In this document: positions 1 to 64,000 of the stretch, in pieces | How the letters are laid out: each line of letters opens with the position of its first letter | Position numbering within the stretch: the stretch's first letter is position 1 | Origin: Halococcus agarilyticus | GTDB taxonomy: Archaea; Halobacteriota; Halobacteria; Halobacteriales; Halococcaceae | Direction: 5' to 3' | Length of the DNA: 64,000 nt | Assembly (NCBI RefSeq): GCF_000334895.1 | Contig: NZ_BAFM01000002.1 | Coordinates: 186,001-250,000, forward strand | Notes under the pieces: generated by a model | What the model was told of the DNA's origin: nothing | Database searches by the model: none | What the model saw: the letters and a program-made list of their open reading frames with translations, nothing else | Program-made: the position numbers and the translations under genes

Positions 1-127
1 GGTCGCCCGACTCCATTCGCCGGATCGCCTCGCGTTCCAGCGCGTCGACGAGGATCTCGATGACCGCGAGCACCAGCGTCATCAGCCCGTCGGCGGCGTC
101 GTCGCCGTCGAGATCAATCTTCGTCAT
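1..127 (-). CDS. gvpK: Gas vesicle protein GvpK, N-terminal part (runs off the left edge)
   Basis: Partial gene. The 42 visible codons begin MTKIDLDGDDAADGLMTL and continue through a helical stretch ending EREAIRRMESGD, the conserved start of GvpK, an accessory protein needed for gas vesicle assembly. The start ATG lies inside the 3' end of gvpJ (14-base overlap), so the two are probably translationally coupled. In other haloarchaea gvpL and gvpM follow; they would lie beyond the edge of this window. Confidence 0.9.
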   Translation of the reverse strand, partial: MTKIDLDGDDAADGLMTLVLAVIEILVDALEREAIRRMESGD

Positions 128-650
128 CGCTCTCCCCGTCGGTCGTTGCCTCCGGTTCAGTGTCGTCGGTATCCTCGGCCGCGTTCTCGCTTTCCTCCCT
201 GTCCTCGCTTCCGTCGGCTTCGTCGCCCTCCCGTCTCGATCGCCCGCCGATCCGCGGTCTGGCCCCGATTCCCGGTTCCGAGGCGGGACTCTCGTCGTCG
301 TAGTCGGTGTCCGAATCGCTTTCGTCGCTCGTGATCGGCGGTTCGGCGAGCCACGACCCGCTTTCGTTGATCGGCGGCGGGTCGTCCTCGTCGTCGACCT
401 CCTCGATCGGGGTCCGGTCGGAGGCCGCCTCGACCCGGCGCATGTCGGTGCCGTCGGGGAACTCGAGGCCGTACTCCGCGGCGGTCTCGAAGGAGGCGAG
501 CGCCGCTCGGAGCTGGATCCCGAGGAGTTCGGTGTCACCCACCGAGACCGCGATGTCGGCGTTGATGACCACGCCCTTGTCGAGCAACATCTCGACCACG
601 TCCGCGAGACTGTCGCTTCGCCGCGTCGGACCGCCGCCGCGCTCACTCAT
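114..650 (-). CDS. gvpJ: Gas vesicle protein GvpJ with a long acidic tail
   Basis: 178 residues. Residues 12-70 form a GvpA/GvpJ-type domain (SLADVVEMLLDKGVVINADI, then TELLGIQLRAALAS), the fold of the shell subunit. GvpJ is a minor, GvpA-like protein required for vesicle formation and thought to act at nucleation or the conical tips. The GvpA-like part is followed by about 108 residues of low-complexity Asp/Glu/Ser-rich sequence. From memory, typical haloarchaeal GvpJ is about 100-115 residues, so the tail is unusually long. The start overlaps the upstream unknown gene by 8 bases and the end overlaps gvpK by 14, which places it in one operon. Confidence 0.9.
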   Translation of the reverse strand: MSERGGGPTRRSDSLADVVEMLLDKGVVINADIAVSVGDTELLGIQLRAALASFETAAEYGLEFPDGTDMRRVEAASDRTPIEEVDDEDDPPPINESGSWLAEPPITSDESDSDTDYDDESPASEPGIGARPRIGGRSRREGDEADGSEDREESENAAEDTDDTEPEATTDGESDDED

Positions 651-1665
651 CGTCGCCCTCCGCCGTCCGGTCGAGGCGTGATCCGTAGAGCCGTGGCCGG
701 TTCGGGGCCGACGAGTAGCGCGTCTCCTCGGGCACCGTCGAGAACGCCGCTCGGCCGCTCATGTCGTTCCGCGAGGTCGGGATCGAGGAGTACGCCGTCG
801 GGTTCCGCGACTCCGGCTGTTCGACGTCCTCGGTCCGTGCTTCGTTTTCCTCCTTGAGCTCCTTGACGCGCTCTCTCGTGTCGAGCAGGCTCTCCCTGAA
901 CTCCTCGACCGCGTCGCTGAGCTTCGACTGGACCCGCTGCTGGATGGTCTCGGTCGGGACGTCGATATCGTCGCGCTCGCTCCCGCCCTCGGCGTCGGCG
1001 TTGACGTCGGCTGTACCGCTGGCACCCCCACCCTCGATACTGCCGGCGTCGTCGCCGTCGGCATCGTCGTCGCCCACGAGCTCGCGGAGTTTCGCCATCG
1101 GCCCTTTCTCGTCGTCCTCGTCGTCGGTCAGTTCGTCGGTCGCGTCGTCGAACTCGCGCTTGTTCCGCCAGAACTCCCGGACGTCGACCGTATCCCAGAG
1201 TTTCCCGAGTTCGACGACCTGGAGGAGCTTTCGGTACTTCACGGCCTCGCCGGGGTCGCCCTCCGCGATCGCCTCGGGGACCTCGCTCGCGTCGATCGCG
1301 TCCGGCAGCTCCGAGAGGTCGACGGCGTCCGGGAGGTCGGTGAGATCGATGGTTTCGAGGAGCTCCTCGATCTCCTCGACGACCGCGATGAGGTCCTCGA
1401 CGTCCTCCTGTACCTCCTCGAACGGGTGGTCGCTCTCGTGGGCGGTGAGCAGCGCGTCGACGTCGCCCATCGCGCGGTCGAGCAGGTCGTCGAGATCGCG
1501 GTCGGGTACGTTCCCGTCGTCGGTCGACGGCTCGTCAGCTTCGTCGGCCACCTCGTCGCCCCCGGTGCTCCCTTCATCCGTTTCCTCGACCGTCTCGGAC
1601 AGATCGTCGAGCGTCTCCGCGACGTCCTCGACGTCCTCGCGACCCTCGACCGACTGGTCGCTCAC
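643..1665 (-). CDS. Unrecognised acidic protein inside the gvp operon
   Basis: 340 residues, function unknown. Residues 1-58 are an acidic low-complexity leader. Residues 60-175 are helical: an amphipathic stretch rich in Glu/Leu/Ile, three short Leu-Pro-(Asp/Glu)-Ala repeats (LPDAVDLSELPDAIDASEVP), then a conserved-looking block YRKLLQVVELGKLWDTVDVR followed by FWRNKREFDD. A coiled-coil-like segment lies near 240-285, and the last 50 residues are Ser/Arg/Pro-rich (STVPEETRYSSAPNRPRLYG). No signal peptide or membrane segment is visible. It starts 4 bases after the preceding gene and overlaps gvpJ by 8 bases, so it is almost certainly co-translated with gvp genes. A gas-vesicle role is inference from position only. 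Confidence 0.75.
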   Translation of the reverse strand: MSDQSVEGREDVEDVAETLDDLSETVEETDEGSTGGDEVADEADEPSTDDGNVPDRDLDDLLDRAMGDVDALLTAHESDHPFEEVQEDVEDLIAVVEEIEELLETIDLTDLPDAVDLSELPDAIDASEVPEAIAEGDPGEAVKYRKLLQVVELGKLWDTVDVREFWRNKREFDDATDELTDDEDDEKGPMAKLRELVGDDDADGDDAGSIEGGGASGTADVNADAEGGSERDDIDVPTETIQQRVQSKLSDAVEEFRESLLDTRERVKELKEENEARTEDVEQPESRNPTAYSSIPTSRNDMSGRAAFSTVPEETRYSSAPNRPRLYGSRLDRTAEGDDE

Positions 1666-1669
1666 GGCA

Positions 1670-2173
1670 TCACCCGTCCTCCGAGCGCTCCTCGAGTTCG
1701 GTCATCAATTGATCGGCGAGCGACTGGAGCTCGTCGGTCGACATCTCGTCGAGGTCCTCGGGCGGCTCGGACGAGGTGTTCTCCGCGTCCTCGTCGGCCG
1801 TATCGCCGGTGTCGTCGCCACCGGTCGTCCCGCTCACGAGACTCTCGGCGGCCCCCTCGATGTCGGTCGTCTCGAGATAGCTCACCAGCAGCGTGACCAT
1901 CCGTTCGTCGAGGTCGACGTTCCGGCCGAGGATCTCGCCCAGCCGCCGGCCGACGAGGCCACCGAGCGTCCGGCCGAGCGACTCGCCGACCTCGGGGAGA
2001 TCGGCGCTGCTCGACGACGTTTTCGACGTATCGGTCTCGTCGTCGGTATCGGCGACATCGCTCTCGTCGGTACCGTCGCCCCGATCGAGGAGTTCGGCCA
2101 CGCCTCCCTCGTCGGAGCCGAGCCGTTCTTTCAGCTGTGAAATCTTCTCCGTGGTTTCGTCTCGTTGGCTCAT
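1670..2173 (-). CDS. Unrecognised acidic protein in the gvp operon, paralogue of the gene at 5369-5794
   Basis: 167 residues, function unknown. A short N-terminal helix (KISQLKERLG) leads into an acidic linker. Residues 57-85 carry a Gly/Leu/Arg motif, LGRTLGGLVGRRLGEILG, followed by a helix (RMVTLLVSYLETTDIEGAAE), another acidic linker and a C-terminal helix (MSTDELQSLADQLMTELEE). The Gly/Leu/Arg motif and the C-terminal pattern recur in the protein just beyond gvpO. It lies 15 bases after the previous gene and 4 bases before the next. It occupies part of the interval where gvpI sits in other haloarchaeal clusters, but it is acidic whereas GvpI is described as basic, so I do not call it GvpI. 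Confidence 0.7.
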   Translation of the reverse strand: MSQRDETTEKISQLKERLGSDEGGVAELLDRGDGTDESDVADTDDETDTSKTSSSSADLPEVGESLGRTLGGLVGRRLGEILGRNVDLDERMVTLLVSYLETTDIEGAAESLVSGTTGGDDTGDTADEDAENTSSEPPEDLDEMSTDELQSLADQLMTELEERSEDG

Positions 2174-2188
2174 GGATGATCGTGGCCG

Positions 2189-2818
2189 CTAATCGCTCTC
2201 TTCGTCGTCTTCGCTCTCTTCGTCGTCTTCGCTCTCTTCGTCGTCTTCGCTCTCTTCGTCGTCTTCGCTCTCTTCGTCGTCTTCGCTCTCTTCGTCGTCT
2301 TCGGTGCTGGCTTCGTCGCCGTTCTCACTCTCGTCGTCCCCGAGTGCGTCGAGGAGTGCGTCGAGAACGACGTTGATCGCACCGAACAGGACGTCGGACG
2401 TCGACGGGATCTCGATCTCCGGCAGCAGACTGCCGAGGTCGAACCCACCCTCGGGCAACATCCCGCCGAGCGCTCCCGCAACGTCGTCGAGCAGCCCCAC
2501 GACCTGCGACAGCAGATTCCCGAGGAGGTTCCCCGAACCCGGGACGGCCGAAACGTCCAGCACGACCTCGTTCAGGTCGATCTCCACGCCGAGCAGGTCG
2601 ACGAACAGCCCCTCGAGGTCGAGGTATACGAGGCTCGTCCCCTCCCCGCCAGCGTCGCGTCCGCTCTGTGCGCTCTTTTCGGGAGCATCACCGCTTCCGG
2701 ATTCGTCCTCGCCACCGTCGGCCAACACGACCGGCGATCCCGGCGGTACTGTGTCGGCCGAGACGTCGGTGCGTTCGTCCGTCGATCGACCGGCCGTGGT
2801 GTCGGAGTCGTCTGTCAT
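2189..2818 (-). CDS. Unrecognised gvp-operon protein with a Gly/Leu core and an acidic tandem-repeat tail
   Basis: 209 residues. Residues 1-60 are polar and disordered-looking. Residues 62-158 form a hydrophobic, Gly/Leu-rich core (LVYLDLEGLFVDLLGVEIDL, then VSAVPGSGNLLGNLLSQVVG and a Leu/Asp helix at 143-160). I recall this core type from uncharacterised secreted or surface proteins in haloarchaea and bacteria, but assign no function. Residues 174-209 are a perfect Glu-Asp-Asp-Glu-Glu-Ser repeat. The start overlaps the gvpH stop by 4 bases (ATGA), the signature of coupled translation. No Sec or Tat signal is visible despite the surface-protein-like core. Possibly a vesicle-surface or assembly protein, by inference from context. 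Confidence 0.75.
   Translation of the reverse strand: MTDDSDTTAGRSTDERTDVSADTVPPGSPVVLADGGEDESGSGDAPEKSAQSGRDAGGEGTSLVYLDLEGLFVDLLGVEIDLNEVVLDVSAVPGSGNLLGNLLSQVVGLLDDVAGALGGMLPEGGFDLGSLLPEIEIPSTSDVLFGAINVVLDALLDALGDDESENGDEASTEDDEESEDDEESEDDEESEDDEESEDDEESEDDEESD
2193..2300. repeat. Six perfect tandem copies of an 18-bp unit inside a coding region
   Basis: The unit TCGCTCTCTTCGTCGTCT occurs six times without a mismatch, ending two bases before the stop codon of the leftward gene at 2189-2818. Each unit adds six residues (Glu/Asp/Ser) and preserves the frame. Identity at third codon positions points to recent slippage or recombination rather than protein-level selection. Confidence 0.95.
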
Positions 2819-3285
2819 TGTTTCGTATCCTCGGTGGGGCGGAGGTACACTTCGAGAACCGCGTTGTTGAACGACGCGCCGTCGACGGCGAACCCGCCGT
2901 CGGGCAGGTCGACCCTGGTGAGGAGCCGGTCGTCGTCAGCGATCAGGAGCGTCCGTGAGTCGTCGGTGACGCCGGCGGCGAGGCCCTCCGGATCGATCGC
3001 CGGCAGATCGGCCGTGACCACGAGACCGTCCTCGACGCGCCGGACGCTCGTGGCGTACTCGGTGTCGGTCGTTTCGAGGGCGGCCGTCCGGGACTCGTCC
3101 GTGGTGCTCGGGACTTCGCCAGGCCTGATGGTCCCGACCGTGATCCCGTACTCCGCACGCCGCTTGCCGTCGGTGACGCTGCCGGTTCTCCTCGCGCGCC
3201 CGTCCTCGTCCGCGTCGGCAGCCGCTTCGAGCGCGTCGCGGAGTGCTGTTCGGATCAGTCCGCCGATCGTGTCTCTGTTACTCAT
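2815..3285 (-). CDS. gvpH: Gas vesicle protein GvpH (Hsp20-like)
   Basis: 156 residues. The C-terminal two thirds have the beta-rich pattern of a small heat-shock/alpha-crystallin-type fold: YATSVRRVEDGLVVTADLPA, a Leu-leu-Ile-Ala strand, then a final strand NAVLEVYLRP. GvpH is an accessory protein of haloarchaeal gas vesicles, reported to bind GvpI and to act chaperone-like. The polar N-terminus (to about residue 75) is variable. Its start overlaps the gvpG stop by 4 bases and its stop overlaps the next gene by 4 bases. The order F-G-H matches other haloarchaeal clusters; what follows does not. Confidence 0.85.
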   Translation of the reverse strand: MSNRDTIGGLIRTALRDALEAAADADEDGRARRTGSVTDGKRRAEYGITVGTIRPGEVPSTTDESRTAALETTDTEYATSVRRVEDGLVVTADLPAIDPEGLAAGVTDDSRTLLIADDDRLLTRVDLPDGGFAVDGASFNNAVLEVYLRPTEDTKQ

Positions 3286-3533
3286 CGTTTGATCTCGACT
3301 TTCCCCTGGAGGTTCTCGCGTGCCTGTTCGGCCACATCGAGCTGACGTTCGAGGTCGGTGCGGCGCTCCTCGTACTCCTCGCGCGAGCGCTCGCCGACCT
3401 CGAACAGCAGCCGGTTCTCCTTGATGTCGTCGCGGATCGCCTCGACGTCGTACAGCTCCTCGATCGCCATCGCGTGAACCACGTTGATGAGGGAGACGAA
3501 CGGCCGCACGAGGAGGTCGTCGACGACGAACAT
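3282..3533 (-). CDS. gvpG: Gas vesicle protein GvpG
   Basis: 83 residues, the usual size for GvpG. It has the typical hydrophobic start (FVVDDLLVRPFVSLINVVHA) and then a charged coiled-coil-forming helix with Glu/Arg heptad-like spacing (SREEYEERRTDLERQLDVAE). GvpG is a small accessory protein required early in gas vesicle formation. It lies one base after the gvpF stop and overlaps gvpH by 4 bases, so F, G and H are one transcriptional and translational unit. Confidence 0.92.
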   Translation of the reverse strand: MFVVDDLLVRPFVSLINVVHAMAIEELYDVEAIRDDIKENRLLFEVGERSREEYEERRTDLERQLDVAEQARENLQGKVEIKR

Positions 3534-3534
3534 C

Positions 3535-4167
3535 TCACCGCTGCGCCCCGATCTCGATGTCGACGAAGCTGTACGGTGCCCACGGGCCGGTGTACTGGAC
3601 GGTAAAGGTCTCGCCGTACTCGTCGATGATCCCGTCGACCGCCTCGTCGAACGCCGCTCGGTCGTCGCGCTCGACGAGGTACGATCGGTTCAGTACGAGT
3701 CGGTCGCTGAACAGTCCGTTCTCGGCCTCGCTCACGCTCACCGGTTCGAGTCGCTCCGTGACCGACGCCACGATCGACTCCCGGTCGACCGTCGCGCCCT
3801 CGTCGGCGAGGATCTTGAGCCCCAGCTCGACCCGCCCCTCGACGTCGTTCAGCGCCTTCCGGAACGCCCGCCGGCCGCCACGGAGCACGCCCTTCAGCGC
3901 GCGGGCGTTCTTGAACACCATCCCGAACTGCATCGGGACCACCGTCCGGCCGCCGTCACGGTACAGCAACTCCTGCAGCACGTCGTCGTGCGCCCGGAGG
4001 TTCTCGTCGCTTCGGTCCGGCTCCATCGTCTCGCTGTCGCTCACGACCGCCGCGAGGCTACCGTGCTCGACCGCGTACACGTCGGTCGCACCGTCGACGC
4101 CATCGGTCTCGAACGCGACGTCCGCGTCGTCGGTGATCCCGTACGTGTAGAGGTGTGTGCTTGCCAT
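3535..4167 (-). CDS. gvpF: Gas vesicle protein GvpF (GvpF/GvpL family)
   Basis: 210 residues, normal for the family. It opens HLYTYGITDDADVAFETDGV, has the family core VVPMQFGMVFKNARALKGVL, and ends GPWAPYSFVDIEIG, all typical of GvpF/GvpL proteins. GvpF contacts GvpA and is thought to help seed the shell. The ATG at 4165-4167 is chosen because a TATA-like element lies about 45 bases upstream and the protein then starts as family members do; an in-frame reading extends further upstream but lacks conserved sequence. It is the first gene of the leftward operon and is divergent from gvpA. gvpD and gvpE, which precede gvpF in several clusters, are absent. Confidence 0.93.
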   Translation of the reverse strand: MASTHLYTYGITDDADVAFETDGVDGATDVYAVEHGSLAAVVSDSETMEPDRSDENLRAHDDVLQELLYRDGGRTVVPMQFGMVFKNARALKGVLRGGRRAFRKALNDVEGRVELGLKILADEGATVDRESIVASVTERLEPVSVSEAENGLFSDRLVLNRSYLVERDDRAAFDEAVDGIIDEYGETFTVQYTGPWAPYSFVDIEIGAQR

Positions 4168-4210
4168 GGTGCGACTGATGGGTCTCGTCCGTATACCGAG
4201 TGGTACGCCA

Positions 4211-4222
4211 GCCGTTAAAAGA
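4211..4222 (-). promoter_or_regulatory. Probable promoter (TATA-like element) of the gvpF operon
   Basis: On the minus strand the sequence reads CTTTTAACGG, an A/T-rich TATA-like box in GC-rich DNA, about 45 bases before the gvpF ATG. With the usual 25-base spacing, transcription would start near 4190 and leave a leader of about 20-25 bases. Confidence 0.5.
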
Positions 4223-4337
4223 TAGGTGCCTGCGCTGGAAGGCCCCCAGTCGTCGGCGACCGCCGCGATCGTTTCGATTCGATTCTGATGGTATTTGGCC
4301 GACAGAACGGGATCGTGCCTGCACTCACAACCCGAAC

Positions 4338-4348
4338 GGTCATAAGGC
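4338..4348 (+). promoter_or_regulatory. Probable promoter of gvpA
   Basis: GTCATAAGGC lies 22-30 bases before the gvpA ATG and is the best TATA-like match in the 200-base divergent interval; initiation would be at or just before the ATG. I see no clear copy of the GvpE activator sequence known from other clusters, consistent with the lack of gvpE here. Confidence 0.4.
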
Positions 4349-4369
4349 AAGCCGGGCAAGTGAGGCGTC

Positions 4370-4708
4370 ATGGCAAGTGAACGACCGAGTACGGCAAGCC
4401 TCGCTGAAGTGGTCGACCGCATCCTCGACAAGGGGATCGTCATCGACATCTGGGCGCGGGTGTCGGTCGTCGGGATCGAGATCCTGACTGTGGAGGCGCG
4501 GGTGGTCGCCGCGTCGGTGGACACCTTCCTCCACTACAGCAAGGAGATATCGAAGTTGGAGATGGCGAGCCAGTCCGGCGACCTCGAGGACCTCCAGAAC
4601 CTCGAGCTCGGCACCTCGCCGATGACACAGCCCGAACCCGACGAGCCGGAAGTCCACATCGAGGAGACGGACGAGGAAGAAGAACAAGAACAGGAAGCCG
4701 AGCAGTAA
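4370..4708 (+). CDS. gvpA: Major gas vesicle structural protein GvpA with a C-terminal acidic extension
   Basis: 112 residues. Residues 9-66 are a near-canonical GvpA ([20 protein letters not shown], then [20 protein letters not shown] and [13 protein letters not shown]), the subunit that polymerises into the gas-filled shell. From memory, haloarchaeal GvpA is usually 76-79 residues. Here about 45 further residues follow, ending in an Asp/Glu/Gln-rich stretch ([14 protein letters not shown]). It is divergent from gvpF, with gvpO 127 bases downstream. In many clusters gvpC and gvpN lie between gvpA and gvpO, but here the gap has no room for them. No second, shorter gvpA is in this window. The tail would have to be accommodated outside the shell. 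Confidence 0.95.
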
Positions 4709-4835
4709 CCGCTCCCCGAACGACCGTCCGTTCGAACCTCCCCTTCCCCTGCGCCACGCCGGATCGGGCCGCGACGTTGCCGGCCAGTGCCGGGACGGGG
4801 TTTGATTACCTCCCGCCGAGAGACACGATACAGCA

Positions 4836-5366
4836 ATGGCCGACCTCGACCCGACGGAACACACGATCGACGAACTGGACGACGAACTCGAATCGGTCGA
4901 CGACCCCGAGCGGCTCCGCGATATCCACGACGCCGAAACCGACGGCGAGGACCGAACCGGGGCCACCGAGCTGATCGAGGAGCGCCTCGCAGCGGTACAG
5001 GAGGAACTCGACCGTCGCGAGGCCGAGGGGCAGAACGGTGACGATGAGGGCGCGAGCGAGGCCGCCGACGAAACGACCGAAGAAAGCTCGGGATCGGGTG
5101 GGGTCGGCATCATCGACGTCCGCAACCAGGTCCGGAGCGTGGCGGCCGACCTGATCGGCCGGCCGCTCGACGGGATCACCGAGGTTCGGGCGGACGACGA
5201 CGGCTGGTACACCACGGTCGAGGTGATCGAGCGCAACTCGATCCCGGACACCCAGGACATCCTCGGGCGGTACGAGATCGACCTCGACGCCGACGCCAAC
5301 GTCGTCGGCTACCGCCGGCTCCGACGGTATCGGCGGGGCGACACGGACGACGAGGCCGTCGAATAG
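4836..5366 (+). CDS. gvpO: Gas vesicle protein GvpO
   Basis: 176 residues. The C-terminal domain (about 90-170) matches GvpO: IIDVRNQVRSVAADLIGRPL, the Trp-Tyr strand DDGWYTTVEVIERNSIPDTQ and the final YEIDLDADANVVGYRRLRRY. GvpO is an accessory protein required for vesicle formation in haloarchaea. The N-terminal half is an acidic helix and linker (residues 1-88) that makes the protein longer than the 120-140 residues I remember for other GvpO. It is downstream of gvpA in the same direction and convergent with the next gene, whose stop lies 2 bases away. Confidence 0.9.
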   Translation: MADLDPTEHTIDELDDELESVDDPERLRDIHDAETDGEDRTGATELIEERLAAVQEELDRREAEGQNGDDEGASEAADETTEESSGSGGVGIIDVRNQVRSVAADLIGRPLDGITEVRADDDGWYTTVEVIERNSIPDTQDILGRYEIDLDADANVVGYRRLRRYRRGDTDDEAVE

Positions 5367-5368
5367 CG

Positions 5369-5794
5369 CTACTCCGCTATGTCGAGCGTCTCGACCAGTC
5401 GGTCCTCCATCTCCTCGCGCTTGAGGTTCGCCGTCACGTCGACCTCCTTCGCGAGCTTCTGGAGTTCGCGGTAGGACAGCTCGTCGAGCTCCGCGCGCGA
5501 CGACGGCCGCCCGGACTCCTCGGCGGCCTCGGTTCCCTCACCGTTTTCGTCCCCGGACGCGTCCTGTCCGCCGGTTTCGTCTCCCTGATCTTCGTCCGCC
5601 CGATCTTCGTCCGCGGTGGCGTCCTCGTCGCCGACCGGCGAGCCGACCGTGGCGTCGCTACCCGGTTTCGCCGCCCCGACGCCGGCCACGAGCGCCTCGC
5701 CGAGCCGACGTCCCAGCAGCCCGCCGACCTGCTGTCCGAGCGCCTCGCCGAGTCGCCGCCCGCGCGCCTCGCTGGTCGGTTCCTGTTCGCTCAT
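5369..5794 (-). CDS. Unrecognised gvp-flanking protein with a Rho-N/SAP-like C-terminus
   Basis: 141 residues, function unknown. Residues 10-36 hold a doubled Gly/Leu/Arg motif (RGRRLGEALGQQVGGLLGRR, then LGEAL) that matches the motif in the gvp-operon gene at 1670-2173. An acidic low-complexity linker spans 45-100. Residues 103-139 (LDELSYRELQKLAKEVDVTA, then REEMEDRLVETL) look like the short helix-extended-helix of Rho-N/SAP domains, which often bind nucleic acid or act as protein docking modules. The ATG at 5792-5794 starts right at the conserved motif. It is convergent with gvpO, with stops 2 bases apart. The shared motif suggests both genes serve the gas vesicle cluster; that is inference. 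Confidence 0.7.
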   Translation of the reverse strand: MSEQEPTSEARGRRLGEALGQQVGGLLGRRLGEALVAGVGAAKPGSDATVGSPVGDEDATADEDRADEDQGDETGGQDASGDENGEGTEAAEESGRPSSRAELDELSYRELQKLAKEVDVTANLKREEMEDRLVETLDIAE

Positions 5795-5907
5795 GAGTGC
5801 CCTATCCACGGCGGCAGCGGATAAACCCGGCGGCGATCGACGACAGCCCCTCGCCGACCCCCGACACGCGAATTGGGTGTGAATACCACCCAGATCGCCC
5901 GTTCAGA

Positions 5908-5917
5908 ACACATATAG
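5908..5917 (+). promoter_or_regulatory. Probable promoter of the nhaC gene
   Basis: CACATATAGG lies about 35-43 bases before the nhaC ATG at 5951 in otherwise GC-rich DNA. The spacing fits a TATA box with a short leader of roughly 10 bases. Confidence 0.5.
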
Positions 5918-5950
5918 GCGCTCTCGACGGCGTGTGACGAACGACGAACC

Positions 5951-7522
5951 ATGAGTGCCAGCGGCGATCCGGACGACCCGAACGAGCATGACTTCGAGCG
6001 GGAGTTCACGGACGACGATCGCGAGGGACCGGCGATCGAGTTCTACGGCGGCAGACTGACGAGCGCGCTGCCGCTCGCGATCTTCGTCCTCTGGGCGATC
6101 GTCCAGAGCGGACTCCTCCAGATCAGTGCCACCAACGGGCTGGTGGCGGGCATGCTGCTCGCGCTGATCGTCGGGATGTTCTTCGTGAAGGGCGACTGGA
6201 AGACCTACGCGAACACCATCTTCGAGGGGATGACCCAGCGGGTCGCCGCGACGGCGATCGTGGCGTGGCTGTGGGCCGGCATGTTCGCCGAAACGATCCA
6301 GGTCGGCGGATTCGTCGACGGACTGGTCTGGGCGGCCGACGCGCTGAGCATCGGCCCGACGCTGTTCCCCGCGGTCACGTTCCTGCTCGCCGGGCTGCTC
6401 GCAACCGGAATCGGGAGCGGCTACGGCACTGCGATCGCGTTCACCTCGCTCTTTTTCCCGGCCGGCGTCCTGCTGGGCGCGAACCCGGTGCTCATGTTCG
6501 GCGCGCTGCTCTCGGGCGCGGTGTTCGGCGACAACCTCGCGCCGGTGAGCGACACCACGATCGTGAGCGCCGTCACCCAGGACGCCGATATCGGCGGCGT
6601 GGTGGCCTCACGATTCAAGTACGCGATCGTCGCGGCGGTGCTCGCGCTCGCGGGCTACATCGTCGCCGGCAGCATGATGACGGGGATCGACGTCGGTCAG
6701 GGTGCCCAGAGCGTCCTCGTCGACGAGAGCAACCCGCTCGGGCTCGTCCATCTGCTCTCGATCGGCGTCGTGATCGCGACCGCGATCCGGGGTCGCCACA
6801 TCGTCGAGGCCGTCTCGTGGGGACTGCTGACGTCGGCCGTCCTCAACCTGGGGCTCGGGCTGGCATCGGTGAGCGACATGATCGTGTTCCAGGCTCCGCG
6901 GGACGCCGGGCTCGCCCAGTCGCTGTCGTTCCTGCCGTTCGTCGAACTCGTCGACAGCGGCCAGGCTGCCGTCGCCGGCAGCATCTACGCCGGCGCGCTG
7001 AGCTTCTTCCCGTTGATCGTGCTCACGCTGTTGATCGTCGCGGGCGCGCGGATCCTGGTGCGCGGCGGCGGGTTCGCGGTGATCCAGGACTGGCTGCTGG
7101 AGACGTTCGCCACGACCGTGCGGCGGGCCGAGCTCACGATGGTGCTCGGGACCGCGGGCGTCAACTCCATGATCACGATCAACACCGCCGCCGAGATCGC
7201 GATCGCGCCCTATATCGCGCGGATCGGCGAGCGGTTCAACATCAACGCCTACCGCCGGGCGAACATCCTCGACGCGAACACCTCCGCGCTCGGCTACATC
7301 TTCCCGTGGGGCGGCGGGGTCCTCGCGGGCTACTCCGCGATGGTGGGCCTCCCCGACCAGTACGAGTGGTTCACCCAGTCGATGGTCGTCAACCCCATCG
7401 ACGTCTGGCCGTTCGTCTTCCACGGCTGGCTGCTCTTTTTCGTCTTCATCGCCTCGGCGCTGACCGGGTTCGGGCTCGAATACGTTGCCGACCGCGAGTC
7501 GTCGGAGGTGGCACGGGTATGA
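5951..7522 (+). CDS. nhaC: NhaC-family Na+/H+ antiporter
   Basis: 523 residues, the expected size. A short acidic cytoplasmic N-terminus (1-30) is followed by about 11-12 hydrophobic segments. The family signature is present: FGDNLAPVSDTTIVSAVT near residue 195-212, with the Gly-Asp and Ser-Asp-Thr-Thr residues typical of NhaC. Further conserved membrane blocks are YGTAIAFTSLFFPAGVLLGA and the late segment NILDANTSALGYIFPWGGGV. NhaC proteins exchange cytoplasmic Na+ for H+, a key activity in salt-saturated brine; some homologues carry organic substrates instead. It is followed, with an ATGA overlap, by a small protein that is probably co-translated. Confidence 0.9.
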   Translation: MSASGDPDDPNEHDFEREFTDDDREGPAIEFYGGRLTSALPLAIFVLWAIVQSGLLQISATNGLVAGMLLALIVGMFFVKGDWKTYANTIFEGMTQRVAATAIVAWLWAGMFAETIQVGGFVDGLVWAADALSIGPTLFPAVTFLLAGLLATGIGSGYGTAIAFTSLFFPAGVLLGANPVLMFGALLSGAVFGDNLAPVSDTTIVSAVTQDADIGGVVASRFKYAIVAAVLALAGYIVAGSMMTGIDVGQGAQSVLVDESNPLGLVHLLSIGVVIATAIRGRHIVEAVSWGLLTSAVLNLGLGLASVSDMIVFQAPRDAGLAQSLSFLPFVELVDSGQAAVAGSIYAGALSFFPLIVLTLLIVAGARILVRGGGFAVIQDWLLETFATTVRRAELTMVLGTAGVNSMITINTAAEIAIAPYIARIGERFNINAYRRANILDANTSALGYIFPWGGGVLAGYSAMVGLPDQYEWFTQSMVVNPIDVWPFVFHGWLLFFVFIASALTGFGLEYVADRESSEVARV

Positions 7523-7785
7523 GCCGACTCGATGCGCTGTTCGAGGGCGTCGGGTTCCGGACGAACCGACCGACGTTCGAGCCGGGCGAGGAGATCGCGG
7601 CGTTCGTCACCGGCTACGAAAACGGCCATGCTCTCGTACGGATCGGCGATACGGTGTTCCGCCTCGCCGACGCCACGCCCGACCTCGTCGATACCCAGGT
7701 TCGACTCCGGGTCGAGGAGTTCGACGACAACGATCACGTCGGGCGGGCGACCGTGCTCGACGAGATCGGCGACAGTTCGTTCTGA
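7519..7785 (+). CDS. Small TRAM/OB-like haloarchaeal protein coupled to nhaC
   Basis: 88 residues. The ATG overlaps the nhaC stop codon (ATGA), so translation is probably coupled. The sequence is beta-rich with regularly spaced Gly and Val (EEIAAFVTGYENGHALVRIG, then TQVRLRVEEFDDNDHVGRAT) and resembles a small TRAM/OB-type barrel. I recall similar short haloarchaeal proteins of unknown function. No membrane segment. It may bind RNA, judging only from the fold resemblance, or act with the antiporter, judging only from the overlap. Confidence 0.65.
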   Translation: MSRLDALFEGVGFRTNRPTFEPGEEIAAFVTGYENGHALVRIGDTVFRLADATPDLVDTQVRLRVEEFDDNDHVGRATVLDEIGDSSF

Positions 7786-7804
7786 CTCGTCGCCTGGGTG
7801 AGCG

Positions 7805-9358
7805 CTACTCGCCGGGCGTGTACGCCTCGTTGTGCGCCACGCAGTCGTGGAGGCCGTTTTGATCGAATCGTTTGATGTGGCCACCGACGACGTAGAGCGT
7901 CCCGTCGATCACGCCCGACGTGGCCCCGCCGCGGCGGTGGGTGGGTTCGGGGAGGTCGGTCGCGAACTCGTCGTTCACGGGGTCGTAGCGATGGGCGGCC
8001 GTCTCGTAGCGATCGACGGTCGGCCGGCCCTGCCAGAACATCCCGTGGGTGAGGTACGCCTGGTTGCCGATCACGGGATCGCCGTGGGTCGCGTAGGTGC
8101 CGGCCTCGGGCATGGGCTGGGCGCGCTCGAACTCGCCGGCGGCGACGTCGTACCGGAAGTTCGAGTCGGTCGGGCCGGTGGTTCCCGACAGCCCACCGAT
8201 GACGTGGATGTACCGGTTCCCGCCGTCGGGGAGCAGTGCGACCGTCGGCCAGCGTTTCGCTGCGGGCAGCCGCGCGAGATCGGGATCGTCGACCGTCTCG
8301 CTCGCGGGATCGAACGTCCAGAGCCGGCGTTCGTCGTAGGTTCCGGCCGCAGGACCGTCGAACCCGTGGTCGGTCGCGGTCGGAGCGTCGTGATCGCCGG
8401 TGCCGCCGCCGACGCAGTAGACCAGGCCGTCCGCCGGGTCGTACACCCCGCCCATCACCCAGTTGGGGTACGGGCAGCGCACGCCCTGGGTTGCGGTCAG
8501 ATCGGTCCAGCCCTCGCCCGGGCGGTAGCGGCAGATCGCGTCCGAGGGCGGCGGGCCGTCGTAGGGACCGTCGGTGGGTGCGCCGCCGAAGCTGTAGATC
8601 GCGTCGTCGGTGGCGACCCCGCAGGGCCCCCAGAGCGCCCGCGGGAAGTCGGGCCGACGGTCCCACGTGCCACCCGAGCCCGCCGTCGGATCGTACGCGA
8701 ACGTCCGTCGGGTGGCGGCCAGCCCCGTACCGGTCTCGATCCCGCCGAAGAAGTGGAGCTCCCCGTCGAGCACCGCGCCGCCGGCGTCGCTCCCGACGAC
8801 CGGCAGGGGAGCGCGCTCGGTCCAGCCACCGACGGCCGGTTCCGCTTGCGTCGGCGTGGCGGTCGTGGTGGCGGTCTCGGTTGGCGTTGCGGTCGCCGTC
8901 TCGGTCGGGGTTGGTGTCGTCGTTTCCGTCGAGGTGGCGGTCTGCGTGGCGGTCGCCGTTTCGGTCGTGGTCGCAGTTCGCGTGGTGGTCGGCGTCGCGG
9001 TTTCGGTCGGTGTCGGGGATTCGGTCGGCGTGGCCGTCGTCGTGGCGACCGTCGTCGAGGGTCGAGGATCGGTGGTAGCGTTGGGTGGCGTCCCGGTCGC
9101 CGGATCGGTGGCCGTGACGATCGACTGTTCCTGTGTTCGGGTCGACTCGCTGGTTTCCGTGCCGTCGGTCGACGGCTCGGTGCGGCGCGTCGGTTCGTCG
9201 GTTGCGGGCCTGGACGTATCGTTCCCGGCGGATCCGTTCCCGCCGGTATCGCCGAACAGACAGCCGGCCGTCGCAACGCTCGCCCCGAAACCGAGCGCGC
9301 GGAGCAGCGTTCGTCTCGTGGTCGGGTCGGATCCGGTAGGGCGTTGGTCCTCGCTCAT
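7805..9358 (-). CDS. Tat-exported kelch-repeat lipoprotein
   Basis: 517 residues. A twin-arginine motif (TRRTLLRALGFGASVATAGC) ends in a lipobox with the lipidated Cys near residue 32, so the protein is exported folded and anchored to the membrane. Residues 60-165 are a Thr/Pro/Ser/Glu-rich spacer that would lift the domain from the surface and could carry O-glycans. From about 175 to the end are repeated kelch blades (LHFFGGIET, IYSFGGAPTDG, VYCVGGGTGDHD, IHVIGGLSG, LYVVGGHIK), giving a beta-propeller. Kelch propellers mediate binding or form galactose-oxidase-like enzymes; I see no evidence for the copper-radical active site. It is convergent with the small gene above. Confidence 0.85.
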   Translation of the reverse strand: MSEDQRPTGSDPTTRRTLLRALGFGASVATAGCLFGDTGGNGSAGNDTSRPATDEPTRRTEPSTDGTETSESTRTQEQSIVTATDPATGTPPNATTDPRPSTTVATTTATPTESPTPTETATPTTTRTATTTETATATQTATSTETTTPTPTETATATPTETATTTATPTQAEPAVGGWTERAPLPVVGSDAGGAVLDGELHFFGGIETGTGLAATRRTFAYDPTAGSGGTWDRRPDFPRALWGPCGVATDDAIYSFGGAPTDGPYDGPPPSDAICRYRPGEGWTDLTATQGVRCPYPNWVMGGVYDPADGLVYCVGGGTGDHDAPTATDHGFDGPAAGTYDERRLWTFDPASETVDDPDLARLPAAKRWPTVALLPDGGNRYIHVIGGLSGTTGPTDSNFRYDVAAGEFERAQPMPEAGTYATHGDPVIGNQAYLTHGMFWQGRPTVDRYETAAHRYDPVNDEFATDLPEPTHRRGGATSGVIDGTLYVVGGHIKRFDQNGLHDCVAHNEAYTPGE

Positions 9359-9449
9359 TGATCGTCGTGTCCGCCGGCGGTTCCGCGTCGGCATCCGCGC
9401 TGCGCTCGTCGGTGAACGTGTCGGGTCGTGTGGCGCGCGCTCGGGCGGG

Positions 9450-10037
9450 TCAGTCGTCCCCGTCCTCGTCCTCCTCGATGAGCTCGGGATCGCTGAGCGC
9501 GCTCTCCAAACTCCCGAGCCCGTTGATCCACTCGGCGACCGGGCCGTAGCCCACGTCGTCGATCACCGAGCGGTCGAGCTCCGCGCCGTCGATCAGCAGC
9601 GTCCCGGCCCGGGCGCAGTGGCCGAGCGCGTCGTCGAACTCCTCCTCCGCTTCGGCGGCCTCGGCGGCGCGGAGACACTCGGTGACGTCGGCGTCGGCGA
9701 CGCCCTCGGCGACGTACAGCTCCGCGGCGTAGAACACACAGACCAGCGAGGTCTGGACGCCATCGACCAGCAGGAGCGTCTCCTCGTCGTCGATGTCGAC
9801 GTCCGCGAGCACGATCTCGCGGACGTTCGCGAGCTCGTGCATCGTCATCTCGGGATCGAGCTCCTCCTCGTCGTACGCGGTGAGGACCTTCACGACCGCG
9901 ATCGCGGCGTCCTCCTGGAGGTTCCAGAGCAGCCGTGCGGCGTCCTCGTCTTCCGGATCGAGGTCCTCGTCGCGGAGGCGATCGAGCCAGTTCTGCCAGC
10001 GTTCGTCGGTGTAGAAGCCGTCCGTGGATGCGCTCAT
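9450..10037 (-). CDS. DUF2150 family protein
   Basis: 195 residues, soluble, acidic and mostly helical. The start (YTDERWQNWLDRLRDEDLDP) and the core (ARLLWNLQEDAAIAVVKVLT) match the DUF2150 family, widespread in haloarchaea and of unknown function. The helical bundle LVCVFYAAELYVAEGVADAD is followed by an acidic tail. The start ATG at 10035-10037 is the first Met of the conserved region. No clear functional partner among the neighbours. Confidence 0.8.
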   Translation of the reverse strand: MSASTDGFYTDERWQNWLDRLRDEDLDPEDEDAARLLWNLQEDAAIAVVKVLTAYDEEELDPEMTMHELANVREIVLADVDIDDEETLLLVDGVQTSLVCVFYAAELYVAEGVADADVTECLRAAEAAEAEEEFDDALGHCARAGTLLIDGAELDRSVIDDVGYGPVAEWINGLGSLESALSDPELIEEDEDGDD

Positions 10038-10076
10038 ACTCGCACCGAACGTTGCGCTGTTGATAGACCTTTTCGT

Positions 10077-10937
10077 CTACCCGAGGGTCGCGCGCGTGTC
10101 GATGCCATACACCTCGGCTGGCGTCCCGACGTGTGCGGTCTCGATCGCCCCGTTCCAGCCCTCCTCGTGGAGCCACCGCACCCGCCGGGGGACGGTTTTC
10201 GGCCCGAGCACCGCGCCCGGCCGGTCGGGATCGTCGACGAAGTCGGTCTCCATCAGGAACGGCTCGTCGGCGCTCTCGGCGCGCTCTGCGGCCTCGGTCA
10301 GTCGATCCCTGTCGCTCATCACGCTCGGCGTCGGCCCGGCGAGCCGACCGCCGGCGTAGTGTTTGACGACGCGATGGCGATCGAGACCGCGCTCCTCGGC
10401 CCACTCCGCAACCGCGGTCAGGTCGTCGCTCGCCTCGGTGTGGAGCTGGACCGCACAGTCGCACTCGGCTCCGAGCGCGAGCGCGTGTCGCAGGACCGCG
10501 TTCGAGGCGTCCCACACCGCGTCGGGAACGTCGTAGTGAGGTCGACCGGATTTGAGCGCGAGCGCCCGGCCGTCGTCGACGTACTCGGCGGCGGCGTCGA
10601 GACCGGCCTGCATCAGGTCGCGTGCCTCGGCCGGCGCGAACCCGCGATCGTCGACGAGTTTCGAGACGAGTCCCGGATGCACACCCAGAACGGGCCACGC
10701 CCGGCCATCGAGGACTTCGTTCGCGTCCGTGACGACCTCGATCGTGGTCTCGAACACCGCCTCGAAGTCCGCGCCCCGTTCGACCTCGATCCCGAGCAGC
10801 CACGAGGGTTTGTTGACCACGAGGAGGTGGGTGCCGCCGACCCGGGCGAAGTCCTTCACGGCCTCGATCCCTCTTCCATGTGCGGGATCGAGGTGGAGGT
10901 GGTTGTCGAGCACCGGCGTGTCGAGTTCCATGGCCAT
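10077..10937 (-). CDS. TatD-related metal-dependent hydrolase
   Basis: 286 residues. The first metal-binding motif is DNHLHLDPAHGRG near residue 10. Later candidate ligands are HPG (LGVHPGLVSKL), the His in VQLHTEA, the His in VVKHYAGGRL and the Asp in METDFVDDPDRPGA, in the order expected for the TatD/amidohydrolase TIM barrel. Family members hydrolyse phosphodiesters of DNA or other substrates; this archaeal subgroup has no assigned substrate. The start could be ATG at 10937 (MAMEL) or 10931 (MELDT). It is divergent from the ligase-like gene at 11101. Confidence 0.8.
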   Translation of the reverse strand: MAMELDTPVLDNHLHLDPAHGRGIEAVKDFARVGGTHLLVVNKPSWLLGIEVERGADFEAVFETTIEVVTDANEVLDGRAWPVLGVHPGLVSKLVDDRGFAPAEARDLMQAGLDAAAEYVDDGRALALKSGRPHYDVPDAVWDASNAVLRHALALGAECDCAVQLHTEASDDLTAVAEWAEERGLDRHRVVKHYAGGRLAGPTPSVMSDRDRLTEAAERAESADEPFLMETDFVDDPDRPGAVLGPKTVPRRVRWLHEEGWNGAIETAHVGTPAEVYGIDTRATLG

Positions 10938-11100
10938 CCTCGGGGGATCGGTCGCAAAAACCGCACGCTCTCGTCGAGCTCGTACCACGAAAATCGACCG
11001 ACGTGGCCGTATTACCGGCACGTGCAAGGGTCGTCGCTATGCTCGTGTGCACCATCCGATCGGGAGTAGCTCGCGCCGCGCGGGCTCGGAGGTGTTGATC

Positions 11101-12243
11101 ATGAAGATAGGAATCGAAGCCGAGTACTGGGTGATCGATGCGTCGGGAGCGCTGTGCGACGGGCGGGCGCTCGCGACACACGACAACGTCGAACCCGAGT
11201 TCATCGCCCCGCTGATCGAGGTCCACACGCCGCCGCTCGAACGGGTCGACGAGCTCCGGCGCTCGTTCGGGGCGACGCTCCGGACGGTGCTCGATGCGGC
11301 TGCCGCCGACGGCAAGCGGCTCGTGCCGCTCGGGACGCCGCTCGCCTCGGCGGCATCGCCGCCGGTCACCGACCGAGGGCGGCTCCTCGAACGGATCTAC
11401 GGTGAGGGGCTCGCGCCCGCGACCCAGTGTGCCGGCACGCACGTCCACTTCGATCTCGTCGACGCCACGAGGCAGCTCACCCTCCTGACCGCGCTCGATC
11501 CCGCGCTCGCGCTGGTGAGTTCCTCGCCGTGGTACGCGGGGCATCCCCGGGGCCACTCCTCGCGCGCACACGCCTACCGGTCGCTGTGTGGCGAGGCGTT
11601 CGCCCCGCTTCGCGGCCTCTGGTCGTACCCGACCGACCTTCCCGAGTGGGAACGCCGGATCGAGACGAGCTACGGCCGGTTCCGGGCGCTCGCTGCCGAG
11701 CGCGGCGTTCGTGAGGACGAGCTCACGACTCACTTCCGACCCGACGACGCGATCGTGGCCCCGGTTCGGCTGCGGCGGTGCCCACCGACCGTCGAGTGGC
11801 GCGCTCCCGACACGGCGCTGCCCTCGGAGACGCTGCGCCTCGTAGGCGATGTCGCCCGCCTGGTCCGTCGAGCCGCGGACGAGCCGGTGGAGATCGGCGA
11901 TCCGGGCGTCGAGCCGGGGCGGATCAGCGTGCCGCCGTTCGACGAACTCGAACGGCTCTCGCAGGCGGCGATCGGACACGGACCCGGTTCGTCGGCAGTC
12001 CGTGAGTACCTCGAACGAATGGGGATCGACACGGGGGCCTACCGACCGATCGCGACCGAGATCGGCCACGACGCCCCGGTGACGCGGGCCGACGCGCGGT
12101 GCATCCGGCTCGCGTACGCCGAGCGACTCGAACGCGATGTCGCGGCGCTCACGGCTCGCTCCGCCATTGAAGGGGTGAGCGAGCAACGAGCGCTCGTCGA
12201 TGGGGGCTGGAACACGGACACCGCGACCGGAGAGCTGCCGTAG
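11101..12243 (+). CDS. Glutamate-cysteine ligase family 2-like enzyme
   Basis: 380 residues. The start KIGIEAEYWVID is the Glu-x-Glu motif typical of GCS2-type ligases, followed by LIEVHTPPLERVDELR, the substrate/Mg-binding block QCAGTHVHFDL and a late RRCPPTVEWRAPDT segment. Haloarchaea use gamma-glutamylcysteine as their main low-molecular-weight thiol, so this enzyme could make it or a related gamma-glutamyl compound; substrate identity is inference. A strong ribosome binding site, GGAGGTG at 11088-11094, sits 6 bases before the ATG and fixes the start. It stands alone, divergent from the TatD-like gene. Confidence 0.8.
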   Translation: MKIGIEAEYWVIDASGALCDGRALATHDNVEPEFIAPLIEVHTPPLERVDELRRSFGATLRTVLDAAAADGKRLVPLGTPLASAASPPVTDRGRLLERIYGEGLAPATQCAGTHVHFDLVDATRQLTLLTALDPALALVSSSPWYAGHPRGHSSRAHAYRSLCGEAFAPLRGLWSYPTDLPEWERRIETSYGRFRALAAERGVREDELTTHFRPDDAIVAPVRLRRCPPTVEWRAPDTALPSETLRLVGDVARLVRRAADEPVEIGDPGVEPGRISVPPFDELERLSQAAIGHGPGSSAVREYLERMGIDTGAYRPIATEIGHDAPVTRADARCIRLAYAERLERDVAALTARSAIEGVSEQRALVDGGWNTDTATGELP

Positions 12244-12273
12244 CCGTCCGGGAGCGATCCGCCACCCACCACG

Positions 12274-12738
12274 TCAGTCCGTCGGGTCGGATTCGAGCGT
12301 GACGGCCTCGTGGGCAGCGTTGCGGAGCGCGTCCGAGCGGCCGTGACTCCCGGGCGCGATCGCGAGCGTCTCCAGCCCACAGCGGGCGGCGTGTTCGAGC
12401 ACGGGCTTGAAGTCGGTGTCGCGCGACGCGATCGCGAGGGTATCGAGATCGTCGACGGCGGCGGTCGCATCGACCGCGAGCTTCACGTCGACGTCGCCGC
12501 TCGTAACCCGCACCTCGAACCCGCGGGCTTCGGCGGCCTGAATCAGCCCCGGCGTGGCGTGCTCGTCGAGATAGAGCCGCACGACTGCCGGCCGACCGAC
12601 TGCCGCCGCGGCCGCACGCACGTCATCGAGGTCGACATCGAACTCGCTCCGGAGGACGTTCGGTCCGTCGACGAACAGCCCGACCGCCGGTTCGCGACTA
12701 CCCGTACTCGACACCGCCTCTCGGAGCTTTCCGAGCAT
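12274..12738 (-). CDS. NYN-domain (PIN-like) putative ribonuclease
   Basis: 154 residues. The NYN fold is clear: LFVDGPNVLRSE near residue 21 with the first acidic active-site residue, KLAVDATAAVDDLDTLAIAS and SRDTDFKPVLEHA, with conserved Asp residues at the usual places, and GLETLAIAPG as the last strand. NYN proteins resemble PIN and FLAP nucleases and usually process RNA. It is convergent with the ligase-like gene, with 30 bases between stops. No adjacent partner (toxin-antitoxin or otherwise) is visible. Confidence 0.85.
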   Translation of the reverse strand: MLGKLREAVSSTGSREPAVGLFVDGPNVLRSEFDVDLDDVRAAAAAVGRPAVVRLYLDEHATPGLIQAAEARGFEVRVTSGDVDVKLAVDATAAVDDLDTLAIASRDTDFKPVLEHAARCGLETLAIAPGSHGRSDALRNAAHEAVTLESDPTD

Positions 12739-12789
12739 ACGCCGAGTCGACCGGCGGGCGGCAAAGCCATGACGGTGTTCGGCCGAGAC

Positions 12790-12903
12790 GGGTGATCGCA
12801 GTTAGATTCTCTAGTTGATCTCATAATTGAACTACTGCAACAATTTATTGCATTATTATACAGGAAGATTTAAGGAATGGTGTACTGATGGTAGGTCTGG
12901 ATC
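12790..12903 (+). promoter_or_regulatory. AT-rich promoter region of the secreted protease gene
   Basis: About 110 bases that are markedly richer in A/T than the surroundings. GATTTAAGG at 12868-12876 is a good TATA-like element about 30 bases before the ATG at 12904. Just upstream is a short inverted repeat, TGCAA (12836-12840) and TTGCA (12848-12852) separated by 7 bases, a possible regulator site. Protease expression is commonly growth-phase controlled in haloarchaea; that such control acts here is inference. Confidence 0.5.
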
Positions 12904-14481
12904 ATGGTTGAGAAACCCACTCCAGGTCGACGATCGTTCCTGAAAGCAATCGGTGCAGGGACGCTGTTCGGCGGACTGAGCGGCGTCGCGTCGGCGACAC
13001 CGGGTCGCCAACCCGGTCCGAAAAAGGACGAGATCCTCGTTGGAGTATCGGCGTCGGCGGCCGATATGGAGGGGGCGGTCGCACAGGCCGTTCCCGGCAA
13101 CGCGGAGATCGTCCACCGAAACGAGACGCTGAGCTACGTCGCGGTGAAGTTCCCGAGCCAGGCCACGGGTCGCGCAAAGGAGAACTTCATCGACGCGATC
13201 ACGAAGAAAGACCACATCAAGTACGCCGAGCCGAACGCGACCCACCAGGCGTTCTACGAGCCGAGCGACCCGCGCTTCGGCGACCAGTACGCGCCGAAGC
13301 AGGTCGAGTCCGATGGGGCGTGGGACACCACGCTCGGCGACGCCGGGGTGACGATCGCGGTCGTCGATACGGGCGCGCAGTACGACCATCCCGACCTCGC
13401 GGCGAACTACGAGTCCAATCCCGGCCGGGACTTCGCCGACAACGACTCGGACCCCTACCCGGACGACACGCGCAGCGAGTACCACGGAACCCACGTCTCG
13501 GGCTGTGCGGCCGCGGTGATCGACAACGGCACGGGCGTCGCCGGCCAGAGCAACTCCTCGCTCATCAACGGTCGCGCGCTCGACGAGGGTGGTTCGGGAT
13601 CGACGGCGGACATCGCCGACGCCATCGAGTGGGCGGCCGACCAGGGCGCGGACGTCATCAACCTCTCGCTCGGCGGCGGTGGCTACACGAGCACGATGAA
13701 AAACGCCGTGAGCTACGCGACCGACAACGGTGCGCTCGTGATCGCCGCCGCGGGGAACAACGGGTCGAGCTCCGTCAGCTACCCGGCGGCGTACAGCGAG
13801 TGCGTGGCGGTCTCGGCGGTCGACGACAACGAGCAGCTGGCGAGCTTTAGCCAGTACGGCGAGAACGTCGAACTCTGTGCGCCGGGCGTCGACGTCCTCT
13901 CGACGACCACCGAGGCCCGCGGCTCCTACGAGCGCTTGAGCGGGACGTCGATGGCGACCCCGGTCACCTCCGGCGTCGCCGGGCTCACGCTCGCGCAGTG
14001 GGACCTCACGAACCAGGAGCTCCGATCGCACCTCAAAAACACCGCCGAGGACATCGGACTCTCGGCGAACGAACAGGGCAGCGGCCAGGTCGACGCGCTC
14101 GCGGCCGTCACCACCGATCCTGCCGACGGCGGAGGCGGCGGTGGCGGCGGTGGCGGCGGCGAGACCACGTCCGGCTCCGTCGACGGCAGCCTGTCTGGTT
14201 ACTGGGACGGCGACAACTACACGTGGTCGTGGACGTACTCCTCGCCGAGCCAGGTCGTCGTCGAACTCGATGGTCCCACGGACGCGGACTTCGATCTCTA
14301 CGTCAACACGGGCACGACCCAGAACGCCTCGCCGAACAACTACGACTACACCTCCCGGTCGACGAACAGCCAGGAGACGGTCACCATCGACAGCCCCGAC
14401 GACTCGACGGCGATGCAGATCAACGTCGACTCGTACAGTGGCTCCGGTAGCTACACGCTGACGGTCACGGAGACGGAGTAA
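12904..14481 (+). CDS. Halolysin-type secreted subtilisin-like protease with a C-terminal PPC domain
   Basis: 525 residues. A Tat signal (GRRSFLKAIGAGTLFGGLSG, ending VASA) is followed by an inhibitor-I9-like propeptide (about 35-110). The S8 catalytic domain carries Asp in IAVVDTGAQYDHPDL, His in EYHGTHVSG and Ser in LSGTSMATPVTSGVAG; the oxyanion Asn is in IAAAGNNGSSS. Catalysis ends near residue 400, then a run of 11 glycines at 411-421 links to a PPC (pre-peptidase C-terminal) beta-sandwich domain (DADFDLYVN, SYSGSGSYTLTVTE). Halolysins are exported folded and degrade extracellular protein. The layout is complete and the frame intact. The gene stands alone with its own AT-rich promoter. 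Confidence 0.95.
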   Translation: MVEKPTPGRRSFLKAIGAGTLFGGLSGVASATPGRQPGPKKDEILVGVSASAADMEGAVAQAVPGNAEIVHRNETLSYVAVKFPSQATGRAKENFIDAITKKDHIKYAEPNATHQAFYEPSDPRFGDQYAPKQVESDGAWDTTLGDAGVTIAVVDTGAQYDHPDLAANYESNPGRDFADNDSDPYPDDTRSEYHGTHVSGCAAAVIDNGTGVAGQSNSSLINGRALDEGGSGSTADIADAIEWAADQGADVINLSLGGGGYTSTMKNAVSYATDNGALVIAAAGNNGSSSVSYPAAYSECVAVSAVDDNEQLASFSQYGENVELCAPGVDVLSTTTEARGSYERLSGTSMATPVTSGVAGLTLAQWDLTNQELRSHLKNTAEDIGLSANEQGSGQVDALAAVTTDPADGGGGGGGGGGGETTSGSVDGSLSGYWDGDNYTWSWTYSSPSQVVVELDGPTDADFDLYVNTGTTQNASPNNYDYTSRSTNSQETVTIDSPDDSTAMQINVDSYSGSGSYTLTVTETE

Positions 14482-14508
14482 TCGATCGCTGTCGCCGATT
14501 TTCCGGCG

Positions 14509-15063
14509 TCAGGACGGCTGTGTGCGTCGGTCCGCTTCGTTCTGGTCGCTCCAGTAGTAGAACGCGACGTTGGCCGCGAGTCCGAGGACGAACAGCCCGA
14601 TCGTCGCCCAGAACGACTGGTAGTAGAGCACGTCGATGTAGACGATCGGTTCGTTGATCAGCGGCCAGAGCGGTTCGATCCGGGTCGAGGTGTCGGGGGC
14701 CGAGAGAATGTCGGCGAAGACGTGTGCGAGACTCGGCACGCCGACCGCGATCACGCCGAGCGCGGTCGCGTGGTCCGCCGCCTCGCGGGAGAACCACTTC
14801 GTTCCGCCGAACAGTCGCTTGAGGAGCCAGCCGAGGATCGGTCCGAGGATCGCCGCGAACACCAGGGCGGCGAGCACCGTGTGGAACACCCCGTGGTGGT
14901 GGATGCCCTGGAGCCTCGAGAGCACGAGATCGACATCGGGCAACATGCCGAACCAGAAGCCCACGCCGACGAACAGCGCCGCAGTACGCCGATCGTCGAT
15001 GAAGTACCACGCGGGGGCGAGCCAGAGCAGCCCCATTCCGAGATGACCGAGGACGTCGACCAT
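14509..15063 (-). CDS. Membrane-bound metal-dependent hydrolase (YdjM-type) family protein
   Basis: 184 residues with about four hydrophobic segments. It begins VDVLGHLGMGLLWLAPAWYF. The conserved features of the membrane-bound metal-dependent hydrolase (DUF457/YdjM) family are present: GFWFGMLPDVDLVLSRL and IHHHGVFHTVLAALVFA, supplying acidic and His residues at the membrane face, and a later SLAHVFADILSAPDT. Biochemical activity is not established for the family. The stop lies 28 bases beyond the protease stop (convergent). Confidence 0.75.
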   Translation of the reverse strand: MVDVLGHLGMGLLWLAPAWYFIDDRRTAALFVGVGFWFGMLPDVDLVLSRLQGIHHHGVFHTVLAALVFAAILGPILGWLLKRLFGGTKWFSREAADHATALGVIAVGVPSLAHVFADILSAPDTSTRIEPLWPLINEPIVYIDVLYYQSFWATIGLFVLGLAANVAFYYWSDQNEADRRTQPS

Positions 15064-15285
15064 GCTCGTGTGGGTCGTGAGAGCGACAAAAGCCTGCTGC
15101 CTTCTCCTGCCCGAGAATCCCGCCGAACGGGCGTCGGTGATCGAGATCGTTCGGATCGCGCTCGACGCCTGGCGTCGGTTCGGTGCGATCCGTCGGGAGC
15201 GGTGGTGCGGAGGGAGCTCGTCGACTTCGAACGGTCGTCGTCCGCAGGCCCCACACTCAAGTCACGGGAAGCCGAACGGGAATCC

Positions 15286-15516
15286 ATGTCCGAGGACGAT
15301 CCCCACGATCGCGACGTCACGCTCGCGAACGAAAAGGAGGAGGCGGACGGCGAGGAGACCGAGGAGGCGGAACAGGCACGCGAGGCGGAAGCCGAACAGG
15401 CGCGCGAGGAGGCCGCCGAGGGCGAGGTCGACACCGAGTCGGAACAGCGCGAGGCGGCCGCGCGTGAGGCCGAAAACCCCGACAACCACCGCGACGAGGA
15501 GCCACACAGCAGTTAG
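15286..15516 (+). CDS. Possible small, highly charged protein
   Basis: 76 residues, almost entirely Glu, Ala, Asp, Arg and Gln, with repeated AEQAR/EEA patterns that predict a single charged helix or coiled coil. The composition is plausible for a haloarchaeal small acidic protein, but low complexity in GC-rich DNA also yields such frames by chance. No TATA box or ribosome binding site is clear. The 220 bases before it (15064-15285) hold nothing else that I recognise. Confidence 0.4.
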   Translation: MSEDDPHDRDVTLANEKEEADGEETEEAEQAREAEAEQAREEAAEGEVDTESEQREAAAREAENPDNHRDEEPHSS

Positions 15517-15554
15517 TCACAGCAGTCAGTCTGTTTCGCGGCTTCGTCGAACAC

Positions 15555-16337
15555 TCAGTCCCCGGCAGCCTGACGAGCGGCTGCGAGCACCACCTCGTGG
15601 GCCGTGCCGTTCGAGGCCACCAAACTAGAACTGTCGTGCCGCCACGGCTCGCCGTCGAGGTCGGTCACGACGCCGCCGGCGTTGCGGATCATGTGTGCGC
15701 CCGCGACCGTGTCCCACGGGTCGAGCCGAACGGTGGCGATCGCGGCCTCTATCGACCCGCCGGCGACCGCCGCAAGCGTCGCCTGGGCGCAGCCGAACCG
15801 ACGGAAGTCGCCGAAGCGCTCCGCGAGCGCGTTCGTCCCGCCGGTTTCGGCCGGATCGACGAGGAGGATCGGGTCGACCACGAACGCTGCCGGGTTCTCG
15901 CGCGAACTCACGCGCACGGGGTCGCCGTTCAGCGTGACGCGCTCCACGCCCGCGAGGTACGTATCCGAGAGCGCCGGCAGGACCGTGGCCGCGGCGACCG
16001 GCTCGCCGTCGACCACGCTCGCGACGCTCGTCCCCCAGATCCGGAGCCCGCGAACGAAGTTGTTGGTGCCGTCGATCGGGTCGACCACCCACGCCGGCCC
16101 CTCGTCCGGCAGCGTCTTTCGCGTGTCTTCCTCTTCGCCGACGACCGGCTCGTCGTACTCCGCGTGGATGGTTTCGATCACGCGACGCTGTGCGTCGCGG
16201 TCGGCCTGAGTCACCACGTCGGTCTCGTCGGCTTTGGTCTCGACCGCGAGGTCGTCCCGAAACGATGCGAGCGCGACGCGCGCGCCCGCGTCCGCTGCCC
16301 GTGCGGCGAGATCCGCCCGCGCCTCGGTGTCGGTCAT
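15555..16337 (-). CDS. Inositol monophosphatase family phosphatase
   Basis: 260 residues, the full family length. Metal-binding motifs are in order: GEEEDTRKT (first Glu) near residue 70, WVVDPIDGTNNFVRG near 84-98, and the C-terminal DPWDTVAGAHMIRNAGG. The fold is the Li+-sensitive, Mg2+-dependent phosphatase superfamily; archaeal members may act on inositol-1-phosphate or fructose-1,6-bisphosphate. The motif after the first metal site does not let me choose. The next gene on the same strand ends 71 bases upstream of this start, so co-transcription is possible. Confidence 0.88.
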   Translation of the reverse strand: MTDTEARADLAARAADAGARVALASFRDDLAVETKADETDVVTQADRDAQRRVIETIHAEYDEPVVGEEEDTRKTLPDEGPAWVVDPIDGTNNFVRGLRIWGTSVASVVDGEPVAAATVLPALSDTYLAGVERVTLNGDPVRVSSRENPAAFVVDPILLVDPAETGGTNALAERFGDFRRFGCAQATLAAVAGGSIEAAIATVRLDPWDTVAGAHMIRNAGGVVTDLDGEPWRHDSSSLVASNGTAHEVVLAAARQAAGD

Positions 16338-16408
16338 GGGACACCGACTCGCCGCGCGGGCAAAAGCCGTCCGGCGGGTCGTTCCCGAGCGACGGCCGAT
16401 CGCATGGA

Positions 16409-17701
16409 TCAGGATTCGGCGCGGTCGATCGCCGCGGCCGCCCGCCGCTCGGCCGTCTCGCGGACCTCATCCGCGTCGAGCGTCAGCACCTCTCGATCGC
16501 GCATCAACACCCGTCCATCGCAGACCGTGTGGCGCACGTCGGCTCCGCTCGCGGCGTAGACGAGGTGGCTCACGAGGTCGTGGTGTGGCGTGAGGTGGGC
16601 ACGATCGAGGTCGAGCACGGCGAGGTCGGCGTTCGCCCCCTCGGCGATCCGGCCCGAGTCGAAGCCCGCGACCGCGGCGCTCCCCGCGGTGGCCAGTTCG
16701 AACGCCGTCGGCGCGTCGACCGCGCTCGCGTCCCCGGCAGCGAGCTTGCCGACCATCGCGGCGTCGCGGCACTCGTCGAACATCGAGAGGTCGTTGTTCG
16801 AGGCCGCGCCGTCGGTGCCGATCCCCACCGTGACGCCCGCATCGAGCATGGCCTGGATCGGCGCGATCCCGCTCGCGAGCTTCATGTTCGAGGCCGGACA
16901 GTGGACCATTCCTGTCCCTGTGTCGGCGAGCAGCTCGATCTCGTTCTCGTCGCAGTGGGTGCCGTGGGCGATGAAATCGCGGTCTTCGAGCAGGCCGTGA
17001 TCCGCGGCGTATTCGAGCGGCCGTTCGTCGTGCTCGTCGACGATCGGGCCGACCTCCCCCGTCGTCTCGTTCGCGTGGATGTGGATCGGGACGCCCGCCT
17101 CGCGCGCCCGCGGGACGAACTCGTCGAACTCCTCGCTATCGACGGTGGTGAGGCTGTGCGGCATGAACGCGGTCGTGATCCGTCCGTCGGCCGCGCCGTC
17201 GTACTCCTGGGCCACTCGGAGCCCCTCTTCGAGGTCCTCGCGGGCCGCTGCCTCGTCCTTCCCGACGGTGACGGCCCCGTGGCCGACTCGCGCCCGGAGG
17301 CCCGCGCGGTCGACGGCGTCGACGATCTCGCCCACGTCGAAGTACATATCACAGAAGCCTGTCGTGCCCGACCGGATCATCTCCACCAGGCCGAGTTCGG
17401 CCCCCGCGCGGACGTCGGCGGGTTCGAGAACGCCCTCGACCGGCCAGACGTCCTCGCGGAGCCAGTCGTGGAGCGGCTTGTCGTCGGCGTACCCCCGGAG
17501 GAGCGCCATTGCAACGTGAGTGTGAGCGTTCACGAGCCCCGGGATCACGAGGCCATCGGTGGCGTCGAGGGTCGCATCGCCCGCCGGGACGTCGCCGACG
17601 GCGAGGATCTCGCCGGTCGCCTGGTCGGCGAGCACGTCCGCGCGCTCGACGGTCATGTCCGGTCGGAGCACCCGCCCGCCGACGATTTCGAGCGTCGTCA
17701 T
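16409..17701 (-). CDS. Amidohydrolase of the MTA/SAH deaminase type
   Basis: 430 residues. The metal site is complete: VNAHTHVAMALLRGYADDKP (HxH), the substrate-loop His in IHIHANETTGEVG, HGTHCDENEIELLADTGTG and the Asp in IGTDGAASNNDLSMFDECRD. The block PLHDWLREDVWPVE is characteristic of 5-methylthioadenosine/S-adenosylhomocysteine deaminases. The likely reaction is hydrolytic deamination of adenosine-type nucleosides, feeding methionine salvage or SAH removal. The alternative is another 5'-deoxyadenosine or guanine-type deaminase. The start MTTLEIVGGRVLRPDM gives the expected N-terminal beta domain. Confidence 0.87.
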   Translation of the reverse strand: MTTLEIVGGRVLRPDMTVERADVLADQATGEILAVGDVPAGDATLDATDGLVIPGLVNAHTHVAMALLRGYADDKPLHDWLREDVWPVEGVLEPADVRAGAELGLVEMIRSGTTGFCDMYFDVGEIVDAVDRAGLRARVGHGAVTVGKDEAAAREDLEEGLRVAQEYDGAADGRITTAFMPHSLTTVDSEEFDEFVPRAREAGVPIHIHANETTGEVGPIVDEHDERPLEYAADHGLLEDRDFIAHGTHCDENEIELLADTGTGMVHCPASNMKLASGIAPIQAMLDAGVTVGIGTDGAASNNDLSMFDECRDAAMVGKLAAGDASAVDAPTAFELATAGSAAVAGFDSGRIAEGANADLAVLDLDRAHLTPHHDLVSHLVYAASGADVRHTVCDGRVLMRDREVLTLDADEVRETAERRAAAAIDRAES

Positions 17702-17768
17702 ACCGGTCGTTTCGCGTCCGGGAGCGTCAATCCCCGGGTTCGGCGACGCACGCGGTGAAGCCGCCGCG

Positions 17769-19115
17769 TCAGACCAGCGCCTCCTCTAAGAGTTCGAGCG
17801 GGTGGCGGATCTCGTAGCCGGTGCCGTGTTCCATCTGCATCGCGCAGGTCGGACACTCGGTCATCCCGGTCTCGCCGTCGGCGGCGTCCATGTGTTCGAA
17901 CATCTCCTCGCCGATCGCCATCGAGTAGTCGTACTTCTCCTCCTTCCAGCCGTACGTCCCCGAGATGCCCGAGCACGAGTCGCCGACGTCCTCGACGGTC
18001 GCGCCGTCGAGGTCGGCGAACAGTTCGATCGCCTGGCGATCGAGGCCCTGGTTCCGGGCGTGACACGGCGCGTGGTAGGCGAACTCGCCGGCATCGACGT
18101 CGGCCTCGGCGAGCGCTCCTTCGAGGTCCTCGTGGAGGCGGAGATACTCCAGGGCCTCGTAGGTGTGGGCGGCGACCGACTCGATCCCGTCGAGGTCGAA
18201 CAGTTCGGGGTACTCCTGACGGAGTGCCATCGAACACGAGGTGCAGGAGGCGATCACGTCGGCCCCGCCGTCGATCGCGGCCGCGAGGTTTGCGACGTTC
18301 GTCTCGGCGTGGCGGCGCGCGTCGTCGAGCATCCCGTTCGCGAACATCGGCGTGCCCGAGCACTGCTGGGGCGGCACCAGCACCTCGTAGCCGAACGCCT
18401 CGTACACCCGAACCATCGCCTTTCCGACCTCCGTCGTATTGAAGTTCGAGTAACAGCCGTGGAAGTACGCGACTCGCTGCTCGGGATTTTCGACGTGCGC
18501 ACCGCCGCGCTCGGCCCACCACTCGCGGAACGTCTGCTCGGCGAACGCGGGGAATTCGCGTTCGCTGGTGACACCGAGGGTCTTCTCCATGAGCCAGCGC
18601 GCGGGGCCGAAGTTCATCGCGCGGTTCGCGAGCCGCGGCATCTTCGAGGCGAACCACGCCGACGTGCGGTAGTTGGCGAGAATGCGGTTCCTGACGCGCT
18701 CGACGAGCCCCTGCCGGCCCTCGTCGACGATTTCGAGCGCCTCGCGTGGTTTGCCCCGCCGGAGTGCGGCGAGCGTCTCGCGCCCGAACCGCTGACTCTC
18801 GACGTACTCCCCGCGAGCGGTGTTGTGCATCTGACTCAGCGGGACCGAGGAGGGACAGGCGTCGTCACACCGCATGCAGTTCGAGCAGCCCGTGATCGAG
18901 TCGTCGACTGCGTGACCCTCCTTGCGTTTGAGTCGCCACTGTTCGGGCCCCTGGAACTTCGGGCCGGGGAACTCGTCGTCGACCTCCGCGACCGGGCAGG
19001 ACGTATCGCACGTCGAGCACTTGTAGCAGTCGTCGGACCCCGGTCGAAGGTCCATGTCGGTCGTCTCGAACACCTGTACCGGCTCGAACTCGTCCGTGGA
19101 ATCTGCATCACTCAT
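17769..19115 (-). CDS. glpC: Anaerobic glycerol-3-phosphate dehydrogenase subunit C
   Basis: 448 residues. Two [4Fe-4S] cluster motifs lie at the N-terminus: CYKCSTCDTSCP and CSNCMRCDDACPSSVP. Two cysteine-rich CCG domains follow: VAYFHGCYSNFNTTEVGKAM with the partner QQCSGTPMFANG, and YHAPCHARNQG with CSGISGTYGW. GlpC passes electrons from the GlpA/GlpB dehydrogenase to the membrane quinone pool. The ATG at 19113-19115 gives a 34-residue leader before the first cluster. It is third in the glpA-glpB-glpC operon, 17 bases after glpB. Confidence 0.93.
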   Translation of the reverse strand: MSDADSTDEFEPVQVFETTDMDLRPGSDDCYKCSTCDTSCPVAEVDDEFPGPKFQGPEQWRLKRKEGHAVDDSITGCSNCMRCDDACPSSVPLSQMHNTARGEYVESQRFGRETLAALRRGKPREALEIVDEGRQGLVERVRNRILANYRTSAWFASKMPRLANRAMNFGPARWLMEKTLGVTSEREFPAFAEQTFREWWAERGGAHVENPEQRVAYFHGCYSNFNTTEVGKAMVRVYEAFGYEVLVPPQQCSGTPMFANGMLDDARRHAETNVANLAAAIDGGADVIASCTSCSMALRQEYPELFDLDGIESVAAHTYEALEYLRLHEDLEGALAEADVDAGEFAYHAPCHARNQGLDRQAIELFADLDGATVEDVGDSCSGISGTYGWKEEKYDYSMAIGEEMFEHMDAADGETGMTECPTCAMQMEHGTGYEIRHPLELLEEALV

Positions 19116-19132
19116 TGTGGGAAGACCGTCGA

Positions 19133-20407
19133 TCACACCGCCTCGCCCGCCGCACGACCCGCAGCGTGGCCGGTCGCCAGCGAGATCCCGCTGCCCGATT
19201 TCTCCGCCGCGAAGTCCGCGCCGCCGAGGACGCCCCCGGCAGCCCGGAGGTTCCCGTACTCGACTCCCCCACCGGCGTCGAGCGGCCGTAGATCGTCGTC
19301 GACTGCGACGCCGAATCGTGCGAAGGGATGGTCGCCGAACGCCTCGTCGGCGAACCACTCGTAGCGATCCCCAGGATGAGGAACGTGACAGTCGAAGACC
19401 GGCTCGACCACTCCCGTCCGATCGGAGTCGATGCCCTTGCCGACCAATCCCCCAGTAGCGAGCACGAACTGGTCGGCGTGGAAGGGCGTTCGCTGTCCGT
19501 TTCGATCCACGTACACCGCCCGTATCCGCCCGCCGTCGGCTTCGAAGTCGACGACGGGATTGCCGGTCGTCCGGCGAACGCCCCACTCGTCGAGCGCCGC
19601 GTCGAACAGCTCTTCGAGCCGAAGTCCCGGGAGGCTCGGCGGCCCCATCGGCACCTCGAAGGCCTCGACTCCGAGACGGGTTTCGAGGGCTGTCCGGACT
19701 GCGCTCGGCTCGTCCTCGCCGAGTATGGCCGGAAACCCCACTCGCCCTGCGCCGTCGAGATGGGGTTCGACCGCCGCGGCGAGCGCCCGCCGAGCGGTCG
19801 TGGGTCCGTCCGTCGTCTCGATCGTCTCGTTCTCGTCGAGTGCGCGCGCGAAGCGCGTGACCCGCGAGTCGGCCCGGAACTCGCCCGGAAAATCGACCGT
19901 GACGCCGCGCGTCCGCGACGGAACGCCCGCCGCGGCGAGGTGGTCTGCGGCCAGCGGCGCGTCGAACGCGGTCAGCGTCTCGAAACCGACGAACAACGTT
20001 TCCTCCGAGCGACTCGCGAGCCCCGCGGCCACACTCTGCGGGTAGCGTGCGGTCGGCTTCACGGTGCCACCGTGGGTCGGCACGAGCGCGTTCGTGTCGG
20101 TGTGGTTGCCCCGGTAGGCGTCGCCCGCAACTTGATCGAACAGGTCGAGGCCCGCACGCACCGCGTCGGTCCCGACCCGTCGGTAGGGGTGGCCCTCCGG
20201 AAGCGCCGAGAGCGCGTCGAAGGGTTCCGCGACCAACTCGCCGTCGGGAGTGTACCCGAGCACGTCGACGAGGCCGCTCGCGTGTCGGAGCGTGCTCTTC
20301 TTGTGCGAGACGAGGCGAACCCGTGCGCCCTTGCGGGCCGCCCGAATCGCACTCGTCATCCCCGCGAGGCCGCCCCCGACCACGCAGACGTCGTCCTCAA
20401 TCGCCAC
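19133..20407 (-). CDS. glpB: Anaerobic glycerol-3-phosphate dehydrogenase subunit B
   Basis: 424 residues from the GTG at 20405-20407. The start [20 protein letters not shown] is a Rossmann FAD-binding motif (GGGLAG), followed by [20 protein letters not shown] and, late, [13 protein letters not shown], typical of GlpB flavoproteins. With GlpA it forms the FAD/FMN-containing dehydrogenase that oxidises sn-glycerol 3-phosphate to dihydroxyacetone phosphate. It overlaps the 3' end of glpA by 11 bases. Another GTG lies 9 bases upstream; I prefer 20407 because the protein then begins directly at the flavin strand, as homologues do. Confidence 0.9.
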
Positions 20408-22166
20408 GCTCGTCACCCCCGTTCGGGTCGCCGGACTCGCTCGACTGCTCGCGTTCGTCGCATCCGCCATCGGTCGCCGCGCCGACCTGTGCCTCGGTGG
20501 GCCCGGCGTCGAATCGGTCGTACTCGATCGCGTCCTCGCGCGCCGCCGGGTCGCGGTCGCGGTTCATCGTGGTCGCGTGGAGCGCGTGATTGAGCATCGC
20601 CTGGGAGAGCTGTTCGCCCCAGAGCGCGTGGCGCTGGCCCTTCCACCGTTCCCGATACAGCTCGTCGAGTGCGGTTCTCGTGGTGGCCTCGTCGTGTGCG
20701 GGGTGGAGCAGCGCGGCCATCCGGTGGGCACAGAACCCGCCCTGGCAGTTGCCCATCGAGGCGCGGGTCCGAATGCGCGTGGCGTTCAGGTCGGTTCCCG
20801 CGTCCTCGATGGCGTCTTCGAGTTCGGCGCGCGTGACTGCCTCACAGGTGCAGACCACCGGATTGGGGTCGTCGGTCTTGAGCACGTCGTCGGCCCTGCT
20901 GCCCAGTCGTTCGGTGCTCCGACGGCCCACCGGCGATCGCAGCCCGAACTCCTCCATGTAATCCCGGAGGACCGAGAAGTCCTCGCTCCCGGGCAGCGGC
21001 TCCTCGGCGGTGCGACACCGCGCCTCGACGCCGAGCTTCTCACAGACGTGATCCGAGATTTGCTCGGCCATCAGCCGGTAGGTGGTGAGCTTGCCGCCGA
21101 CGATGCTCGTCATGTCGTCGAGACCGTCGCGTTCGGCGTGATCGAGCAGGAAGAACTGGCGCGTGATGTCCGTCGGGTCCGTCGTGCCGGTGTCGGGTGG
21201 CTCGTACAGCGGCCGCACACCCCAGAAGGAGCGGAGCGTCCGGGCCTCGGCGAGCATCGGGACGAGTTCCGAGAGCTTCTCGATCATCAGATCGACCTCC
21301 CACTGCTCTTCGGGATAGTCGTCGGGATCCTCGACTTCCACGTCGGTCGTGCCGAGGATGCAGGCAGTCTCGTGGGGCACGACGATGTCGGCGTCGTCCT
21401 TCGGGCGGCATCGATTCACGACGGTGTCGACCTGCCGGGAGTTCATCACCGTCATCACGCCCTTCGAGGGCCGGACCTCGACCTCGACGCCCGCCATCGC
21501 TCCCAACTGGCCGGCCCACGCGCCCGTCGCGTTCACGACGTGGTCGGCCTCGATGCGCTCGGTGGTGCCCGGCTCGCGGTGGCTACGCTTGCCTGGCCCG
21601 CTCTCGTGACGGACCTCGACACCGACGACCCGATCGCCTTCGACGAGCACGTCGATCACCTCGGCGTGGGTCTCGATCCGCCCGCCGTGGCGCTCGGTGT
21701 CGGCAGCGTTCGCCACACAGAGCCGGAAGGGGTCGATGGCACCATCGGGCACCCGGATCGCGCGCTCGACGTCCCGCGTGAGGTAGGGTTCGATCTCGCG
21801 GGCCTCCTCGCCGGTGAGCACCTCGGCGGGGATCCCACACTCACGACAGCCCGCGAGCTTCTCCTCGAAGTACTCGTCGGAATCGCCTGGCAGCTGGGCG
21901 AACAGTCCGCCGGTCATCTCGATCGTGTGACTCGCGATCCGTCGGAGAACGCGGTTCTCGTCGATGCATTCAGCGGCGCTCTCTTGGTCGGCAACCGCGT
22001 AGCGGCCGCCGCTGTGGAGCAGTCCGTGCATCCGTCCGGTGGTCCCGTGGGTGAGGTTGCCGCGCTCGACGAGCGTGACGTCGACGCCGCGCATCGCGAG
22101 GTCGCGCGCGATGCCACAGCCGGTCGAGCCACCCCCGATCACGAGCACCTCGGTGCTGTTCGTCAT
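20397..22166 (-). CDS. glpA: Anaerobic glycerol-3-phosphate dehydrogenase subunit A
   Basis: 589 residues. It starts [20 protein letters not shown], the FAD-binding GGGSTG motif, followed by the DAO-type oxidoreductase domain ([20 protein letters not shown] is the conserved G3P dehydrogenase block). The C-terminal part carries a BFD-like [2Fe-2S] domain, [16 protein letters not shown] with [11 protein letters not shown], as in GlpA. It is the first gene of glpABC and divergent from glpK; haloarchaea use this route for glycerol taken up from algal osmolytes. The start at 22166 follows the family N-terminus. Expression is probably controlled with glpK from the shared interval. Confidence 0.95.
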
Positions 22167-22284
22167 CGAGTGATCGAACGGTGGTTCTCCACTCACTTCA
22201 CTACACGGTCGAGGGTAGTGTTCGTGCTCGGATTCGTCGAGAACAACCAGTAGCTCAATGCGGTCGGACACGAAGGGAGAGGAA
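22167..22284. promoter_or_regulatory. Divergent control region between glpA and glpK
   Basis: 118 bases carry the starts of both glycerol transcripts. A purine-rich GGGAGAGGAA sits directly before the glpK ATG and can serve as ribosome binding site. CTCG(GATTCGT)CGAG at 22228-22242 is a weak inverted repeat that could be a regulator site. I could not identify convincing TATA elements for either direction. Confidence 0.4.
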
Positions 22285-23817
22285 ATGAGCGACGCAACCT
22301 ACGTCGGCGCGATCGACCAGGGAACGACCGGGACGCGCTTCATGATCTTCGATCACGCCGGCGAGGTGATCGCGAGGGCCTACGAGAAACACGAACAGAT
22401 CTATCCCGAACCGGGATGGATCGAGCACGATCCGACGGAGATCTGGAAGAACACCGAGATCGTCGTGCGCGAGGCGCTCGACACCGCCGGGATCGACGCC
22501 GCACAGCTCGCGGCGATCGGGATCACCAACCAGCGCGAGACCACGATGATCTGGGACGACGATTCGGGCTCCCCGGTGTACAACGCGATCGTCTGGCAGG
22601 ATCGCCGGACCACCGATCGGGTCGAGGAGCTGGAGGAAGCGGGGAAGGTCGAGGAGATCCGGGCGAAGACCGGGCTCGAAGCCGACGCGTACTTCTCGGC
22701 GACGAAGGCCGAGTGGCTGCTCGACAACGCCGACCCGCTGAAGACCCAGCGCGCCCGACCCGCCGATCTCAGGGATCGCGCCGCGGGCGGCGAGCTCCGT
22801 TTCGGCACGATCGACACGTGGCTGATCCACCGGCTCACCGGGAATCACATCACGGACGTCACGAACGCCTCGCGGACCATGCTGTTCGACATCCACGACA
22901 TGGCGTGGGACGACGAACTCTTGGAGGAGTTCCGGGTGCCCGGCGAGATGCTCCCCGAGGTGCGGCCCTCCTCGGACGACGACTTCTACGGGACGACCGA
23001 TCCCGAGGGGTTTCTCGGTGCGGAAGTCCCGGTCGCGGGCGCGCTCGGCGACCAGCAGGCCGCGCTGTTCGGCCAGGCCTGCTTCGATCCCGGCGACGCG
23101 AAGAACACCTACGGCACCGGCTCGTTTTTCCTGCTCAACACCGGCGAGGAGGCCGTCGAGAGCGATCAGGGACTCCTCACGACGGTCGGCTTTCAGCGCT
23201 CGGGCGAACCCGTCCAGTACGCACTCGAAGGGTCGATCTTCGTGACGGGGGCGGCGATCGAGTGGCTCGAAGACGTCGACCTCATCAACAACGCGGCCCA
23301 GACCGCCGATCTCGCCCGCTCCGTGGACTCGACGGACGGCGTCTACTTCGTGCCCGCGTTCACCGGGCTCGGCGCACCCCACTGGGACGGGCGCGCCAGA
23401 GGGACGATCGTCGGGATGACCCGCGGCACCCGGAAGGAACACATCGTCCGGGCCGTGCTCGAATCCATCGCGTTCCAGACCAGGGACGTCGCCGAGGCGA
23501 TGGTGGCCGACGCCGATCTCGAGATCAACAGCCTGCAGGTCGACGGCGGCGCGGTGAGAAACGACTTCCTCTGCCAGCAACAGGCCGACATCGTCGGCAC
23601 CGAGATCGTCCGCCCCGCGGTCGACGAGACCACCGCACTCGGCGCGGCGTACGCCGCCGGTCTCGCCGTGGGCTACTGGGTGGACTACGACGACCTCCGG
23701 AAGAACTGGCGGGTCGAGCGGACGTTCGAGCCCACGGACGATGCGACCGTCGACGACCGCTACGCGCGCTGGACCGAGGCCGTCGAGCGATCGCGCGACT
23801 GGGCGCGCGAGGAGTGA
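22285..23817 (+). CDS. glpK: Glycerol kinase
   Basis: 510 residues, full length for the FGGY family. The N-terminal phosphate motif [20 protein letters not shown] and [15 protein letters not shown] are diagnostic for glycerol kinase, as are [11 protein letters not shown] (glycerol binding) and the C-terminal ATP-binding block [20 protein letters not shown]. It phosphorylates glycerol to sn-glycerol 3-phosphate, the substrate of the divergent GlpABC. The start is the second in-frame Met, after a ribosome-binding-like purine stretch; a further 9-residue extension is possible but unconserved. No uptake facilitator gene is adjacent. Confidence 0.96.
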
Positions 23818-23913
23818 GCCGCGACGGATGTCCCTCGACGGTCGTCGGGGCGAGCGCCCACCGATACGGACGGCTAACGAAAGGCAGTTCATCGGGGAAC
23901 GCGGGGATCGGGT

Positions 23914-24759
23914 ATGCGCATCGCCGTGCCCAACAAGGGCCGCCTGCACGACCCGACGATCGACGTGCTCGAACGTGCCGGGCTCCACGTCGCCGACGGC
24001 GCGGATCGGAAGCTCTACGCCGAGACGGTCGATCCGGAGGTCACCGTCCTGTTCGTTCGCGCCGCCGACATCCCGGAGTACGTCGCCGACGGCGCGGCCG
24101 ACGTCGGCATCACGGGGCTGGACCAGGTCCGCGAGGCCGGCGTCGACCTCCACGACCTGCTCGATCTCGGCTACGGCACCTGCCGGCTCGTGCTCGCCGC
24201 CCCCGAGGAGGGGGAGGTCGAGACGGTCGCTGATCTCGCCGGCGGCACCGTGGCGACCGAGTTCCCGAACGTCGCGCGTGACTTCTTCGCCGATCGGGGG
24301 ATCGAGCCCGCGATCGTGGAGGTCTCGGGTGCGACGGAGCTCACACCCCACGTCGACGTCGCCGACGCGATCATCGACATCACCTCGACGGGGACCACGC
24401 TCGCGGTCAACAACCTCGCGGTCGTCGACGAGGTGCTCCAGAGTTCAGTTCGCCTGGTCGCGCGTCCCGACGTCGCCGACGACCCGAAGGTCGAGGAGGT
24501 CGCGACCGCGCTCGCGTCGGTGATCTCGGCCGACGGCAAGCGCTACCTGATGATGAACGTCCCTGCCGACCGACTCGACGACGTTCGCGAGGTCATCCCG
24601 GGCCTCGGCGGCCCGACGGTGATGGACATCGCGGGCGACGACGCGGTCGCGGTCCACGCGGTGGTCGACGAGGACGACGTCTTCGAGACGATCAACGACG
24701 TCAAGCGGATGGGGGCGAGCGACGTGCTCGTGACCGAGATCGAACGGCTCGTCGAATAG
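23914..24759 (+). CDS. hisG: ATP phosphoribosyltransferase (long form)
   Basis: 281 residues, matching the long HisG that has its own C-terminal regulatory ACT-like domain and needs no HisZ. The start [20 protein letters not shown] is the conserved nucleotide-binding beginning; [20 protein letters not shown] and [20 protein letters not shown] form the PRPP-binding core. From about residue 205, [20 protein letters not shown] begins the ACT-type domain that binds histidine for feedback inhibition. It catalyses the first step of histidine synthesis. No other his gene is near, as is common in haloarchaea. Confidence 0.95.
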
Positions 24760-24817
24760 CGAGGCACCGTGGAGTAAGCAATCCTTTGGAATCGGTCGCC
24801 GAGCGAGTCCGTATCGA

Positions 24818-25192
24818 TCAGGCCGGAGCGGACCCGAGGAGGCGAACGAGGCTGAGCGTCGCGATCGTCAGGAGGATGCTGACGACGAGGTGGACGAGCG
24901 TGACGAGGCCGGTCGTTCGCAGTCGCAACCGATACACGTACCGGATGACGACGAAATCGAGCGCGAGCGCCACGGCGAACGCGATCGCGCCGTACTGCTG
25001 GAGCAAGAGCACGACCACCGCGATGGTCGCGCCGACGACGAGCGCCCGGCGGAGCGGCACGTCCCCGAGCACGTTCCGCGCGGCGATGTGGGCGGTCGCC
25101 GAGTAGACGGCCGCGAAGACGAGGAAGCTGCCGAGATACGCGAGCGGACCGCCGGCGACGGGTACGGCCTGGAGCGCGACGGTCCCGATCAC
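24818..25192 (-). CDS. Small four-helix membrane protein, unknown function
   Basis: 124 residues from a GTG at 25190-25192. Four hydrophobic segments are evident: GPLAYLGSFLVFAAVYSATA, ALVVGATIAVVVLLLQQYG, IAFAVALALDFVVIRYVY and LVTLVHLVVSILLTIATLSL. I recall similar small haloarchaeal membrane proteins of unknown function. The frame continues upstream but that part is polar and unconserved-looking, so the GTG start is preferred. It is convergent with hisG, 58 bases away. Confidence 0.65.
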   Translation of the reverse strand: MIGTVALQAVPVAGGPLAYLGSFLVFAAVYSATAHIAARNVLGDVPLRRALVVGATIAVVVLLLQQYGAIAFAVALALDFVVIRYVYRLRLRTTGLVTLVHLVVSILLTIATLSLVRLLGSAPA

Positions 25193-25303
25193 GGACGACG
25201 GTACGCCCCGCGGCGGCTTGTGTCTGGCTATTTCCGTCGATGGGGCGTCCGCCGAGCACGAGCGACGCGTGCATGCCGGCTGTGGACTCACGCAACGATA
25301 CGC

Positions 25304-25354
25304 CACCACGGGGTGGTGCAGTTCGTCGATTTCGTCAGTTCCGTCAGTTTCGTA
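25304..25354. other. Short hairpin followed by a 9-bp tandem repeat
   Basis: CACCAC-GGG-GTGGTG (25304-25318) is a perfect 6-bp stem with a 3-base loop. Immediately after it, TTCGTCAGT is repeated about 3.6 times (25322-25354) with single-base changes. Both lie in the non-coding interval 25193-25427 before the membrane protein gene. The rest of that interval holds the CTATAATC element described with that gene and nothing else I recognise. Confidence 0.5.
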
Positions 25355-25427
25355 CCGACGGCAGATCGTACCAGTTCGGGGGTATCGAGGCACAGAACTA
25401 TAATCAACGTGCCGATAGCTCTACGTG

Positions 25428-26384
25428 ATGGCGGATACGATCCCTCTTGGAATTGCTGGCGTGGTAATTCTCCAGTTCGTTCTCGGGGGTTTCGTCTACA
25501 TGGACGCCAATCGGCGCGAACTCGATTATCCCGAACTGTATTGTTATGGCGTCTCGATCCCGCTCGTCGGATTCCTTATCCTTGCAGCGTATCTCTCGCG
25601 GCGCGAGGAGTTGCCGACCCGGGATTTCTCCCCACCAACGGTGACCGAAACAGCAACCGACGGGGTCTGGACCATCGAAAACCGAGGGCTTCGCCGACTT
25701 CCCCGGCGACTCGCGTACGCCATCCAGGACGGACAAACGCTCTGGCGGGTAGCAGTCACCGGACCACCGATCCTGTTGGTTCTCGCCGTCCTCGTGGATG
25801 CACGCATCGCCATCGTGCTGTCGACGTTCTGCTGTCTGTTCTGGCTGACGTATCTGGGCACCGCCAATGCGTTCACCGACACGACCATCCGACTCCATCC
25901 GGCGGAGGGGACGATTCGGATGACGTGGCGGGGCGGAGACCACCCGCTTTCGCCGAGCGGTTCCGAGCAGGAAATCGATCTCGCCGGCGTACAGCGAGTG
26001 GAACTCCGTCGCGTCGGTACGCAGCCGCTGGCCATACTCCGGTACGAAACCCGATTTTCCGTCAGTCCGAGATCGGTTCTCGTTCCCGCCAGCCAGTTGG
26101 ATGTCCTCCGAGAGATGCTCTCTTCGCACGACATCCCGATTCGTGACCGCATCGAAGAAGGAACCAGTAGAACCGTCGTCCGGCGACGGAACGCGGAGGG
26201 TCTGCTCTCGCTCGTCGGCATCCCGTTCGGTGCCGGGTTCGTCTGGCCGCAGTTCTTTTTCGTCGGACCGATAGTACCTCTCGCGTTCTTCATCGCGCTG
26301 TGGCTCGTCGTGAAATGGTCGGTCGGCGCGTTCGACCGCATCAGCTCGCTTCTCACAGGTTCGCTGACCGATACTGACGACTGA
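25428..26384 (+). CDS. Membrane protein with a PH-like soluble middle, unknown function
   Basis: 318 residues. Two N-terminal membrane helices (GIAGVVILQFVLGGFVYM and CYGVSIPLVGFLILAAYL), two more near residues 105-150 (ILLVLAVLVDARIAIVLSTF), then a beta-rich soluble stretch at 155-235 (TTIRLHPAEGTIRMTWRG, VQRVELRRVGTQPLAILRYE) that resembles a bacterial PH-like domain, and a final pair of helices near 268-300. Not a family I can name. CTATAATC at about 25398-25405 is a good TATA box 23-30 bases before the ATG, so the mRNA is probably leaderless. Base composition is slightly lower in GC than in the neighbours. Confidence 0.75.
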   Translation: MADTIPLGIAGVVILQFVLGGFVYMDANRRELDYPELYCYGVSIPLVGFLILAAYLSRREELPTRDFSPPTVTETATDGVWTIENRGLRRLPRRLAYAIQDGQTLWRVAVTGPPILLVLAVLVDARIAIVLSTFCCLFWLTYLGTANAFTDTTIRLHPAEGTIRMTWRGGDHPLSPSGSEQEIDLAGVQRVELRRVGTQPLAILRYETRFSVSPRSVLVPASQLDVLREMLSSHDIPIRDRIEEGTSRTVVRRRNAEGLLSLVGIPFGAGFVWPQFFFVGPIVPLAFFIALWLVVKWSVGAFDRISSLLTGSLTDTDD

Positions 26385-26398
26385 ACCGTGTTCGGTTC
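26383..26398 (+). terminator. Possible terminator hairpin of the preceding gene
   Basis: GAACCG-TGTT-CGGTTC is a perfect 6-bp stem that starts inside the stop codon of the membrane protein gene. No strong T-run follows, so termination is only suggested. Confidence 0.4.
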
Positions 26399-26440
26399 TG
26401 GATACTGATCGGGTCTCCGAACGTCTTCGCGCACTTCCCA

Positions 26441-26454
26441 CACACATATGTGTG
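26441..26454 (+). promoter_or_regulatory. Palindrome overlapping a TATA-like element
   Basis: CACACATATGTGTG is a perfect 14-bp palindrome whose centre (ACATATGT) is also the best TATA-like element for the gene at 26475, about 25-30 bases upstream. A dimeric repressor bound here would block promoter access; this is inference from position and symmetry. Confidence 0.5.
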
Positions 26455-26474
26455 AGCAGTGCTACTGGTTCGGC

Positions 26475-26786
26475 ATGAGCACGCCTACCGACGACGCCGC
26501 GCCGATCTCGCTCCGGCGTGCGGACTTCCTCGCCGTGCTCTGGGCTGCGATGGGGATCTTCTGGCTCGTGAGCGCACTCGGAGACGGACTTCCCGACGAG
26601 CTACTGTCGTCCGACGCCTTCTTCATCGCCTACGGGCTCTTCTTTCTCGGGTTTGCAGTGTACTATCATCGCCGTCCCGATTCGGTTCGTCAAGGACACG
26701 AGCCGACTCCAACACGATGGTTCTGGCTCGGGGGTGCGGTGGTCGGGACGCTCACGCTCTTTCTCGTCCTCGTGATAGTGCTTTAG
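26475..26786 (+). CDS. Small membrane protein, unknown function
   Basis: 103 residues from the second Met (MSTPTDDAAPISLRRADFLA). Three hydrophobic segments are visible: FLAVLWAAMGIFWLVSALG, AFFIAYGLFFLGFAVYYH and FWLGGAVVGTLTLFLVLVIV. The ATG at 26475 fits leaderless transcription from the TATA-containing palindrome; the earlier Met would lie at or before the predicted start of transcription. Family unknown to me. Confidence 0.7.
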   Translation: MSTPTDDAAPISLRRADFLAVLWAAMGIFWLVSALGDGLPDELLSSDAFFIAYGLFFLGFAVYYHRRPDSVRQGHEPTPTRWFWLGGAVVGTLTLFLVLVIVL

Positions 26787-26812
26787 AGCGTGATCCGAAC
26801 GAATCGAACGCC

Positions 26813-27232
26813 CTACTGGTTGTCCGCGTGCTCGGCGTCGTCAGTCGCATCCACGACGGCGGTCGCCTCGATCTCCACGAGCAGGTCGGGATCGATCAGT
26901 CGCGCGACTTCGATCATGCTGGTCGCGGGCCGAACGTCGCCGAAGACCTCTCGATGCGCTGCGCCGATCGCCCCCCAGTCGTCGATGTCGGTGACGTACA
27001 GCCGGGTGCGGACGACGTCCTCGATCGTCGCGTCCGCCGCTTCGAGCGCGCGCTCGACGTTCGAGAGGGCGTGGACGGTCTGTGCGTGTGGATCGTCCGG
27101 CCCGACGATTTCGCCGTCTTCGTCGGTCGCGGTCGTCCCCGAGACGTGGATCTGGGCCCCGGCACGAACGGCGCGCGAGTACCCCACCTGCGATTCCCAC
27201 TCGGTGCCGGTCGAGACGTGCTCGCGATTCAT
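26813..27232 (-). CDS. RidA/YjgF/YER057c family protein
   Basis: 139 residues, normal for the family. It shows EWESQVGYSRAVRAGAQIHV (strand with the conserved Ser-x-Ala), SGTTATDEDGEIV, DPHAQTVHALSNVERALEAA, and VVRTRLYVTDIDDWGAIG with the Arg that contacts the substrate carboxylate in RidA enzymes. RidA hydrolyses reactive enamine/imine intermediates such as 2-aminoacrylate and so protects PLP enzymes; related subgroups have other roles. It is convergent with the small membrane protein gene, 26 bases away. Confidence 0.9.
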   Translation of the reverse strand: MNREHVSTGTEWESQVGYSRAVRAGAQIHVSGTTATDEDGEIVGPDDPHAQTVHALSNVERALEAADATIEDVVRTRLYVTDIDDWGAIGAAHREVFGDVRPATSMIEVARLIDPDLLVEIEATAVVDATDDAEHADNQ

Positions 27233-27372
27233 CACACCGGCCCTCCACCGGACGAAGGCAAAAGTACCGCGGCGTCACCCCACGGCGACGTCGGTTCGAC
27301 GCGGGCTCGGCGAAGCGGTCGGCCGGCACTTGCAAACGATGGGTACATGGTGTCACACAACATAGAGTGATC

Positions 27373-27549
27373 ATGACCAGGGCCGACGATCTCAGGCAGG
27401 AGCGAAATTCCGCGGACCGGGACCGGGATCGCTACGCGTGTGAGGACTGTGGACTCCCCATCGAGACGCACGACGGGGTCTGTCCGGAGTGTCGCGGCAC
27501 CAGCATCGTCCCGATGGAGGATCTCATCGATCCGACGTTCAGGGAGTGA
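27373..27549 (+). CDS. Small zinc-ribbon protein
   Basis: 58 residues. A charged N-terminus (TRADDLRQERNSADRDRDRY) is followed by a compact zinc ribbon with two Cys pairs, CEDCGLPIETHDGVCPEC, spaced as in single zinc-binding knuckles. Such tiny haloarchaeal zinc-finger proteins are numerous and a few are known to affect regulation or biofilm phenotypes; none is known to me for this one. It is convergent with the TBP gene. Confidence 0.75.
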   Translation: MTRADDLRQERNSADRDRDRYACEDCGLPIETHDGVCPECRGTSIVPMEDLIDPTFRE

Positions 27550-27575
27550 GAGGGGAAAACGACGACAGTGTAGCG

Positions 27576-28145
27576 TCAGCCGTCGAGCAGGCCGAGGTCG
27601 TCGAGCCGGTCGGTGATCTTGTCGACCGCGTGTTCGGCATCCGCCGGTTCCTTGCCGCCCGTGATGACGAGCTTGCCCGAGCCAAAGAGCAGCGCGACCA
27701 CTTCGGGATCGTCGAGTCGGTAGACGAGACCCGGGAACTGCTCGGGTTCGTACTCGATGTTCTCGAGCCCGAGCCCGATCGCGATCGCGTTCAGATTCAG
27801 CGTCTTCTGGAGGTCGGCGCTGGTGACGATGTTCTGGACCACGATCTCGGGGTCGTCCTCGACACGGATCTCGAGGTCGCGGAGCTTGTCGAAGACGATC
27901 TCCAGACTCTCGTGGACGTCGGCAGTGCTCTTCGCCCCGGTGCAGACGATCTTGCCCGACCGGAAGATCAGCGCGGCGGATTTTGGCTCCTGGGTCCGGT
28001 AGACGAGGCCGGGGAACTGCTCGGGGTCGTAGTCAGCCCCTTCGAGGTCCATCGCCACGCTCTGGAGGTCGAGCTCCTGACCGATGCCCGTCGACGCCAC
28101 CACGTTCTCGATGTTGATCGTCTCCTTCGGGTCCTGGGCAGACAT
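27576..28145 (-). CDS. tbp: TATA-binding protein (TBP)
   Basis: 189 residues with the expected two-fold internal repeat. Each half carries NIVxS/NVVAST, QFPGLVYR and SGK(I/L)V-TGxK: for example YDPEQFPGLVYRTQEPKSAA with FRSGKIVCTGAK, then YEPEQFPGLVYRLDDPEVVA with FGSGKLVITGGK. It binds promoter TATA elements and recruits TFB and RNA polymerase. Haloarchaea often carry several TBPs; the short acidic tail is typical. A second copy is not present in this window. Confidence 0.97.
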   Translation of the reverse strand: MSAQDPKETINIENVVASTGIGQELDLQSVAMDLEGADYDPEQFPGLVYRTQEPKSAALIFRSGKIVCTGAKSTADVHESLEIVFDKLRDLEIRVEDDPEIVVQNIVTSADLQKTLNLNAIAIGLGLENIEYEPEQFPGLVYRLDDPEVVALLFGSGKLVITGGKEPADAEHAVDKITDRLDDLGLLDG

Positions 28146-28164
28146 GACTCGTCTTAAAGATCGT

Positions 28165-28180
28165 ATTTAAGGCTTATAAA
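28165..28180 (-). promoter_or_regulatory. Promoter of the TBP gene
   Basis: On the minus strand CTTTATAAGCC (about 28170-28180) is a strong TATA box 25-33 bases before the ATG at 28145, predicting a leaderless mRNA. Its A/T-rich tail CTTAAATAC continues toward the start. Confidence 0.6.
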
Positions 28181-28238
28181 GATTGGTGTCACAGCCTGAT
28201 AGGTCGGTGTGGCGACCGCTCCGGCGTCGATCGACAGC

Positions 28239-29243
28239 ATGATGCGTCGGAGTCGCCCACGTCGGCGCGTGTACGCGTTCGAACTCGGCGGCGAGCACGA
28301 CGCGTTCGCCGCCCGGGAGGCCGCGAGTGCGGCGACCGACGTCGAGGTCGTCGCGCCAGGCATCGCGCTCGCTCACGGGGTCGACCGCGATCGGGTTCGG
28401 ACGCTCGCGTACACCCACCGGACGAGTCGCGTCGTCGGCCGGACCAACGCCACCGTCACGGACGCCGTCGCCTGCCTCGACGACGCGACGCTCGACGTCG
28501 CGGGAACGGTCGCGGTTCGCGCGCGCGACGTGCGCCGCACGACCGGGATCGACACCCCGACTGCCGAACGACGCCTCGGTGGCGTGCTCACCGACCGTGG
28601 GTTCGCGGTCGATCTCGACGACTCCGACCACGAGCTCCGGGCGCTGTTCGCGGACGGGACCTGCGTGCTCGGCTGGCTCGACATGGAGAGCGTGCGGGAT
28701 TTCGGCCCGCGCAAACCCACCAAGAAGCCCTTCTTCAAACCCGGATCGATGGACCCGCTGCTCGCGCGCGCCCTCGTCAACATCGCCGGTGCGGGGTCGG
28801 AAAGCCTGCTCGTCGATCCGATGTGCGGCACCGGCGGCATGCTCGTCGAGGCGGGGCTCGTCGGGGCGGATGTGGTGGGGCTCGACGCCCAGGCAACGAT
28901 GGCCCGCGGCGCGGCGCAGAACCTCACACACTACCTCGACGAGGAAGGCAGTCCCGGATTCGCCACCGCGCAAGCCGACGCGACCCGCCTCCCGCTTCGC
29001 GACGACGCCGCCGACGCAGTCGTGTTCGACGCCCCCTACGGCCGCCAGTCGAGGATCGAGGGCGAGCTCGATGGTGTGGTGACGGGCGCGCTCGGCGAGG
29101 CGCGGCGGATCGCGGAGCGAGCCGTGGTGGTCGGCGACCGACCGTGGACGACTGCGGCGCGCGAGGCGGGCTGGAACGTCGAGACCACCTTCGAGCGTCG
29201 TGTGCATCGCTCGCTGGTGCGGCATATCGCGGTGCTCGGCTGA
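28239..29243 (+). CDS. Trm-G10-type tRNA (guanine-N2) methyltransferase
   Basis: 334 residues from ATG 28239. The N-terminal half (about 10-150) is a THUMP-type RNA-binding region. The C-terminal half is a class I methyltransferase with the SAM motif LVDPMCGTGGMLVEAGLVGA and the catalytic motif VFDAPYGRQSRI (D/N-P-P-Y type, here DAPY). Archaeal Trm-G10 enzymes methylate G10 of tRNA. The start is uncertain: a GTG at 28269 gives MYAFELGGEHDAFA, closer to family N-termini than the Arg-rich extension from 28239. The gene is divergent from tbp. The Ala in place of the first Pro of the catalytic motif is worth noting, but this motif position varies in haloarchaea as far as I recall. Confidence 0.85.
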   Translation: MMRRSRPRRRVYAFELGGEHDAFAAREAASAATDVEVVAPGIALAHGVDRDRVRTLAYTHRTSRVVGRTNATVTDAVACLDDATLDVAGTVAVRARDVRRTTGIDTPTAERRLGGVLTDRGFAVDLDDSDHELRALFADGTCVLGWLDMESVRDFGPRKPTKKPFFKPGSMDPLLARALVNIAGAGSESLLVDPMCGTGGMLVEAGLVGADVVGLDAQATMARGAAQNLTHYLDEEGSPGFATAQADATRLPLRDDAADAVVFDAPYGRQSRIEGELDGVVTGALGEARRIAERAVVVGDRPWTTAAREAGWNVETTFERRVHRSLVRHIAVLG

Positions 29244-29267
29244 GGCACAGATCGTCGGTCTCGAACC

Positions 29268-30143
29268 TTACTCGCGGCGCATCTCGGCACGCTGGCCCTT
29301 CTCGATCGACGCGCCGACCGTGTTCCCCCACTCGACCCACGAGCCGTAGTAGTTGCGAACGTCGTCGTAGCCGAGGAGTTCGCTGAGGACGAACCACGTC
29401 AGCGCCGAACGCTCCCCGATGCGACAGTAGGTGATGACCTCGGTTCCCGGATCGAGGCCTGCCTCTCGGTACAGCTCCCGGAGCTCCGCCGCGGGTTTGA
29501 AGCAGCCGTCGTCGTCGACGACCTGGCTCCACGGGACGTTCACCGCGCCCGGGATGTGGCCGCCGCGCTGGACGCCCTCGTTCCAGCCCGGCGGAGCGAG
29601 GATCTCGCCACGGTACTCCTCGGGAGTGCGGACATCGACGAGCGGGACGCCACGACCCATCGCGTCCTCGACGTCCGGCCGGTCGGCTCGAATGGCCTCG
29701 TTCGTTCCCGTCACCGCGTACGAGCGGCCGGTGAACCGCGGGACGTCGGTCGTCACCGGCAGGTCGCGCGCCCGCCAGCGATCGCGACCGCCGTCGACCA
29801 GGCGAACGTCGTCGTGGCCGTAGTAGACGAACAGCCAGTAGGCGTAGGCGGCGAACCAGTTCATCATGTCGCCGTAGATGACGACCGTCGAGTCGGCGGT
29901 GATGGCGGCGTCGCCGAGCAGCCGTTCGAAATCGGTCCGCGTCGGGACGTCGAACGTCGTGGCGTCCTGGAGGTCACGCTCCCAGTCGATCTTCGTCGCT
30001 CCCGGCACGTGGCCCGCGTCGTAGTTGCTCGGATCGATGTCGACCTCCAGCAGCCGAAGCGATGGGTCGTCGCGCTCGAACGCAGCGAGTCGCTCGTCCA
30101 CCCACGCGGCCGAAACGAGCACGTCGTTCGCGTAGTCGCTCAT
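29268..30143 (-). CDS. Thiosulfate sulfurtransferase (two-domain rhodanese)
   Basis: 291 residues with two rhodanese domains. The inactive N-terminal domain has VDIDPSNYDAGHVPGATKID. The active C-terminal domain has VDVRTPEEYRGEI and the catalytic loop TYCRIGERSALTWFVL with the active-site Cys near residue 242. It transfers sulfane sulfur from thiosulfate or 3-mercaptopyruvate to thiophilic acceptors; the loop sequence is closer to thiosulfate-type enzymes. A TATA-like GGTTAATGC lies about 28-37 bases before the ATG. Convergent with the methyltransferase gene. Confidence 0.92.
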   Translation of the reverse strand: MSDYANDVLVSAAWVDERLAAFERDDPSLRLLEVDIDPSNYDAGHVPGATKIDWERDLQDATTFDVPTRTDFERLLGDAAITADSTVVIYGDMMNWFAAYAYWLFVYYGHDDVRLVDGGRDRWRARDLPVTTDVPRFTGRSYAVTGTNEAIRADRPDVEDAMGRGVPLVDVRTPEEYRGEILAPPGWNEGVQRGGHIPGAVNVPWSQVVDDDGCFKPAAELRELYREAGLDPGTEVITYCRIGERSALTWFVLSELLGYDDVRNYYGSWVEWGNTVGASIEKGQRAEMRRE

Positions 30144-30228
30144 TCGGTAACCCACCTCGTACCGCGAGACGCATTAACCTCGTGGCGTCGGGTGGCGGTT
30201 GTCCGGTTCGACCGCCACCATCGGGGGC

Positions 30229-31011
30229 TCACTCGCTCGTCCTCCGGTTTCGGAGCCATCGGTCGTCGGTCCCGTCCCCGACGTACCGACGTGCGAGCCG
30301 CGTTTCGGCCTGTCGGAGTCGGTAGGAAAGCGTCGACCGCGGCACCGAGAGCTCGTCGGCGAGGTCGTCGAGGGTCGTCCCCCGTGGCGTCTCGTAGTAC
30401 CCGCCCTCGACGGCGGCGCACAACGCCGTCCGCTGCTCGTCCGGCATCGAGAGCGTCGTGAGCGAGTCGCGCTGCCAGCCGTCGGCGTCACGGAGATGCC
30501 CCATCTGAAAGGAGAGCCCATCGCGGAGGCGCGCGCCGATCTCGTCGTAGAGCACCCCCACCTTCGCGTCCGAGCGCATCAACACCCGCCACTGGTGACG
30601 CGAGCCCTGGCGGCGGGTCTCGAAGACCAGCCCCGACGGGAGGTGTTTGCCGGCGAGCGTATGAACCGACTCGCACGCTGCGATGTCTTCGAGGTAGGTG
30701 TAGATCACGATCTCGTCGGCGGAACGTTCGAGCACGTCGTGATACCGGGCCGCCTCGCAGTCGCGCTCGGTGATCGACTCGCCGCATTTCGTCCCGTCGA
30801 ACCGAACGGCCTCGATCCGATCGAGCGCGCGCTCCGGCCCGGAGATCCGCTCGATACGCCAGAACCGGTCCTCGGTCACGAAGCCGTCGAGCGAGTGGGC
30901 CACGACCGAGGGATGCTCGATACAGACGTCCATGATGGGGTCGGCCCCGGCGTCGTAGTCGATGGCGAACGTGAACTCCCGCACCCGTGGAGGGGAGTTG
31001 GCGCTCGACAA
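30229..31011 (-). CDS. Bat-type transcriptional regulator (HTH_10)
   Basis: 260 residues. The C-terminal 55 residues are the bacterio-opsin-activator HTH: TTLDDLADELSVPRSTLSYR followed by LRQAETRLARRY. The N-terminal 195 residues form a sensor-like region typical of haloarchaeal Bat relatives (EHPSVVAHSLDGFVTEDRFW; VIYTYLEDIAACESVHTLAG). The ligand is unknown. The gene lies immediately downstream of the YeiH-family transporter gene on the same strand (22-base gap), so it may be co-transcribed with it and regulate it; that is inference. Confidence 0.85.
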   Translation of the reverse strand: MSSANSPPRVREFTFAIDYDAGADPIMDVCIEHPSVVAHSLDGFVTEDRFWRIERISGPERALDRIEAVRFDGTKCGESITERDCEAARYHDVLERSADEIVIYTYLEDIAACESVHTLAGKHLPSGLVFETRRQGSRHQWRVLMRSDAKVGVLYDEIGARLRDGLSFQMGHLRDADGWQRDSLTTLSMPDEQRTALCAAVEGGYYETPRGTTLDDLADELSVPRSTLSYRLRQAETRLARRYVGDGTDDRWLRNRRTSE

Positions 31012-31033
31012 AAGGATGGTGTTCGTGACCGTC

Positions 31034-32041
31034 TCAGAACAGGCTCTCGACGACGAACAGCACGGTGGTGCTGACGGCGACCAGCCCGACGAGCACGACG
31101 AGGATCGGTTCGTACCCCGTCGAGCGGAGTTCGTCGACGTCGATGCCGAGACCGAGCCCCGCGAACGCGAGCATGAACGTCCAGTCGGCGGCGTGTGAGA
31201 GCGACGCGATCGCGGGATCGCCGAGGACGCCGAGGTTGGCGACGAGCATCACGCCCAGAAATCCGAGCACGAACTTCGGAAACGTCTCCCAGAGCTGTGC
31301 CAGGCCGCCGGTGACACGTCCCGCGACCGCCGATCCCCCCGTCCGTCGGGTGTAGTAGAGGGCGTACCCGATGGCGGCGAGTCCGATCAGCGCGTTCCGC
31401 GTGAGTTTGACGAGCAGCGCCCACTCGCCGGCGGCCTCGGAGAAGGCGAAGCCGGCGGCGGTCGCGGGCCCGGTGCTGAACATCGTGAGCCCGGCCCAGA
31501 CGCCGAAGACGGTGTCGGAGAGGTGGAGTGCGTGGCCGACCACGGGGTACGCGAACAGCGTCGCCGCGTCGAACAGCAACACCGTGGCGGCGGCGTAGGC
31601 GATCCGGGTCTCGTCGGCGTCGATGCTCTCGGCGATGGCGACGACCGCCGAGACGCCACAGATGCTCGATCCCGCGGCGAGCAGCGATCCGGTCTCCTCG
31701 TGAATCGCGAACACCGTGCGGGCGAGTGCCTCGACGACCACCACGGTCGTGAGGACGGTGCCGGCGACCAACACCAGGAGACGGGGTCCGGCGGCGAGAA
31801 CGCGGTCGAGCGCGACGCTCGCGCCCATCACCACGATCCCGGTTTCGAGCCACAGCGTGTGGGTTTCGGCCCCCGGCTTCGCCCACGCGGGGACGTCACG
31901 GGTGTTCGCGACCACGAACCCGATGACGATCGCCACGATGAGGTAGTTCATCGAGGGAATCATCCCCGCGACGGCGCGGGCAGCGAGACCGATCGCGACG
32001 AGCAGCGCCAGGCCCGGCAGGAGTCGTCGGACCCGCCTCAC
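31034..32041 (-). CDS. YeiH-family (UPF0324) membrane transporter
   Basis: 335 residues from a GTG at 32039-32041, with about ten hydrophobic segments. Family features are YLIVAIVIGFVVANTRDVP, WLETGIVVMGASVALDRVL, the Gly/Ser-rich LLAAGSSICGVSAVVAIAES and the late VLGFLGVMLVANLG. The family is annotated as putative sulfate/sulfonate exporters on indirect bacterial evidence; substrate here is unknown. The GTG overlaps the stop codon of the preceding micro-gene (32038-32040), so translation is probably coupled. A second GTG one codon upstream is equally possible. The HTH_10 regulator follows after 22 bases. Confidence 0.85.
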   Translation of the reverse strand: MRRVRRLLPGLALLVAIGLAARAVAGMIPSMNYLIVAIVIGFVVANTRDVPAWAKPGAETHTLWLETGIVVMGASVALDRVLAAGPRLLVLVAGTVLTTVVVVEALARTVFAIHEETGSLLAAGSSICGVSAVVAIAESIDADETRIAYAAATVLLFDAATLFAYPVVGHALHLSDTVFGVWAGLTMFSTGPATAAGFAFSEAAGEWALLVKLTRNALIGLAAIGYALYYTRRTGGSAVAGRVTGGLAQLWETFPKFVLGFLGVMLVANLGVLGDPAIASLSHAADWTFMLAFAGLGLGIDVDELRSTGYEPILVVLVGLVAVSTTVLFVVESLF

Positions 32042-32196
32042 CACGGGATCGAGACCCCCGCTCGAACGGCCACGACGAGAACCCAGCCGAGAACGACGGC
32101 CTGCCAACCGCTGTCGAGTTCGGCCCACCGTTCGGCCACACCGGTGATCGTCGACGCGCTATCGGTCACTGGATACGGTCGGTCGGGGACGATCAT
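32038..32196 (-). CDS. Micro-protein with one hydrophobic segment, translationally coupled to the YeiH gene
   Basis: 52 residues from ATG 32194-32196. A polar start (IVPDRPYPVTDSASTITGVA) leads into one probable membrane helix near the end (WQAVVLGWVLVVAVRAGVSI). Its TGA overlaps the GTG of the transporter gene. An upstream Met at 32220 would translate through one arm of the palindrome and is less likely. The protein could be a transporter subunit, a leader peptide for coupled expression, or a chance frame; the overlap and the hydrophobic segment favour a real gene. Confidence 0.55.
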   Translation of the reverse strand: MIVPDRPYPVTDSASTITGVAERWAELDSGWQAVVLGWVLVVAVRAGVSIPW

Positions 32197-32203
32197 ACGC
32201 GTT

Positions 32204-32239
32204 CGTTCGTCGTGCGACAACGTTGTCGCACGACGAACG
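32204..32239. promoter_or_regulatory. 36-bp perfect palindrome upstream of the micro-gene/YeiH/regulator operon
   Basis: The half-site CGTTCGTCGTGCGACAAC is followed directly by its exact reverse complement, with no spacer. It begins 8 bases before the micro-gene ATG at 32196 (reading leftward) and ends 44 bases before the stop of the Rfc gene. It can be an operator for a dimeric or tetrameric regulator, or a cruciform/terminator for the upstream gene. The length and perfection exceed any other inverted repeat noticed in the window. Confidence 0.8.
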
Positions 32240-32283
32240 TCGTTTCGGGTCAGCGGCGGGACCGGGGGTGGCGAAGCGCCGAC

Positions 32284-33288
32284 TCAGCGATCGAGTTCGG
32301 CGAGCAGGTGCGAGAGGTGGAGTCGATCGTTGGTCCCCTCCGCGAGATCCATGTCGATATCGCCCGCCAGCCGGTGGAGCGTGGCGGCGTCGGGACCCAC
32401 CGACCGCGACCGCGCGACGCGGAGGCATTCGGCGAGGACCTCGCCGCCGTCCATCCCCTCGTCGACGAGCAGATCGTCGAGGGTCGCTCTGGCGTCGGTG
32501 AACTCGCCCTCGGCGGCGTCCGTGATCATCGCCTCGATCCGATCGTCGTGGCCCACCGCACCCAGGGTGTCGTAGGCGGCGTCCATCGTGATCTCGCCCG
32601 CGTCCTCGGCGGTGGCCTGCGCGCTCGAGATCGCGGTCCGGAGGTCGCCGTCGGCGGAGGCCGCGACGAACTCCAGGCCGTCGTCGTCGTGGGGAACGTC
32701 CTCGCTCGCGACGATCCGTTCGAGGATCGTGACCACCTCCGCGGTGGTCGGCGCGCGCACCGGGATCGAGAAGCACCGCGACCTGATCGGCGGGATCAGC
32801 TTCGAGGGCTGGCGCGTCGTCACGACGAACTGCGTCGTTCGGTGATGGCGCTCCATCACCCGCCGGAGTGCCTGCTGGAAGTCCTCACGAATCCCTTCGG
32901 CGTTGTCGAGGAGCACAGTTTTGTACCCGCCCGACACCGGGGCGTAGCCCGCGGATTCGGCGAGGACGTGTTTGATCAGGTCGGCCTTCGAGGAGTTCCG
33001 CCGGCGCTTCGGCGTGATGAACGACGCGAACCGGGGGTCGTTGCTCACCTCCTTCTTGGTGCGACCGAAGACGTCGGCGACGTTGATCTCGACGAGGTCG
33101 TTGTCGGGATCGGCGTGAGTTGCCGCGGCGAGCGCGCGCACTGCGGCGGTCTTGCCCGCGCCCGCCGGTCCGTGGAGGATCAGGTTCAGCGGTTCGTCGA
33201 CCGCGCGCGTCAACGAGTCCCGGAGTTCGGACTGGGGGAGGTCGGCAAGCGCCGGTGCGTACGTGTCGATCCACAGCGGCCCGTCCAT
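32284..33288 (-). CDS. Replication factor C small-subunit-type AAA+ protein (RfcC-like) with atypical Walker B
   Basis: 334 residues. It opens DGPLWIDTYAPALADLPQSE, typical of clamp-loader small subunits. Walker A is LILHGPAGAGKTAAV. Walker B reads TVLLDNAEGIRED, with Asn where the catalytic Glu of the DEAD/DExx-type motif normally sits. The SRC motif with the arginine finger is intact (IPPIRSRCFSIPV), as are the C-terminal collar helices. Archaeal RFC loads the PCNA clamp; haloarchaea have a second small subunit of this kind. The Walker B change suggests it binds ATP but hydrolyses it poorly, with the arginine finger serving a neighbouring subunit. It does not have the C-terminal extension of the large subunit. 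Confidence 0.85.
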   Translation of the reverse strand: MDGPLWIDTYAPALADLPQSELRDSLTRAVDEPLNLILHGPAGAGKTAAVRALAAATHADPDNDLVEINVADVFGRTKKEVSNDPRFASFITPKRRRNSSKADLIKHVLAESAGYAPVSGGYKTVLLDNAEGIREDFQQALRRVMERHHRTTQFVVTTRQPSKLIPPIRSRCFSIPVRAPTTAEVVTILERIVASEDVPHDDDGLEFVAASADGDLRTAISSAQATAEDAGEITMDAAYDTLGAVGHDDRIEAMITDAAEGEFTDARATLDDLLVDEGMDGGEVLAECLRVARSRSVGPDAATLHRLAGDIDMDLAEGTNDRLHLSHLLAELDR

Positions 33289-33352
33289 CGAGGGTGGATC
33301 GGTGCGCCACGAAGATGAATCGGTCGGTCGCGGTCCGCCGTTCGTCCACGGA

Positions 33353-34651
33353 TCACTGACCGGTGACCGCGACGAGGACCACGAACACGGCGAACGTGAG
33401 CGCGAGTATCGGGAACAACGGGTTGTCGAGGATCCCCTCGCGACCGTCGCTCCCGGCACCGTACGCGGTGGTCTCGTGCTCCGATCCGCTCGCGGGATCG
33501 GCGGTCGGGGTGTCGGTTTCGGTGGGTGAATCGGTCGTGGTTGCGGGGGTCGCGGTCGGGGTGGCGGACGGCGTTCGCGTGGCGGTCGTGGTGTTCGTCG
33601 AAGTGGTGGTTGAGGAGGCCGTAGTCGTCGCGACGGTCGTGTCTTCGCTCCGGGTCGTCGCGTTCTCGACGGTCGTCGTGGCGTTCGTGCCAGGCGTCGC
33701 GTTCGCGCTCGCCGGCGTGGTCGTCGCGTTCGCCGTCGCTGTCCCGTCGTCCGGCGTTTCGACGGTGACGACCGCCGAGGCGTTCACCGGGCCGTCGTCG
33801 ACGTACGGGTCGTCCTCGCTCCCGTTCGAGGGCACGTACTGGAACCGCTCGTCGCCGTCTGTGTCCTCGTAGGCGACCGCGCCGAGACGTACCGTCCGGT
33901 TCAATTCTGTCGCGTTCACGCCGGGAACCCCCGCCCCGACCGCGATGGTGACGTTCTCGTAGGTGGCGGGTTCGAGATAGTCGGTGGCCGCGATCGCGCT
34001 GCCGGTCGCGTTCGAGGCGTCGTACGGGCCGCGGTGAACGCCGACGTAGCCACCGTCGGGCAGCGTGACCGACTCCACAGCGACGGTCGACCCGTTCGTG
34101 GTCCCGTTCGTGAAGGCGATCGCCGGGGTCGTCGGTCGCTCGTCGGGCGGCACCGTCACGCGGGCGCGGTCGGCGACCGGCGTCCCGTTCGCGGTGTAGG
34201 CTCCATCGGTGTCCGGCGCGACGAGGCCGTCGAACCGACCGTCGCCGTCGGTGTCGCGGTGGAGCGTGGCGACGAGGGTCGTGTTCGCACCGAGGCGACT
34301 CACGTTCGGGGCGGCCCCGGGAACGCCGCGCAGCGTCACCCGGCCCTCGTGGGTGCCGGGACCGAGCGGCAGGCTCACCCCGACGACCGAGCCGTTCGGC
34401 CCCGCCGCTTCGAGCACCACGAACCCGCCGTCGGGCAGGGTGGCCGACGAGACGAACACCGACCGTCCGTCCCGTGTCTGGTTCGCGACGGTGATCGAGG
34501 CGTTCGCGCTCGCGTTCGGCGTGTCGGCCTGGAACGCCGCGCCGCCCGGCGATCCCACGGGCGCACCCCCGACGGCAGCGGTCGTGATCGCGAGCGCCGT
34601 GGCTGCGAGCACGGCGAACAGGAGGGCGCTACGCCGTCGGATCGAGGTCAC
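33353..34651 (-). CDS. Surface protein with two DUF7282-like repeats, Thr-rich stalk and C-terminal anchor
   Basis: 432 residues from GTG 34651; GGAGG lies 8 bases upstream and supports that start. The N-terminus (SIRRRSALLFAVLAATALAI) is a Sec-type signal. Two homologous beta domains follow: ITVANQTRDGRSVFVSSATL near residue 52 and IAFTNGTTNGSTVAVESVTL near 190, each ending in a D-x-D-G-D calcium-like turn (HRDTDGDGRFDG; YEDTDGDERFQY). Residues 320-400 are Thr/Ser/Pro/Ala-rich with many Asn-Xaa-Thr sites. A hydrophobic helix (NPLFPILALTFAVFVVLVAV) ends the protein. An exported, membrane-anchored, probably glycosylated surface protein; function unknown. TTTTAACGG near 34731-34740 is a likely promoter element. 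The rest of the 34652-34873 gap holds nothing else. Confidence 0.8.
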   Translation of the reverse strand: MTSIRRRSALLFAVLAATALAITTAAVGGAPVGSPGGAAFQADTPNASANASITVANQTRDGRSVFVSSATLPDGGFVVLEAAGPNGSVVGVSLPLGPGTHEGRVTLRGVPGAAPNVSRLGANTTLVATLHRDTDGDGRFDGLVAPDTDGAYTANGTPVADRARVTVPPDERPTTPAIAFTNGTTNGSTVAVESVTLPDGGYVGVHRGPYDASNATGSAIAATDYLEPATYENVTIAVGAGVPGVNATELNRTVRLGAVAYEDTDGDERFQYVPSNGSEDDPYVDDGPVNASAVVTVETPDDGTATANATTTPASANATPGTNATTTVENATTRSEDTTVATTTASSTTTSTNTTTATRTPSATPTATPATTTDSPTETDTPTADPASGSEHETTAYGAGSDGREGILDNPLFPILALTFAVFVVLVAVTGQ

Positions 34652-34873
34652 GTGGACCCCTCCGGCGGGACGAGCGCCGTGCGGCGGACGGTCGCCCTCG
34701 CCAGCGTCATCACCACAGGGACGGGAAGAGCCGTTAAAAGCCCGACGATGTGTCCGATGGACGTCCGCCACACGCAAGACGACAGCCGTACCGAGCCCGG
34801 CGTTCGCAGCTGGAGTCCGAACGAAGGTGACGGGTTCGACGGTCGCGAGCAGGAGTTTGGTCGCCGAGGAGCC

Positions 34874-36298
34874 TCAGAACTCGCCCGCGAACTCGGCGTC
34901 GGTCAGCAACGGCGGGTAGTCGGTGCGGGCACCGAGGAACGCCTCGTCGGTGACGGTTCGCTTGTACGCCTCGTACGCGAGGGTCTCCTCGCCCGAAACC
35001 GTGACCTCGGACGTCCCGCGCTCGCCGCCGAACACCGCCCAATCGGCTTCGTCGGGTCCGCTTTTGTCGATGTTGAACCAACACGTCATCTTGATGTCGT
35101 TTTCTCGCACGTACTCGAAGGCGGCCTCGATCCACGCGGCCTTCCGTGCCGGCCGGTACTCCCCGCCGTTCGCGCTCTCGCCGTCGCCTTCGGTCCCACC
35201 GTTCGTCGTCTCGACGAACGACGACGACGCGAACTCGGTCAGCGCCACCGGCTTGTCGGTCAGCTCCCGGAGTCGGCCGAGCATCGGATCGAACAGTTCC
35301 TCGGGCGTGCGCCAGCTCGAATACGACTGCGTCGCGCCGAAGTTGAACCCGTCGATCGCCACCCAGTCGACGTACTCGTCGCCAGGATAGAACCGTTCGG
35401 TTCGGTTGTTGTCGGGGACCTGGTTGGCGTTGACCGCCCAGACCCACTGCATGTCGGTCTCGTCGAGGCTGGTTTGGCCGAACATGTCGTACAGCCGCCG
35501 CCACATCACGATGTAGTTCTCGGGGGTCCCGGCCGCTCGGCTCGCTCCCGCCAGGGTCTCGTTTGCGTTTTCCGGGCCACCCGGGACGGGCGTGACGGTC
35601 GCCTCGATCCGCGAGGCGTCCACCGGACTCCACGGGAACCAGTTGCCGTTCATCTCGTGAGCCGGCCGGATGTAGAACCGTCGACCGCGCGTCCGGTCGC
35701 CCCGGGGCCGCGCCCACGACTCCAGCAGCAACGCCCACTCCGCGAGCTGGTCGTCGTACTCGCCGGTGGCGATCTCGCGCTCGATCGTCTCCGAGGTCCG
35801 ATCGCGCTGTGGGCCGAACGGCTGCCACGAGATCATCGGGACGTGACCCGCCTCCCAGACGTTCGTCAGCGGGTTCTCGACGAACCAGCGTTTGTTCTCC
35901 GAAGGACCGAAGGCGTCGACGTACAGCAGGACGACGGCGGGCGACTGGTCGAGCCACTCGGTGTAGGGAGCCAGGTTCGAGACGAACTCCGGCCCACCGG
36001 GGTAGACGCCCGCGAGCGCCGCTCCCGAGCGCGTCGGCGGTGCTTCGGGCGTCGCGGTTGGCGTCTCGGCCGTTTCGTTCGTCCCGGTCGTTGCGGTCGA
36101 TTCCCCGGTTCCGCCGGAGCCGCCACCGCCGCCGGACGATCCGCTGGCACCGTTCGAGCCATCGGTGCCGCCCGATCCGTCCGCCCCGCTTGACCCGTCC
36201 CCGCCGCCACCGAGCAACGAATCGAGCGGCGACGCACAGCCGCTCGCGCCGACGACACCGGTGAGACCTGCCACCCGCAGAAACGTCCGACGGTTCAT
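34874..36298 (-). CDS. Tat lipoprotein with a GH26-like glycoside hydrolase domain
   Basis: 474 residues. A Tat signal with lipobox (NRRTFLRVAGLTGVVGASGC) is followed by a Gly/Ser spacer (25-70) and a Thr/Pro/Glu linker. From about residue 95 the sequence resembles the GH26 TIM barrel: the putative acid/base region RFYIRPAHEMNGNWFPW and the nucleophile region KPVALTEFASSS, with VPMISWQPFGP and VDWVAIDGFNF at expected strands. GH26 enzymes cleave beta-mannans or related beta-glycans; the substrate here is unknown. TCTTTAAC at about 36330-36338 is a likely TATA box. The two glycosyltransferase genes beside it suggest a shared role in a polysaccharide, by inference. Confidence 0.82.
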   Translation of the reverse strand: MNRRTFLRVAGLTGVVGASGCASPLDSLLGGGGDGSSGADGSGGTDGSNGASGSSGGGGGSGGTGESTATTGTNETAETPTATPEAPPTRSGAALAGVYPGGPEFVSNLAPYTEWLDQSPAVVLLYVDAFGPSENKRWFVENPLTNVWEAGHVPMISWQPFGPQRDRTSETIEREIATGEYDDQLAEWALLLESWARPRGDRTRGRRFYIRPAHEMNGNWFPWSPVDASRIEATVTPVPGGPENANETLAGASRAAGTPENYIVMWRRLYDMFGQTSLDETDMQWVWAVNANQVPDNNRTERFYPGDEYVDWVAIDGFNFGATQSYSSWRTPEELFDPMLGRLRELTDKPVALTEFASSSFVETTNGGTEGDGESANGGEYRPARKAAWIEAAFEYVRENDIKMTCWFNIDKSGPDEADWAVFGGERGTSEVTVSGEETLAYEAYKRTVTDEAFLGARTDYPPLLTDAEFAGEF

Positions 36299-36453
36299 CT
36301 ACTGGTTCGGCAGTAGCCGTGACCCCCGTTAAAGATTGTGGTGCGTCGGCCCGGGAGAAACGACCGACGCGGCGATGGCCGTTCCGTCCGTTTCACTACC
36401 TACACGCTCGTCCCGTTCGCCTCGGGGACGATCGCTCCAGGGAGCCCTCGTCC

Positions 36454-37617
36454 TCAATCGCCCTCGACCTCGCGGTCGGTGGTCTCGACCAGTTCGGGCT
36501 CGACCTTCTGGGTCACGGCGAAGTCCGTCGGCGGGACGACGAGGCCGGCGAACGCGCCGAGCGAGTGGAGGATGCTCACGATCGGCGTCAGGACGAGCAG
36601 TGCCGCGCCGACCGAGGGCGACTCGCCGTAGTAGCGAACCCCGAGGATCGACCAGACGATCACGAACGCGAACACCGCGACCGATAGCACCTGGAAGGCG
36701 AGTTCGAACGCGATCGTCCCCGGGACGAACAGCGGGACGAACGTGAGCAACGGGACCGCAGGCGAGAACGCCCACGCGAGATTTCGCACGGTCGTGAGGG
36801 TACGATACAGCCGGGAGAGCAGGCCGCGTTCGGCCTGCGAGCCCGCTATCCATCGGCTCCGCTGACCGATCATCGCCCGGATCGTCGGCGGGGCCTGGGT
36901 GTCGAACGTGGCGCGCGCGAGCGCGAAATCCAGCTCGACCCCCTCGTCGGCCGCCACGCTCCAGACGAACGTGGTGTCCTCGATCATCGTCTTTCGATCC
37001 CACCCGATCCATCCCTCGAGCTCCGCGCGGATCGCGATCCCGCCACCCCACGCGTACAGCGGCACGGAAAGCGAGGGAAACGCGCGCTGTTCGACCTGAA
37101 ATCCGAGTCGAAAGACCTCCGCGAGGTAGGTGAGCCACGACCCGCTCCGGCGCGGCCGCTCGCGGAACTGAACCACGTCGGCGTCCGGGACCCCATCGAA
37201 ACCCGTCACGAGGCTGTCCTCGTCGAGAAAGAGAACGTACTCCTTCTCGCAGGCGACGTGTCGACGGGCCCATTCGAGCGCCCGGCCCTTCCGGATCGCC
37301 GCGCACTCGAACGACTCGGGCACGACGTGGACGGTCGCGCCGTCGATGTCCATCGGCTGCTCGGCGATCACGTGGCGATCGGTGATCGCCGCGGGGAGCG
37401 CGTTCACGCTCTCCTGGACGATCTGTTCGGAGTCGACCGTCAGAAAGCGCGCTTGAACGTCGCCGGGGCCGTACTCGGGCTCGGGATACTCGTAACCCCG
37501 GGCGACGAACGCCACGAGGTACGTCCAGTACGCGATGGAACAGGCAGACAGGAGCACGATGATCCAGAGGATCACCGAGAGGGTCGCGGGAACCGCCGCG
37601 AGAACCTGTCCGACCAT
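36454..37617 (-). CDS. Membrane glycosyltransferase, family GT2
   Basis: 387 residues. One N-terminal membrane helix (TLSVILWIIVLLSACSIAYW), a cytoplasmic GT-A domain, and three or four C-terminal helices (AVPLLTFVPLFVPGTIAFEL, FQVLSVAVFAFVIVWSILG, PSVGAALLVLTPIVSILHSL). Catalytic motifs: LFLDEDSLV (D-x-D), TMIEDTTFVW (E-D base) and QRSRWIAGSQ (Q-x-x-R-W), the signature of processive synthases such as cellulose, hyaluronan or beta-mannosyl synthases. The ATG at 37615-37617 is chosen because CACTTAATG at 37644-37652 is a TATA-like box 27 bases upstream. The product is an unknown polysaccharide or glycolipid. It is divergent from the next glycosyltransferase. Confidence 0.85.
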   Translation of the reverse strand: MVGQVLAAVPATLSVILWIIVLLSACSIAYWTYLVAFVARGYEYPEPEYGPGDVQARFLTVDSEQIVQESVNALPAAITDRHVIAEQPMDIDGATVHVVPESFECAAIRKGRALEWARRHVACEKEYVLFLDEDSLVTGFDGVPDADVVQFRERPRRSGSWLTYLAEVFRLGFQVEQRAFPSLSVPLYAWGGGIAIRAELEGWIGWDRKTMIEDTTFVWSVAADEGVELDFALARATFDTQAPPTIRAMIGQRSRWIAGSQAERGLLSRLYRTLTTVRNLAWAFSPAVPLLTFVPLFVPGTIAFELAFQVLSVAVFAFVIVWSILGVRYYGESPSVGAALLVLTPIVSILHSLGAFAGLVVPPTDFAVTQKVEPELVETTDREVEGD

Positions 37618-37789
37618 TGCCAATATGAACGACAGCGGACACATTAAGTGTTGCTGACTGGGCCGTCGGCGGGACGACGTCCCGCACCGACACCGTACGC
37701 TCGTGTCGCTCTCCCGTCGTCGAATCGGATGGAGGGGAGCGCGGTCGTCGCCCGGAAGGGCTTTCCGCTGGCTGGTGAAAGCGAGGGCG

Positions 37790-38506
37790 ATGGTCGAGGT
37801 GAGCGTCATCGTGCCGACGACCCTCCCGCCGGGGGCGACGATCGAGCCGGTCGAACGACTCGCACGCGGAACGTTCGACGATTACGAGGTGGTCGTCCGG
37901 CGCGACGAGGGGGCGGCCCACGCGCGCAACGTCGGGATCGAGCGAGCGAGCGGCGGGAAGCTGGTCTTCCTCGACGACGACTCGGTTCCCTGTGCGGGGT
38001 TTCTCAGAACCGCGAGCGTCGCGCTCGACGCCTACCCCGCGGTCGCAGGACGAGTGGTCCAGCCCGCCGACGCGCCGTACCGCGACCTCGAACTCCCGTG
38101 GTACGATCAGGGCGAGGCGTCGAAACCCACCGACGTGCTGCCCGGCTGCAACATGGCGATCCGGCGGGAGGTCCTCGAAACCGTCGGCGGGTTCGACGAG
38201 GAGACGTTCGGCTGGGGTCACGAGGAATCGGAGCTCGCCGAACGGATCGCCCGAGACTACGCGATCCAGTACGTCCCCGAGCTCGTCGTCGAGCACACCT
38301 ACGTCGAGTCCTTCCGAGATTTCCTCGAGAAGTCGTACCTCCTCGGCCGGGCGGACGTGCGGTGGTGGCGGCTCGACGGCAAGTCCGATCGGTGGCTGCT
38401 GCGACAGACCCTCAACACCCCGCTTCGGAACGGGTCGCGGCTCGGAACCGCACGACGGATCGCCCAGCGCGTCGGCTGGGTCGCCGAAGCGATCGCCGGT
38501 CGGTAG
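37790..38506 (+). CDS. Soluble glycosyltransferase, family GT2
   Basis: 238 residues. VEVSVIVPTT at the start, HARNVGIERASGGKLVFLDD and DDDSVPCAGF give the nucleotide-sugar fold and D-x-D, and GCNMAIRREVLETVGGFDEE with GWGHEESELAERI is the acceptor-side block common to rhamnosyl/galactosyl-type GT2 enzymes. No membrane segment. The protein is somewhat short for the family but has all motifs. A purine-rich GCGAGGGCG precedes the ATG. It stands divergent from the membrane GT2. Confidence 0.85.
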   Translation: MVEVSVIVPTTLPPGATIEPVERLARGTFDDYEVVVRRDEGAAHARNVGIERASGGKLVFLDDDSVPCAGFLRTASVALDAYPAVAGRVVQPADAPYRDLELPWYDQGEASKPTDVLPGCNMAIRREVLETVGGFDEETFGWGHEESELAERIARDYAIQYVPELVVEHTYVESFRDFLEKSYLLGRADVRWWRLDGKSDRWLLRQTLNTPLRNGSRLGTARRIAQRVGWVAEAIAGR

Positions 38507-39070
38507 CCCAGGGCCCCGCCGAGCTTCGACTGGAGAACCATCGCTCTCCCTGCCGTTGTCTCATCCGAGTCGTCGGACAACGATAGATAGTACCGAAAAC
38601 GCGCAGTAGCAACCAGAGCCACTATTGTAGTTACCAACCCACGAGCAAAAGGCACGGAACCAGAGGCAATCGGAGGAAATCCGTCGTCACCAACGTCGTG
38701 TCACCGCACGGAACTCCCGCCATCGGGGTGTGGTTTTCGATACCCCCTGCACTGGCAGCCCCAATCGTTATAATCGCTACCTCCAAACGAAACGACGGGC
38801 ACTGGGAAGGGGATAGCATCGCTATTCGCCACGAACCGTGTCCTGCGTTGCATCACTGGGGTTCCCCCCGACCCCACTCTCGGCCACTCGCGAGCGCTCC
38901 GCTTCTACCGACTCGGGCTCCGATCCGCTCCGTATTCGTTCGCCGAACGGCGTGTTTCGCCGTGCGTTCGGACGCCGGCGGCGTGGCTGGTTCGCCGCTG
39001 TCGCTGTCGTTCGGACCGTGATCCGACCGCACAACGACGGCTTCAAGCGGTGGCGGACGGGAGGTGCGGT
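38507..39070. other. 564-base interval without a convincing gene
   Basis: The reading frames here are short and do not look like proteins. 38580-38820 is lower in GC than its surroundings. CGTTGT (38554-38559) pairs with ACAACG (38577-38582) around an inner CCGA/TCGG stem, making an imperfect hairpin 50-75 bases past the glycosyltransferase stop, which may terminate that transcript. TTATAATC at 38768-38775 looks like a TATA box, but no clear gene follows until RNase Z at 39071. I found no tRNA, SRP or RNase P signature. Confidence 0.5.
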
Positions 39071-39988
39071 ATGCAGGTGACGTTCCTCGGGACGGGCGGT
39101 GCGGTCCCGACGACCCGGCGCAACACCAGCGGCCTCCTGCTCCGTCGCGACGGCGAGCGCTTCCTCTTCGACTGCGGCGAGGGCACCCAGCGCCAGATGA
39201 TGCGCTTTTCCACCGGGTTCACCGTCTCGCACGTCTTCCTCACCCATCTCCACGGCGATCACGTGCTCGGCCTCCCGGGCCTGTGTCAGACCCTCGATTT
39301 CAACGACCGCGAGGACCCGCTCGCGATCCACACCCCACAGGGCACCCGCCGCACGGTCGAGAACCTCGTCGGCGTCACCGGCGCGCGCCCGGGCTACCCA
39401 GTGCGGGTAAGCGACGCCCAGCCGGGCGAAGTCGTGCTTCAGGGAGACGAGTACGAAGTCCGCGCGTTCGCGACCGACCACCGGACCCAGTCGGTTGGCT
39501 ACGTCCTGGTCGAGGACGACCGAAAAGGCCGATTCGATCGTGAGCACGCCGAGGAGCTCGGCGTGCCCGAGGGACCGAAGTTCTCCCGACTTCACAGGGG
39601 CGAGACCGTCGAGCTGGACGATGGCACCGTGGTCGAACCCGAGCAGGTGGTGGGGCCGCCGCGGCCGGGCCGCAGAGTCGTCTACACCGGCGATACCCGT
39701 CCTACTGGGGCGACCGTCGAGGCCGCGACCGACGCCGACCTCCTCGTGCACGAGGCCACCTTCGCCGACGATCGGGCCGAGCGTGCGGGCCAGACCGGCC
39801 ACTCGACCGCGCGCCAGGCGGCCGAACTCGCCAACCGGGCGGGCGCGGAACGGCTCGCGCTCACCCACATCTCCTCACGGTACGCCGGCGACGCTTCCGA
39901 ACTCGATCGCGAGGCACGCGAGGTCGCCGACTGCGAGGCGTTCGTCGCCGAGGACGGCGAGGCGATCGACGTTCCCTATCCCGAGTGA
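39071..39988 (+). CDS. rnz: Ribonuclease Z
   Basis: 305 residues, the short-form tRNase Z. It begins QVTFLGTGGAVPTTRRNTSG, the family start, and has LFDCGEGTQRQMMRFSTG and the metal motif FLTHLHGDHVLGLPGLCQ (HxHxDH), then YTGDTRPTGATVEAATDADL, VHEATFADDRAERA and the last His in ALTHISSRYAG. It removes 3' trailers from tRNA precursors so that CCA can be added; this matters here because the tRNA-Gly in this window has no encoded CCA. Confidence 0.96.
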   Translation: MQVTFLGTGGAVPTTRRNTSGLLLRRDGERFLFDCGEGTQRQMMRFSTGFTVSHVFLTHLHGDHVLGLPGLCQTLDFNDREDPLAIHTPQGTRRTVENLVGVTGARPGYPVRVSDAQPGEVVLQGDEYEVRAFATDHRTQSVGYVLVEDDRKGRFDREHAEELGVPEGPKFSRLHRGETVELDDGTVVEPEQVVGPPRPGRRVVYTGDTRPTGATVEAATDADLLVHEATFADDRAERAGQTGHSTARQAAELANRAGAERLALTHISSRYAGDASELDREAREVADCEAFVAEDGEAIDVPYPE

Positions 39989-40036
39989 GGCGTGTCGTGC
40001 CGCCCCGTTTTTCAGCCCGACCGACGAAACCGATCC

Positions 40037-40450
40037 ATGACCCGTTTCGACGCCATCGCTGCGGACGATCGTCAGGCGCTCTTCGCCGACGCGATCCGTG
40101 CCCACGACGAGCGCGACAGCGCGTTCCTGACGATCGAGGCTGCGGCTGGGGACGCGAACGCGAGCGACGACGCCGCGGCGGCCGACGAGTCGACGCCGTG
40201 GATCCAGTTCGCCGACGGGACACTCAACCTCGACTGCACCGACGACGAGCTCGACCGGCTGAAATCGCTTCTCGACGAGTTCCCGGCGTTCACCGTCGAC
40301 GATCTCGCGACACCGGAGGACGTCGACGGCACCAACGTCCGGGTGACGGCGCGGACGGACGAGGAGCGCGTCGCCGAGTTCGTGGATCGGGTGTTTCGCC
40401 GGGTTTACGACCGCCCGGAAGCGTATCGAGCGTGGGTTGCAGCCATCTGA
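40037..40450 (+). CDS. Haloarchaeal conserved protein, unknown function
   Basis: 137 residues, soluble. It has FDAIAADDRQALFADAIRAH at the start, a variable Ala/Asp linker (residues 35-52), a two-strand block PWIQFADGTLNLDCTDDELD, LKSLLDEFPAFTVDDLATPE, and a C-terminal helix VAEFVDRVFRRVYDRPEAYR. I recognise it as a type of small protein common in haloarchaea but cannot assign a role. It follows rnz by 48 bases on the same strand, so it may be co-transcribed. Confidence 0.7.
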   Translation: MTRFDAIAADDRQALFADAIRAHDERDSAFLTIEAAAGDANASDDAAAADESTPWIQFADGTLNLDCTDDELDRLKSLLDEFPAFTVDDLATPEDVDGTNVRVTARTDEERVAEFVDRVFRRVYDRPEAYRAWVAAI

Positions 40451-40516
40451 TCGGTGCGACGGAGGTCCTCTCGAACGCTGGTCGTGGATACGGCCCGCTC
40501 GGCTCGTTCGGCGAAC

Positions 40517-40777
40517 TCAGAACGGGAGTCGTTCCCTCGCCTCGTCCGCCATCATATCGAGTTTGTTCTGGAACTCCTCGACCGAGCGTTCGACGTGCTG
40601 GACGCGATCCCGCGGGATCCGGCGCACGATGTCGTTGCCGTCGTCGTCCTGGCCGACTTTCACGAGCCAGTGATCGTCGAAGTACGCGATGTACTCGTTG
40701 TCGACGGTGATCTCGACCTGTCCCGCGTCGAGCTTGTCGTAGACGATCGTGGCGCGACCGAGTTCGGGATCGACCAT
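40517..40777 (-). CDS. Haloarchaeal conserved small protein, unknown function
   Basis: 86 residues. A beta-rich first part (RATIVYDKLDAGQVEITVDN, then YIAYFDDHWLVKVGQDDDGN) followed by a charged helix (RDRVQHVERSVEEFQNKLDM). No signal or membrane segment. The overall pattern (compact beta sheet plus helix) and full-length reading frame support a real gene. It is convergent with the gene at 40037. Confidence 0.75.
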   Translation of the reverse strand: MVDPELGRATIVYDKLDAGQVEITVDNEYIAYFDDHWLVKVGQDDDGNDIVRRIPRDRVQHVERSVEEFQNKLDMMADEARERLPF

Positions 40778-40847
40778 ACACTCCCCACCGCCGGGGGCAA
40801 AATAAGGCCGTGGGCTGGACCCCGGCCGTTCGCGGTTGCCGGTTGCC

Positions 40848-41441
40848 TCAGTCGTCGACGTCCTCGGAGCCCACGCCGGGTGCGTCGGTGAGGTCGACGT
40901 CGTCGGGTTCGTCGTGGCCGCCGATCAGGACCTCGCCGTCGGGGCCCTCCACGTAGACGTCGTCGGCGAACCCGCCCTTCGCGGAGGGGTGTTCGGGTTC
41001 GTCGAGCCGTTCGGGGGTCGAGGGAGCCTCGGGGATGCCGCCCGCGGGCGCGAACGAGCCGAGCGGGTCGGCGATGGTGATCCCGTAGTGGGAGAAGAAC
41101 TCGCGGTAGCGGTCGTAGTGGGCGTCGAGCTCGTCGGATGGGATCTCCATCATCTCGGTCCAGCCGTGGTTGTAGAAGTCGAAGTTCCCCTGGATGTGGG
41201 TGATCTCGCGGGCTTCGGCCTCGGTGAACCCGGCCCGGAGCGCGGCGGTGTACGAGTCGGTCGTAGCCTCGAACAGGCCGTCGAGGTGGTCCTCGCGCTC
41301 GTCGGCGTGGGCGGGGTCCGCCTTCCCGAGGAACACCCGAGTGTGGAGTCGGACGAGCGCGTAGTCGACGAGCGTCGCGACGCCGGGCGTCGTGAGCGCC
41401 TTCTTGGCCGCGAAATGGCGCACGTTCTGGTTGATCTTCAT
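40848..41441 (-). CDS. DUF6149-type haloarchaeal protein
   Basis: 197 residues. The start KINQNVRHFAAKKALTTPGV and the helical core YALVRLHTRVFLGKADPAHA, ITHIQGNFDFYNHGWTEMME and YREFFSHYGITIADPLGSFA match a haloarchaeal family I recall as DUF6149, of unknown function. The C-terminal 60 residues are an acidic, Pro/Glu/Asp-rich tail. The ATG at 41439-41441 begins the conserved region. It is divergent from the FAD oxidoreductase gene, 105 bases away. Confidence 0.72.
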   Translation of the reverse strand: MKINQNVRHFAAKKALTTPGVATLVDYALVRLHTRVFLGKADPAHADEREDHLDGLFEATTDSYTAALRAGFTEAEAREITHIQGNFDFYNHGWTEMMEIPSDELDAHYDRYREFFSHYGITIADPLGSFAPAGGIPEAPSTPERLDEPEHPSAKGGFADDVYVEGPDGEVLIGGHDEPDDVDLTDAPGVGSEDVDD

Positions 41442-41546
41442 TGACAGCGGTTGGGTCGGGAGCCACATCAACGCACCGCCTCTCCCCCTTGTAGGCCGGG
41501 CTATGGAGATAGCAATTCACATTACCCCGGGCGTCGAAGCCCGCCC

Positions 41547-42788
41547 ATGGCTTCGTCGTACGTCATCATCGGCGACGGGATCGCGGGGAGCTCCGCCGCG
41601 GAGACCCTCCGGGAGGGCGCGCCCGACGCCGACGTCACCGTGATCACGGACGAGGGTGAGGCGCTCTACAATCGCATCCTGATCAAGGAGTTCGCCAAGG
41701 GGAAACTGCCCGAAGCGCCCATCTCGATCCACGACCCCGACTGGTACGACGAGCGCGACATCGATCTCCAGCTCGACACCTACGTCACGGAGATCGACGC
41801 CGACAACCGCACGCTCCACACCCACGAGGGCGAGGCGATCGAGTACGACAAGCTCCTCGTGGCCACCGGCGGGACTCCCGTGCAGCTCCCGGTCGAGAAC
41901 TCCGACGCCGAGGGGATCCATCACTTCTGGACGTTCGACGACGCACGCGGGATCGCCGAGGACGCGAGCGAGGCCGAGACCGGCGTGGTCGTCGGCGCAG
42001 GACTGTTGGGCATCGATCTCGCGGCGATCTGCGGCGCGCAGGAGGTCGACGCCCACTACCTCATGCGCGGCGAGTGCTGGTGGCGCTACGCGCTCTCGAA
42101 GGAGGGAGCCGACATCATCCACGACGCCCTCGAAGAGAAAAACGTCACACCCGTCTTCGACAGCGGCGTCGATCACTTCGAGGTCGACGACTCCGGCCAC
42201 GTCACCGCGGCCGTCGACCCAAATGGTGAGACCTACGACAGCGAGTTCGTGGGGATCGCGATCGGCCTCGACTTCAACCTCGAAGTGCTCAACGGCGTCG
42301 ACATCGAGTGCGACGACGGGATCGTTGTCGACGAGTACATGCAGACCTCGGCCGACGACATCTACGCCGCGGGCGACCTCACGCGATTTTACGACACGAT
42401 CCTCGACGACTACGCCCAGAACGGGTCGTGGGGCAGCGCGAAGGAACAGGGCTCGATCGCGGCCCAGAACATGCTCGCCGACGGTGAGGAAGAAGAATTC
42501 CGGTGGGTTTCGTCCTATTCGATTACCCACTTCGACTTCCCGTTCCTCTCCTTTGGCCACCCGACGATCGGCGACGACCACGCCGAGGCGAAGTTCGGAG
42601 ACACCGAGTGGCGGCGGCTCGCGTTCAAGGACGGCAAGATCGTCGGCGGCGTCCTGATCGGCGATCTCGCTCCCCAGTCGAAGTACAAGAAGCTCGCCCG
42701 CGAGGAGCGCGTCGTCGCGGACCAGAAGGACGTCCTGATGCGTGAAGAGGTCGATCTCGACGAGCTCGCGCCCACAGCCGAGCAGTAG
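41547..42788 (+). CDS. FAD-dependent NAD(P)H oxidoreductase
   Basis: 413 residues. FAD motif SYVIIGDGIAGSSAAETLRE at the start, NAD(P) motif TGVVVGAGLLGIDLAAICGA near residue 145, and the flavin-binding late motif QTSADDIYAAGDL. The layout resembles nitrite reductase large-subunit, rubredoxin reductase and ferredoxin reductase flavoproteins, but no iron-sulfur or redox-active Cys pair follows, so it is a stand-alone flavoprotein. YDKLLVATGGTPVQLPVENS is the typical linker. The physiological acceptor is unknown. Typical haloarchaeal composition. Confidence 0.88.
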   Translation: MASSYVIIGDGIAGSSAAETLREGAPDADVTVITDEGEALYNRILIKEFAKGKLPEAPISIHDPDWYDERDIDLQLDTYVTEIDADNRTLHTHEGEAIEYDKLLVATGGTPVQLPVENSDAEGIHHFWTFDDARGIAEDASEAETGVVVGAGLLGIDLAAICGAQEVDAHYLMRGECWWRYALSKEGADIIHDALEEKNVTPVFDSGVDHFEVDDSGHVTAAVDPNGETYDSEFVGIAIGLDFNLEVLNGVDIECDDGIVVDEYMQTSADDIYAAGDLTRFYDTILDDYAQNGSWGSAKEQGSIAAQNMLADGEEEEFRWVSSYSITHFDFPFLSFGHPTIGDDHAEAKFGDTEWRRLAFKDGKIVGGVLIGDLAPQSKYKKLAREERVVADQKDVLMREEVDLDELAPTAEQ

Positions 42789-43145
42789 ACAGCACCACCG
42801 GACCCCAGCGCGAGGAATCCGTGGTTTCTTCGACGATTGACGTTGCCGACAGCCGCCGGCCAAATCGCACCGCTCGGTTTGCCCTTGGGGGCGGTGGCGC
42901 GCGGGAGCGCACGGAGTGCGCGACTCGCGCGAGGGATGAGCGAAGCGAGTGGAACGAGCGAAGCGAATCGGCTGGGGAGGGAGTGGCCTGCGGCTCTCGT
43001 TTGTACCAGGATTCGTCGTCGACGAATCGTCCGTCACCACTGAACCCTACAATCGGAATCGAACGGATCGCCAGCTGTCCGCCGTCATCGTTAAAAACGG
43101 GAGTCGCACCGAAGGCGTTTTCCTCCGGCCCGCCCGATTTCGTGC
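42789..43145. other. 357-base interval with short repeats and an inverted repeat
   Basis: No convincing gene. GAGCGAAGCGAG-type words recur at 42937-42967 (ATGAGCGAAGCGAGTGG, then GAACGAGCGAAGCGAATCG), the kind of short degenerate repeat often scattered between haloarchaeal genes. GATTCGTCG-T-CGACGAATC at 43010-43028 is a 9-1-9 inverted repeat. GTTAAAAACG at 43090-43099 is a probable TATA element for the next gene. Confidence 0.5.
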
Positions 43146-43565
43146 ATGGAAGGCGGTAGCGGCGACATGACGCTGGCGTTCGAACTCAGTGCGCTACAGG
43201 CGCTCGCCGACCCCACCGAGGTGTTCTCGGACGCCAGGCGGTGGACCGAGTACGTCGGCGTGATCTCCGAGCAGCCGACCTACGTGGTCACGAACTTCAC
43301 CAGAAAACATCGCATCCGTCAGGACTTCTTCTCCGGTCCTCGGGGACGCGAGGAGAGTTTGGAGAACGTGAAGCGCCAGTTCGACACCGAGCGGCACGTC
43401 TTCGTCGGCACCGAGGGGGACGACGCCGACCTCGCGGAAGGGGTCGAGTGGGAGTTCCTCGCGCTCGAAGACGCCGCCGACGCCGCCGGGTGGACGCTCG
43501 CCGCCGACGCGCCCGCGGAGTCCGAGAGTGAGACCGACACCGAGACCCGCGACGACTGGCCCTGA
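43146..43565 (+). CDS. DUF7124-type haloarchaeal protein
   Basis: 139 residues. MTLAFELSALQALADPTEVF, ARRWTEYVGVISEQPTYVVT and NFTRKHRIRQDFFSGPRGRE match a small haloarchaeal family, I believe DUF7124, of unknown function. The C-terminus is an acidic Ser/Glu/Asp tail. The start may be the second Met (43167), which begins the conserved region, rather than 43146. A TATA-like element lies about 50-70 bases upstream, slightly far for a leaderless start. Confidence 0.7.
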   Translation: MEGGSGDMTLAFELSALQALADPTEVFSDARRWTEYVGVISEQPTYVVTNFTRKHRIRQDFFSGPRGREESLENVKRQFDTERHVFVGTEGDDADLAEGVEWEFLALEDAADAAGWTLAADAPAESESETDTETRDDWP

Positions 43566-43624
43566 CCGACTTGCTCGGCCGTTCACACAGCATGATTTAA
43601 CACCCATCGTGTCGAGGAGGGCGT

Positions 43625-44449
43625 ATGTCACTACGGATCGGGACGGCCCTCCGCGAGGGTGCTCGCCGGACGTTCACGCGCGACGGTCTCGTTCTCGTGA
43701 TCGTGTTCGTGCTCATCGGGATCATCACCGCTCTCGCCACGCAGACGATCACCGCCGAAATTCTCGATGCATTTCTCGAGTTTGCACGGTCGAATCAGGG
43801 GACCGGCGAGGGGGAAATCACCCCCGAGCAGGTCGACACGTTCGAAACGTTCGCTGAGGGACAGGCCCGGTTCGCGCTCCCGATCTCGCCTATCGTGGCG
43901 GGGCTGCTCCTCGTACTCACCGCGTTCCTCGCGGAGGCGGCCAATCTCGTCGCCATTCGAGCCTTTTTGGCCGAGAGTGGCCGAGCGCTCTCGGGTGGAC
44001 TCGCCAGGCGGAACATCGTCGTGGCGACGCTCAACGGCATCGTCGGCGGGATCGTCGTCGGCGTCATCGTCGCCATCGGCCTCGTGTTCTTGATCGTGCC
44101 GGGGATCTTCTTCGCGATCGCCTTCCTCTTTCTCAGACAGGAGATCGCGGTCGAGGACACCAACTTCGTCGACGCGATGGCGGACAGCTGGCAGCTCACG
44201 AAGGGCGACCGGCTCGAACTGTTCGCGCTCGTGCTCGGGGTGGTCGTTCTCATCTCGCTCGTCTCGACGGTGGTGCCGCTGCTGATCGGGTTCGTCAGCC
44301 CGCTCGTCAACGTGGTCGTCTCGATCCTCCTCGGCGGCGTGACGGCCGTGTTCGGGACCGCGGTGATGACGCGCGCGTACGCACAGCTCCACGCCGACCG
44401 CGCCGCCGTCCGGAACGGCGAGACGAACGCCGACGAGCGGGCGGTCTGA
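43625..44449 (+). CDS. Six-helix membrane protein (DUF7847-like), unknown function
   Basis: 274 residues with about six membrane segments: LVLVIVFVLIGIITALA, FALPISPIVAGLLLVLTAFL, VVATLNGIVGGIVVGVIVAI with GLVFLIVPGIFFAIAFLFLR, LFALVLGVVVLISLVSTVVP and LIGFVSPLVNVVVSILLGGV. The loop RQEIAVEDTNFVDAMADSWQ resembles the family often labelled glycerophosphodiester-phosphodiesterase membrane domain or DUF7847. GGAGG at 43616-43620 precedes the ATG, and GATTTAACAC near 43594-43603 is a likely TATA box. Function unknown. Confidence 0.78.
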   Translation: MSLRIGTALREGARRTFTRDGLVLVIVFVLIGIITALATQTITAEILDAFLEFARSNQGTGEGEITPEQVDTFETFAEGQARFALPISPIVAGLLLVLTAFLAEAANLVAIRAFLAESGRALSGGLARRNIVVATLNGIVGGIVVGVIVAIGLVFLIVPGIFFAIAFLFLRQEIAVEDTNFVDAMADSWQLTKGDRLELFALVLGVVVLISLVSTVVPLLIGFVSPLVNVVVSILLGGVTAVFGTAVMTRAYAQLHADRAAVRNGETNADERAV

Positions 44450-44496
44450 CGCCGGGGAGCCGCGGCGTTTAACCGCACGCCGATCCTTCGTCCACC

Positions 44497-45024
44497 ATGG
44501 CAGAGCCACGCGTCCCCGGGAGCCGGGGGTCGGACCTCGCCCTCCCCTGTGGCGAGTCGGTCGCCGTTGCGGACCTCGACATGGGGATGCGGGAGTTCGG
44601 CTGTGACTGTGGCGAGCGTCACGCCCTCGTGATGGACGTCCACCCGCCGAGCCGGTTCGTCCCCGAATCGCTCGTCGACGTGCTCCGCGAGACGATCGAC
44701 CCCGAGGAGGGCGGCGAGTTCGACACGATGCATCTGATGGGCGTCGTGCTGGAGGAGTTCCCCGAGAAGGTCGTCGCCGAGGACGTCGCGGAGAACAGCG
44801 ACGTGGGGTACGCGCTGGTCTGGGTCACCGAGTTCGACGCGCGCCGACTCCACGAGATCGTGGTCGAACTCGTCGTGGAGCTGATGGAACACGCGGTGAG
44901 CCACGCCGACGACGACGCAGCCGGCGAGTTCGAACGCCAGATGCACGAGTTCGACGTGGCGGCGTTCGTCGAGCAGTACCGCCGCGAGCGCGAGTTCGAA
45001 CGCGAGACCGACACGCCCGTCTGA
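44497..45024 (+). CDS. DUF5815-type haloarchaeal protein
   Basis: 175 residues. The conserved opening AEPRVPGSRGSDLALPCGES is followed by a possible metal site, FGCDCGERHALVMDVHPPSR, with Cys and His residues, and helices MHLMGVVLEEFPEKVVAEDV, HEIVVELVVELMEHAVSHAD. I believe this is DUF5815, present across haloarchaea, function unknown. The tail is charged (YRREREFERETDT). The Cys-x-Cys plus His arrangement suggests a metal-binding knob, which is inference. Confidence 0.75.
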   Translation: MAEPRVPGSRGSDLALPCGESVAVADLDMGMREFGCDCGERHALVMDVHPPSRFVPESLVDVLRETIDPEEGGEFDTMHLMGVVLEEFPEKVVAEDVAENSDVGYALVWVTEFDARRLHEIVVELVVELMEHAVSHADDDAAGEFERQMHEFDVAAFVEQYRREREFERETDTPV

Positions 45025-45128
45025 CGCGGGTTTTCGGTCGGGGCCGCCGCCGGCAGGCGATTCGACTCACACGGCGTCATACGACTGTCTGACGCCATGT
45101 TATGTGGGTGGGGCCCATGGGAAGACGT

Positions 45129-45359
45129 ATGCAACTCCGCCGGGGCGAGTTCGAACGCATCCGGACGGTGCTCGCGGAGGTCGACCCCGACGAGCCGCTG
45201 ACGGCCCGGGAGATCCACGACCTGCTCGACGAGCGCGGCGAAACCCTCGACAGCCCACACCGGGTGGCCACCGTTCTCGGCCGCCGTGCCGAGGGCGAGG
45301 TCGAAGTCATTCGGGACCGGCCGTATCGGTATCGCGTGCTCGACGACACGGCGAACTGA
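45129..45359 (+). CDS. Small winged-helix-like protein
   Basis: 76 residues. Helices FERIRTVLAEVDPDE, LTAREIHDLLDERGETLDSP and HRVATVLGRRAEGEVEVI, followed by a wing strand RPYRYRVLD, form a compact winged-helix pattern like that of many small archaeal DNA-binding proteins. The start MQLRRGEFERIR at 45129 puts the first helix at the N-terminus. Target unknown. It is the last gene before the low-GC patch. Confidence 0.7.
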   Translation: MQLRRGEFERIRTVLAEVDPDEPLTAREIHDLLDERGETLDSPHRVATVLGRRAEGEVEVIRDRPYRYRVLDDTAN

Positions 45360-45624
45360 CCCGTCAAGCCGGCCGGTTCCGGGGCAACTTTCCTTTTCAG
45401 CGAAGCGCTGTTCCATCACAACCAGTAGTTGGCAATACGGTTTCCCCATTCGAAACCTAGACGGAACCGTCTCTCATTTCGTCCTTATCCTGCCGGGCCT
45501 TTCCCCCGCTCAACAAGTTTTTCATCTTCTCCTGTTGTTCCTGAGGAACTATATCGACTATCACGGCCAGATTGGGACAGATTCACACAAAGCACTTCTC
45601 CATCGAAGACTCCATCGCAAGAAC
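45360..45624. other. Low-GC non-coding stretch upstream of the lipoprotein
   Basis: 265 bases lower in GC than the flanking genes. CTATATCG at 45549-45556 is a TATA-like element about 70 bases before the ATG at 45625. No gene is seen in this stretch. Confidence 0.4.
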
Positions 45625-46092
45625 ATGAATCGACGTGACTTCGTCTGTGTGTTGGGGGCCACTATCCTCGGCGGATGCACAACGGCCGGAAATAGTAGTA
45701 ACGGGCAAGGATCGCAAAACACCACAGAGAAAATCCGAGCAAGAATCGATGTCGAGGAAGTGACAGCAAGACAAGCTGGAACAATAACCATTGTCGCTCG
45801 AAATTTCGTCGGAATCGGTCCTCAGACAGGAGACGACGAAACGGTCGCATTAGACTACGGAAACGTAAGCTTCTCAACGAAACCACATGTGGTAAACGAA
45901 TCGTATCCTCCTGAGTATAAGTGGGATTCAACACAGTCAGAAGTAACAGTCAAGATACCTTTTCATGTTCCTGCCAGCACGCAACCGGGGAATTACACCG
46001 AGTCTATCTTCATCTGGACAAAGTCCAGCTATTCGAATGGAACAACCAAACAATACACTATCAGCGTAAAAAATGGGACTACACAGAGGTAA
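45625..46092 (+). CDS. Low-GC Tat-type lipoprotein, unknown function
   Basis: 155 residues. The start NRRDFVCVLGATILGGCTTA is a short Tat-like signal with a lipobox (LGGC), so the protein is probably lipid-anchored outside the membrane. The rest is beta-rich and hydrophilic with several Asn-Xaa-Thr/Ser sequons (NVS, NESYP, NYTES, NGTT), resembling a small immunoglobulin-like domain (GTITIVARNFVGIGPQTGDD; VTVKIPFHVPASTQPGNYTE). Codon use is rich in A/T-ending codons, unlike neighbours, which suggests recent acquisition. No recognised family. Confidence 0.72.
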   Translation: MNRRDFVCVLGATILGGCTTAGNSSNGQGSQNTTEKIRARIDVEEVTARQAGTITIVARNFVGIGPQTGDDETVALDYGNVSFSTKPHVVNESYPPEYKWDSTQSEVTVKIPFHVPASTQPGNYTESIFIWTKSSYSNGTTKQYTISVKNGTTQR

Positions 46093-46412
46093 GGAAACCA
46101 GAGTAGCACGAATCCGAACGGACACACCGGCCCTAGAGTAAATCTGCGCAAATCGCTAAGAAGCACTATCCCACCCTATCAGCAGTACCTAGCCGAGACA
46201 AAGTTGAAATTTTGTAGTCTAAAACCTTCTAAGTAAGTGATTTGTGTTATATCCTTCCCCTACAGTTGCAGTGATCGTTGATAGATAACCGGAGCACCGT
46301 TGAGCGACCGATGGAGTGAAGGCGTTTCCCGCCGGTTTCGATTTTCGAAACTCAGTTGCGCATCTCGTATCCTATCGTGGTGCTTATTACGATGTGCGCA
46401 TCACGACGGGTA
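46093..46412. promoter_or_regulatory. carB: AT-rich region ahead of carB
   Basis: 320 bases with long A/T-rich words (for example TTGAAATTTTGTAGTC near 46204-46219) and no gene that I can support. GCTTATTAC at 46382-46390 is a TATA-like element 23-31 bases before the carB ATG, predicting a leaderless or nearly leaderless mRNA. The upstream part looks like a continuation of the low-GC patch and may be remnant acquired DNA. Confidence 0.45.
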
Positions 46413-49400
46413 ATGACAGACGAGGACAGAACGATTTTGCTCATCGGCAGCGGTCCGATTCAGATCGGCCAAGCGGCGGAGTTCGACTACTCCGGCGCGC
46501 AGGCGTGTCGCGCGCTCGCGGAGGAGGGCGCGCGAGTCGTCCTCGTCAACTCCAACCCGGCGACCATCATGACTGATCCCGAGATGGCCGACGAGGTGTA
46601 CATCGAACCGATCACGACCGACGCGATCGCCGAGATCATCGAGGAGGAGCGCCCGGACGGTGTGATCGCTGGCCTCGGTGGTCAGACGGGACTCAATGTG
46701 ACCGCCGAACTCGCCGAGGAAGGGGTGCTGGAGGAGTACGACGTCGAGATCATGGGGACGCCGCTCGACACCATCTACGCCACCGAGGACCGCGATCTGT
46801 TCCGCCAGCGGATGGAGGACATCGGGCAGCCGGTCCCCGCTTCGACGACGATCACGCTCGACGAGGGCGAGTCGGTGACGAATCTCGACGAGGCGGGCCT
46901 GCGCGAGCGCGTCGACGACGCCGTCGATTCGGTCGGCGGACTCCCGGTCATCTCCCGGACGACCTACACGCTCGGCGGGAGCGGGTCGGGCGTCGTCGAG
47001 GACAGCGAGGAGCTGTACGAGCGCGTCCGGAAGGGGCTGCGGCTCTCACGCAACAGCGAGGTGCTCATCACCGAGTCGATCGCCGGCTGGGTCGAGCTGG
47101 AGTACGAGGTGATGCGCGACGCCGACGACTCGTGTATCATCATCTGCAACATGGAGAACCTCGACCCGATGGGGATTCACACAGGAGAGTCGACCGTCGT
47201 CACGCCCTCACAGGTGATCCCCGACGACGGGCACCAAGAGATGCGCACGGCGGCACTCGACGTGATCCGCGATCTCGGCATCCAGGGTGGCTGTAACATC
47301 CAGTTCGCGTGGCGCGACGACGGCACGCCGGGTGGCGAGTATCGTGTCGTCGAGGTCAATCCCAGAGTCTCGCGCTCCTCCGCACTCGCCTCGAAGGCGA
47401 CCGGGTATCCGATCGCGCGCGTGACGGCAAAGGTCGCCATGGGGAAACGGCTCCACGAGATCGACAACGAGATCACCGGCGAGACCACCGCAGCGTTCGA
47501 GCCTGCGATCGACTACGTGGTGACCAAGGTTCCGAGATGGCCGAGCGAGAAGTTCCGTGACGTGGAGTTCGAACTCGGGACTGCGATGAAGAGCACCGGC
47601 GAGGCGATGGCGATCGGGCGAACCTTCGAAGAATCACTGTTGAAGGCGCTGCGCTCGACCGAATACGAGCCCGACGTCGACTGGGAGGAGGTCGACGACG
47701 CGACGCTCGAAACCGAGTACCTCGAACGGCCGACGCCCGACCGTCCCTACGCGATGTTCGAGGCGGCCGAGCGGGGCTACACCGCCGACGACCTCGCGGC
47801 GCTCACCGGGATCAAGCCGTGGTACACCGAGCGCTACGTCCGGATCGCCGACGCCGCACAGGCGGCCGCCACGGGCGAGTTCCAGCCGGCGGCGAGCGCC
47901 GGGTTCACCAACAGCGAGATCGCCGCGACCGCCGGCGGGGAAGTCAGCGGTGTCGGTGACGTCGAGTCGTCGGTGACGGGCCGGACGTACAAACAGGTCG
48001 ATACGTGCGCCGGCGAATTTGCTGCCGAAACGCCGTACTACTACTCCGCACGCAAGCCCGAGTACGCCGACACCGGTCCCTACGAGGGCGAGGGGGCGGC
48101 GGGTGAGCTCGAAGTCGATCGCGACGTCGAGAGCGTCGTCGTGGTCGGTGGCGGCCCGATCCGGATCGGCCAGGGCGTCGAGTTCGACTACTGCTCGGTC
48201 CACGCGGTGCGCGCACTCAGAGAGATGGGGATCGAAGCCCACGTCGTCAACAACAATCCCGAGACCGTCTCGACGGACTACGACACCAGCGATGGCTTGT
48301 TCTTCGAGCCGATCACGCCCGAGGAGGTTGCCGACGCGATCGAGGCCACCGGGGCCGACGGCGTGATGGTCCAGTTCGGCGGCCAGACCTCCGTCGACAT
48401 CGGCCGCGGGCTGGAGAGCGAGATCGATCGGCGGGGTCTCGATTGCGAGGTGCTCGGCACGTCTGTCGAGGCGATGGATCTCGCGGAGAACCGCGACCGG
48501 TTCAACGTCCTGATGGACGATCTCGACGTTTCCCAGCCCGTTGGTGGGGCGGCCGTCAGCGAGACCGAGGCGCTCGAACTCGCTCACGAGATCGGCTATC
48601 CTGTCCTCGTACGGCCGAGCTACGTCCTCGGTGGGCGCGCGATGGACGTGGTCTACGACGACGACGGCCTCCGGGAGTACGTCGAGGAGGCCGTCCGGGT
48701 GAGTCCGGACCAGCCGATCCTGGTCGACGAGTTCCTCGCGGGTGCGGTGGAGCTCGACGTCGACGCAGTCGCGGACGGGGAAGACGTCCTGATCGGCGGG
48801 ATCATGGAGCACGTCGAGTCCGCTGGGGTCCACTCGGGCGACTCGGCGTGTATGATCCCGCCGCGCTCGCTCGACGCCGACGTGCTGGCGCGGGTACGCG
48901 ACGTCGTCGAAGGGATCGCGGACGCGCTCGACACCGTTGGCCTGCTCAACGTTCAGCTCGCCGTAAAAGACGGTGAGGTGTACGTATTAGAAGCGAATCC
49001 GCGCTCGTCCCGCACGGTGCCGTTCGTCTCGAAGGCCACGGGGGTACCGATCGCGAAGCTCGCTGCCCAGGTGATGGCGGGTGCGTCGCTCGACGATCTC
49101 GATGCGACCGAACAGGTCCCCGAGCAGACGAGCGTGAAGGAGGTCGTGTTGCCGTTCGATCGGCTGCCGGGGAGCGACCCGCGGCTCGGCCCGGAGATGA
49201 AGTCTACGGGCGAAGTGATGGGAACCGCCGAGGAGTTCGGGAAAGCGTACTGGAAGGCCCAGGCCGCGACGGGCAAGCCGATCCCGAGCGAGGGCGTCGC
49301 GGCGGTCGACCTCTCGGCCGCGGAGTTCCCCGATCCCGAGAGCGACGCGGGACGCGACCTCCAGAACGGGTTCGCTACCCACTTCGATGTCCGCGAGTTC

Positions 49401-49622
49401 GACGACCTCGCGGCGGCGATCCGCGAAGGCGAGGTCGATCTCGTGATCTCGCGGGATCGCGCAGCGCTCGAAGTCGCAGTCGAGGAGGAGGTCACGTACT
49501 TCTCGACCGAGGCGAGCGCACGGGCCGCACTCTCCGGCCTCGCGGCGCGCGACACGGACTCGGCGGTCGCGGCGGTCGACCGGCGGCCGAAACACGACGC
49601 CGAGTGGGGTCGCGCCGACTGA
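46413..49622 (+). CDS. carB: Carbamoyl-phosphate synthase large subunit
   Basis: 1069 residues, full length. The two homologous synthetase halves are evident: N-terminal ILLIGSGPIQIGQAAEFDYS with VLVNSNPATIMTDPEMAD, and a second start VVVVGGGPIRIGQGVEFDYC with HVVNNNPETVSTDYDTSD. Each has ATP-grasp blocks (VEVNPRVSRSSALASKATGY; LEANPRSSRTVPFVSKATGV). The C-terminal MGS-like allosteric domain begins around residue 935. It makes carbamoyl phosphate for arginine and pyrimidine synthesis with the small subunit CarA, which is not beside it here. The ATG at 46413 starts one codon before TDEDRTILLI. Confidence 0.97.
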   Translation: MTDEDRTILLIGSGPIQIGQAAEFDYSGAQACRALAEEGARVVLVNSNPATIMTDPEMADEVYIEPITTDAIAEIIEEERPDGVIAGLGGQTGLNVTAELAEEGVLEEYDVEIMGTPLDTIYATEDRDLFRQRMEDIGQPVPASTTITLDEGESVTNLDEAGLRERVDDAVDSVGGLPVISRTTYTLGGSGSGVVEDSEELYERVRKGLRLSRNSEVLITESIAGWVELEYEVMRDADDSCIIICNMENLDPMGIHTGESTVVTPSQVIPDDGHQEMRTAALDVIRDLGIQGGCNIQFAWRDDGTPGGEYRVVEVNPRVSRSSALASKATGYPIARVTAKVAMGKRLHEIDNEITGETTAAFEPAIDYVVTKVPRWPSEKFRDVEFELGTAMKSTGEAMAIGRTFEESLLKALRSTEYEPDVDWEEVDDATLETEYLERPTPDRPYAMFEAAERGYTADDLAALTGIKPWYTERYVRIADAAQAAATGEFQPAASAGFTNSEIAATAGGEVSGVGDVESSVTGRTYKQVDTCAGEFAAETPYYYSARKPEYADTGPYEGEGAAGELEVDRDVESVVVVGGGPIRIGQGVEFDYCSVHAVRALREMGIEAHVVNNNPETVSTDYDTSDGLFFEPITPEEVADAIEATGADGVMVQFGGQTSVDIGRGLESEIDRRGLDCEVLGTSVEAMDLAENRDRFNVLMDDLDVSQPVGGAAVSETEALELAHEIGYPVLVRPSYVLGGRAMDVVYDDDGLREYVEEAVRVSPDQPILVDEFLAGAVELDVDAVADGEDVLIGGIMEHVESAGVHSGDSACMIPPRSLDADVLARVRDVVEGIADALDTVGLLNVQLAVKDGEVYVLEANPRSSRTVPFVSKATGVPIAKLAAQVMAGASLDDLDATEQVPEQTSVKEVVLPFDRLPGSDPRLGPEMKSTGEVMGTAEEFGKAYWKAQAATGKPIPSEGVAAVDLSAAEFPDPESDAGRDLQNGFATHFDVREFDDLAAAIREGEVDLVISRDRAALEVAVEEEVTYFSTEASARAALSGLAARDTDSAVAAVDRRPKHDAEWGRAD

Positions 49623-49698
49623 CCGTCTCGGGGGCGACTCGGCCGAACCGTCCGCCACCGACACCATCTTTATTCGTCCGGGCCGCGACGTGTTGGCC

Positions 49699-49974
49699 AT
49701 GGCCGAAACACTCACCGACAAGGAAATCAGTGAGAACGCTCCCGCGGAGTGGCATCAAGATGGCGACGAGATCGTGCGAGTCTACGAGTTCGAGGAGTAT
49801 CTCGATGGCGTGACGTTTGCCACCGAGGTGGCCGAGATCGCCGACGAGGCGTTCCATCATCCCGAGATTCAGGTGCGCTTCGACGAGGTCGAGGTACGTC
49901 TGACGAGCCACGAGGCCGGTGGAGTGACCGACCAGGACATCGAGATGGCCGGGCGATTCGACGACGTGCGGTAA
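49699..49974 (+). CDS. Pterin-4a-carbinolamine dehydratase
   Basis: 91 residues, the standard length. The active-site pattern is AFHHPEIQVRFDEVEVRLTS (His-His-Pro plus downstream) and HEAGGVTDQDIEMAGRFDDV. EWHQDGDEIVRVYEFEEYLD matches the N-terminal half. It dehydrates 4a-hydroxy-tetrahydropterin; in archaea without phenylalanine hydroxylase the role is uncertain and may concern molybdopterin or other pterins, and molybdopterin genes lie about 0.7 kb away. TCTTTATTC at 49667-49675 is a good TATA box. Confidence 0.92.
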   Translation: MAETLTDKEISENAPAEWHQDGDEIVRVYEFEEYLDGVTFATEVAEIADEAFHHPEIQVRFDEVEVRLTSHEAGGVTDQDIEMAGRFDDVR

Positions 49975-50076
49975 CGCACCGGAACCAGCAGCGTCGCGCT
50001 CCAGCAGACGACTACTGTACGCTGTCGACCACCGACAGAAGGGATTTATCGGTGGCGACCCTACTGACGGAGCCCG

Positions 50077-50706
50077 ATGGGCCCTCCACAGTACGACTTC
50101 TGGCTGCTCGACCTCGACGGTACGCTGGTCGACGTCGAGTCGAGCTACGTCCGCAGCGTGTTCGATCGCGTGGGCGAGCGTCTCGGCCGGCGATTCACCG
50201 ACCGTGAGGCCGAAACCCTCTGGCACGGGCTCGGCGGCCTCCGCGACGACCAGCTCCGGGCGTGGGGGATCGACGTTACCCGGTTCTGGGACGCACTCCA
50301 CGCGGTCGAGGACCCCGAGGCTCGCGCGGCCGCGACCTTCCTCTACGACGACGCGCGGGCGTTCCTCGCGTCGGTCGACGCCCCGATCGGCGTGGTGACC
50401 CACTGTCAGCCGTTCCTCGCCGATCCGGTACTCGATCAGCTCGACCTCCGCGAGCGGTTCGACGCGGTGGTCTGCTGTACGAGCGAGATCGGCTGGAAAC
50501 CCGATCCAGCGCCCGTCCGGCTGGCGATCGATCGCCTCGACGTCGCTCCCGAGAGTCAGGGAGTCCTCGTCGGCGACGGCCCCCACGACGTCGGCGCGGC
50601 GTGGAACGCGGGCCTCGACGGGATCCACGTCGAGCGCCACGGTCACGATCGCCGGGGATGGTGCGTTCGGGGCGACCGCCGGATTACCGGTTTCGGTGAT
50701 CTCTGA
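50077..50706 (+). CDS. HAD-superfamily hydrolase (phosphatase-like)
   Basis: 209 residues. HAD motif I is FWLLDLDGTLVDVESSYVRS, motif II is the Thr in GVVTHCQPFLA, motif III is the Lys in EIGWKPDPAPVRLA and motif IV is VLVGDGPHDVGAAWNAGL. A helical cap (about 20-95) places it in the subfamily I group of phosphoglycolate-phosphatase-like enzymes. The substrate is unknown. Its 3' end overlaps that of the molybdopterin gene by 23 bases on the other strand. Confidence 0.88.
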   Translation: MGPPQYDFWLLDLDGTLVDVESSYVRSVFDRVGERLGRRFTDREAETLWHGLGGLRDDQLRAWGIDVTRFWDALHAVEDPEARAAATFLYDDARAFLASVDAPIGVVTHCQPFLADPVLDQLDLRERFDAVVCCTSEIGWKPDPAPVRLAIDRLDVAPESQGVLVGDGPHDVGAAWNAGLDGIHVERHGHDRRGWCVRGDRRITGFGDL

Positions 50707-52648
50707 ATCCCGGCAGGTCCGCACACAGCGCATCGAGATCGCCGAGGACGCTGTCGAGCGCCGCGACGCCGGACTTCTCCATCCGGTCGGAAGCGGCGAG
50801 GACCCGAACGGTCTCCTCGCCGATCGGAACGAACCCGAGATCGAGCTTCTCAGCAGTCGCACGGAGTCCGAGGCCCACGTCTGCCCCGCCCGCGACCACC
50901 CGCCGGGCCGGGCTCTCGTGGGCTTCGAGGGTGAAATCGAACCCGTCGATCGCGTCGACCAGATCGCGACGATCGGCGTCGCGTTCGTCGGCGAGGTCGG
51001 CGAGCGCGTTGCCGAGGCTCGTCCGCAGCCCGGAGGCCGTGGGTCGGTTGACGAAGGCGAGGTCCCGATCCACGAGGTCGGCCAGCCCCGCTACGTCGTC
51101 GGGGTTGTCCGGCGGAACGACGAGCCCCCACCCGCGGGTCCAGCCGCCGATCTCGGTGGTGTCGGCGTCCAGTTCATCGGTATCGCCCGTCACCGCGACG
51201 ACGTCGGGAACGCCATCACGGAGCCACCGGCGGGCCGCGCGGCTCCCGACGCTCAGATAGCGCGGTCGGTCGATCCGATCGAGCAGCCGCGAGAGCAGCG
51301 GGTCGTCCTCGCCGACACCGAGAAGGGTGGGGGGACGGACGTCGGGCGAGAACAGGTCGACCGTCACTGCCTCACCCGCGTCGAGATAGGCGACCTCGGC
51401 AGGCATCTCCACGATCCCGTCGGCCTCGACGAGACTGGTGGTCGCGCCGCTGCCCTTGTCGACCGGGTAAACCAGCGTCTCGCCCGCACCGTTTTCGACC
51501 AATCCGACGGGAACGAGCCGGTGGCGGCCCTCCTCGGCGCGCTCCTCGACCGCCATCCGTCCCCGGACCGTGGCGGTCGCGGGTTCCGGAACCCCGGCTG
51601 CCTCGCGGATCGCGGAGGCGACGAACGTCCGGAAGATCGAGAGCGCCGAGACCGGGTAGCCGGGCAGCCCGACGTACGCCGATCCCTCCAACTGGCCGAC
51701 CAGCATCGGCTTGCCCGGTTTGATCGCGACTCCGTGGAGGAGGAGGTCGCCCTGCTCCTCGATGACCTCGTAGATCACGTCGACCGCGCTCGCGGAAGTC
51801 GAGCCCGACGAGCAGACCAGATCGCACTCGGCGGCGGCCTCGCGGAGCACGCGTTCGAGCTCGTCGTAGTCGTCGCCGGCGTGCGGGTAGACGACGGGTT
51901 CGCCACCGGCCTCGCGAACCGCGGCCGCGGTCGCGTTGGAGTTCACGTCGTAGATCTGGCCCGCCTCGCTGTCGAGGTCCTCGCCGACGCGGACGAGCTC
52001 GTCGCCCGTCGAGACGATCCCGACCCGTGGCTTCGCACGGACCGGAACCTCCTCGACCCCGAGCGCGGCGAGCAGCCCGATCTCGCGCGCCGTCAGCCGG
52101 GTGCCGGGCCCGAGCGCGCGCTCGCCCGCCGCGATGTCCGCGCCGGCGGGCATCACGTTCTCGCCCGGCGTCACCGACGTCCGCACCGCGACCCGTTCGC
52201 CGCCTGCATCGCTTGCCGCACCGCCGCCGTCCGCGCTGGTTTCGTCGTCCGCTGCGCCCTCGCTCCCGATCCGATCGGTGCGCTCGACCGCGACCATCGC
52301 GTCCGCGTCGGGCGGCATCACCGCGCCGGTGGCGATCTCGACCGCCTCGCCGGGATCGAGGTCCACCGTCGGCCGCTCGCCGGCCTCGACGATCCCTACC
52401 ACGTCGAACGTCGCGGGATCGGTCTCGGTCGCCCCGAACGTCTCACGGGCGTGGAGCGCGTAGCCGTCGAGCGCCGACCGATCGAATCCGGGAACGTCGA
52501 GGGTCGCGTCGACCCGCTCTGTGAGCACCCGGCCCGCGGCCGCGTCGAGCGGGAGCGACTCGGTCCCTGGATCGAGATCGAGCGACGCGATCGCGTCGTG
52601 GGCCTCGGCGGGCGCGGCGAGGTCGCGGAACTGCTTGCGCTCGCTCAT
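50684..52648 (-). CDS. MoeA-like molybdopterin protein fused to a substrate-binding-type C-terminal domain
   Basis: 654 residues. Residues 1-410 are MoeA: FDRSALDGYALHARETFGAT, SGSTSASAVDVIYEVIEEQ where the other MoeA has the more usual GGSSVG, HGVAIKPGKPMLVGQLEGSA and GLPGYPVSALS. From about residue 425 the C-terminal 220 residues resemble a periplasmic-binding-like domain (LGVGEDDPLLSRLLDRIDRP; FVNRPTASGLRTSLGNALAD; VVAGGADVGLGLRATAEKLD), a known archaeal fusion. MoeA inserts molybdate or tungstate into molybdopterin; the extra domain may bind the metal oxyanion or a ligand, which is inference. It follows the other moeA with a 4-base overlap. Confidence 0.9.
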   Translation of the reverse strand: MSERKQFRDLAAPAEAHDAIASLDLDPGTESLPLDAAAGRVLTERVDATLDVPGFDRSALDGYALHARETFGATETDPATFDVVGIVEAGERPTVDLDPGEAVEIATGAVMPPDADAMVAVERTDRIGSEGAADDETSADGGGAASDAGGERVAVRTSVTPGENVMPAGADIAAGERALGPGTRLTAREIGLLAALGVEEVPVRAKPRVGIVSTGDELVRVGEDLDSEAGQIYDVNSNATAAAVREAGGEPVVYPHAGDDYDELERVLREAAAECDLVCSSGSTSASAVDVIYEVIEEQGDLLLHGVAIKPGKPMLVGQLEGSAYVGLPGYPVSALSIFRTFVASAIREAAGVPEPATATVRGRMAVEERAEEGRHRLVPVGLVENGAGETLVYPVDKGSGATTSLVEADGIVEMPAEVAYLDAGEAVTVDLFSPDVRPPTLLGVGEDDPLLSRLLDRIDRPRYLSVGSRAARRWLRDGVPDVVAVTGDTDELDADTTEIGGWTRGWGLVVPPDNPDDVAGLADLVDRDLAFVNRPTASGLRTSLGNALADLADERDADRRDLVDAIDGFDFTLEAHESPARRVVAGGADVGLGLRATAEKLDLGFVPIGEETVRVLAASDRMEKSGVAALDSVLGDLDALCADLPGFRDHRNR

Positions 52649-53862
52649 GGCCCCGCCTCCCAGCGTTCGACCGCGACGGTCTCGTCCACTGGAATCCCCT
52701 CGCGTTCTTCGGGGACGACCACCCAGCCGTCCGCGAGCGCGACGCTCGACAGCACGCCTGCACCGCTGGTTCGCGTCGGGATGGCTGTCGGCTCGTTGTT
52801 GCCGTCGTCAACCCGGAGCTCGATCCGTGCGTACGTCCGGACGCCGGGTTCGCTCGGGATCTTCCGATCGAGGCGGGCGTCGGTCGTCGGGGGGTTGCAC
52901 TGTGGACGGTGGCCGGCCCGCCGGAGCGCCGGGCGGAGCAGTTGGACGGCGCTCACGATGCACGCGACCGGGTAGCCAGGCAGCATCAAAACGGGTGTAT
53001 CGGCCACGACGCCGAACCCCGCGGGATGGCCCGGTTTGCAGCCGATCCCGTGAACCAGCACCTCGCCGAGGTCGTCGACCACCTCGGGAAGCAGGTCGCG
53101 CTCGCCGACCGACGAGCCGCCGGTCGTCACCACGAGATCCTTCGTCAGGTCGCGCTCGATCGCCGCCCGGAGCGCCGCCCGGTCGTCGGTCACGATCTCT
53201 CGATACGTGGCCCGCCCGCCCCATCGCTCGACGTATCGCGACGTGGTCAGGCCGTTGGTCTCGACGACTTCGCCCGGTTCGGGGTCGCGTTGGACGAGTT
53301 CCTCGCCCGTCGGCACCACGCCCACGGTCGGGGGCTCGTACACCGACACCTCGTCGACGCCGACCGACTTCAGCAGCCCGAGGTCCGACGGGCGGAGTCG
53401 GTGGCCCGGCTCGTAGAGCTCTCGGTCCGCCCGAACGTCCTCGCCGACCGGCGCGACGTTCTCGCCCGCGGCGACCGACTCCGACACCTCGATCTCCTCG
53501 CCCACGATCTCGGCGTGCTCGATCATCACCACCGCGTCGGCCCCGTCCGGGAGTTCGCTGCCGGTGTGGACCCGGGTCGCGGCACCGGAACTGGGGGTCT
53601 CACCCTCGCGAAGCACGGCGGGCGAGCGCCGCGAAGCGCCGAACGTGTCGGCGGCGTGGACCGCGAACCCGTCCATCGCCGCACGCGGGTAGTGGGGGAC
53701 GTCGCGCTCGGCGACGACCGACTCGGCGAGGGTGCGCCCGTCGGCCGCCACGAGGCCGGTCGACTCGACCCGTTCCACAGGTTGAACCCGGTCCAGCAGC
53801 CGCTCGCGTGCCGTTTCGAGGCGTGTGAGGCGTTTGAACCCGCTCGTGCGGACGTCGTTCAT
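52645..53862 (-). CDS. moeA: Molybdopterin molybdotransferase MoeA
   Basis: 405 residues, normal MoeA length. Motifs: YPRAAMDGFAVHAADTFGA (active-site Met-Asp-Gly-Phe), VVMIEHAEIVGEEI, APVGEDVRADRELYEPGHRL, the conserved TGGSSVGERDLLPEVVDDL and VLVHGIGCKPGHPAGFGVV, and MLPGYPVACIV. It catalyses Mo (or W) insertion into adenylylated molybdopterin. Together with the downstream fused paralogue it forms a two-gene unit; archaea often carry two MoeA proteins, perhaps one each for molybdenum and tungsten. Other moa/mob genes are not in this window. Confidence 0.93.
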   Translation of the reverse strand: MNDVRTSGFKRLTRLETARERLLDRVQPVERVESTGLVAADGRTLAESVVAERDVPHYPRAAMDGFAVHAADTFGASRRSPAVLREGETPSSGAATRVHTGSELPDGADAVVMIEHAEIVGEEIEVSESVAAGENVAPVGEDVRADRELYEPGHRLRPSDLGLLKSVGVDEVSVYEPPTVGVVPTGEELVQRDPEPGEVVETNGLTTSRYVERWGGRATYREIVTDDRAALRAAIERDLTKDLVVTTGGSSVGERDLLPEVVDDLGEVLVHGIGCKPGHPAGFGVVADTPVLMLPGYPVACIVSAVQLLRPALRRAGHRPQCNPPTTDARLDRKIPSEPGVRTYARIELRVDDGNNEPTAIPTRTSGAGVLSSVALADGWVVVPEEREGIPVDETVAVERWEAGP

Positions 53863-53960
53863 ACGGGTAGAACCGGCCGGGCGGGCAAAAACGTGTGCCG
53901 GATGGCTCGGGTGGAGAGGGGAGGAAGGACAGAGACGGGAACGAACCGAAGGAAGGCGGT

Positions 53961-54317
53961 TCAGTTCAGTCCGGCGACGACGATGGTCTCGGCACGGATG
54001 ACGAACTCCGGGACCGGCGTCGCGCCGGGGCGGCCGGGATCGAACGCGAGGCTGGCGGAGCCGCCGTGGTCGGCGCGGAGTTCGACTCTCACTGTGCCGG
54101 CGTCGGCCGCGGTCGCGGCCACGGTGCGCTGACTGTCGCCGGCAACGGTGTGGGTGTCGTCGACGAGAACGCCGTCGCCGGCGGCGATACAGACGTCGAG
54201 CGCGTGGTCGGCGTCGTCCTCGTTGCGGAGGAGCACGGTCGGCGGTTCGGTGGGGGCGGCGTGGGGCTCGGCGGATCTCCTTCCATCGACCCTGGCATCG
54301 GGACGGGTCTGCGTCAT
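53961..54317 (-). CDS. Small haloarchaeal protein, unknown function
   Basis: 118 residues. A polar N-terminus (about 1-28) leads to beta strands with an Ig- or cupredoxin-like rhythm: TVLLRNEDDADHALDVCIAA, TVRVELRADHGGSASLAFDP, VPEFVIRAETIVVAGLN. No signal peptide is obvious at the stated start, and no metal-ligand set is complete. A TATA-like AGATACTATC lies near 54328-54337. Function unknown. Confidence 0.6.
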   Translation of the reverse strand: MTQTRPDARVDGRRSAEPHAAPTEPPTVLLRNEDDADHALDVCIAAGDGVLVDDTHTVAGDSQRTVAATAADAGTVRVELRADHGGSASLAFDPGRPGATPVPEFVIRAETIVVAGLN

Positions 54318-54494
54318 CGACCTGAAGATAGATACTATCCGATATGAAGGGGGTCGACCGTTGGGGATCGTTCCCGATCGTTCACCACTGTTTCGGACTG
54401 TTTCAGCGACGTTTCACGGAGCGTCACCACCGATCGCGGGTCGTCGGTGGCCGCTATCGGGGGCTTTTTCGCCCCGGCGCTCCAGAACTCCCCC

Positions 54495-54872
54495 ATGTCG
54501 ACGCTGCGCGATGCGTTGAGGGATCTCCCGGACCCGGTGTTCGCCGACCTGCTGGAGTCGGCGGAGGCGTACCTCCTCGTCATCGACCTGCCTGGCGTGA
54601 GCGCCGAGACGCTCGACGTCCGGCTCGACGGGGTTCGCCTCCGGATCGAGGCCCGGCGCGAGAAGGACCTTCCGATGGCGTTTCGCTACCTCGAAGAGGA
54701 CCGGCCGCTCTTCCTCGACGCGGAGCTTCCCCTCCCTCCGGACGTCGCCGGGACGGGCGCGGAGGGCACGCTGGATCGGGGCACGCTCACGCTCCGGCTC
54801 CCGAAGCGCGACGCCACCGAGGAGACGTCGATCCCGATAACGGTCGGCGGCGGCGAGTCCGGCGAGCCGTGA
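54495..54872 (+). CDS. Hsp20/alpha-crystallin-like small protein
   Basis: 125 residues. The beta-sandwich pattern is clear: EAYLLVIDLPGVSAETLDVR, LDGVRLRIEARREKDLPMAF, FLDAELPLPPDVAGTGAEGT and GTLTLRLPKRDA (the conserved L-P-K at the end of the fold). The short N-terminus and short tail leave little more than the core domain. It resembles archaeal Hsp20-type chaperones and relatives such as GvpH, but has no gvp context. It is 13 bases before the UbiB-type gene and probably co-transcribed. The 177 bases before it (54318-54494) are non-coding and shared with the divergent small gene. Confidence 0.78.
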   Translation: MSTLRDALRDLPDPVFADLLESAEAYLLVIDLPGVSAETLDVRLDGVRLRIEARREKDLPMAFRYLEEDRPLFLDAELPLPPDVAGTGAEGTLDRGTLTLRLPKRDATEETSIPITVGGGESGEP

Positions 54873-54885
54873 CGGGGCACACGCT

Positions 54886-56658
54886 GTGAACCTCCGCGCG
54901 TACGGCCGGTTCGTCGTCGTCTTCCGCCAGTTCCTCCCGCTGATCCTCGCCTATCTCCGCGACCGCCGACGGTACTTCCTGTTCGGCGGCCGGCGGGAGG
55001 TCACGGGTGAGATGCGGCGCGAACGCGCACGGGTCCTGCTCGACTCGCTTCTCACGCTCGGACCGACGTTCATCAAACTGGGACAACTTCTCTCGACGAG
55101 ACCCGACGTCCTGCCCCCCGAGTACGTCGCGGAGTTCTCGAAGCTCCAGGACGAGGTTCCGCCCGCGGAGTGGGCCGAGGCCGAACCGGTCATCGAGGAG
55201 GAACTGGGACCGGTGAACGAGGTGTTCTCGGCGTTCGACACCGACGCGATCAGCGGGGCGAGCCTCGGCCAGGTCTACCGAGCGGAGTTAGAGGGCGAGC
55301 CGGTCGCGGTCAAGGTCCGCCGGCCGGAGATCGAGTCGCTGATCGAGGCCGACCTCCAGGTCATCAAGTGGAGTCTACCCGTTCTCATGCGGTTCATCGG
55401 CGAGGCACGCTCGTTCTCGCTCGAAACCCTGGCCGAGGAGTTCGACAAGACGATCCACGAGGAGATCGACTACGACCGGGAAGCCCGGATGCTCCAGGAA
55501 ATCCGCGAGAACTTCGCGGGCGACGGGACGATCCGGATCCCGAACGTGATCGATAGCCACTCCACGGTGCGCGTGCTCACGATGGAGTACGTTCCGGGGA
55601 CCAAGATCACCGCGATCGACGAGCTCGACAGGATGGGAATCGACCGCACAGGATTAGCCGAGCGTCTCGAACGGGTCTACCTCCAGATGATCGTGGACGA
55701 CGGGGTGTTCCACGCCGATCCCCACCCCGGAAACCTCGCGGTCGAACCCGACGGCACGCTGGTGTTCTACGACTTCGGGATGAGCGGGCGGGTCGACGAC
55801 TACGTCCAGGACAAGATCGTGGCGTTCTACATCGGGATCGCGAACCAGGACATCGACGCGATCCTCGACGCACTGGTGGAGATGGGCACACTCAGCCCGA
55901 CCGCCGACCGCGAGACGATGGGGAACGTGATGGAGCTCGCGATCCAGGACATCAGCGGCGAGGAGGTCGACCAGTACCGCGTGCAGGAGGTCGTCGGCCA
56001 GGTCGAGGACACCATCTACGAGTTCCCGCTCCGACTGCCCGCGAACCTCGCGCTCGTGTTACGAGTAGCGACCGTGGTCGAGGGGGTCTGCGTCACGCTC
56101 GATCGGAACTTCGATTTCATCTCGGTCGCGACCGACTACCTCGTCGAAGAGGGGTATCGCGAGGAGGGGATCAAGCAGTTCCTCGAGAGCCGTGGCGAGG
56201 AGTTCACCGATCTCGCCGAGGCCACGGTGCGAACCCCGCCGAAGCTCGAACGCGCACTCGACGGGCTCAACCGGGGCAGCCTCTCGGTCCACGCCGACCT
56301 CGACGACACCGACGACCTGTTCGAGTCGCTCGCGAACCGCCTGGTCTTCGGCCTCCTTTTGACGGCGGGCGTGCTCTCGGTGGCGATCCTCTACGCGTTC
56401 GCGACGCCGTTCGCGACCGCCGCCGCAGTGGTGTTCTCGGTCGCGATGGCACTCCTGCTGTACCGATCGTTCCGCAGCCGACGCCGGCTCCAGGCCACGC
56501 CGGAGTTCACCCGCCAGAGCCTGCGCCAGCGCCGCGAACAGGAGGCGGAGTCGATGAGCGAAGCCGACGCCACGACCGGCACCGAAGCGATGGGTGACGC
56601 CGAGGACGATACCGGCGGAGTCACGCCGATCGAGGTCGAACGAGAGGGCGAGGACTGA
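54886..56658 (+). CDS. ABC1/UbiB-family protein kinase-like protein
   Basis: 590 residues from a GTG. It has the family's KxGQ motif (TFIKLGQLLSTRPDVLPPEY), Ala/Gly-loop SGASLGQVYRAEL, nucleotide Lys in VAVKVRRPE, catalytic loop VFHADPHPGNLAVEPDGT and VFYDFGMSGR. Two membrane helices near residues 483-525 (FGLLLTAGVLSVAILYAFAT; TAAAVVFSVAMALLLYRSF) anchor it. UbiB-type proteins are atypical kinases or ATPases linked to isoprenoid-quinone metabolism or membrane lipids. The acidic C-terminal tail is typical of haloarchaea. Confidence 0.9.
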   Translation: MNLRAYGRFVVVFRQFLPLILAYLRDRRRYFLFGGRREVTGEMRRERARVLLDSLLTLGPTFIKLGQLLSTRPDVLPPEYVAEFSKLQDEVPPAEWAEAEPVIEEELGPVNEVFSAFDTDAISGASLGQVYRAELEGEPVAVKVRRPEIESLIEADLQVIKWSLPVLMRFIGEARSFSLETLAEEFDKTIHEEIDYDREARMLQEIRENFAGDGTIRIPNVIDSHSTVRVLTMEYVPGTKITAIDELDRMGIDRTGLAERLERVYLQMIVDDGVFHADPHPGNLAVEPDGTLVFYDFGMSGRVDDYVQDKIVAFYIGIANQDIDAILDALVEMGTLSPTADRETMGNVMELAIQDISGEEVDQYRVQEVVGQVEDTIYEFPLRLPANLALVLRVATVVEGVCVTLDRNFDFISVATDYLVEEGYREEGIKQFLESRGEEFTDLAEATVRTPPKLERALDGLNRGSLSVHADLDDTDDLFESLANRLVFGLLLTAGVLSVAILYAFATPFATAAAVVFSVAMALLLYRSFRSRRRLQATPEFTRQSLRQRREQEAESMSEADATTGTEAMGDAEDDTGGVTPIEVEREGED

Positions 56659-56683
56659 TCATCGGCGTTCGAGTGTGGAGAAG

Positions 56684-56756
56684 TGCGTCAGCCGCGATTT
56701 GAACGCGGGTCATCAGCATGGGAAGCTGAGGTGATACCAGGCTACACCACTGACGC
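56684..56756 (-). tRNA. tRNA-Gly (anticodon CCC)
   Basis: 73 bases fold as a cloverleaf on the minus strand: acceptor GCGTCAG pairs with CTGACGC, the anticodon stem TCAGC/GCTGA encloses the loop TTCCCAT with anticodon CCC, and the T-arm CCGCG-TTCAAAT-CGCGG is perfect. The discriminator base is A and CCA is not encoded. No intron. It lies 25 bases after the UbiB-type gene, on the opposite strand. Confidence 0.95.
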
Positions 56757-56837
56757 GCATCTCGACCCACACGCTTCGGCGGCATAAATCGTCCGACTCC
56801 ACACCGATGATCAGCCCCACTGACGATCGTCGGCCGA

Positions 56838-57617
56838 TCACTCCGCGAAACACGCCTCGATCGAGCCGTTTCGCTTGATCGTGAGGAGTTCCGCTGTCGC
56901 ACGCTCGTCGAAGCGGAGCGGCCGACGCCACCACGGCCCCTTCCCGGAATCGCTCGACAGGTCGGTCACGATCCGGTTCGCGTCGGTGCCGGCGGTGGGC
57001 TGGCTCAGCGGGATCGCCGTGTCGTACAGCGCCGAGCCGTCGGGGTCGCCCGCGAGCAACACCTCGGCGTCGAACGTCTCGCGCTTGACGTGGGCGTTGG
57101 TGGCGAAACGCTCGCGCTCGGCAGGCGGGAGGTCCGGGTACTCCGCGCCAGTCACGGGGTCGCGCGCGAGTTCGAACTGGCCGACGAGGTACGCGCCCCA
57201 CTCGGGGGCCTGCCACGCTGCGGGCTCGCCGGCGGTCGTGAGCCGAGCACAGCGAGACGAGCTTCGTCGGTCGAGCGGAGCGAGTCCGACGGTAGTGAGC
57301 GTCGCGTAGAAGAGGGCGTAGTCGCCTGCCGTGAGATCGGCGAGCGGGCGGGCCTTCACGCCGAACGGGTCGCCGTAGGTGTAGCGTTCGCCGTAAGGGT
57401 ACTCGGGGAACTCGGGATCGAGGTGGACTGGACTGTCGAGGGCGTCCGCCGGAACGTCGGTGGCGAGGTCGAGATCCGCATAGGTCGGCACCGGTTCGTT
57501 GAGGGGTTCGGTCTCGGGGATCGGAACGAACTCGAACGTACCATCGGGTCGGATCGGTCCGCGGACGCCCGGCGCGTTGGTGTTGGCACCGACGTTGATC
57601 GCCACCGCTCGGCTCAT
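56838..57617 (-). CDS. Nmad3-like conserved protein
   Basis: 259 residues. The beginning SRAVAINVGANTNAPGVRGP and FEFVPIPETEPLNEP, then DPEFPEYPYGERYTYGDPFG, are a strongly conserved-looking pattern that I associate with the family annotated as nucleotide-modification-associated domain 3 (Nmad3), found in archaea and bacteria. The C-terminal half includes GAYLVGQFELARDPVTGAEY and a final RFDERATAELLTIKRNGSIE. The family's function is not established. It is 82 bases from the tRNA-Gly on the same strand. No restriction or modification genes are adjacent. Confidence 0.65.
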   Translation of the reverse strand: MSRAVAINVGANTNAPGVRGPIRPDGTFEFVPIPETEPLNEPVPTYADLDLATDVPADALDSPVHLDPEFPEYPYGERYTYGDPFGVKARPLADLTAGDYALFYATLTTVGLAPLDRRSSSRCARLTTAGEPAAWQAPEWGAYLVGQFELARDPVTGAEYPDLPPAERERFATNAHVKRETFDAEVLLAGDPDGSALYDTAIPLSQPTAGTDANRIVTDLSSDSGKGPWWRRPLRFDERATAELLTIKRNGSIEACFAE

Positions 57618-57863
57618 GGCGTGGCCACTCGGTCCGCGGACAAAAGCTTCGCCTTCGTCGGTTCGACCGGTAGTTGTTACCCCGTCCACCGAACGAACGT
57701 GACGAGCGGGCTGTGCTCGACGGACAGCAGGCGAGTTCCGGAATCGCTCGATTCCGCGGGAGGAGTCTCGCCGTTTCGCCACCGATACGGTGGACTATTT
57801 ATTCACACGGAGTGTTCATGGGATTTCTTTATCAGTGTTCCTCGTTTCGGATGGAGTGTTACG

Positions 57864-58253
57864 ATGACAGGCCGCTCGTCCCCAGCCGTCAGTCACGCAA
57901 CGAGGGGGAACGGTACGGAGTCGGTGTCGGTCGGGCCCGGAGCGGAGCCGATCACGTCGTCTCGGCGGCGGTTCGCACTCCAGACGCTCGGGACGTTCGC
58001 CTACCCCGTCGAGCTCCGCACGCTCGCGGCCCACGTTGTCGCGGCACGGGAAAACGTTCCCCTCGAAGCCGTCGACGAGGAAACGCGCGAGCGGACAGCC
58101 GTTCGACTCCACCACGTCGACATCCCGGCGCTGGCTGCAGCGGGACTCGTCGAGTACGATCCCGAGAGCCGGATGGCCGTGCGCATCGAGACGCACACCG
58201 ACGACCGCTACGCCGGCACTACGACCGATTCACGCCGATTCGACGCTGTCTGA
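57864..58253 (+). CDS. Winged-helix DUF7344-like regulator
   Basis: 129 residues. The C-terminal 90 residues have a winged-helix pattern: RRRFALQTLGTFAYPVELRT, LAAHVVAARENVPLEAVDEE, TAVRLHHVDIPALAAAGLVE and the wing YDPESRMAVRI, typical of DUF7344 proteins that are thought to be DNA-binding regulators. The 246 bases upstream include CTATTTATTC (57795-57804) and CTTTATCAG (57827-57835), both possible TATA elements. Its relation to the next gene, an aldo/keto reductase on the same strand 83 bases away, is unknown. Confidence 0.75.
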   Translation: MTGRSSPAVSHATRGNGTESVSVGPGAEPITSSRRRFALQTLGTFAYPVELRTLAAHVVAARENVPLEAVDEETRERTAVRLHHVDIPALAAAGLVEYDPESRMAVRIETHTDDRYAGTTTDSRRFDAV

Positions 58254-58336
58254 ACCACGGTTCGTTCCGATCGGGCGACCGGCCGCGACCCTGATGAACC
58301 ACTCCCGCTAAGTGTACCCGCAACCAAGGGCGACGT

Positions 58337-59389
58337 ATGCACTACCGCGAACTCGGCGACTCCGGCGTCGAGGTGAGCGAGGTGGGGTTCGGCGCGTGGA
58401 CCGTCGGCACCGACTGGTGGGGCGATCGGAGCGAAGAGGAAGGAATCGAGATGGTGCGCCACGCGTTCGATCGGGGCATCACCCTCTTCGACACCGGCGA
58501 CGTGTACGGCCACGGTCGCTCGGAGGAGCTCGTCGGCGAGGCGCTCGCCGAGGTCCGCGACGAGGTCACCATCGGCACCAAGGTGGGCTACGATTTCTAC
58601 AACAACCCGCAGGCAGGCCACGGCGAGCTGCCGAAGGTGATGGACGCGGAGTACCTCCACACCGCGGTCGAGCGGAGTCTGGAGCGGCTCGACACCGACC
58701 ACGTCGATCTCCTCCAGCTCCACAACGCGAACGTCGACGAGGTGGACGAGGATCTCCTGGAGGCGCTCGACGAGCTGCGAGAATCGGGCAAGGTCGAGGC
58801 GATCGGCTGGGCGCTCGGCCCCTCGATCGGGTGGCTCGCGGAGGGCGACGCCGCGATCGAAAACGAGTTCGACGCGATCCAGGTCGTGTTCAACCTGTTC
58901 GAGCAGGTCCCCGGCCAGCACTTCATCGAGACGATCGAGGAGCTCGACGCCGACACGAGCCTGATCCCACGGGTGCCACACTCCTCGGGGCTGCTGAACG
59001 AGCAGGTGACCCCCGAAACCGAGCTCGGCGAGGGCGACCATCGGGGGTTCCGGCCGGACGAGTGGTACGACACCGGCTGGGAGAAGGTCGACAAGCTTCG
59101 CTTCCTCGAACGTGATGGAGAGCGCACGATGGGCCAGGCCACGATCCAGTGGCTGCTCGCCCACGACGCGGTCGCCTCGGTGACGCCGACCTTTCGTACC
59201 GCCGCCGACATCGACGAGTGGGCCGCGGCCCCCGAGACGCCACCGCTGTCGGACGGGGAGGGAGAGCGCGTCGCCGATCTCTACGATCGGGATTTCGATA
59301 TCGAGCGCGACGACGGGATGACGGGCTTTCGCTCCTCGGTCGAGGGGGCCGACCTCGACGCGGTCGGCGCGAAGTACGCCGGCGACTGA
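58337..59389 (+). CDS. Aldo/keto reductase
   Basis: 350 residues with a TIM-barrel fold. The start YRELGDSGVEVSEVGFGAWT, ITLFDTGDVYGHGRSEELVG (catalytic Asp and Tyr) and VTIGTKVGYDFYNNPQAGHG (catalytic Lys) are family signatures; HVDLLQLHNANVDEVDEDLL carries the catalytic His; IQWLLAHDAVASVTPTFRTA is the NADP-binding end. It reduces aldehydes or ketones with NAD(P)H; natural substrate unknown. The stop is one base before the stop of the winged-helix gene on the other strand. Confidence 0.93.
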   Translation: MHYRELGDSGVEVSEVGFGAWTVGTDWWGDRSEEEGIEMVRHAFDRGITLFDTGDVYGHGRSEELVGEALAEVRDEVTIGTKVGYDFYNNPQAGHGELPKVMDAEYLHTAVERSLERLDTDHVDLLQLHNANVDEVDEDLLEALDELRESGKVEAIGWALGPSIGWLAEGDAAIENEFDAIQVVFNLFEQVPGQHFIETIEELDADTSLIPRVPHSSGLLNEQVTPETELGEGDHRGFRPDEWYDTGWEKVDKLRFLERDGERTMGQATIQWLLAHDAVASVTPTFRTAADIDEWAAAPETPPLSDGEGERVADLYDRDFDIERDDGMTGFRSSVEGADLDAVGAKYAGD

Positions 59390-59390
59390 G

Positions 59391-59762
59391 CTATCGGTCG
59401 TTCTCGGCGACCTGTGCCAGCAATCCCTCGACGAGCGGTGAGTCGACGTATCGCACTGTCCCCTGGACGCCGTCGTACTCGACGAGGCCCCACTCGTGGA
59501 GCTTCGGGAGTTCCACGTTGACGATCGACGTGTGGACGTGCCGGCGGGTCGAGGTGGATGGCGCTTCCCGCGAGACGACGTGATCGACGAGCGTTTCGAT
59601 GAGCATGGTGTCCTCGGCGTGCTCGCAGAGTGCGGCGACGACGGTGCGCCGCCGCGCGTCGGCGAGCGCGGCGAACGCGGTGTCCGGCGTCACCGATGGA
59701 GCCGTATCGGGCGAGTCGGTGCCGGAACGACCGTCGGTCGAGTCGAGCGGCACATCGGACAT
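59391..59762 (-). CDS. Winged-helix DUF7344-like regulator
   Basis: 123 residues. A Ser/Thr/Asp-rich N-terminus (1-27) is followed by the DUF7344 winged helix: AFAALADARRRTVVAALCEH, TSTRRHVHTSIVNVELPKLH and the wing EWGLVEYDGVQGTVRYVDS. The same fold is in the gene at 57864, so the reductase is flanked by two members of the family. Likely a transcription regulator; target unknown. The start at 59762 is chosen since the frame before it has no conserved sequence. Confidence 0.78.
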   Translation of the reverse strand: MSDVPLDSTDGRSGTDSPDTAPSVTPDTAFAALADARRRTVVAALCEHAEDTMLIETLVDHVVSREAPSTSTRRHVHTSIVNVELPKLHEWGLVEYDGVQGTVRYVDSPLVEGLLAQVAENDR

Positions 59763-60167
59763 GACGGGTGAACCGTGGTCGTCGACAGGGATGAACGGCC
59801 GAGATCGTTTGGCGTCGTTGCCGGCTCTTCCGCCCGTTTTCGCGCCATGAACAGTGTAAACGGCGTCCGGGACGGTGGCGGTGCGGACGCGGTTGCGGTG
59901 CGGATGCGGTGGCGGTCCTGGCGGATGAAGGGCGAGGCGCACTCCACGGCTCGCGGGTCGCGCTGCTCCCCGCTCGCTCGTTCCGAGGTACTCGCTTCGC
60001 TCGCACCTCGTGCCCCAGGGCTTCGGCGATGCTGTGTGGTTTGCGGAAAGCGCCAGCAGTTGTACCGCGAGCGAACAAAGTGAGCGAGCGGGAGTTTTTG
60101 ATGAACCTTTTTGCAAGCGGGGGGTCGCGTGAGCGCAGCGAGCGCGATCCCTCCGCAGTAAAAAGGT
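59763..60167. other. 405-base non-coding interval rich in short repeats
   Basis: No supported gene. The interval is dense in GAGCG/CGCTC words (for example GCTCGCTCGTTCCGAGG near 59970-59990, and AAGTGAGCGAGCGGGAG at 60078-60094) and ends in the long hairpin described separately. Such words also occur at 42937-42967. It lies downstream of the PitA-type gene and upstream of the winged-helix gene, whose promoter is not obvious. Confidence 0.5.
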
Positions 60168-60170
60168 TCA
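60102..60170. terminator. Long hairpin at the end of the PitA-type gene
   Basis: Perfect 11-bp arms, TGAACCTTTTT (60102-60112) and AAAAAGGTTCA (60160-60170), enclose a GC-rich inner stem: GCGG and GGG pair with CCGC and CCC, and CGCG with CGCG. The right arm contains the TGA stop codon of the leftward gene. It can form a near-continuous hairpin of about 69 bases on either strand; on the transcribed strand it is a likely terminator or mRNA-stabilising structure, ending in a T-rich arm. Confidence 0.6.
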
Positions 60171-61649
60171 GGTGAGGAAGACGTGCCGCGGCCGATCCGC
60201 GAGCACGTCCTGGCCCCACGAGACGGTGTCGGCGAACGCGTCGCTTCGGAAGAACGCCATCGCGTCCTCGCGCGAGCGCCACTGGCTGGCGATGAACATG
60301 TCGTTCTCGTCCGCGCGGTTGACGAGGAGGTCGGTCTCGTGGTGGCCGTCCATGTCCGCGAGGAGGTCGCCGACGGTGGCGAACTTCTCGACGAACGCCT
60401 CGCGGTGTTCGGGCTTCGTGGTGTAGAACATTCCCATCGTGCCGAAGCCCGCCTGTTCGCCCTCCAGCTCGCCGACTTCGGCGCGCGAGACGACGCCTGG
60501 AAGATCGGCGAGGAAGCCGCCGGCGGTCTCGGCGGCGCTCGCGGTGTCCCAGATGCTCACGACCGCCGCGTTGCCACCGTCCGGATTCGTATAAACTGCG
60601 GTTTTGACGTGGGTGTCGTAGTGCTCGAAGTTCCCACGGAGGCCGTCGACGTCGTCGGCGAGCTCTTCGGGATCGGCTTCCGAGTAGAGCACCATCGCGT
60701 GGACGTCCTCGCCGTGGGGCTGGCCGGCGTAGATGTCCTCGTCGGCGAGCGCCTCGCGGATGTCGGCTCCGTCGTCCCCGGAGTCGTGGTCGTCTCGGTC
60801 GTCGTGCTGGCTCTCACCGTGCGCGCTCGCATCGCCGGAGGGATGGCCGGTATCCTCGCCCGTCGGGATCGGCTCGCCGGCGAGCAGTGCGCCGAGATCG
60901 CCGGGCGGGAACCGCCGACCGAAGCGGAAGCGGCCGAACTCGGCGTAGCGCGAACTCGACGGATCGAAGCGCATCTCGTAGAGCAGCTCCTTGATGTCGG
61001 TGGGATCGTCGGCGAACAGGGTGACGCCCCACTCGTGGTCGTCGAGACCCACGCTCCCGGAGATGATCTGGGTGACCCGGCCCGCGTACTCCCGGCCGAT
61101 GTCGCCGTGGCCGGCCATGAGATCGGCCCGCTCGTCGAACGGCAGGTCGTACCAGTTGTACTCGGGCTCGCGGCGCTTGTCCATCGGATAGAAGGAGACG
61201 TGGTCTGCGTCGGGGATCTCGGGCTTCAGCCTGGATTCGATGTAGTTCGCCATCCCTGTGTCCTGGACCTCTTCGCCCTCGAAATACTCCTCCGACATGT
61301 AGCCCGAGACCTCCGTGACCGAGAGGTACGAATCGGTCTGCTCGGTGAAGTCGGCGAGCGCGGTCCGCTCGAACCGGCGCTCGGCGGTGTCGAGGTGGGC
61401 CATCGTCGGTCGGAGATGGACGAGGAGGAGATCGCCACCGTGGCCGAGCACGCTGAACACTGCCGAGTCGCCCGCATCGGCGTCCTCGACCGCCTCGTGG
61501 CTGGCGAGGTACTCCACGCCCTCCGTGATCGCGCGTTCGCGTTCGCGGTCCGGTGCGGCCCGCCACGCGTCCCAATCCACGGTACGAACGTCGTGGAGCA
61601 CGTACCACCCTTCGTCGGTCTGCGGTGGTCGCCGTCGGTCCATGCTCAT
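60168..61649 (-). CDS. Haem-binding chlorite dismutase-like protein fused to an ABM-type monooxygenase domain (PitA type)
   Basis: 493 residues. Residues 1-260 are a chlorite-dismutase/HemQ-like domain: GWYVLHDVRTVDWDAW, RREPEYNWYDLPFDERADLM, AGHGDIGREYAGRVTQII with the probable proximal haem His, and GLDDHEWGVTLFADD. An acidic, His-rich linker (270-320) leads to a C-terminal antibiotic-biosynthesis-monooxygenase/haem-degrading-type domain (GFGTMGMFYTTKPEHREAFV; LLVNRADENDMFIASQWRS). The fusion is known only from haloarchaea, where it is called PitA. It probably acts in haem synthesis or haem-linked redox chemistry. The start at 61649 gives MSMDRRRPPQ; another Met is two codons later. Confidence 0.9.
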   Translation of the reverse strand: MSMDRRRPPQTDEGWYVLHDVRTVDWDAWRAAPDRERERAITEGVEYLASHEAVEDADAGDSAVFSVLGHGGDLLLVHLRPTMAHLDTAERRFERTALADFTEQTDSYLSVTEVSGYMSEEYFEGEEVQDTGMANYIESRLKPEIPDADHVSFYPMDKRREPEYNWYDLPFDERADLMAGHGDIGREYAGRVTQIISGSVGLDDHEWGVTLFADDPTDIKELLYEMRFDPSSSRYAEFGRFRFGRRFPPGDLGALLAGEPIPTGEDTGHPSGDASAHGESQHDDRDDHDSGDDGADIREALADEDIYAGQPHGEDVHAMVLYSEADPEELADDVDGLRGNFEHYDTHVKTAVYTNPDGGNAAVVSIWDTASAAETAGGFLADLPGVVSRAEVGELEGEQAGFGTMGMFYTTKPEHREAFVEKFATVGDLLADMDGHHETDLLVNRADENDMFIASQWRSREDAMAFFRSDAFADTVSWGQDVLADRPRHVFLT

Positions 61650-61701
61650 ACATGGGGCGAGTTCGACAAGGGTCTTTGGAGTTCGAGCGCCCAGTGGAGG
61701 T

Positions 61702-63678
61702 TCAGTCGGCCTGAACCTGGTCGCGGATCTCCTCGGGGACGCTCGGATCGCGCAGCGTGGTGGTGTTGCCGAGCTCGTCGCCATTGGAGATGTTCTCGAG
61801 CAGCCGGCGCATGATCTTGCCCGACCGCGTCTTCGGGAGGTCGTCGACGAAGATGACCTCGTTCGGGCGCGCGAACTTCCCGATCTCCTGCTCGACCGCG
61901 CCCACGATCCGGTCGCGGACCGCCTCGCTCTCCTCGACGCCCTCCCTGACGGTGACGTAGACATCGGGGACTTCGCCCTTCTCGGCGTCCTCGCGCGCGG
62001 CGACCGCGGCCTCGGCGACGTCCTCGACCTCCGCGACGGCGCTTTCGAGCTCCATCGTCCCGAGTCGGTGGCCGGCGACGTTCATCACGTCGTCGAGCCG
62101 TCCGAGCACACGATAATAGCCGTCCTCGGCCTGAACCGCGCCGTCGCCCGCCTCGTACACCCAGTCGCTCGAATCGTCGGAGTCCGTATCCGAAAACCGC
62201 TCCCAGTACTCCTCGATGAACCGTTCGTCGTTGCCGTACACGGTTTGCAACATTCCGGGCCACGGCCGTTCGATCACGAGGTTGCCCGCCTCGCCGCTTG
62301 CGGCCGGGATCGCCTCGCCGTTGTCGTCGTAGATCGCCGGCTGGATCCCCGGTGCGGGGTGGCCCGCGCTGCCCGGCTTCATGTCCTGAATCGCGGGCAG
62401 GTTGGTGATGAGATGACCCCCAGTTTCGGTCTGCCACCACGTGTCGACGATGACCGCGCTCTCGTCGCCGATGTGCTTGTAGTACCAGAGCCACGCCTCG
62501 GGCTGGATCGGCTCGCCCACGGTGGTCATATGTCGGAAGTCGAAGTCGTGGCCCTCGACGTGCTCCTCGCCCCACTTCATGAACTGGCGCACGGCGGTCG
62601 GCGAGGTGTGGAAGATGTCGACGTCGTATTCCTCGGCGATCTCCCAGATCCGGCTCTTGGTGGGATGATCGGGTGCGCCCTCGTACATCACCGACGTCGT
62701 TCCCAGCGAAAGGGGACCGTAGACGATGTAGGAGTGGCCGGTGATCCAGCCGATGTCGGCGGGACACCAGTAGGTGTCCTCGGGTTTGATGTCCTCGACG
62801 TACTTCGAGGTCCCAGTCACGTACGCGAGATACCCGCCGGTCCGGTGCTGACAGCCCTTCGGCTGGCCGGTCGTCCCGGAGGTGTACATCAGGAAGAGCG
62901 GGTCCTCGGCGTCGCGGCTGACCGGTTCGACCGTCTCGCCGCGGTGGTCGTCCAGCAGTGCCGACATCATCGTGTAGTCGTCGCTGACTTCGACCTCCGG
63001 CTCGTCGTGGCGGGTCCACGCCAGCACCGCGGGATCGCGGTCGGTTGCCGCCATGGCCTGGTCGGCCTTCTCGATGTGATCGAGGAACTCGCCGCGGCGG
63101 TAGTAGCCGTCGATCGTCACGACGTGGTCGGAGTCGGCGCTGCCGACGCGCTCGGCGAGGGCGTTCGCCGAAAAGCCCGCGAAAACCACGCTGTGGGGCG
63201 CACCGATGCGGGCACACGCGAGCATCGTGATCGGGAGCGCGGGCACCATCGGGAGGTGGATCGTGACGACGTCGTCCTCCTCGACGCCCACGGACCGAAG
63301 TGCGGCCGCGGTCTCGTTGACCTTCTCGTGGAGGTCGTCGTAGGTGATGTCCCGGGTCTCGCCGTCCTCACCCTCCCAGAGGATGGCGGTTTCGTCGCCG
63401 CGCTCTGCGAGGTGGCGGTCGACGCAGTTGTGGCTCGCATTCAACTCGCCGCCGACGAACCACTCGTAGAACGGTGGGTTCGAGTCGTCGAGCACCGTGT
63501 CCCACTCGCTCTCCCAGTCGAGCATTGCGGCGTACTCCTCGAAGCCTGCGGGGAACTCGTCGAACCGATCGTAGATCGCCGGGTCCGCAGCGTTCGCCTG
63601 CTCGACGAACTCCTCGGGTGGCTCGAAGTAGTCCTGTTCGGCGAGCCGTGACTCGATCGTGATATCCTCGTCTGGCAT
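61702..63678 (-). CDS. acsA: Acetyl-CoA synthetase
   Basis: 658 residues, full length for AMP-forming acetyl-CoA synthetase. Adenylation motifs in order: MYTSGTTGQPKGCQH (P-loop), VDTWWQTETGG (A5), YRVLGRLDDVMNVAGHRLG (A8 hinge) and PKTRSGKIMRRLL with the acetylatable Lys. The N-terminal YEWFVGGELNASHNCVDRHL is typical of Acs. It activates acetate to acetyl-CoA, with ATP to AMP. The start at 63678 matches the family. The next gene encodes methylmalonyl-CoA mutase, suggesting acyl-CoA metabolism in this neighbourhood. Confidence 0.95.
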   Translation of the reverse strand: MPDEDITIESRLAEQDYFEPPEEFVEQANAADPAIYDRFDEFPAGFEEYAAMLDWESEWDTVLDDSNPPFYEWFVGGELNASHNCVDRHLAERGDETAILWEGEDGETRDITYDDLHEKVNETAAALRSVGVEEDDVVTIHLPMVPALPITMLACARIGAPHSVVFAGFSANALAERVGSADSDHVVTIDGYYRRGEFLDHIEKADQAMAATDRDPAVLAWTRHDEPEVEVSDDYTMMSALLDDHRGETVEPVSRDAEDPLFLMYTSGTTGQPKGCQHRTGGYLAYVTGTSKYVEDIKPEDTYWCPADIGWITGHSYIVYGPLSLGTTSVMYEGAPDHPTKSRIWEIAEEYDVDIFHTSPTAVRQFMKWGEEHVEGHDFDFRHMTTVGEPIQPEAWLWYYKHIGDESAVIVDTWWQTETGGHLITNLPAIQDMKPGSAGHPAPGIQPAIYDDNGEAIPAASGEAGNLVIERPWPGMLQTVYGNDERFIEEYWERFSDTDSDDSSDWVYEAGDGAVQAEDGYYRVLGRLDDVMNVAGHRLGTMELESAVAEVEDVAEAAVAAREDAEKGEVPDVYVTVREGVEESEAVRDRIVGAVEQEIGKFARPNEVIFVDDLPKTRSGKIMRRLLENISNGDELGNTTTLRDPSVPEEIRDQVQAD

Positions 63679-63829
63679 GATTGTCCTCCGGTCGTGTGGT
63701 TCGGTGGTACGCCACATATCATTAACGATACCCGCATTGTGCCGCGGTATCGAACCACGCGCAAGAAGAACGGGGTCGGAACGGAACCCACGATCCGAGG
63801 ACACCAAACGGTCGTCGGCTTTCCTCGAA
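63679..63829. promoter_or_regulatory. Promoter interval of acsA
   Basis: 151 bases upstream of acetyl-CoA synthetase. On the minus strand TCGTTAATGATATG (about 63712-63725) is the only clear A/T-rich patch and is a candidate TATA element about 35-45 bases from the ATG. No other feature seen. Confidence 0.35.
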
Positions 63830-64000
63830 TCAGGCCACGCCGACTGTCTCGCTGTACGAGCCGTGGCGGGCCTCGAACACCCGCATGATCTCGCCCATCG
63901 ACGCCCCGACCTTGACCGCTTCGACGATCGCCGGCATCGTGTTCTCGCCCGTCTCGATGGCGTCTTCGAGGTCCGAAAGCGTGTCCTCGACCCTTCCGTC
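63830..64000 (-). CDS. Methylmalonyl-CoA mutase large subunit, C-terminal end (runs off the right edge)
   Basis: The last 56 codons before the stop at 63830 read DLEDAIETGENTMPAIVEAV, then KVGASMGEIMRVFEARHGSY. This is the end of the substrate-binding TIM-barrel domain of methylmalonyl-CoA mutase, and it stops where split enzymes end before a separate B12-binding subunit. The mutase interconverts methylmalonyl-CoA and succinyl-CoA. The gene enters from the right on the minus strand, upstream of acsA. Confidence 0.8.
   Translation of the reverse strand, partial: DGRVEDTLSDLEDAIETGENTMPAIVEAVKVGASMGEIMRVFEARHGSYSETVGVA

Follow-up and report, generated by a model that had tools for sequence, protein, structure and literature searches.

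What do three genes with no evident gvp counterpart do inside a gas vesicle operon? The question is raised by a stretch of 64,000 nucleotides of Halococcus agarilyticus contig NZ_BAFM01000002.1, called the window below, in which three intact minus-strand ORFs, X1, X2 and X3, were read between gvpH and gvpJ (Table 1). gvpL and gvpM follow gvpK outside the window, as identified by gvp matches. gvpH and X1 overlap by the four bases ATGA, gaps of 15 and 4 bases separate X1 from X2 and X2 from X3, and X3 overlaps gvpJ by 8 bases, exactly as a preliminary description of the sequence had stated. The Gly/Leu core of X1, the GRxLG motif of X2, and the LPDA repeat and FWRNKREF block of X3 that it listed were all found as well.

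Table 1. Features of the gas vesicle locus in the window.
Feature	Position	Strand	Basis or remark
gvpK start	1..127	-	rest past the window edge; reading frames and gvpK/L/M matches
gvpJ	114..650	-	NF046090 halo_gas_GvpJ, 145 bits (cut-off 125)
X3, almost certainly GvpI, long form	643..1665	-	GTG start, 340 aa
GvpI signature region of X3	670..945	-	RNPTAYSSIPTSRNDMSGRAAFSTVPEETRYSSAPNRPRLYGSRL; alignment with Halobacterium GvpI
X2	1670..2173	-	ATG start, 167 aa, pI 4.05
X1	2189..2818	-	ATG start, 209 aa, pI 4.05
X1 core domain, aa 61-118	2465..2638	-	TSLVYLDLEGLFVDLLGVEIDLNEVVLDVSAVPGSGNLLGNLLSQVVGLLDDVAGALG; alignment
gvpH	2815..3285	-	PF05455, 34 bits (cut-off 22)
gvpG	3282..3533	-	NF045779, 140 bits
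gvpF	3535..4167	-	PF06386, 161 bits
gvpA	4370..4708	+	NF046092, 130 bits
gvpO	4836..5366	+	PF05800, 98 bits
X4	5369..5791	-	paralogue of X2; 140 aa; lies tail to tail with gvpO

The order and spacing of X1-X3 were kept in three relatives (L062, L068 and L094), with dN/dS values of 0.25-0.56, and X1-X3 are under purifying selection. The three genes were likewise conserved at the Halocatena loci L150, L151 and L153. A single origin of the in-operon arrangement was considered: in a gvpF+gvpL tree the Halococcus-like and Halocatena loci lay close together but outside a single clade, in a placement without support. Scans for bacterial promoters, terminators and TTTAWA gave nothing informative.

Judged by its sequence, X3 is almost certainly GvpI in a long form. 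It is composed of an acidic N-terminal extension of about 240 aa, which carries the LPDA repeat and the FWRNKREF block, and a C-terminal domain of the GvpI type. Halobacterium salinarum GvpI (p-gvpI, 144 aa; c-gvpI, 113 aa) likewise lies between gvpH and gvpJ and shares with X3 the C-terminal signature NPxAxST(M/I)P...STVP...RLYGxRL, whereas the acidic extension of X3 has no counterpart in the Halobacterium proteins; in the alignment with X3, the signature common to p- and c-GvpI was NPAAHST(M/L)P...HSTVP...RLYGxRL. A tblastn search of X3 against annotated gvpI gave 38% over aa 257-338 (E 9e-4), and all 69 of the 69 ORFs found with Halobacterium GvpI queries were X3 homologues. Such a homologue was present in 81/81 gvp clusters, at the gvpH-gvpJ position in the clusters listed. 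X3 was also retrieved at 1.3e-15 by a profile of GvpI-like paralogues unlinked to gvp genes (hhalign 99.2%). A weak match to GvpQ (E 0.0027), far under the cut-off, was taken as coiled-coil noise.

X3 (pI 4.05; C-terminal region 5.26) lacks the strong basicity of Halobacterium GvpI (pI 10.04). We did not take this trait as family-defining, because most homologues at the gvpH-gvpJ position are long forms; X3 is therefore called a GvpI orthologue on the grounds of its homology and its position, and not of its biochemistry. Long forms have been noted before in Natrialba magadii (PMC3403918), and X3 is of the same kind as the long homologues Nmag_0338 and Htur_2370 mentioned there; the passages of that source on long GvpI give their account without X1, X2 and X4. 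GvpI binds GvpH, and its loss leads to over-long vesicles, both as reported for Halobacterium (PMC7688916). The preliminary description had found no gvp match for any of the three genes and had named a divergent GvpI among them as one outcome that would speak against it. X3 very probably is such a protein, but X1 and X2 indeed match no Pfam or NCBIfam family.

X1 has a DGGE motif close to its N-terminus, then an acidic spacer, a conserved hydrophobic core, a C-terminal amphipathic helix and an acidic tail of six SEDDEE repeats. AF2 predicted the core as a beta-hairpin (61-75/78-90) and an amphipathic helix (98-118; helical moment z 4.1) with local pLDDT of about 60-75, in a weak model of the whole protein (mean pLDDT 55.6). 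A hairpin followed by a helix loosely resembles the hairpin of GvpA. Membership of X1 among GvpA/J/M-like shell proteins was rejected, as hhalign of 79 core sequences against haloarchaeal GvpA, GvpJ and GvpM profiles gave a probability below 1%; X1 did not match the PF00741 profile, the core matched no solved structure, and Foldseek of the weak AF2 model found no match in the PDB. In long homologues of X1 there are amphipathic helix repeats of 18 residues, punctuated by prolines (moment z 5.5-10.6); these repeats are absent from the X1 of the window with its two predicted helices.

X2 contains a glycine-zipper-like stretch, GRTLGGLVGRRLGEILG, and the C-terminal sequence 'MSTDELQSLADQLMTELEERS', and phmmer related it to X4 at 1e-5. 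X4 has a glycine-zipper-like helix (7-38) and, at its C-terminus, a predicted three-helix domain (99-135) that may be of the SAP/Rho_N type. Pfam, NCBIfam and Rfam searches with X1, X2 and X4 returned chance-level or low-complexity matches, and none of the three matched GvpI profiles.

X1, X2 and X4 belong to a previously undescribed haloarchaeal gene set that accompanies gvp genes. Its usual form elsewhere is a separate operon, X1-(X2/X4-type gene)-X4-GvpI-like paralogue. Among the loci read in the layout check, every haloarchaeal X1 locus that had no gvpF/G close by (16 of 16) showed this order, and the same quartet occurred at four gvp-linked loci (L149, L172, L175 and L176). The expectation that homologues would recur beside gvp genes held for GvpI and for many X1 and X2 relatives, but not for most X1 homologues in the order, which lie in their own operon away from the gvp cluster and yet track the presence of gvp.

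The C-terminal domain of X4 is present also in genomes devoid of gvp (families f9 and f11); therefore X4 alone was dropped as a marker of the module and X1 was chosen. Co-occurrence was accordingly counted on X1, and X2 and X4 enter through their linkage to it. X1 was found in 63/195 genomes of the order, and in 136/392 over both samples. gvpG was present in 61 of these 63 genomes and in 73 of the 74 X1-positive genomes of the second sample. Counted as both, X1 alone, gvp alone and neither, the 195 genomes gave 61/2/20/112 (p 3e-30), the first sample freed of linked genomes 42/2/20/112 (p 9e-23), and the 197 further genomes of the second sample 73/1/7/116 (p 1e-44), all for genomes that are not phylogenetically independent. 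Of the two exceptions in the first sample, one was a decayed X1 copy from a genome that is 70% complete, the other a fragmentary match. Overall, 134 of 161 gvp-positive genomes had X1, and X1 and gvp were present or absent together in genera g10, g16, g26 and g43. That the genes serve gas vesicles, as first proposed, agrees with this co-occurrence of X1, X2 and X4 with gvp even when unlinked, and we regard them with high confidence as a gas-vesicle-associated module.

GvpC repeats were found in 11/392 genomes, and X1 in none of these 11. Genera g26 and g30 contain both states, the GvpC type and the X1 type, and 17/161 gvp-positive genomes had neither. PF05465 repeats were absent from X1 and from the source genome. 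Long X1 homologues share with haloarchaeal GvpC (PF05465) tandem amphipathic helices and acidic stretches, but we found no sequence relation between the two; the repeats have 18 residues with prolines in the former and 32 positions in GvpC, X1 does not lie directly behind gvpA, and the X1 of the window has no repeats. Halobacterium-type gvpD/gvpE occurred in 7/81 clusters searched, all 7 with gvpC. The X1 clusters that were examined have no GvpD/E either, so it is not to GvpC in particular that the exclusivity points.

The reading we favor, with a probability of about 60%, is that the locus combines a long GvpI with a gas-vesicle accessory module (X1, X2 and X4). As its mechanism we favor that X1 would bind or strengthen the shell in place of GvpC. 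The association of the module with gvp genes is strong; the mechanism is what we infer. With its hydrophobic core and amphipathic helices, X1 would attach to the shell of GvpA or to the shell's edges and turn an acidic surface toward the brine; where a cluster is devoid of GvpC, X1 would make the vesicle stiffer or give it its shape. X2 and X4 may be its partners, as adaptors or in oligomerisation, and the module might be connected to the assembly machinery by GvpI together with GvpH. Taken by itself, a GvpC-like shell role of X1 is a tentative assignment, with somewhat less than even odds.

The main rival, which we consider unlikely, is a regulatory module: where a cluster has no gvpD/gvpE, the expression of gvp would be controlled by X4 together with its partners. 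It draws on the anticorrelation of X1 with gvpDE as well as with gvpC in the clusters examined, and on the X4 C-terminus, which was modeled as three helices (pLDDT about 80) with SAP and Rho N-terminal nucleic-acid-binding domains as its top PDB matches. Foldseek gave these matches a probability of 0.72 and a TM of 0.64-0.70 depending on the target, but weak E values of 3-4, and Pfam Rho_N matched 2/12 members with a best E of only 0.01. X1 and X2, however, have no DNA-binding features, the hydrophobic core of X1 and the 18-residue repeats of its long homologues appear structural, and a GvpI-like paralogue, of an assembly-protein family, is in the same operon.

Just as unlikely, in our view, is that clusters with the module build a non-classical structure instead of a buoyant vesicle, with X1, X2 and X4 as its shell or cargo-interface proteins. 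Haloarchaea with a vac region lacking gvpC and gvpDE have been reported as Vac-negative, producing no gas vesicles (PMC4390858), which also counts against the reading we favor; that clusters with GvpC and clusters with X1 are separate sets would also fit. Against this, gvpA, F, G, J, K, L, M and O, reported to be sufficient for vesicles (PMC4390858), are intact in the cluster of the window, and the Vac-negative state may just reflect silence under laboratory conditions.

X1-core homologues occur in bacteria (L162, L166 and L168) with signal-peptide-like N-termini and with gvpF/G absent within the DNA read; a tie to gas vesicles is therefore no intrinsic property of the X1 core. These homologues would suit X1 and X2 being mere hitch-hikers in the operon, a very improbable explanation given the co-occurrence of unlinked X1 and gvp repeated in a second genome sample, the GvpI paralogue inside the module, and the finding of X1 without gvp in just 3 of 137 haloarchaeal X1-positive genomes. 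That the three genes are just one GvpI, split or expanded, from whose extension X1 and X2 came off, is hardly credible: X1, X2 and X3 adjoin and are all acidic, but a full-length long GvpI adjoins X1 and X2, X1, X2 and X4 fail to match GvpI profiles, and the unlinked module has four separate genes (X1, X2-type, X4 and GvpI-like).

Returning to the shell-strengthening reading, its extension to most haloarchaeal systems, which would decorate and shape the GvpA shell by X1, X2/X4 and often a second GvpI in place of GvpC, is slightly more doubtful than the role of X1 itself. Gas vesicles are in use as nanomaterials for ultrasound and for display, and their stiffness is tuned chiefly through GvpC. 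Should a non-homologous module take the part of GvpC in most haloarchaea, it would provide new parts for vesicle engineering and represent a second, unrelated route to shell reinforcement. Clusters described as lacking gvpC would become a second, coherent type, which could explain why the clusters of these species have been regarded as incomplete or silent. With X1, X2 and X4, families at present annotated as hypothetical proteins receive names and candidate functions.

The three open reading frames (ORFs) placed between gvpH and gvpJ by the preliminary description were all found, with the coordinates, overlaps and gaps it gave. Their minus-strand neighbours matched gvpF, gvpG, gvpH and gvpJ, and gvpA and gvpO matched on the plus strand (Pfam/NCBIfam models). 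gvpK starts at the edge of the window (C2:186001-250000 of a 3.48 Mb genome), and gvpL and gvpM come next in the same genome. No gvpN, gvpD or gvpE was found in this cluster, and the genome had zero matches to GvpC, the known strengthening protein. gvpN lay within about 9 kb in only 30/81 haloarchaeal gvp clusters, and appeared absent from Halococcus-type clusters, the window's included. G+C was 62% at 44001-48000, versus about 68% in the rest of the window.

Working labels and coordinates of the ORFs in the window
Label	Position	Strand	Remark
X1	2189-2818	minus	working label
X2	1670-2173	minus	working label
X3	643-1665	minus	working label; identified as GvpI from sequence
X4	5369-5791	minus	working label; past gvpO

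When the window was compared with three relatives, pN was below pS for X1-X4, and dN/dS was 0.25-0.56 for X1-X3 and 0.37-0.69 for X4, compared with 0.12-0.34 for gvpF, gvpH and gvpL. X1-X4 are real genes that evolve faster.

The claim that all three genes match no gvp gene failed for X3, which tblastn, position and signature identify as GvpI. A tblastn search of plasmid records aligned its residues 257-338 at 38% (E 9e-4) with the gvpI annotated on many Halobacterium plasmids, where the gene occupies the same slot between gvpH and gvpJ as X3. X3 homologues were present in all 81 gvp clusters retrieved from the order; Halobacterium GvpI as query detected 69 ORFs, every one of them an X3 homologue. 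Both share the signature NPxAxSTxP...STVP...RxYGxR. The majority of homologues are long and acidic, and plasmid records usually annotate these as 'hypothetical protein'. Long GvpI is therefore an already known kind, because a 2012 genome paper (PMC3403918) describes homologues of this type from Natrialba magadii and Haloterrigena turkmenica.

X1 tracked gvp genes across the order. Among 195 genomes of a first sample, 61 had both X1 and gvpG, 2 had X1 without gvpG, 20 had gvpG without X1 and 112 lacked both; of the two exceptions, G089 is 70% complete and its X1 copy contains stop codons, and G008 has a fragment. Without the 19 genomes having X1 <10 kb from gvpG, the counts were 42/2/20/112 (Fisher p 9e-23). 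Other copies were unlinked to gvpG or on different contigs, at distances up to megabases in complete chromosomes (G128, G144). A second sample of 197 genomes gave 73, 1, 7 and 116 (p 1e-44). These p-values take no account of shared ancestry; as a partial control, X1 tracked gvp within each of four genera with both states. Five X1-core copies had in-frame stop codons (G089:C357, G096:C132, G073:C2:335311, G323:C2:238687, G335:C1:923647), possibly decaying duplicates.

X2 and X4 are related: each combines a helix rich in GxxxG with the element 'xxLQSLAxxxxxEL' at its C-terminus. Four Halococcus-like genomes, as well as Halocatena and a relative, had X1-X2 between gvpH and gvpI, joined equally tightly. 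Other congeners had the order gvpM-X2-X1-X4, and Halalkalicoccus had X1 and X4 past gvpO. Layout was read at 16 haloarchaeal X1 loci that have no gvpF/G close by; in these, X1 was first in an operon, X1-(X2/X4-type gene)-X4-GvpI-like. Its last gene is a GvpI paralogue: a profile made exclusively from the unlinked copies matched the window's X3 at 1.3e-15, with an hhalign probability of 99.2%. X1, X2 and X4 form a module, and the GvpI relative inside it is independent evidence that it belongs to gas vesicles. The presumed gas-vesicle service of these genes gains from this and from X1 tracking gvp even when unlinked. Ten Haladaptatus-type clusters carried two gvpO genes and an X2-type gene.

Halobacterium-type GvpC repeats (PF05465) occurred in 11/392 genomes, none with X1 (0/11). 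Two genera each contained a gvpC genome and an X1 genome, one of them only when the second sample is counted. The 161 gvp-positive genomes comprised 134 with X1, 10 with GvpC and 17 with neither; of the 12 such genomes in the first sample, six retained a gene of X2 type within their gvp cluster, whereas two had gvpN instead. The X1 clusters examined lacked gvpD and gvpE too, so a difference in regulation could explain the exclusivity just as well. According to a review, Natrialba, Natrinema, Halopiger, Haladaptatus and Natronobacterium have clusters that lack both gvpC and gvpDE, and these species are Vac-negative (PMC4390858).

The X1 core, VLYLDLEGLFLDLLGLEVDLxEVxLDVxAVxGxGNLLGNLLSAVAGLLD, follows an acidic spacer and, towards the N-terminus, the motif 'L(T/P)DGGE'. 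A low-confidence AlphaFold2 model (mean pLDDT 55.6) predicted a beta-hairpin (61-75/78-90) and helices at 98-118 (amphipathic, moment z 4.1) and 140-162, the remainder being disordered. Long homologues (Halococcus, Halalkalicoccus) have tandem amphipathic helices further on, net positive, with proline every 18 residues (moment z 5.5-10.6 versus shuffled sequence). Six long X1 homologues had exact 18-residue repeats, and Ig-like repeats resembling carboxypeptidase regulatory domains upstream of the core. The acidic tail of X1 (2192-2300) is encoded by six near-perfect 18-bp tandem repeats (SEDDEE x6); it is not equally long in all relatives and so may be variable in length.

The X1 core was covered by no Pfam, NCBIfam or PDB entry. 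It also occurs in bacteria: Salipaludibacillus and a Caldilineaceae genome encode it in proteins that begin with signal-peptide-like sequences, the DNA read around them holding no gvpF/G, and large proteins of Planctomycetes contain it as many repeats. The core is thus a more widespread domain without a name, which haloarchaea recruited.

X4 was modelled as a long helix and a three-helix domain, the latter resembling SAP/Rho_N domains with weak statistics, so its role may be regulatory or that of an adaptor. We favour, by analogy, shell binding or strengthening by X1, because proteins with amphipathic helices like those of the long X1 homologues usually lie on hydrophobic or curved surfaces, as GvpC does on the gas vesicle. 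For the window's short X1 this role is an extrapolation.

The preliminary description was thus right in its observation and partly in its interpretation. No description of the module was found in the open-licence papers searched. X1 and X2 belong to an undescribed, widely conserved, putative haloarchaeal gas-vesicle accessory module, which never occurred together with GvpC in the genomes sampled.
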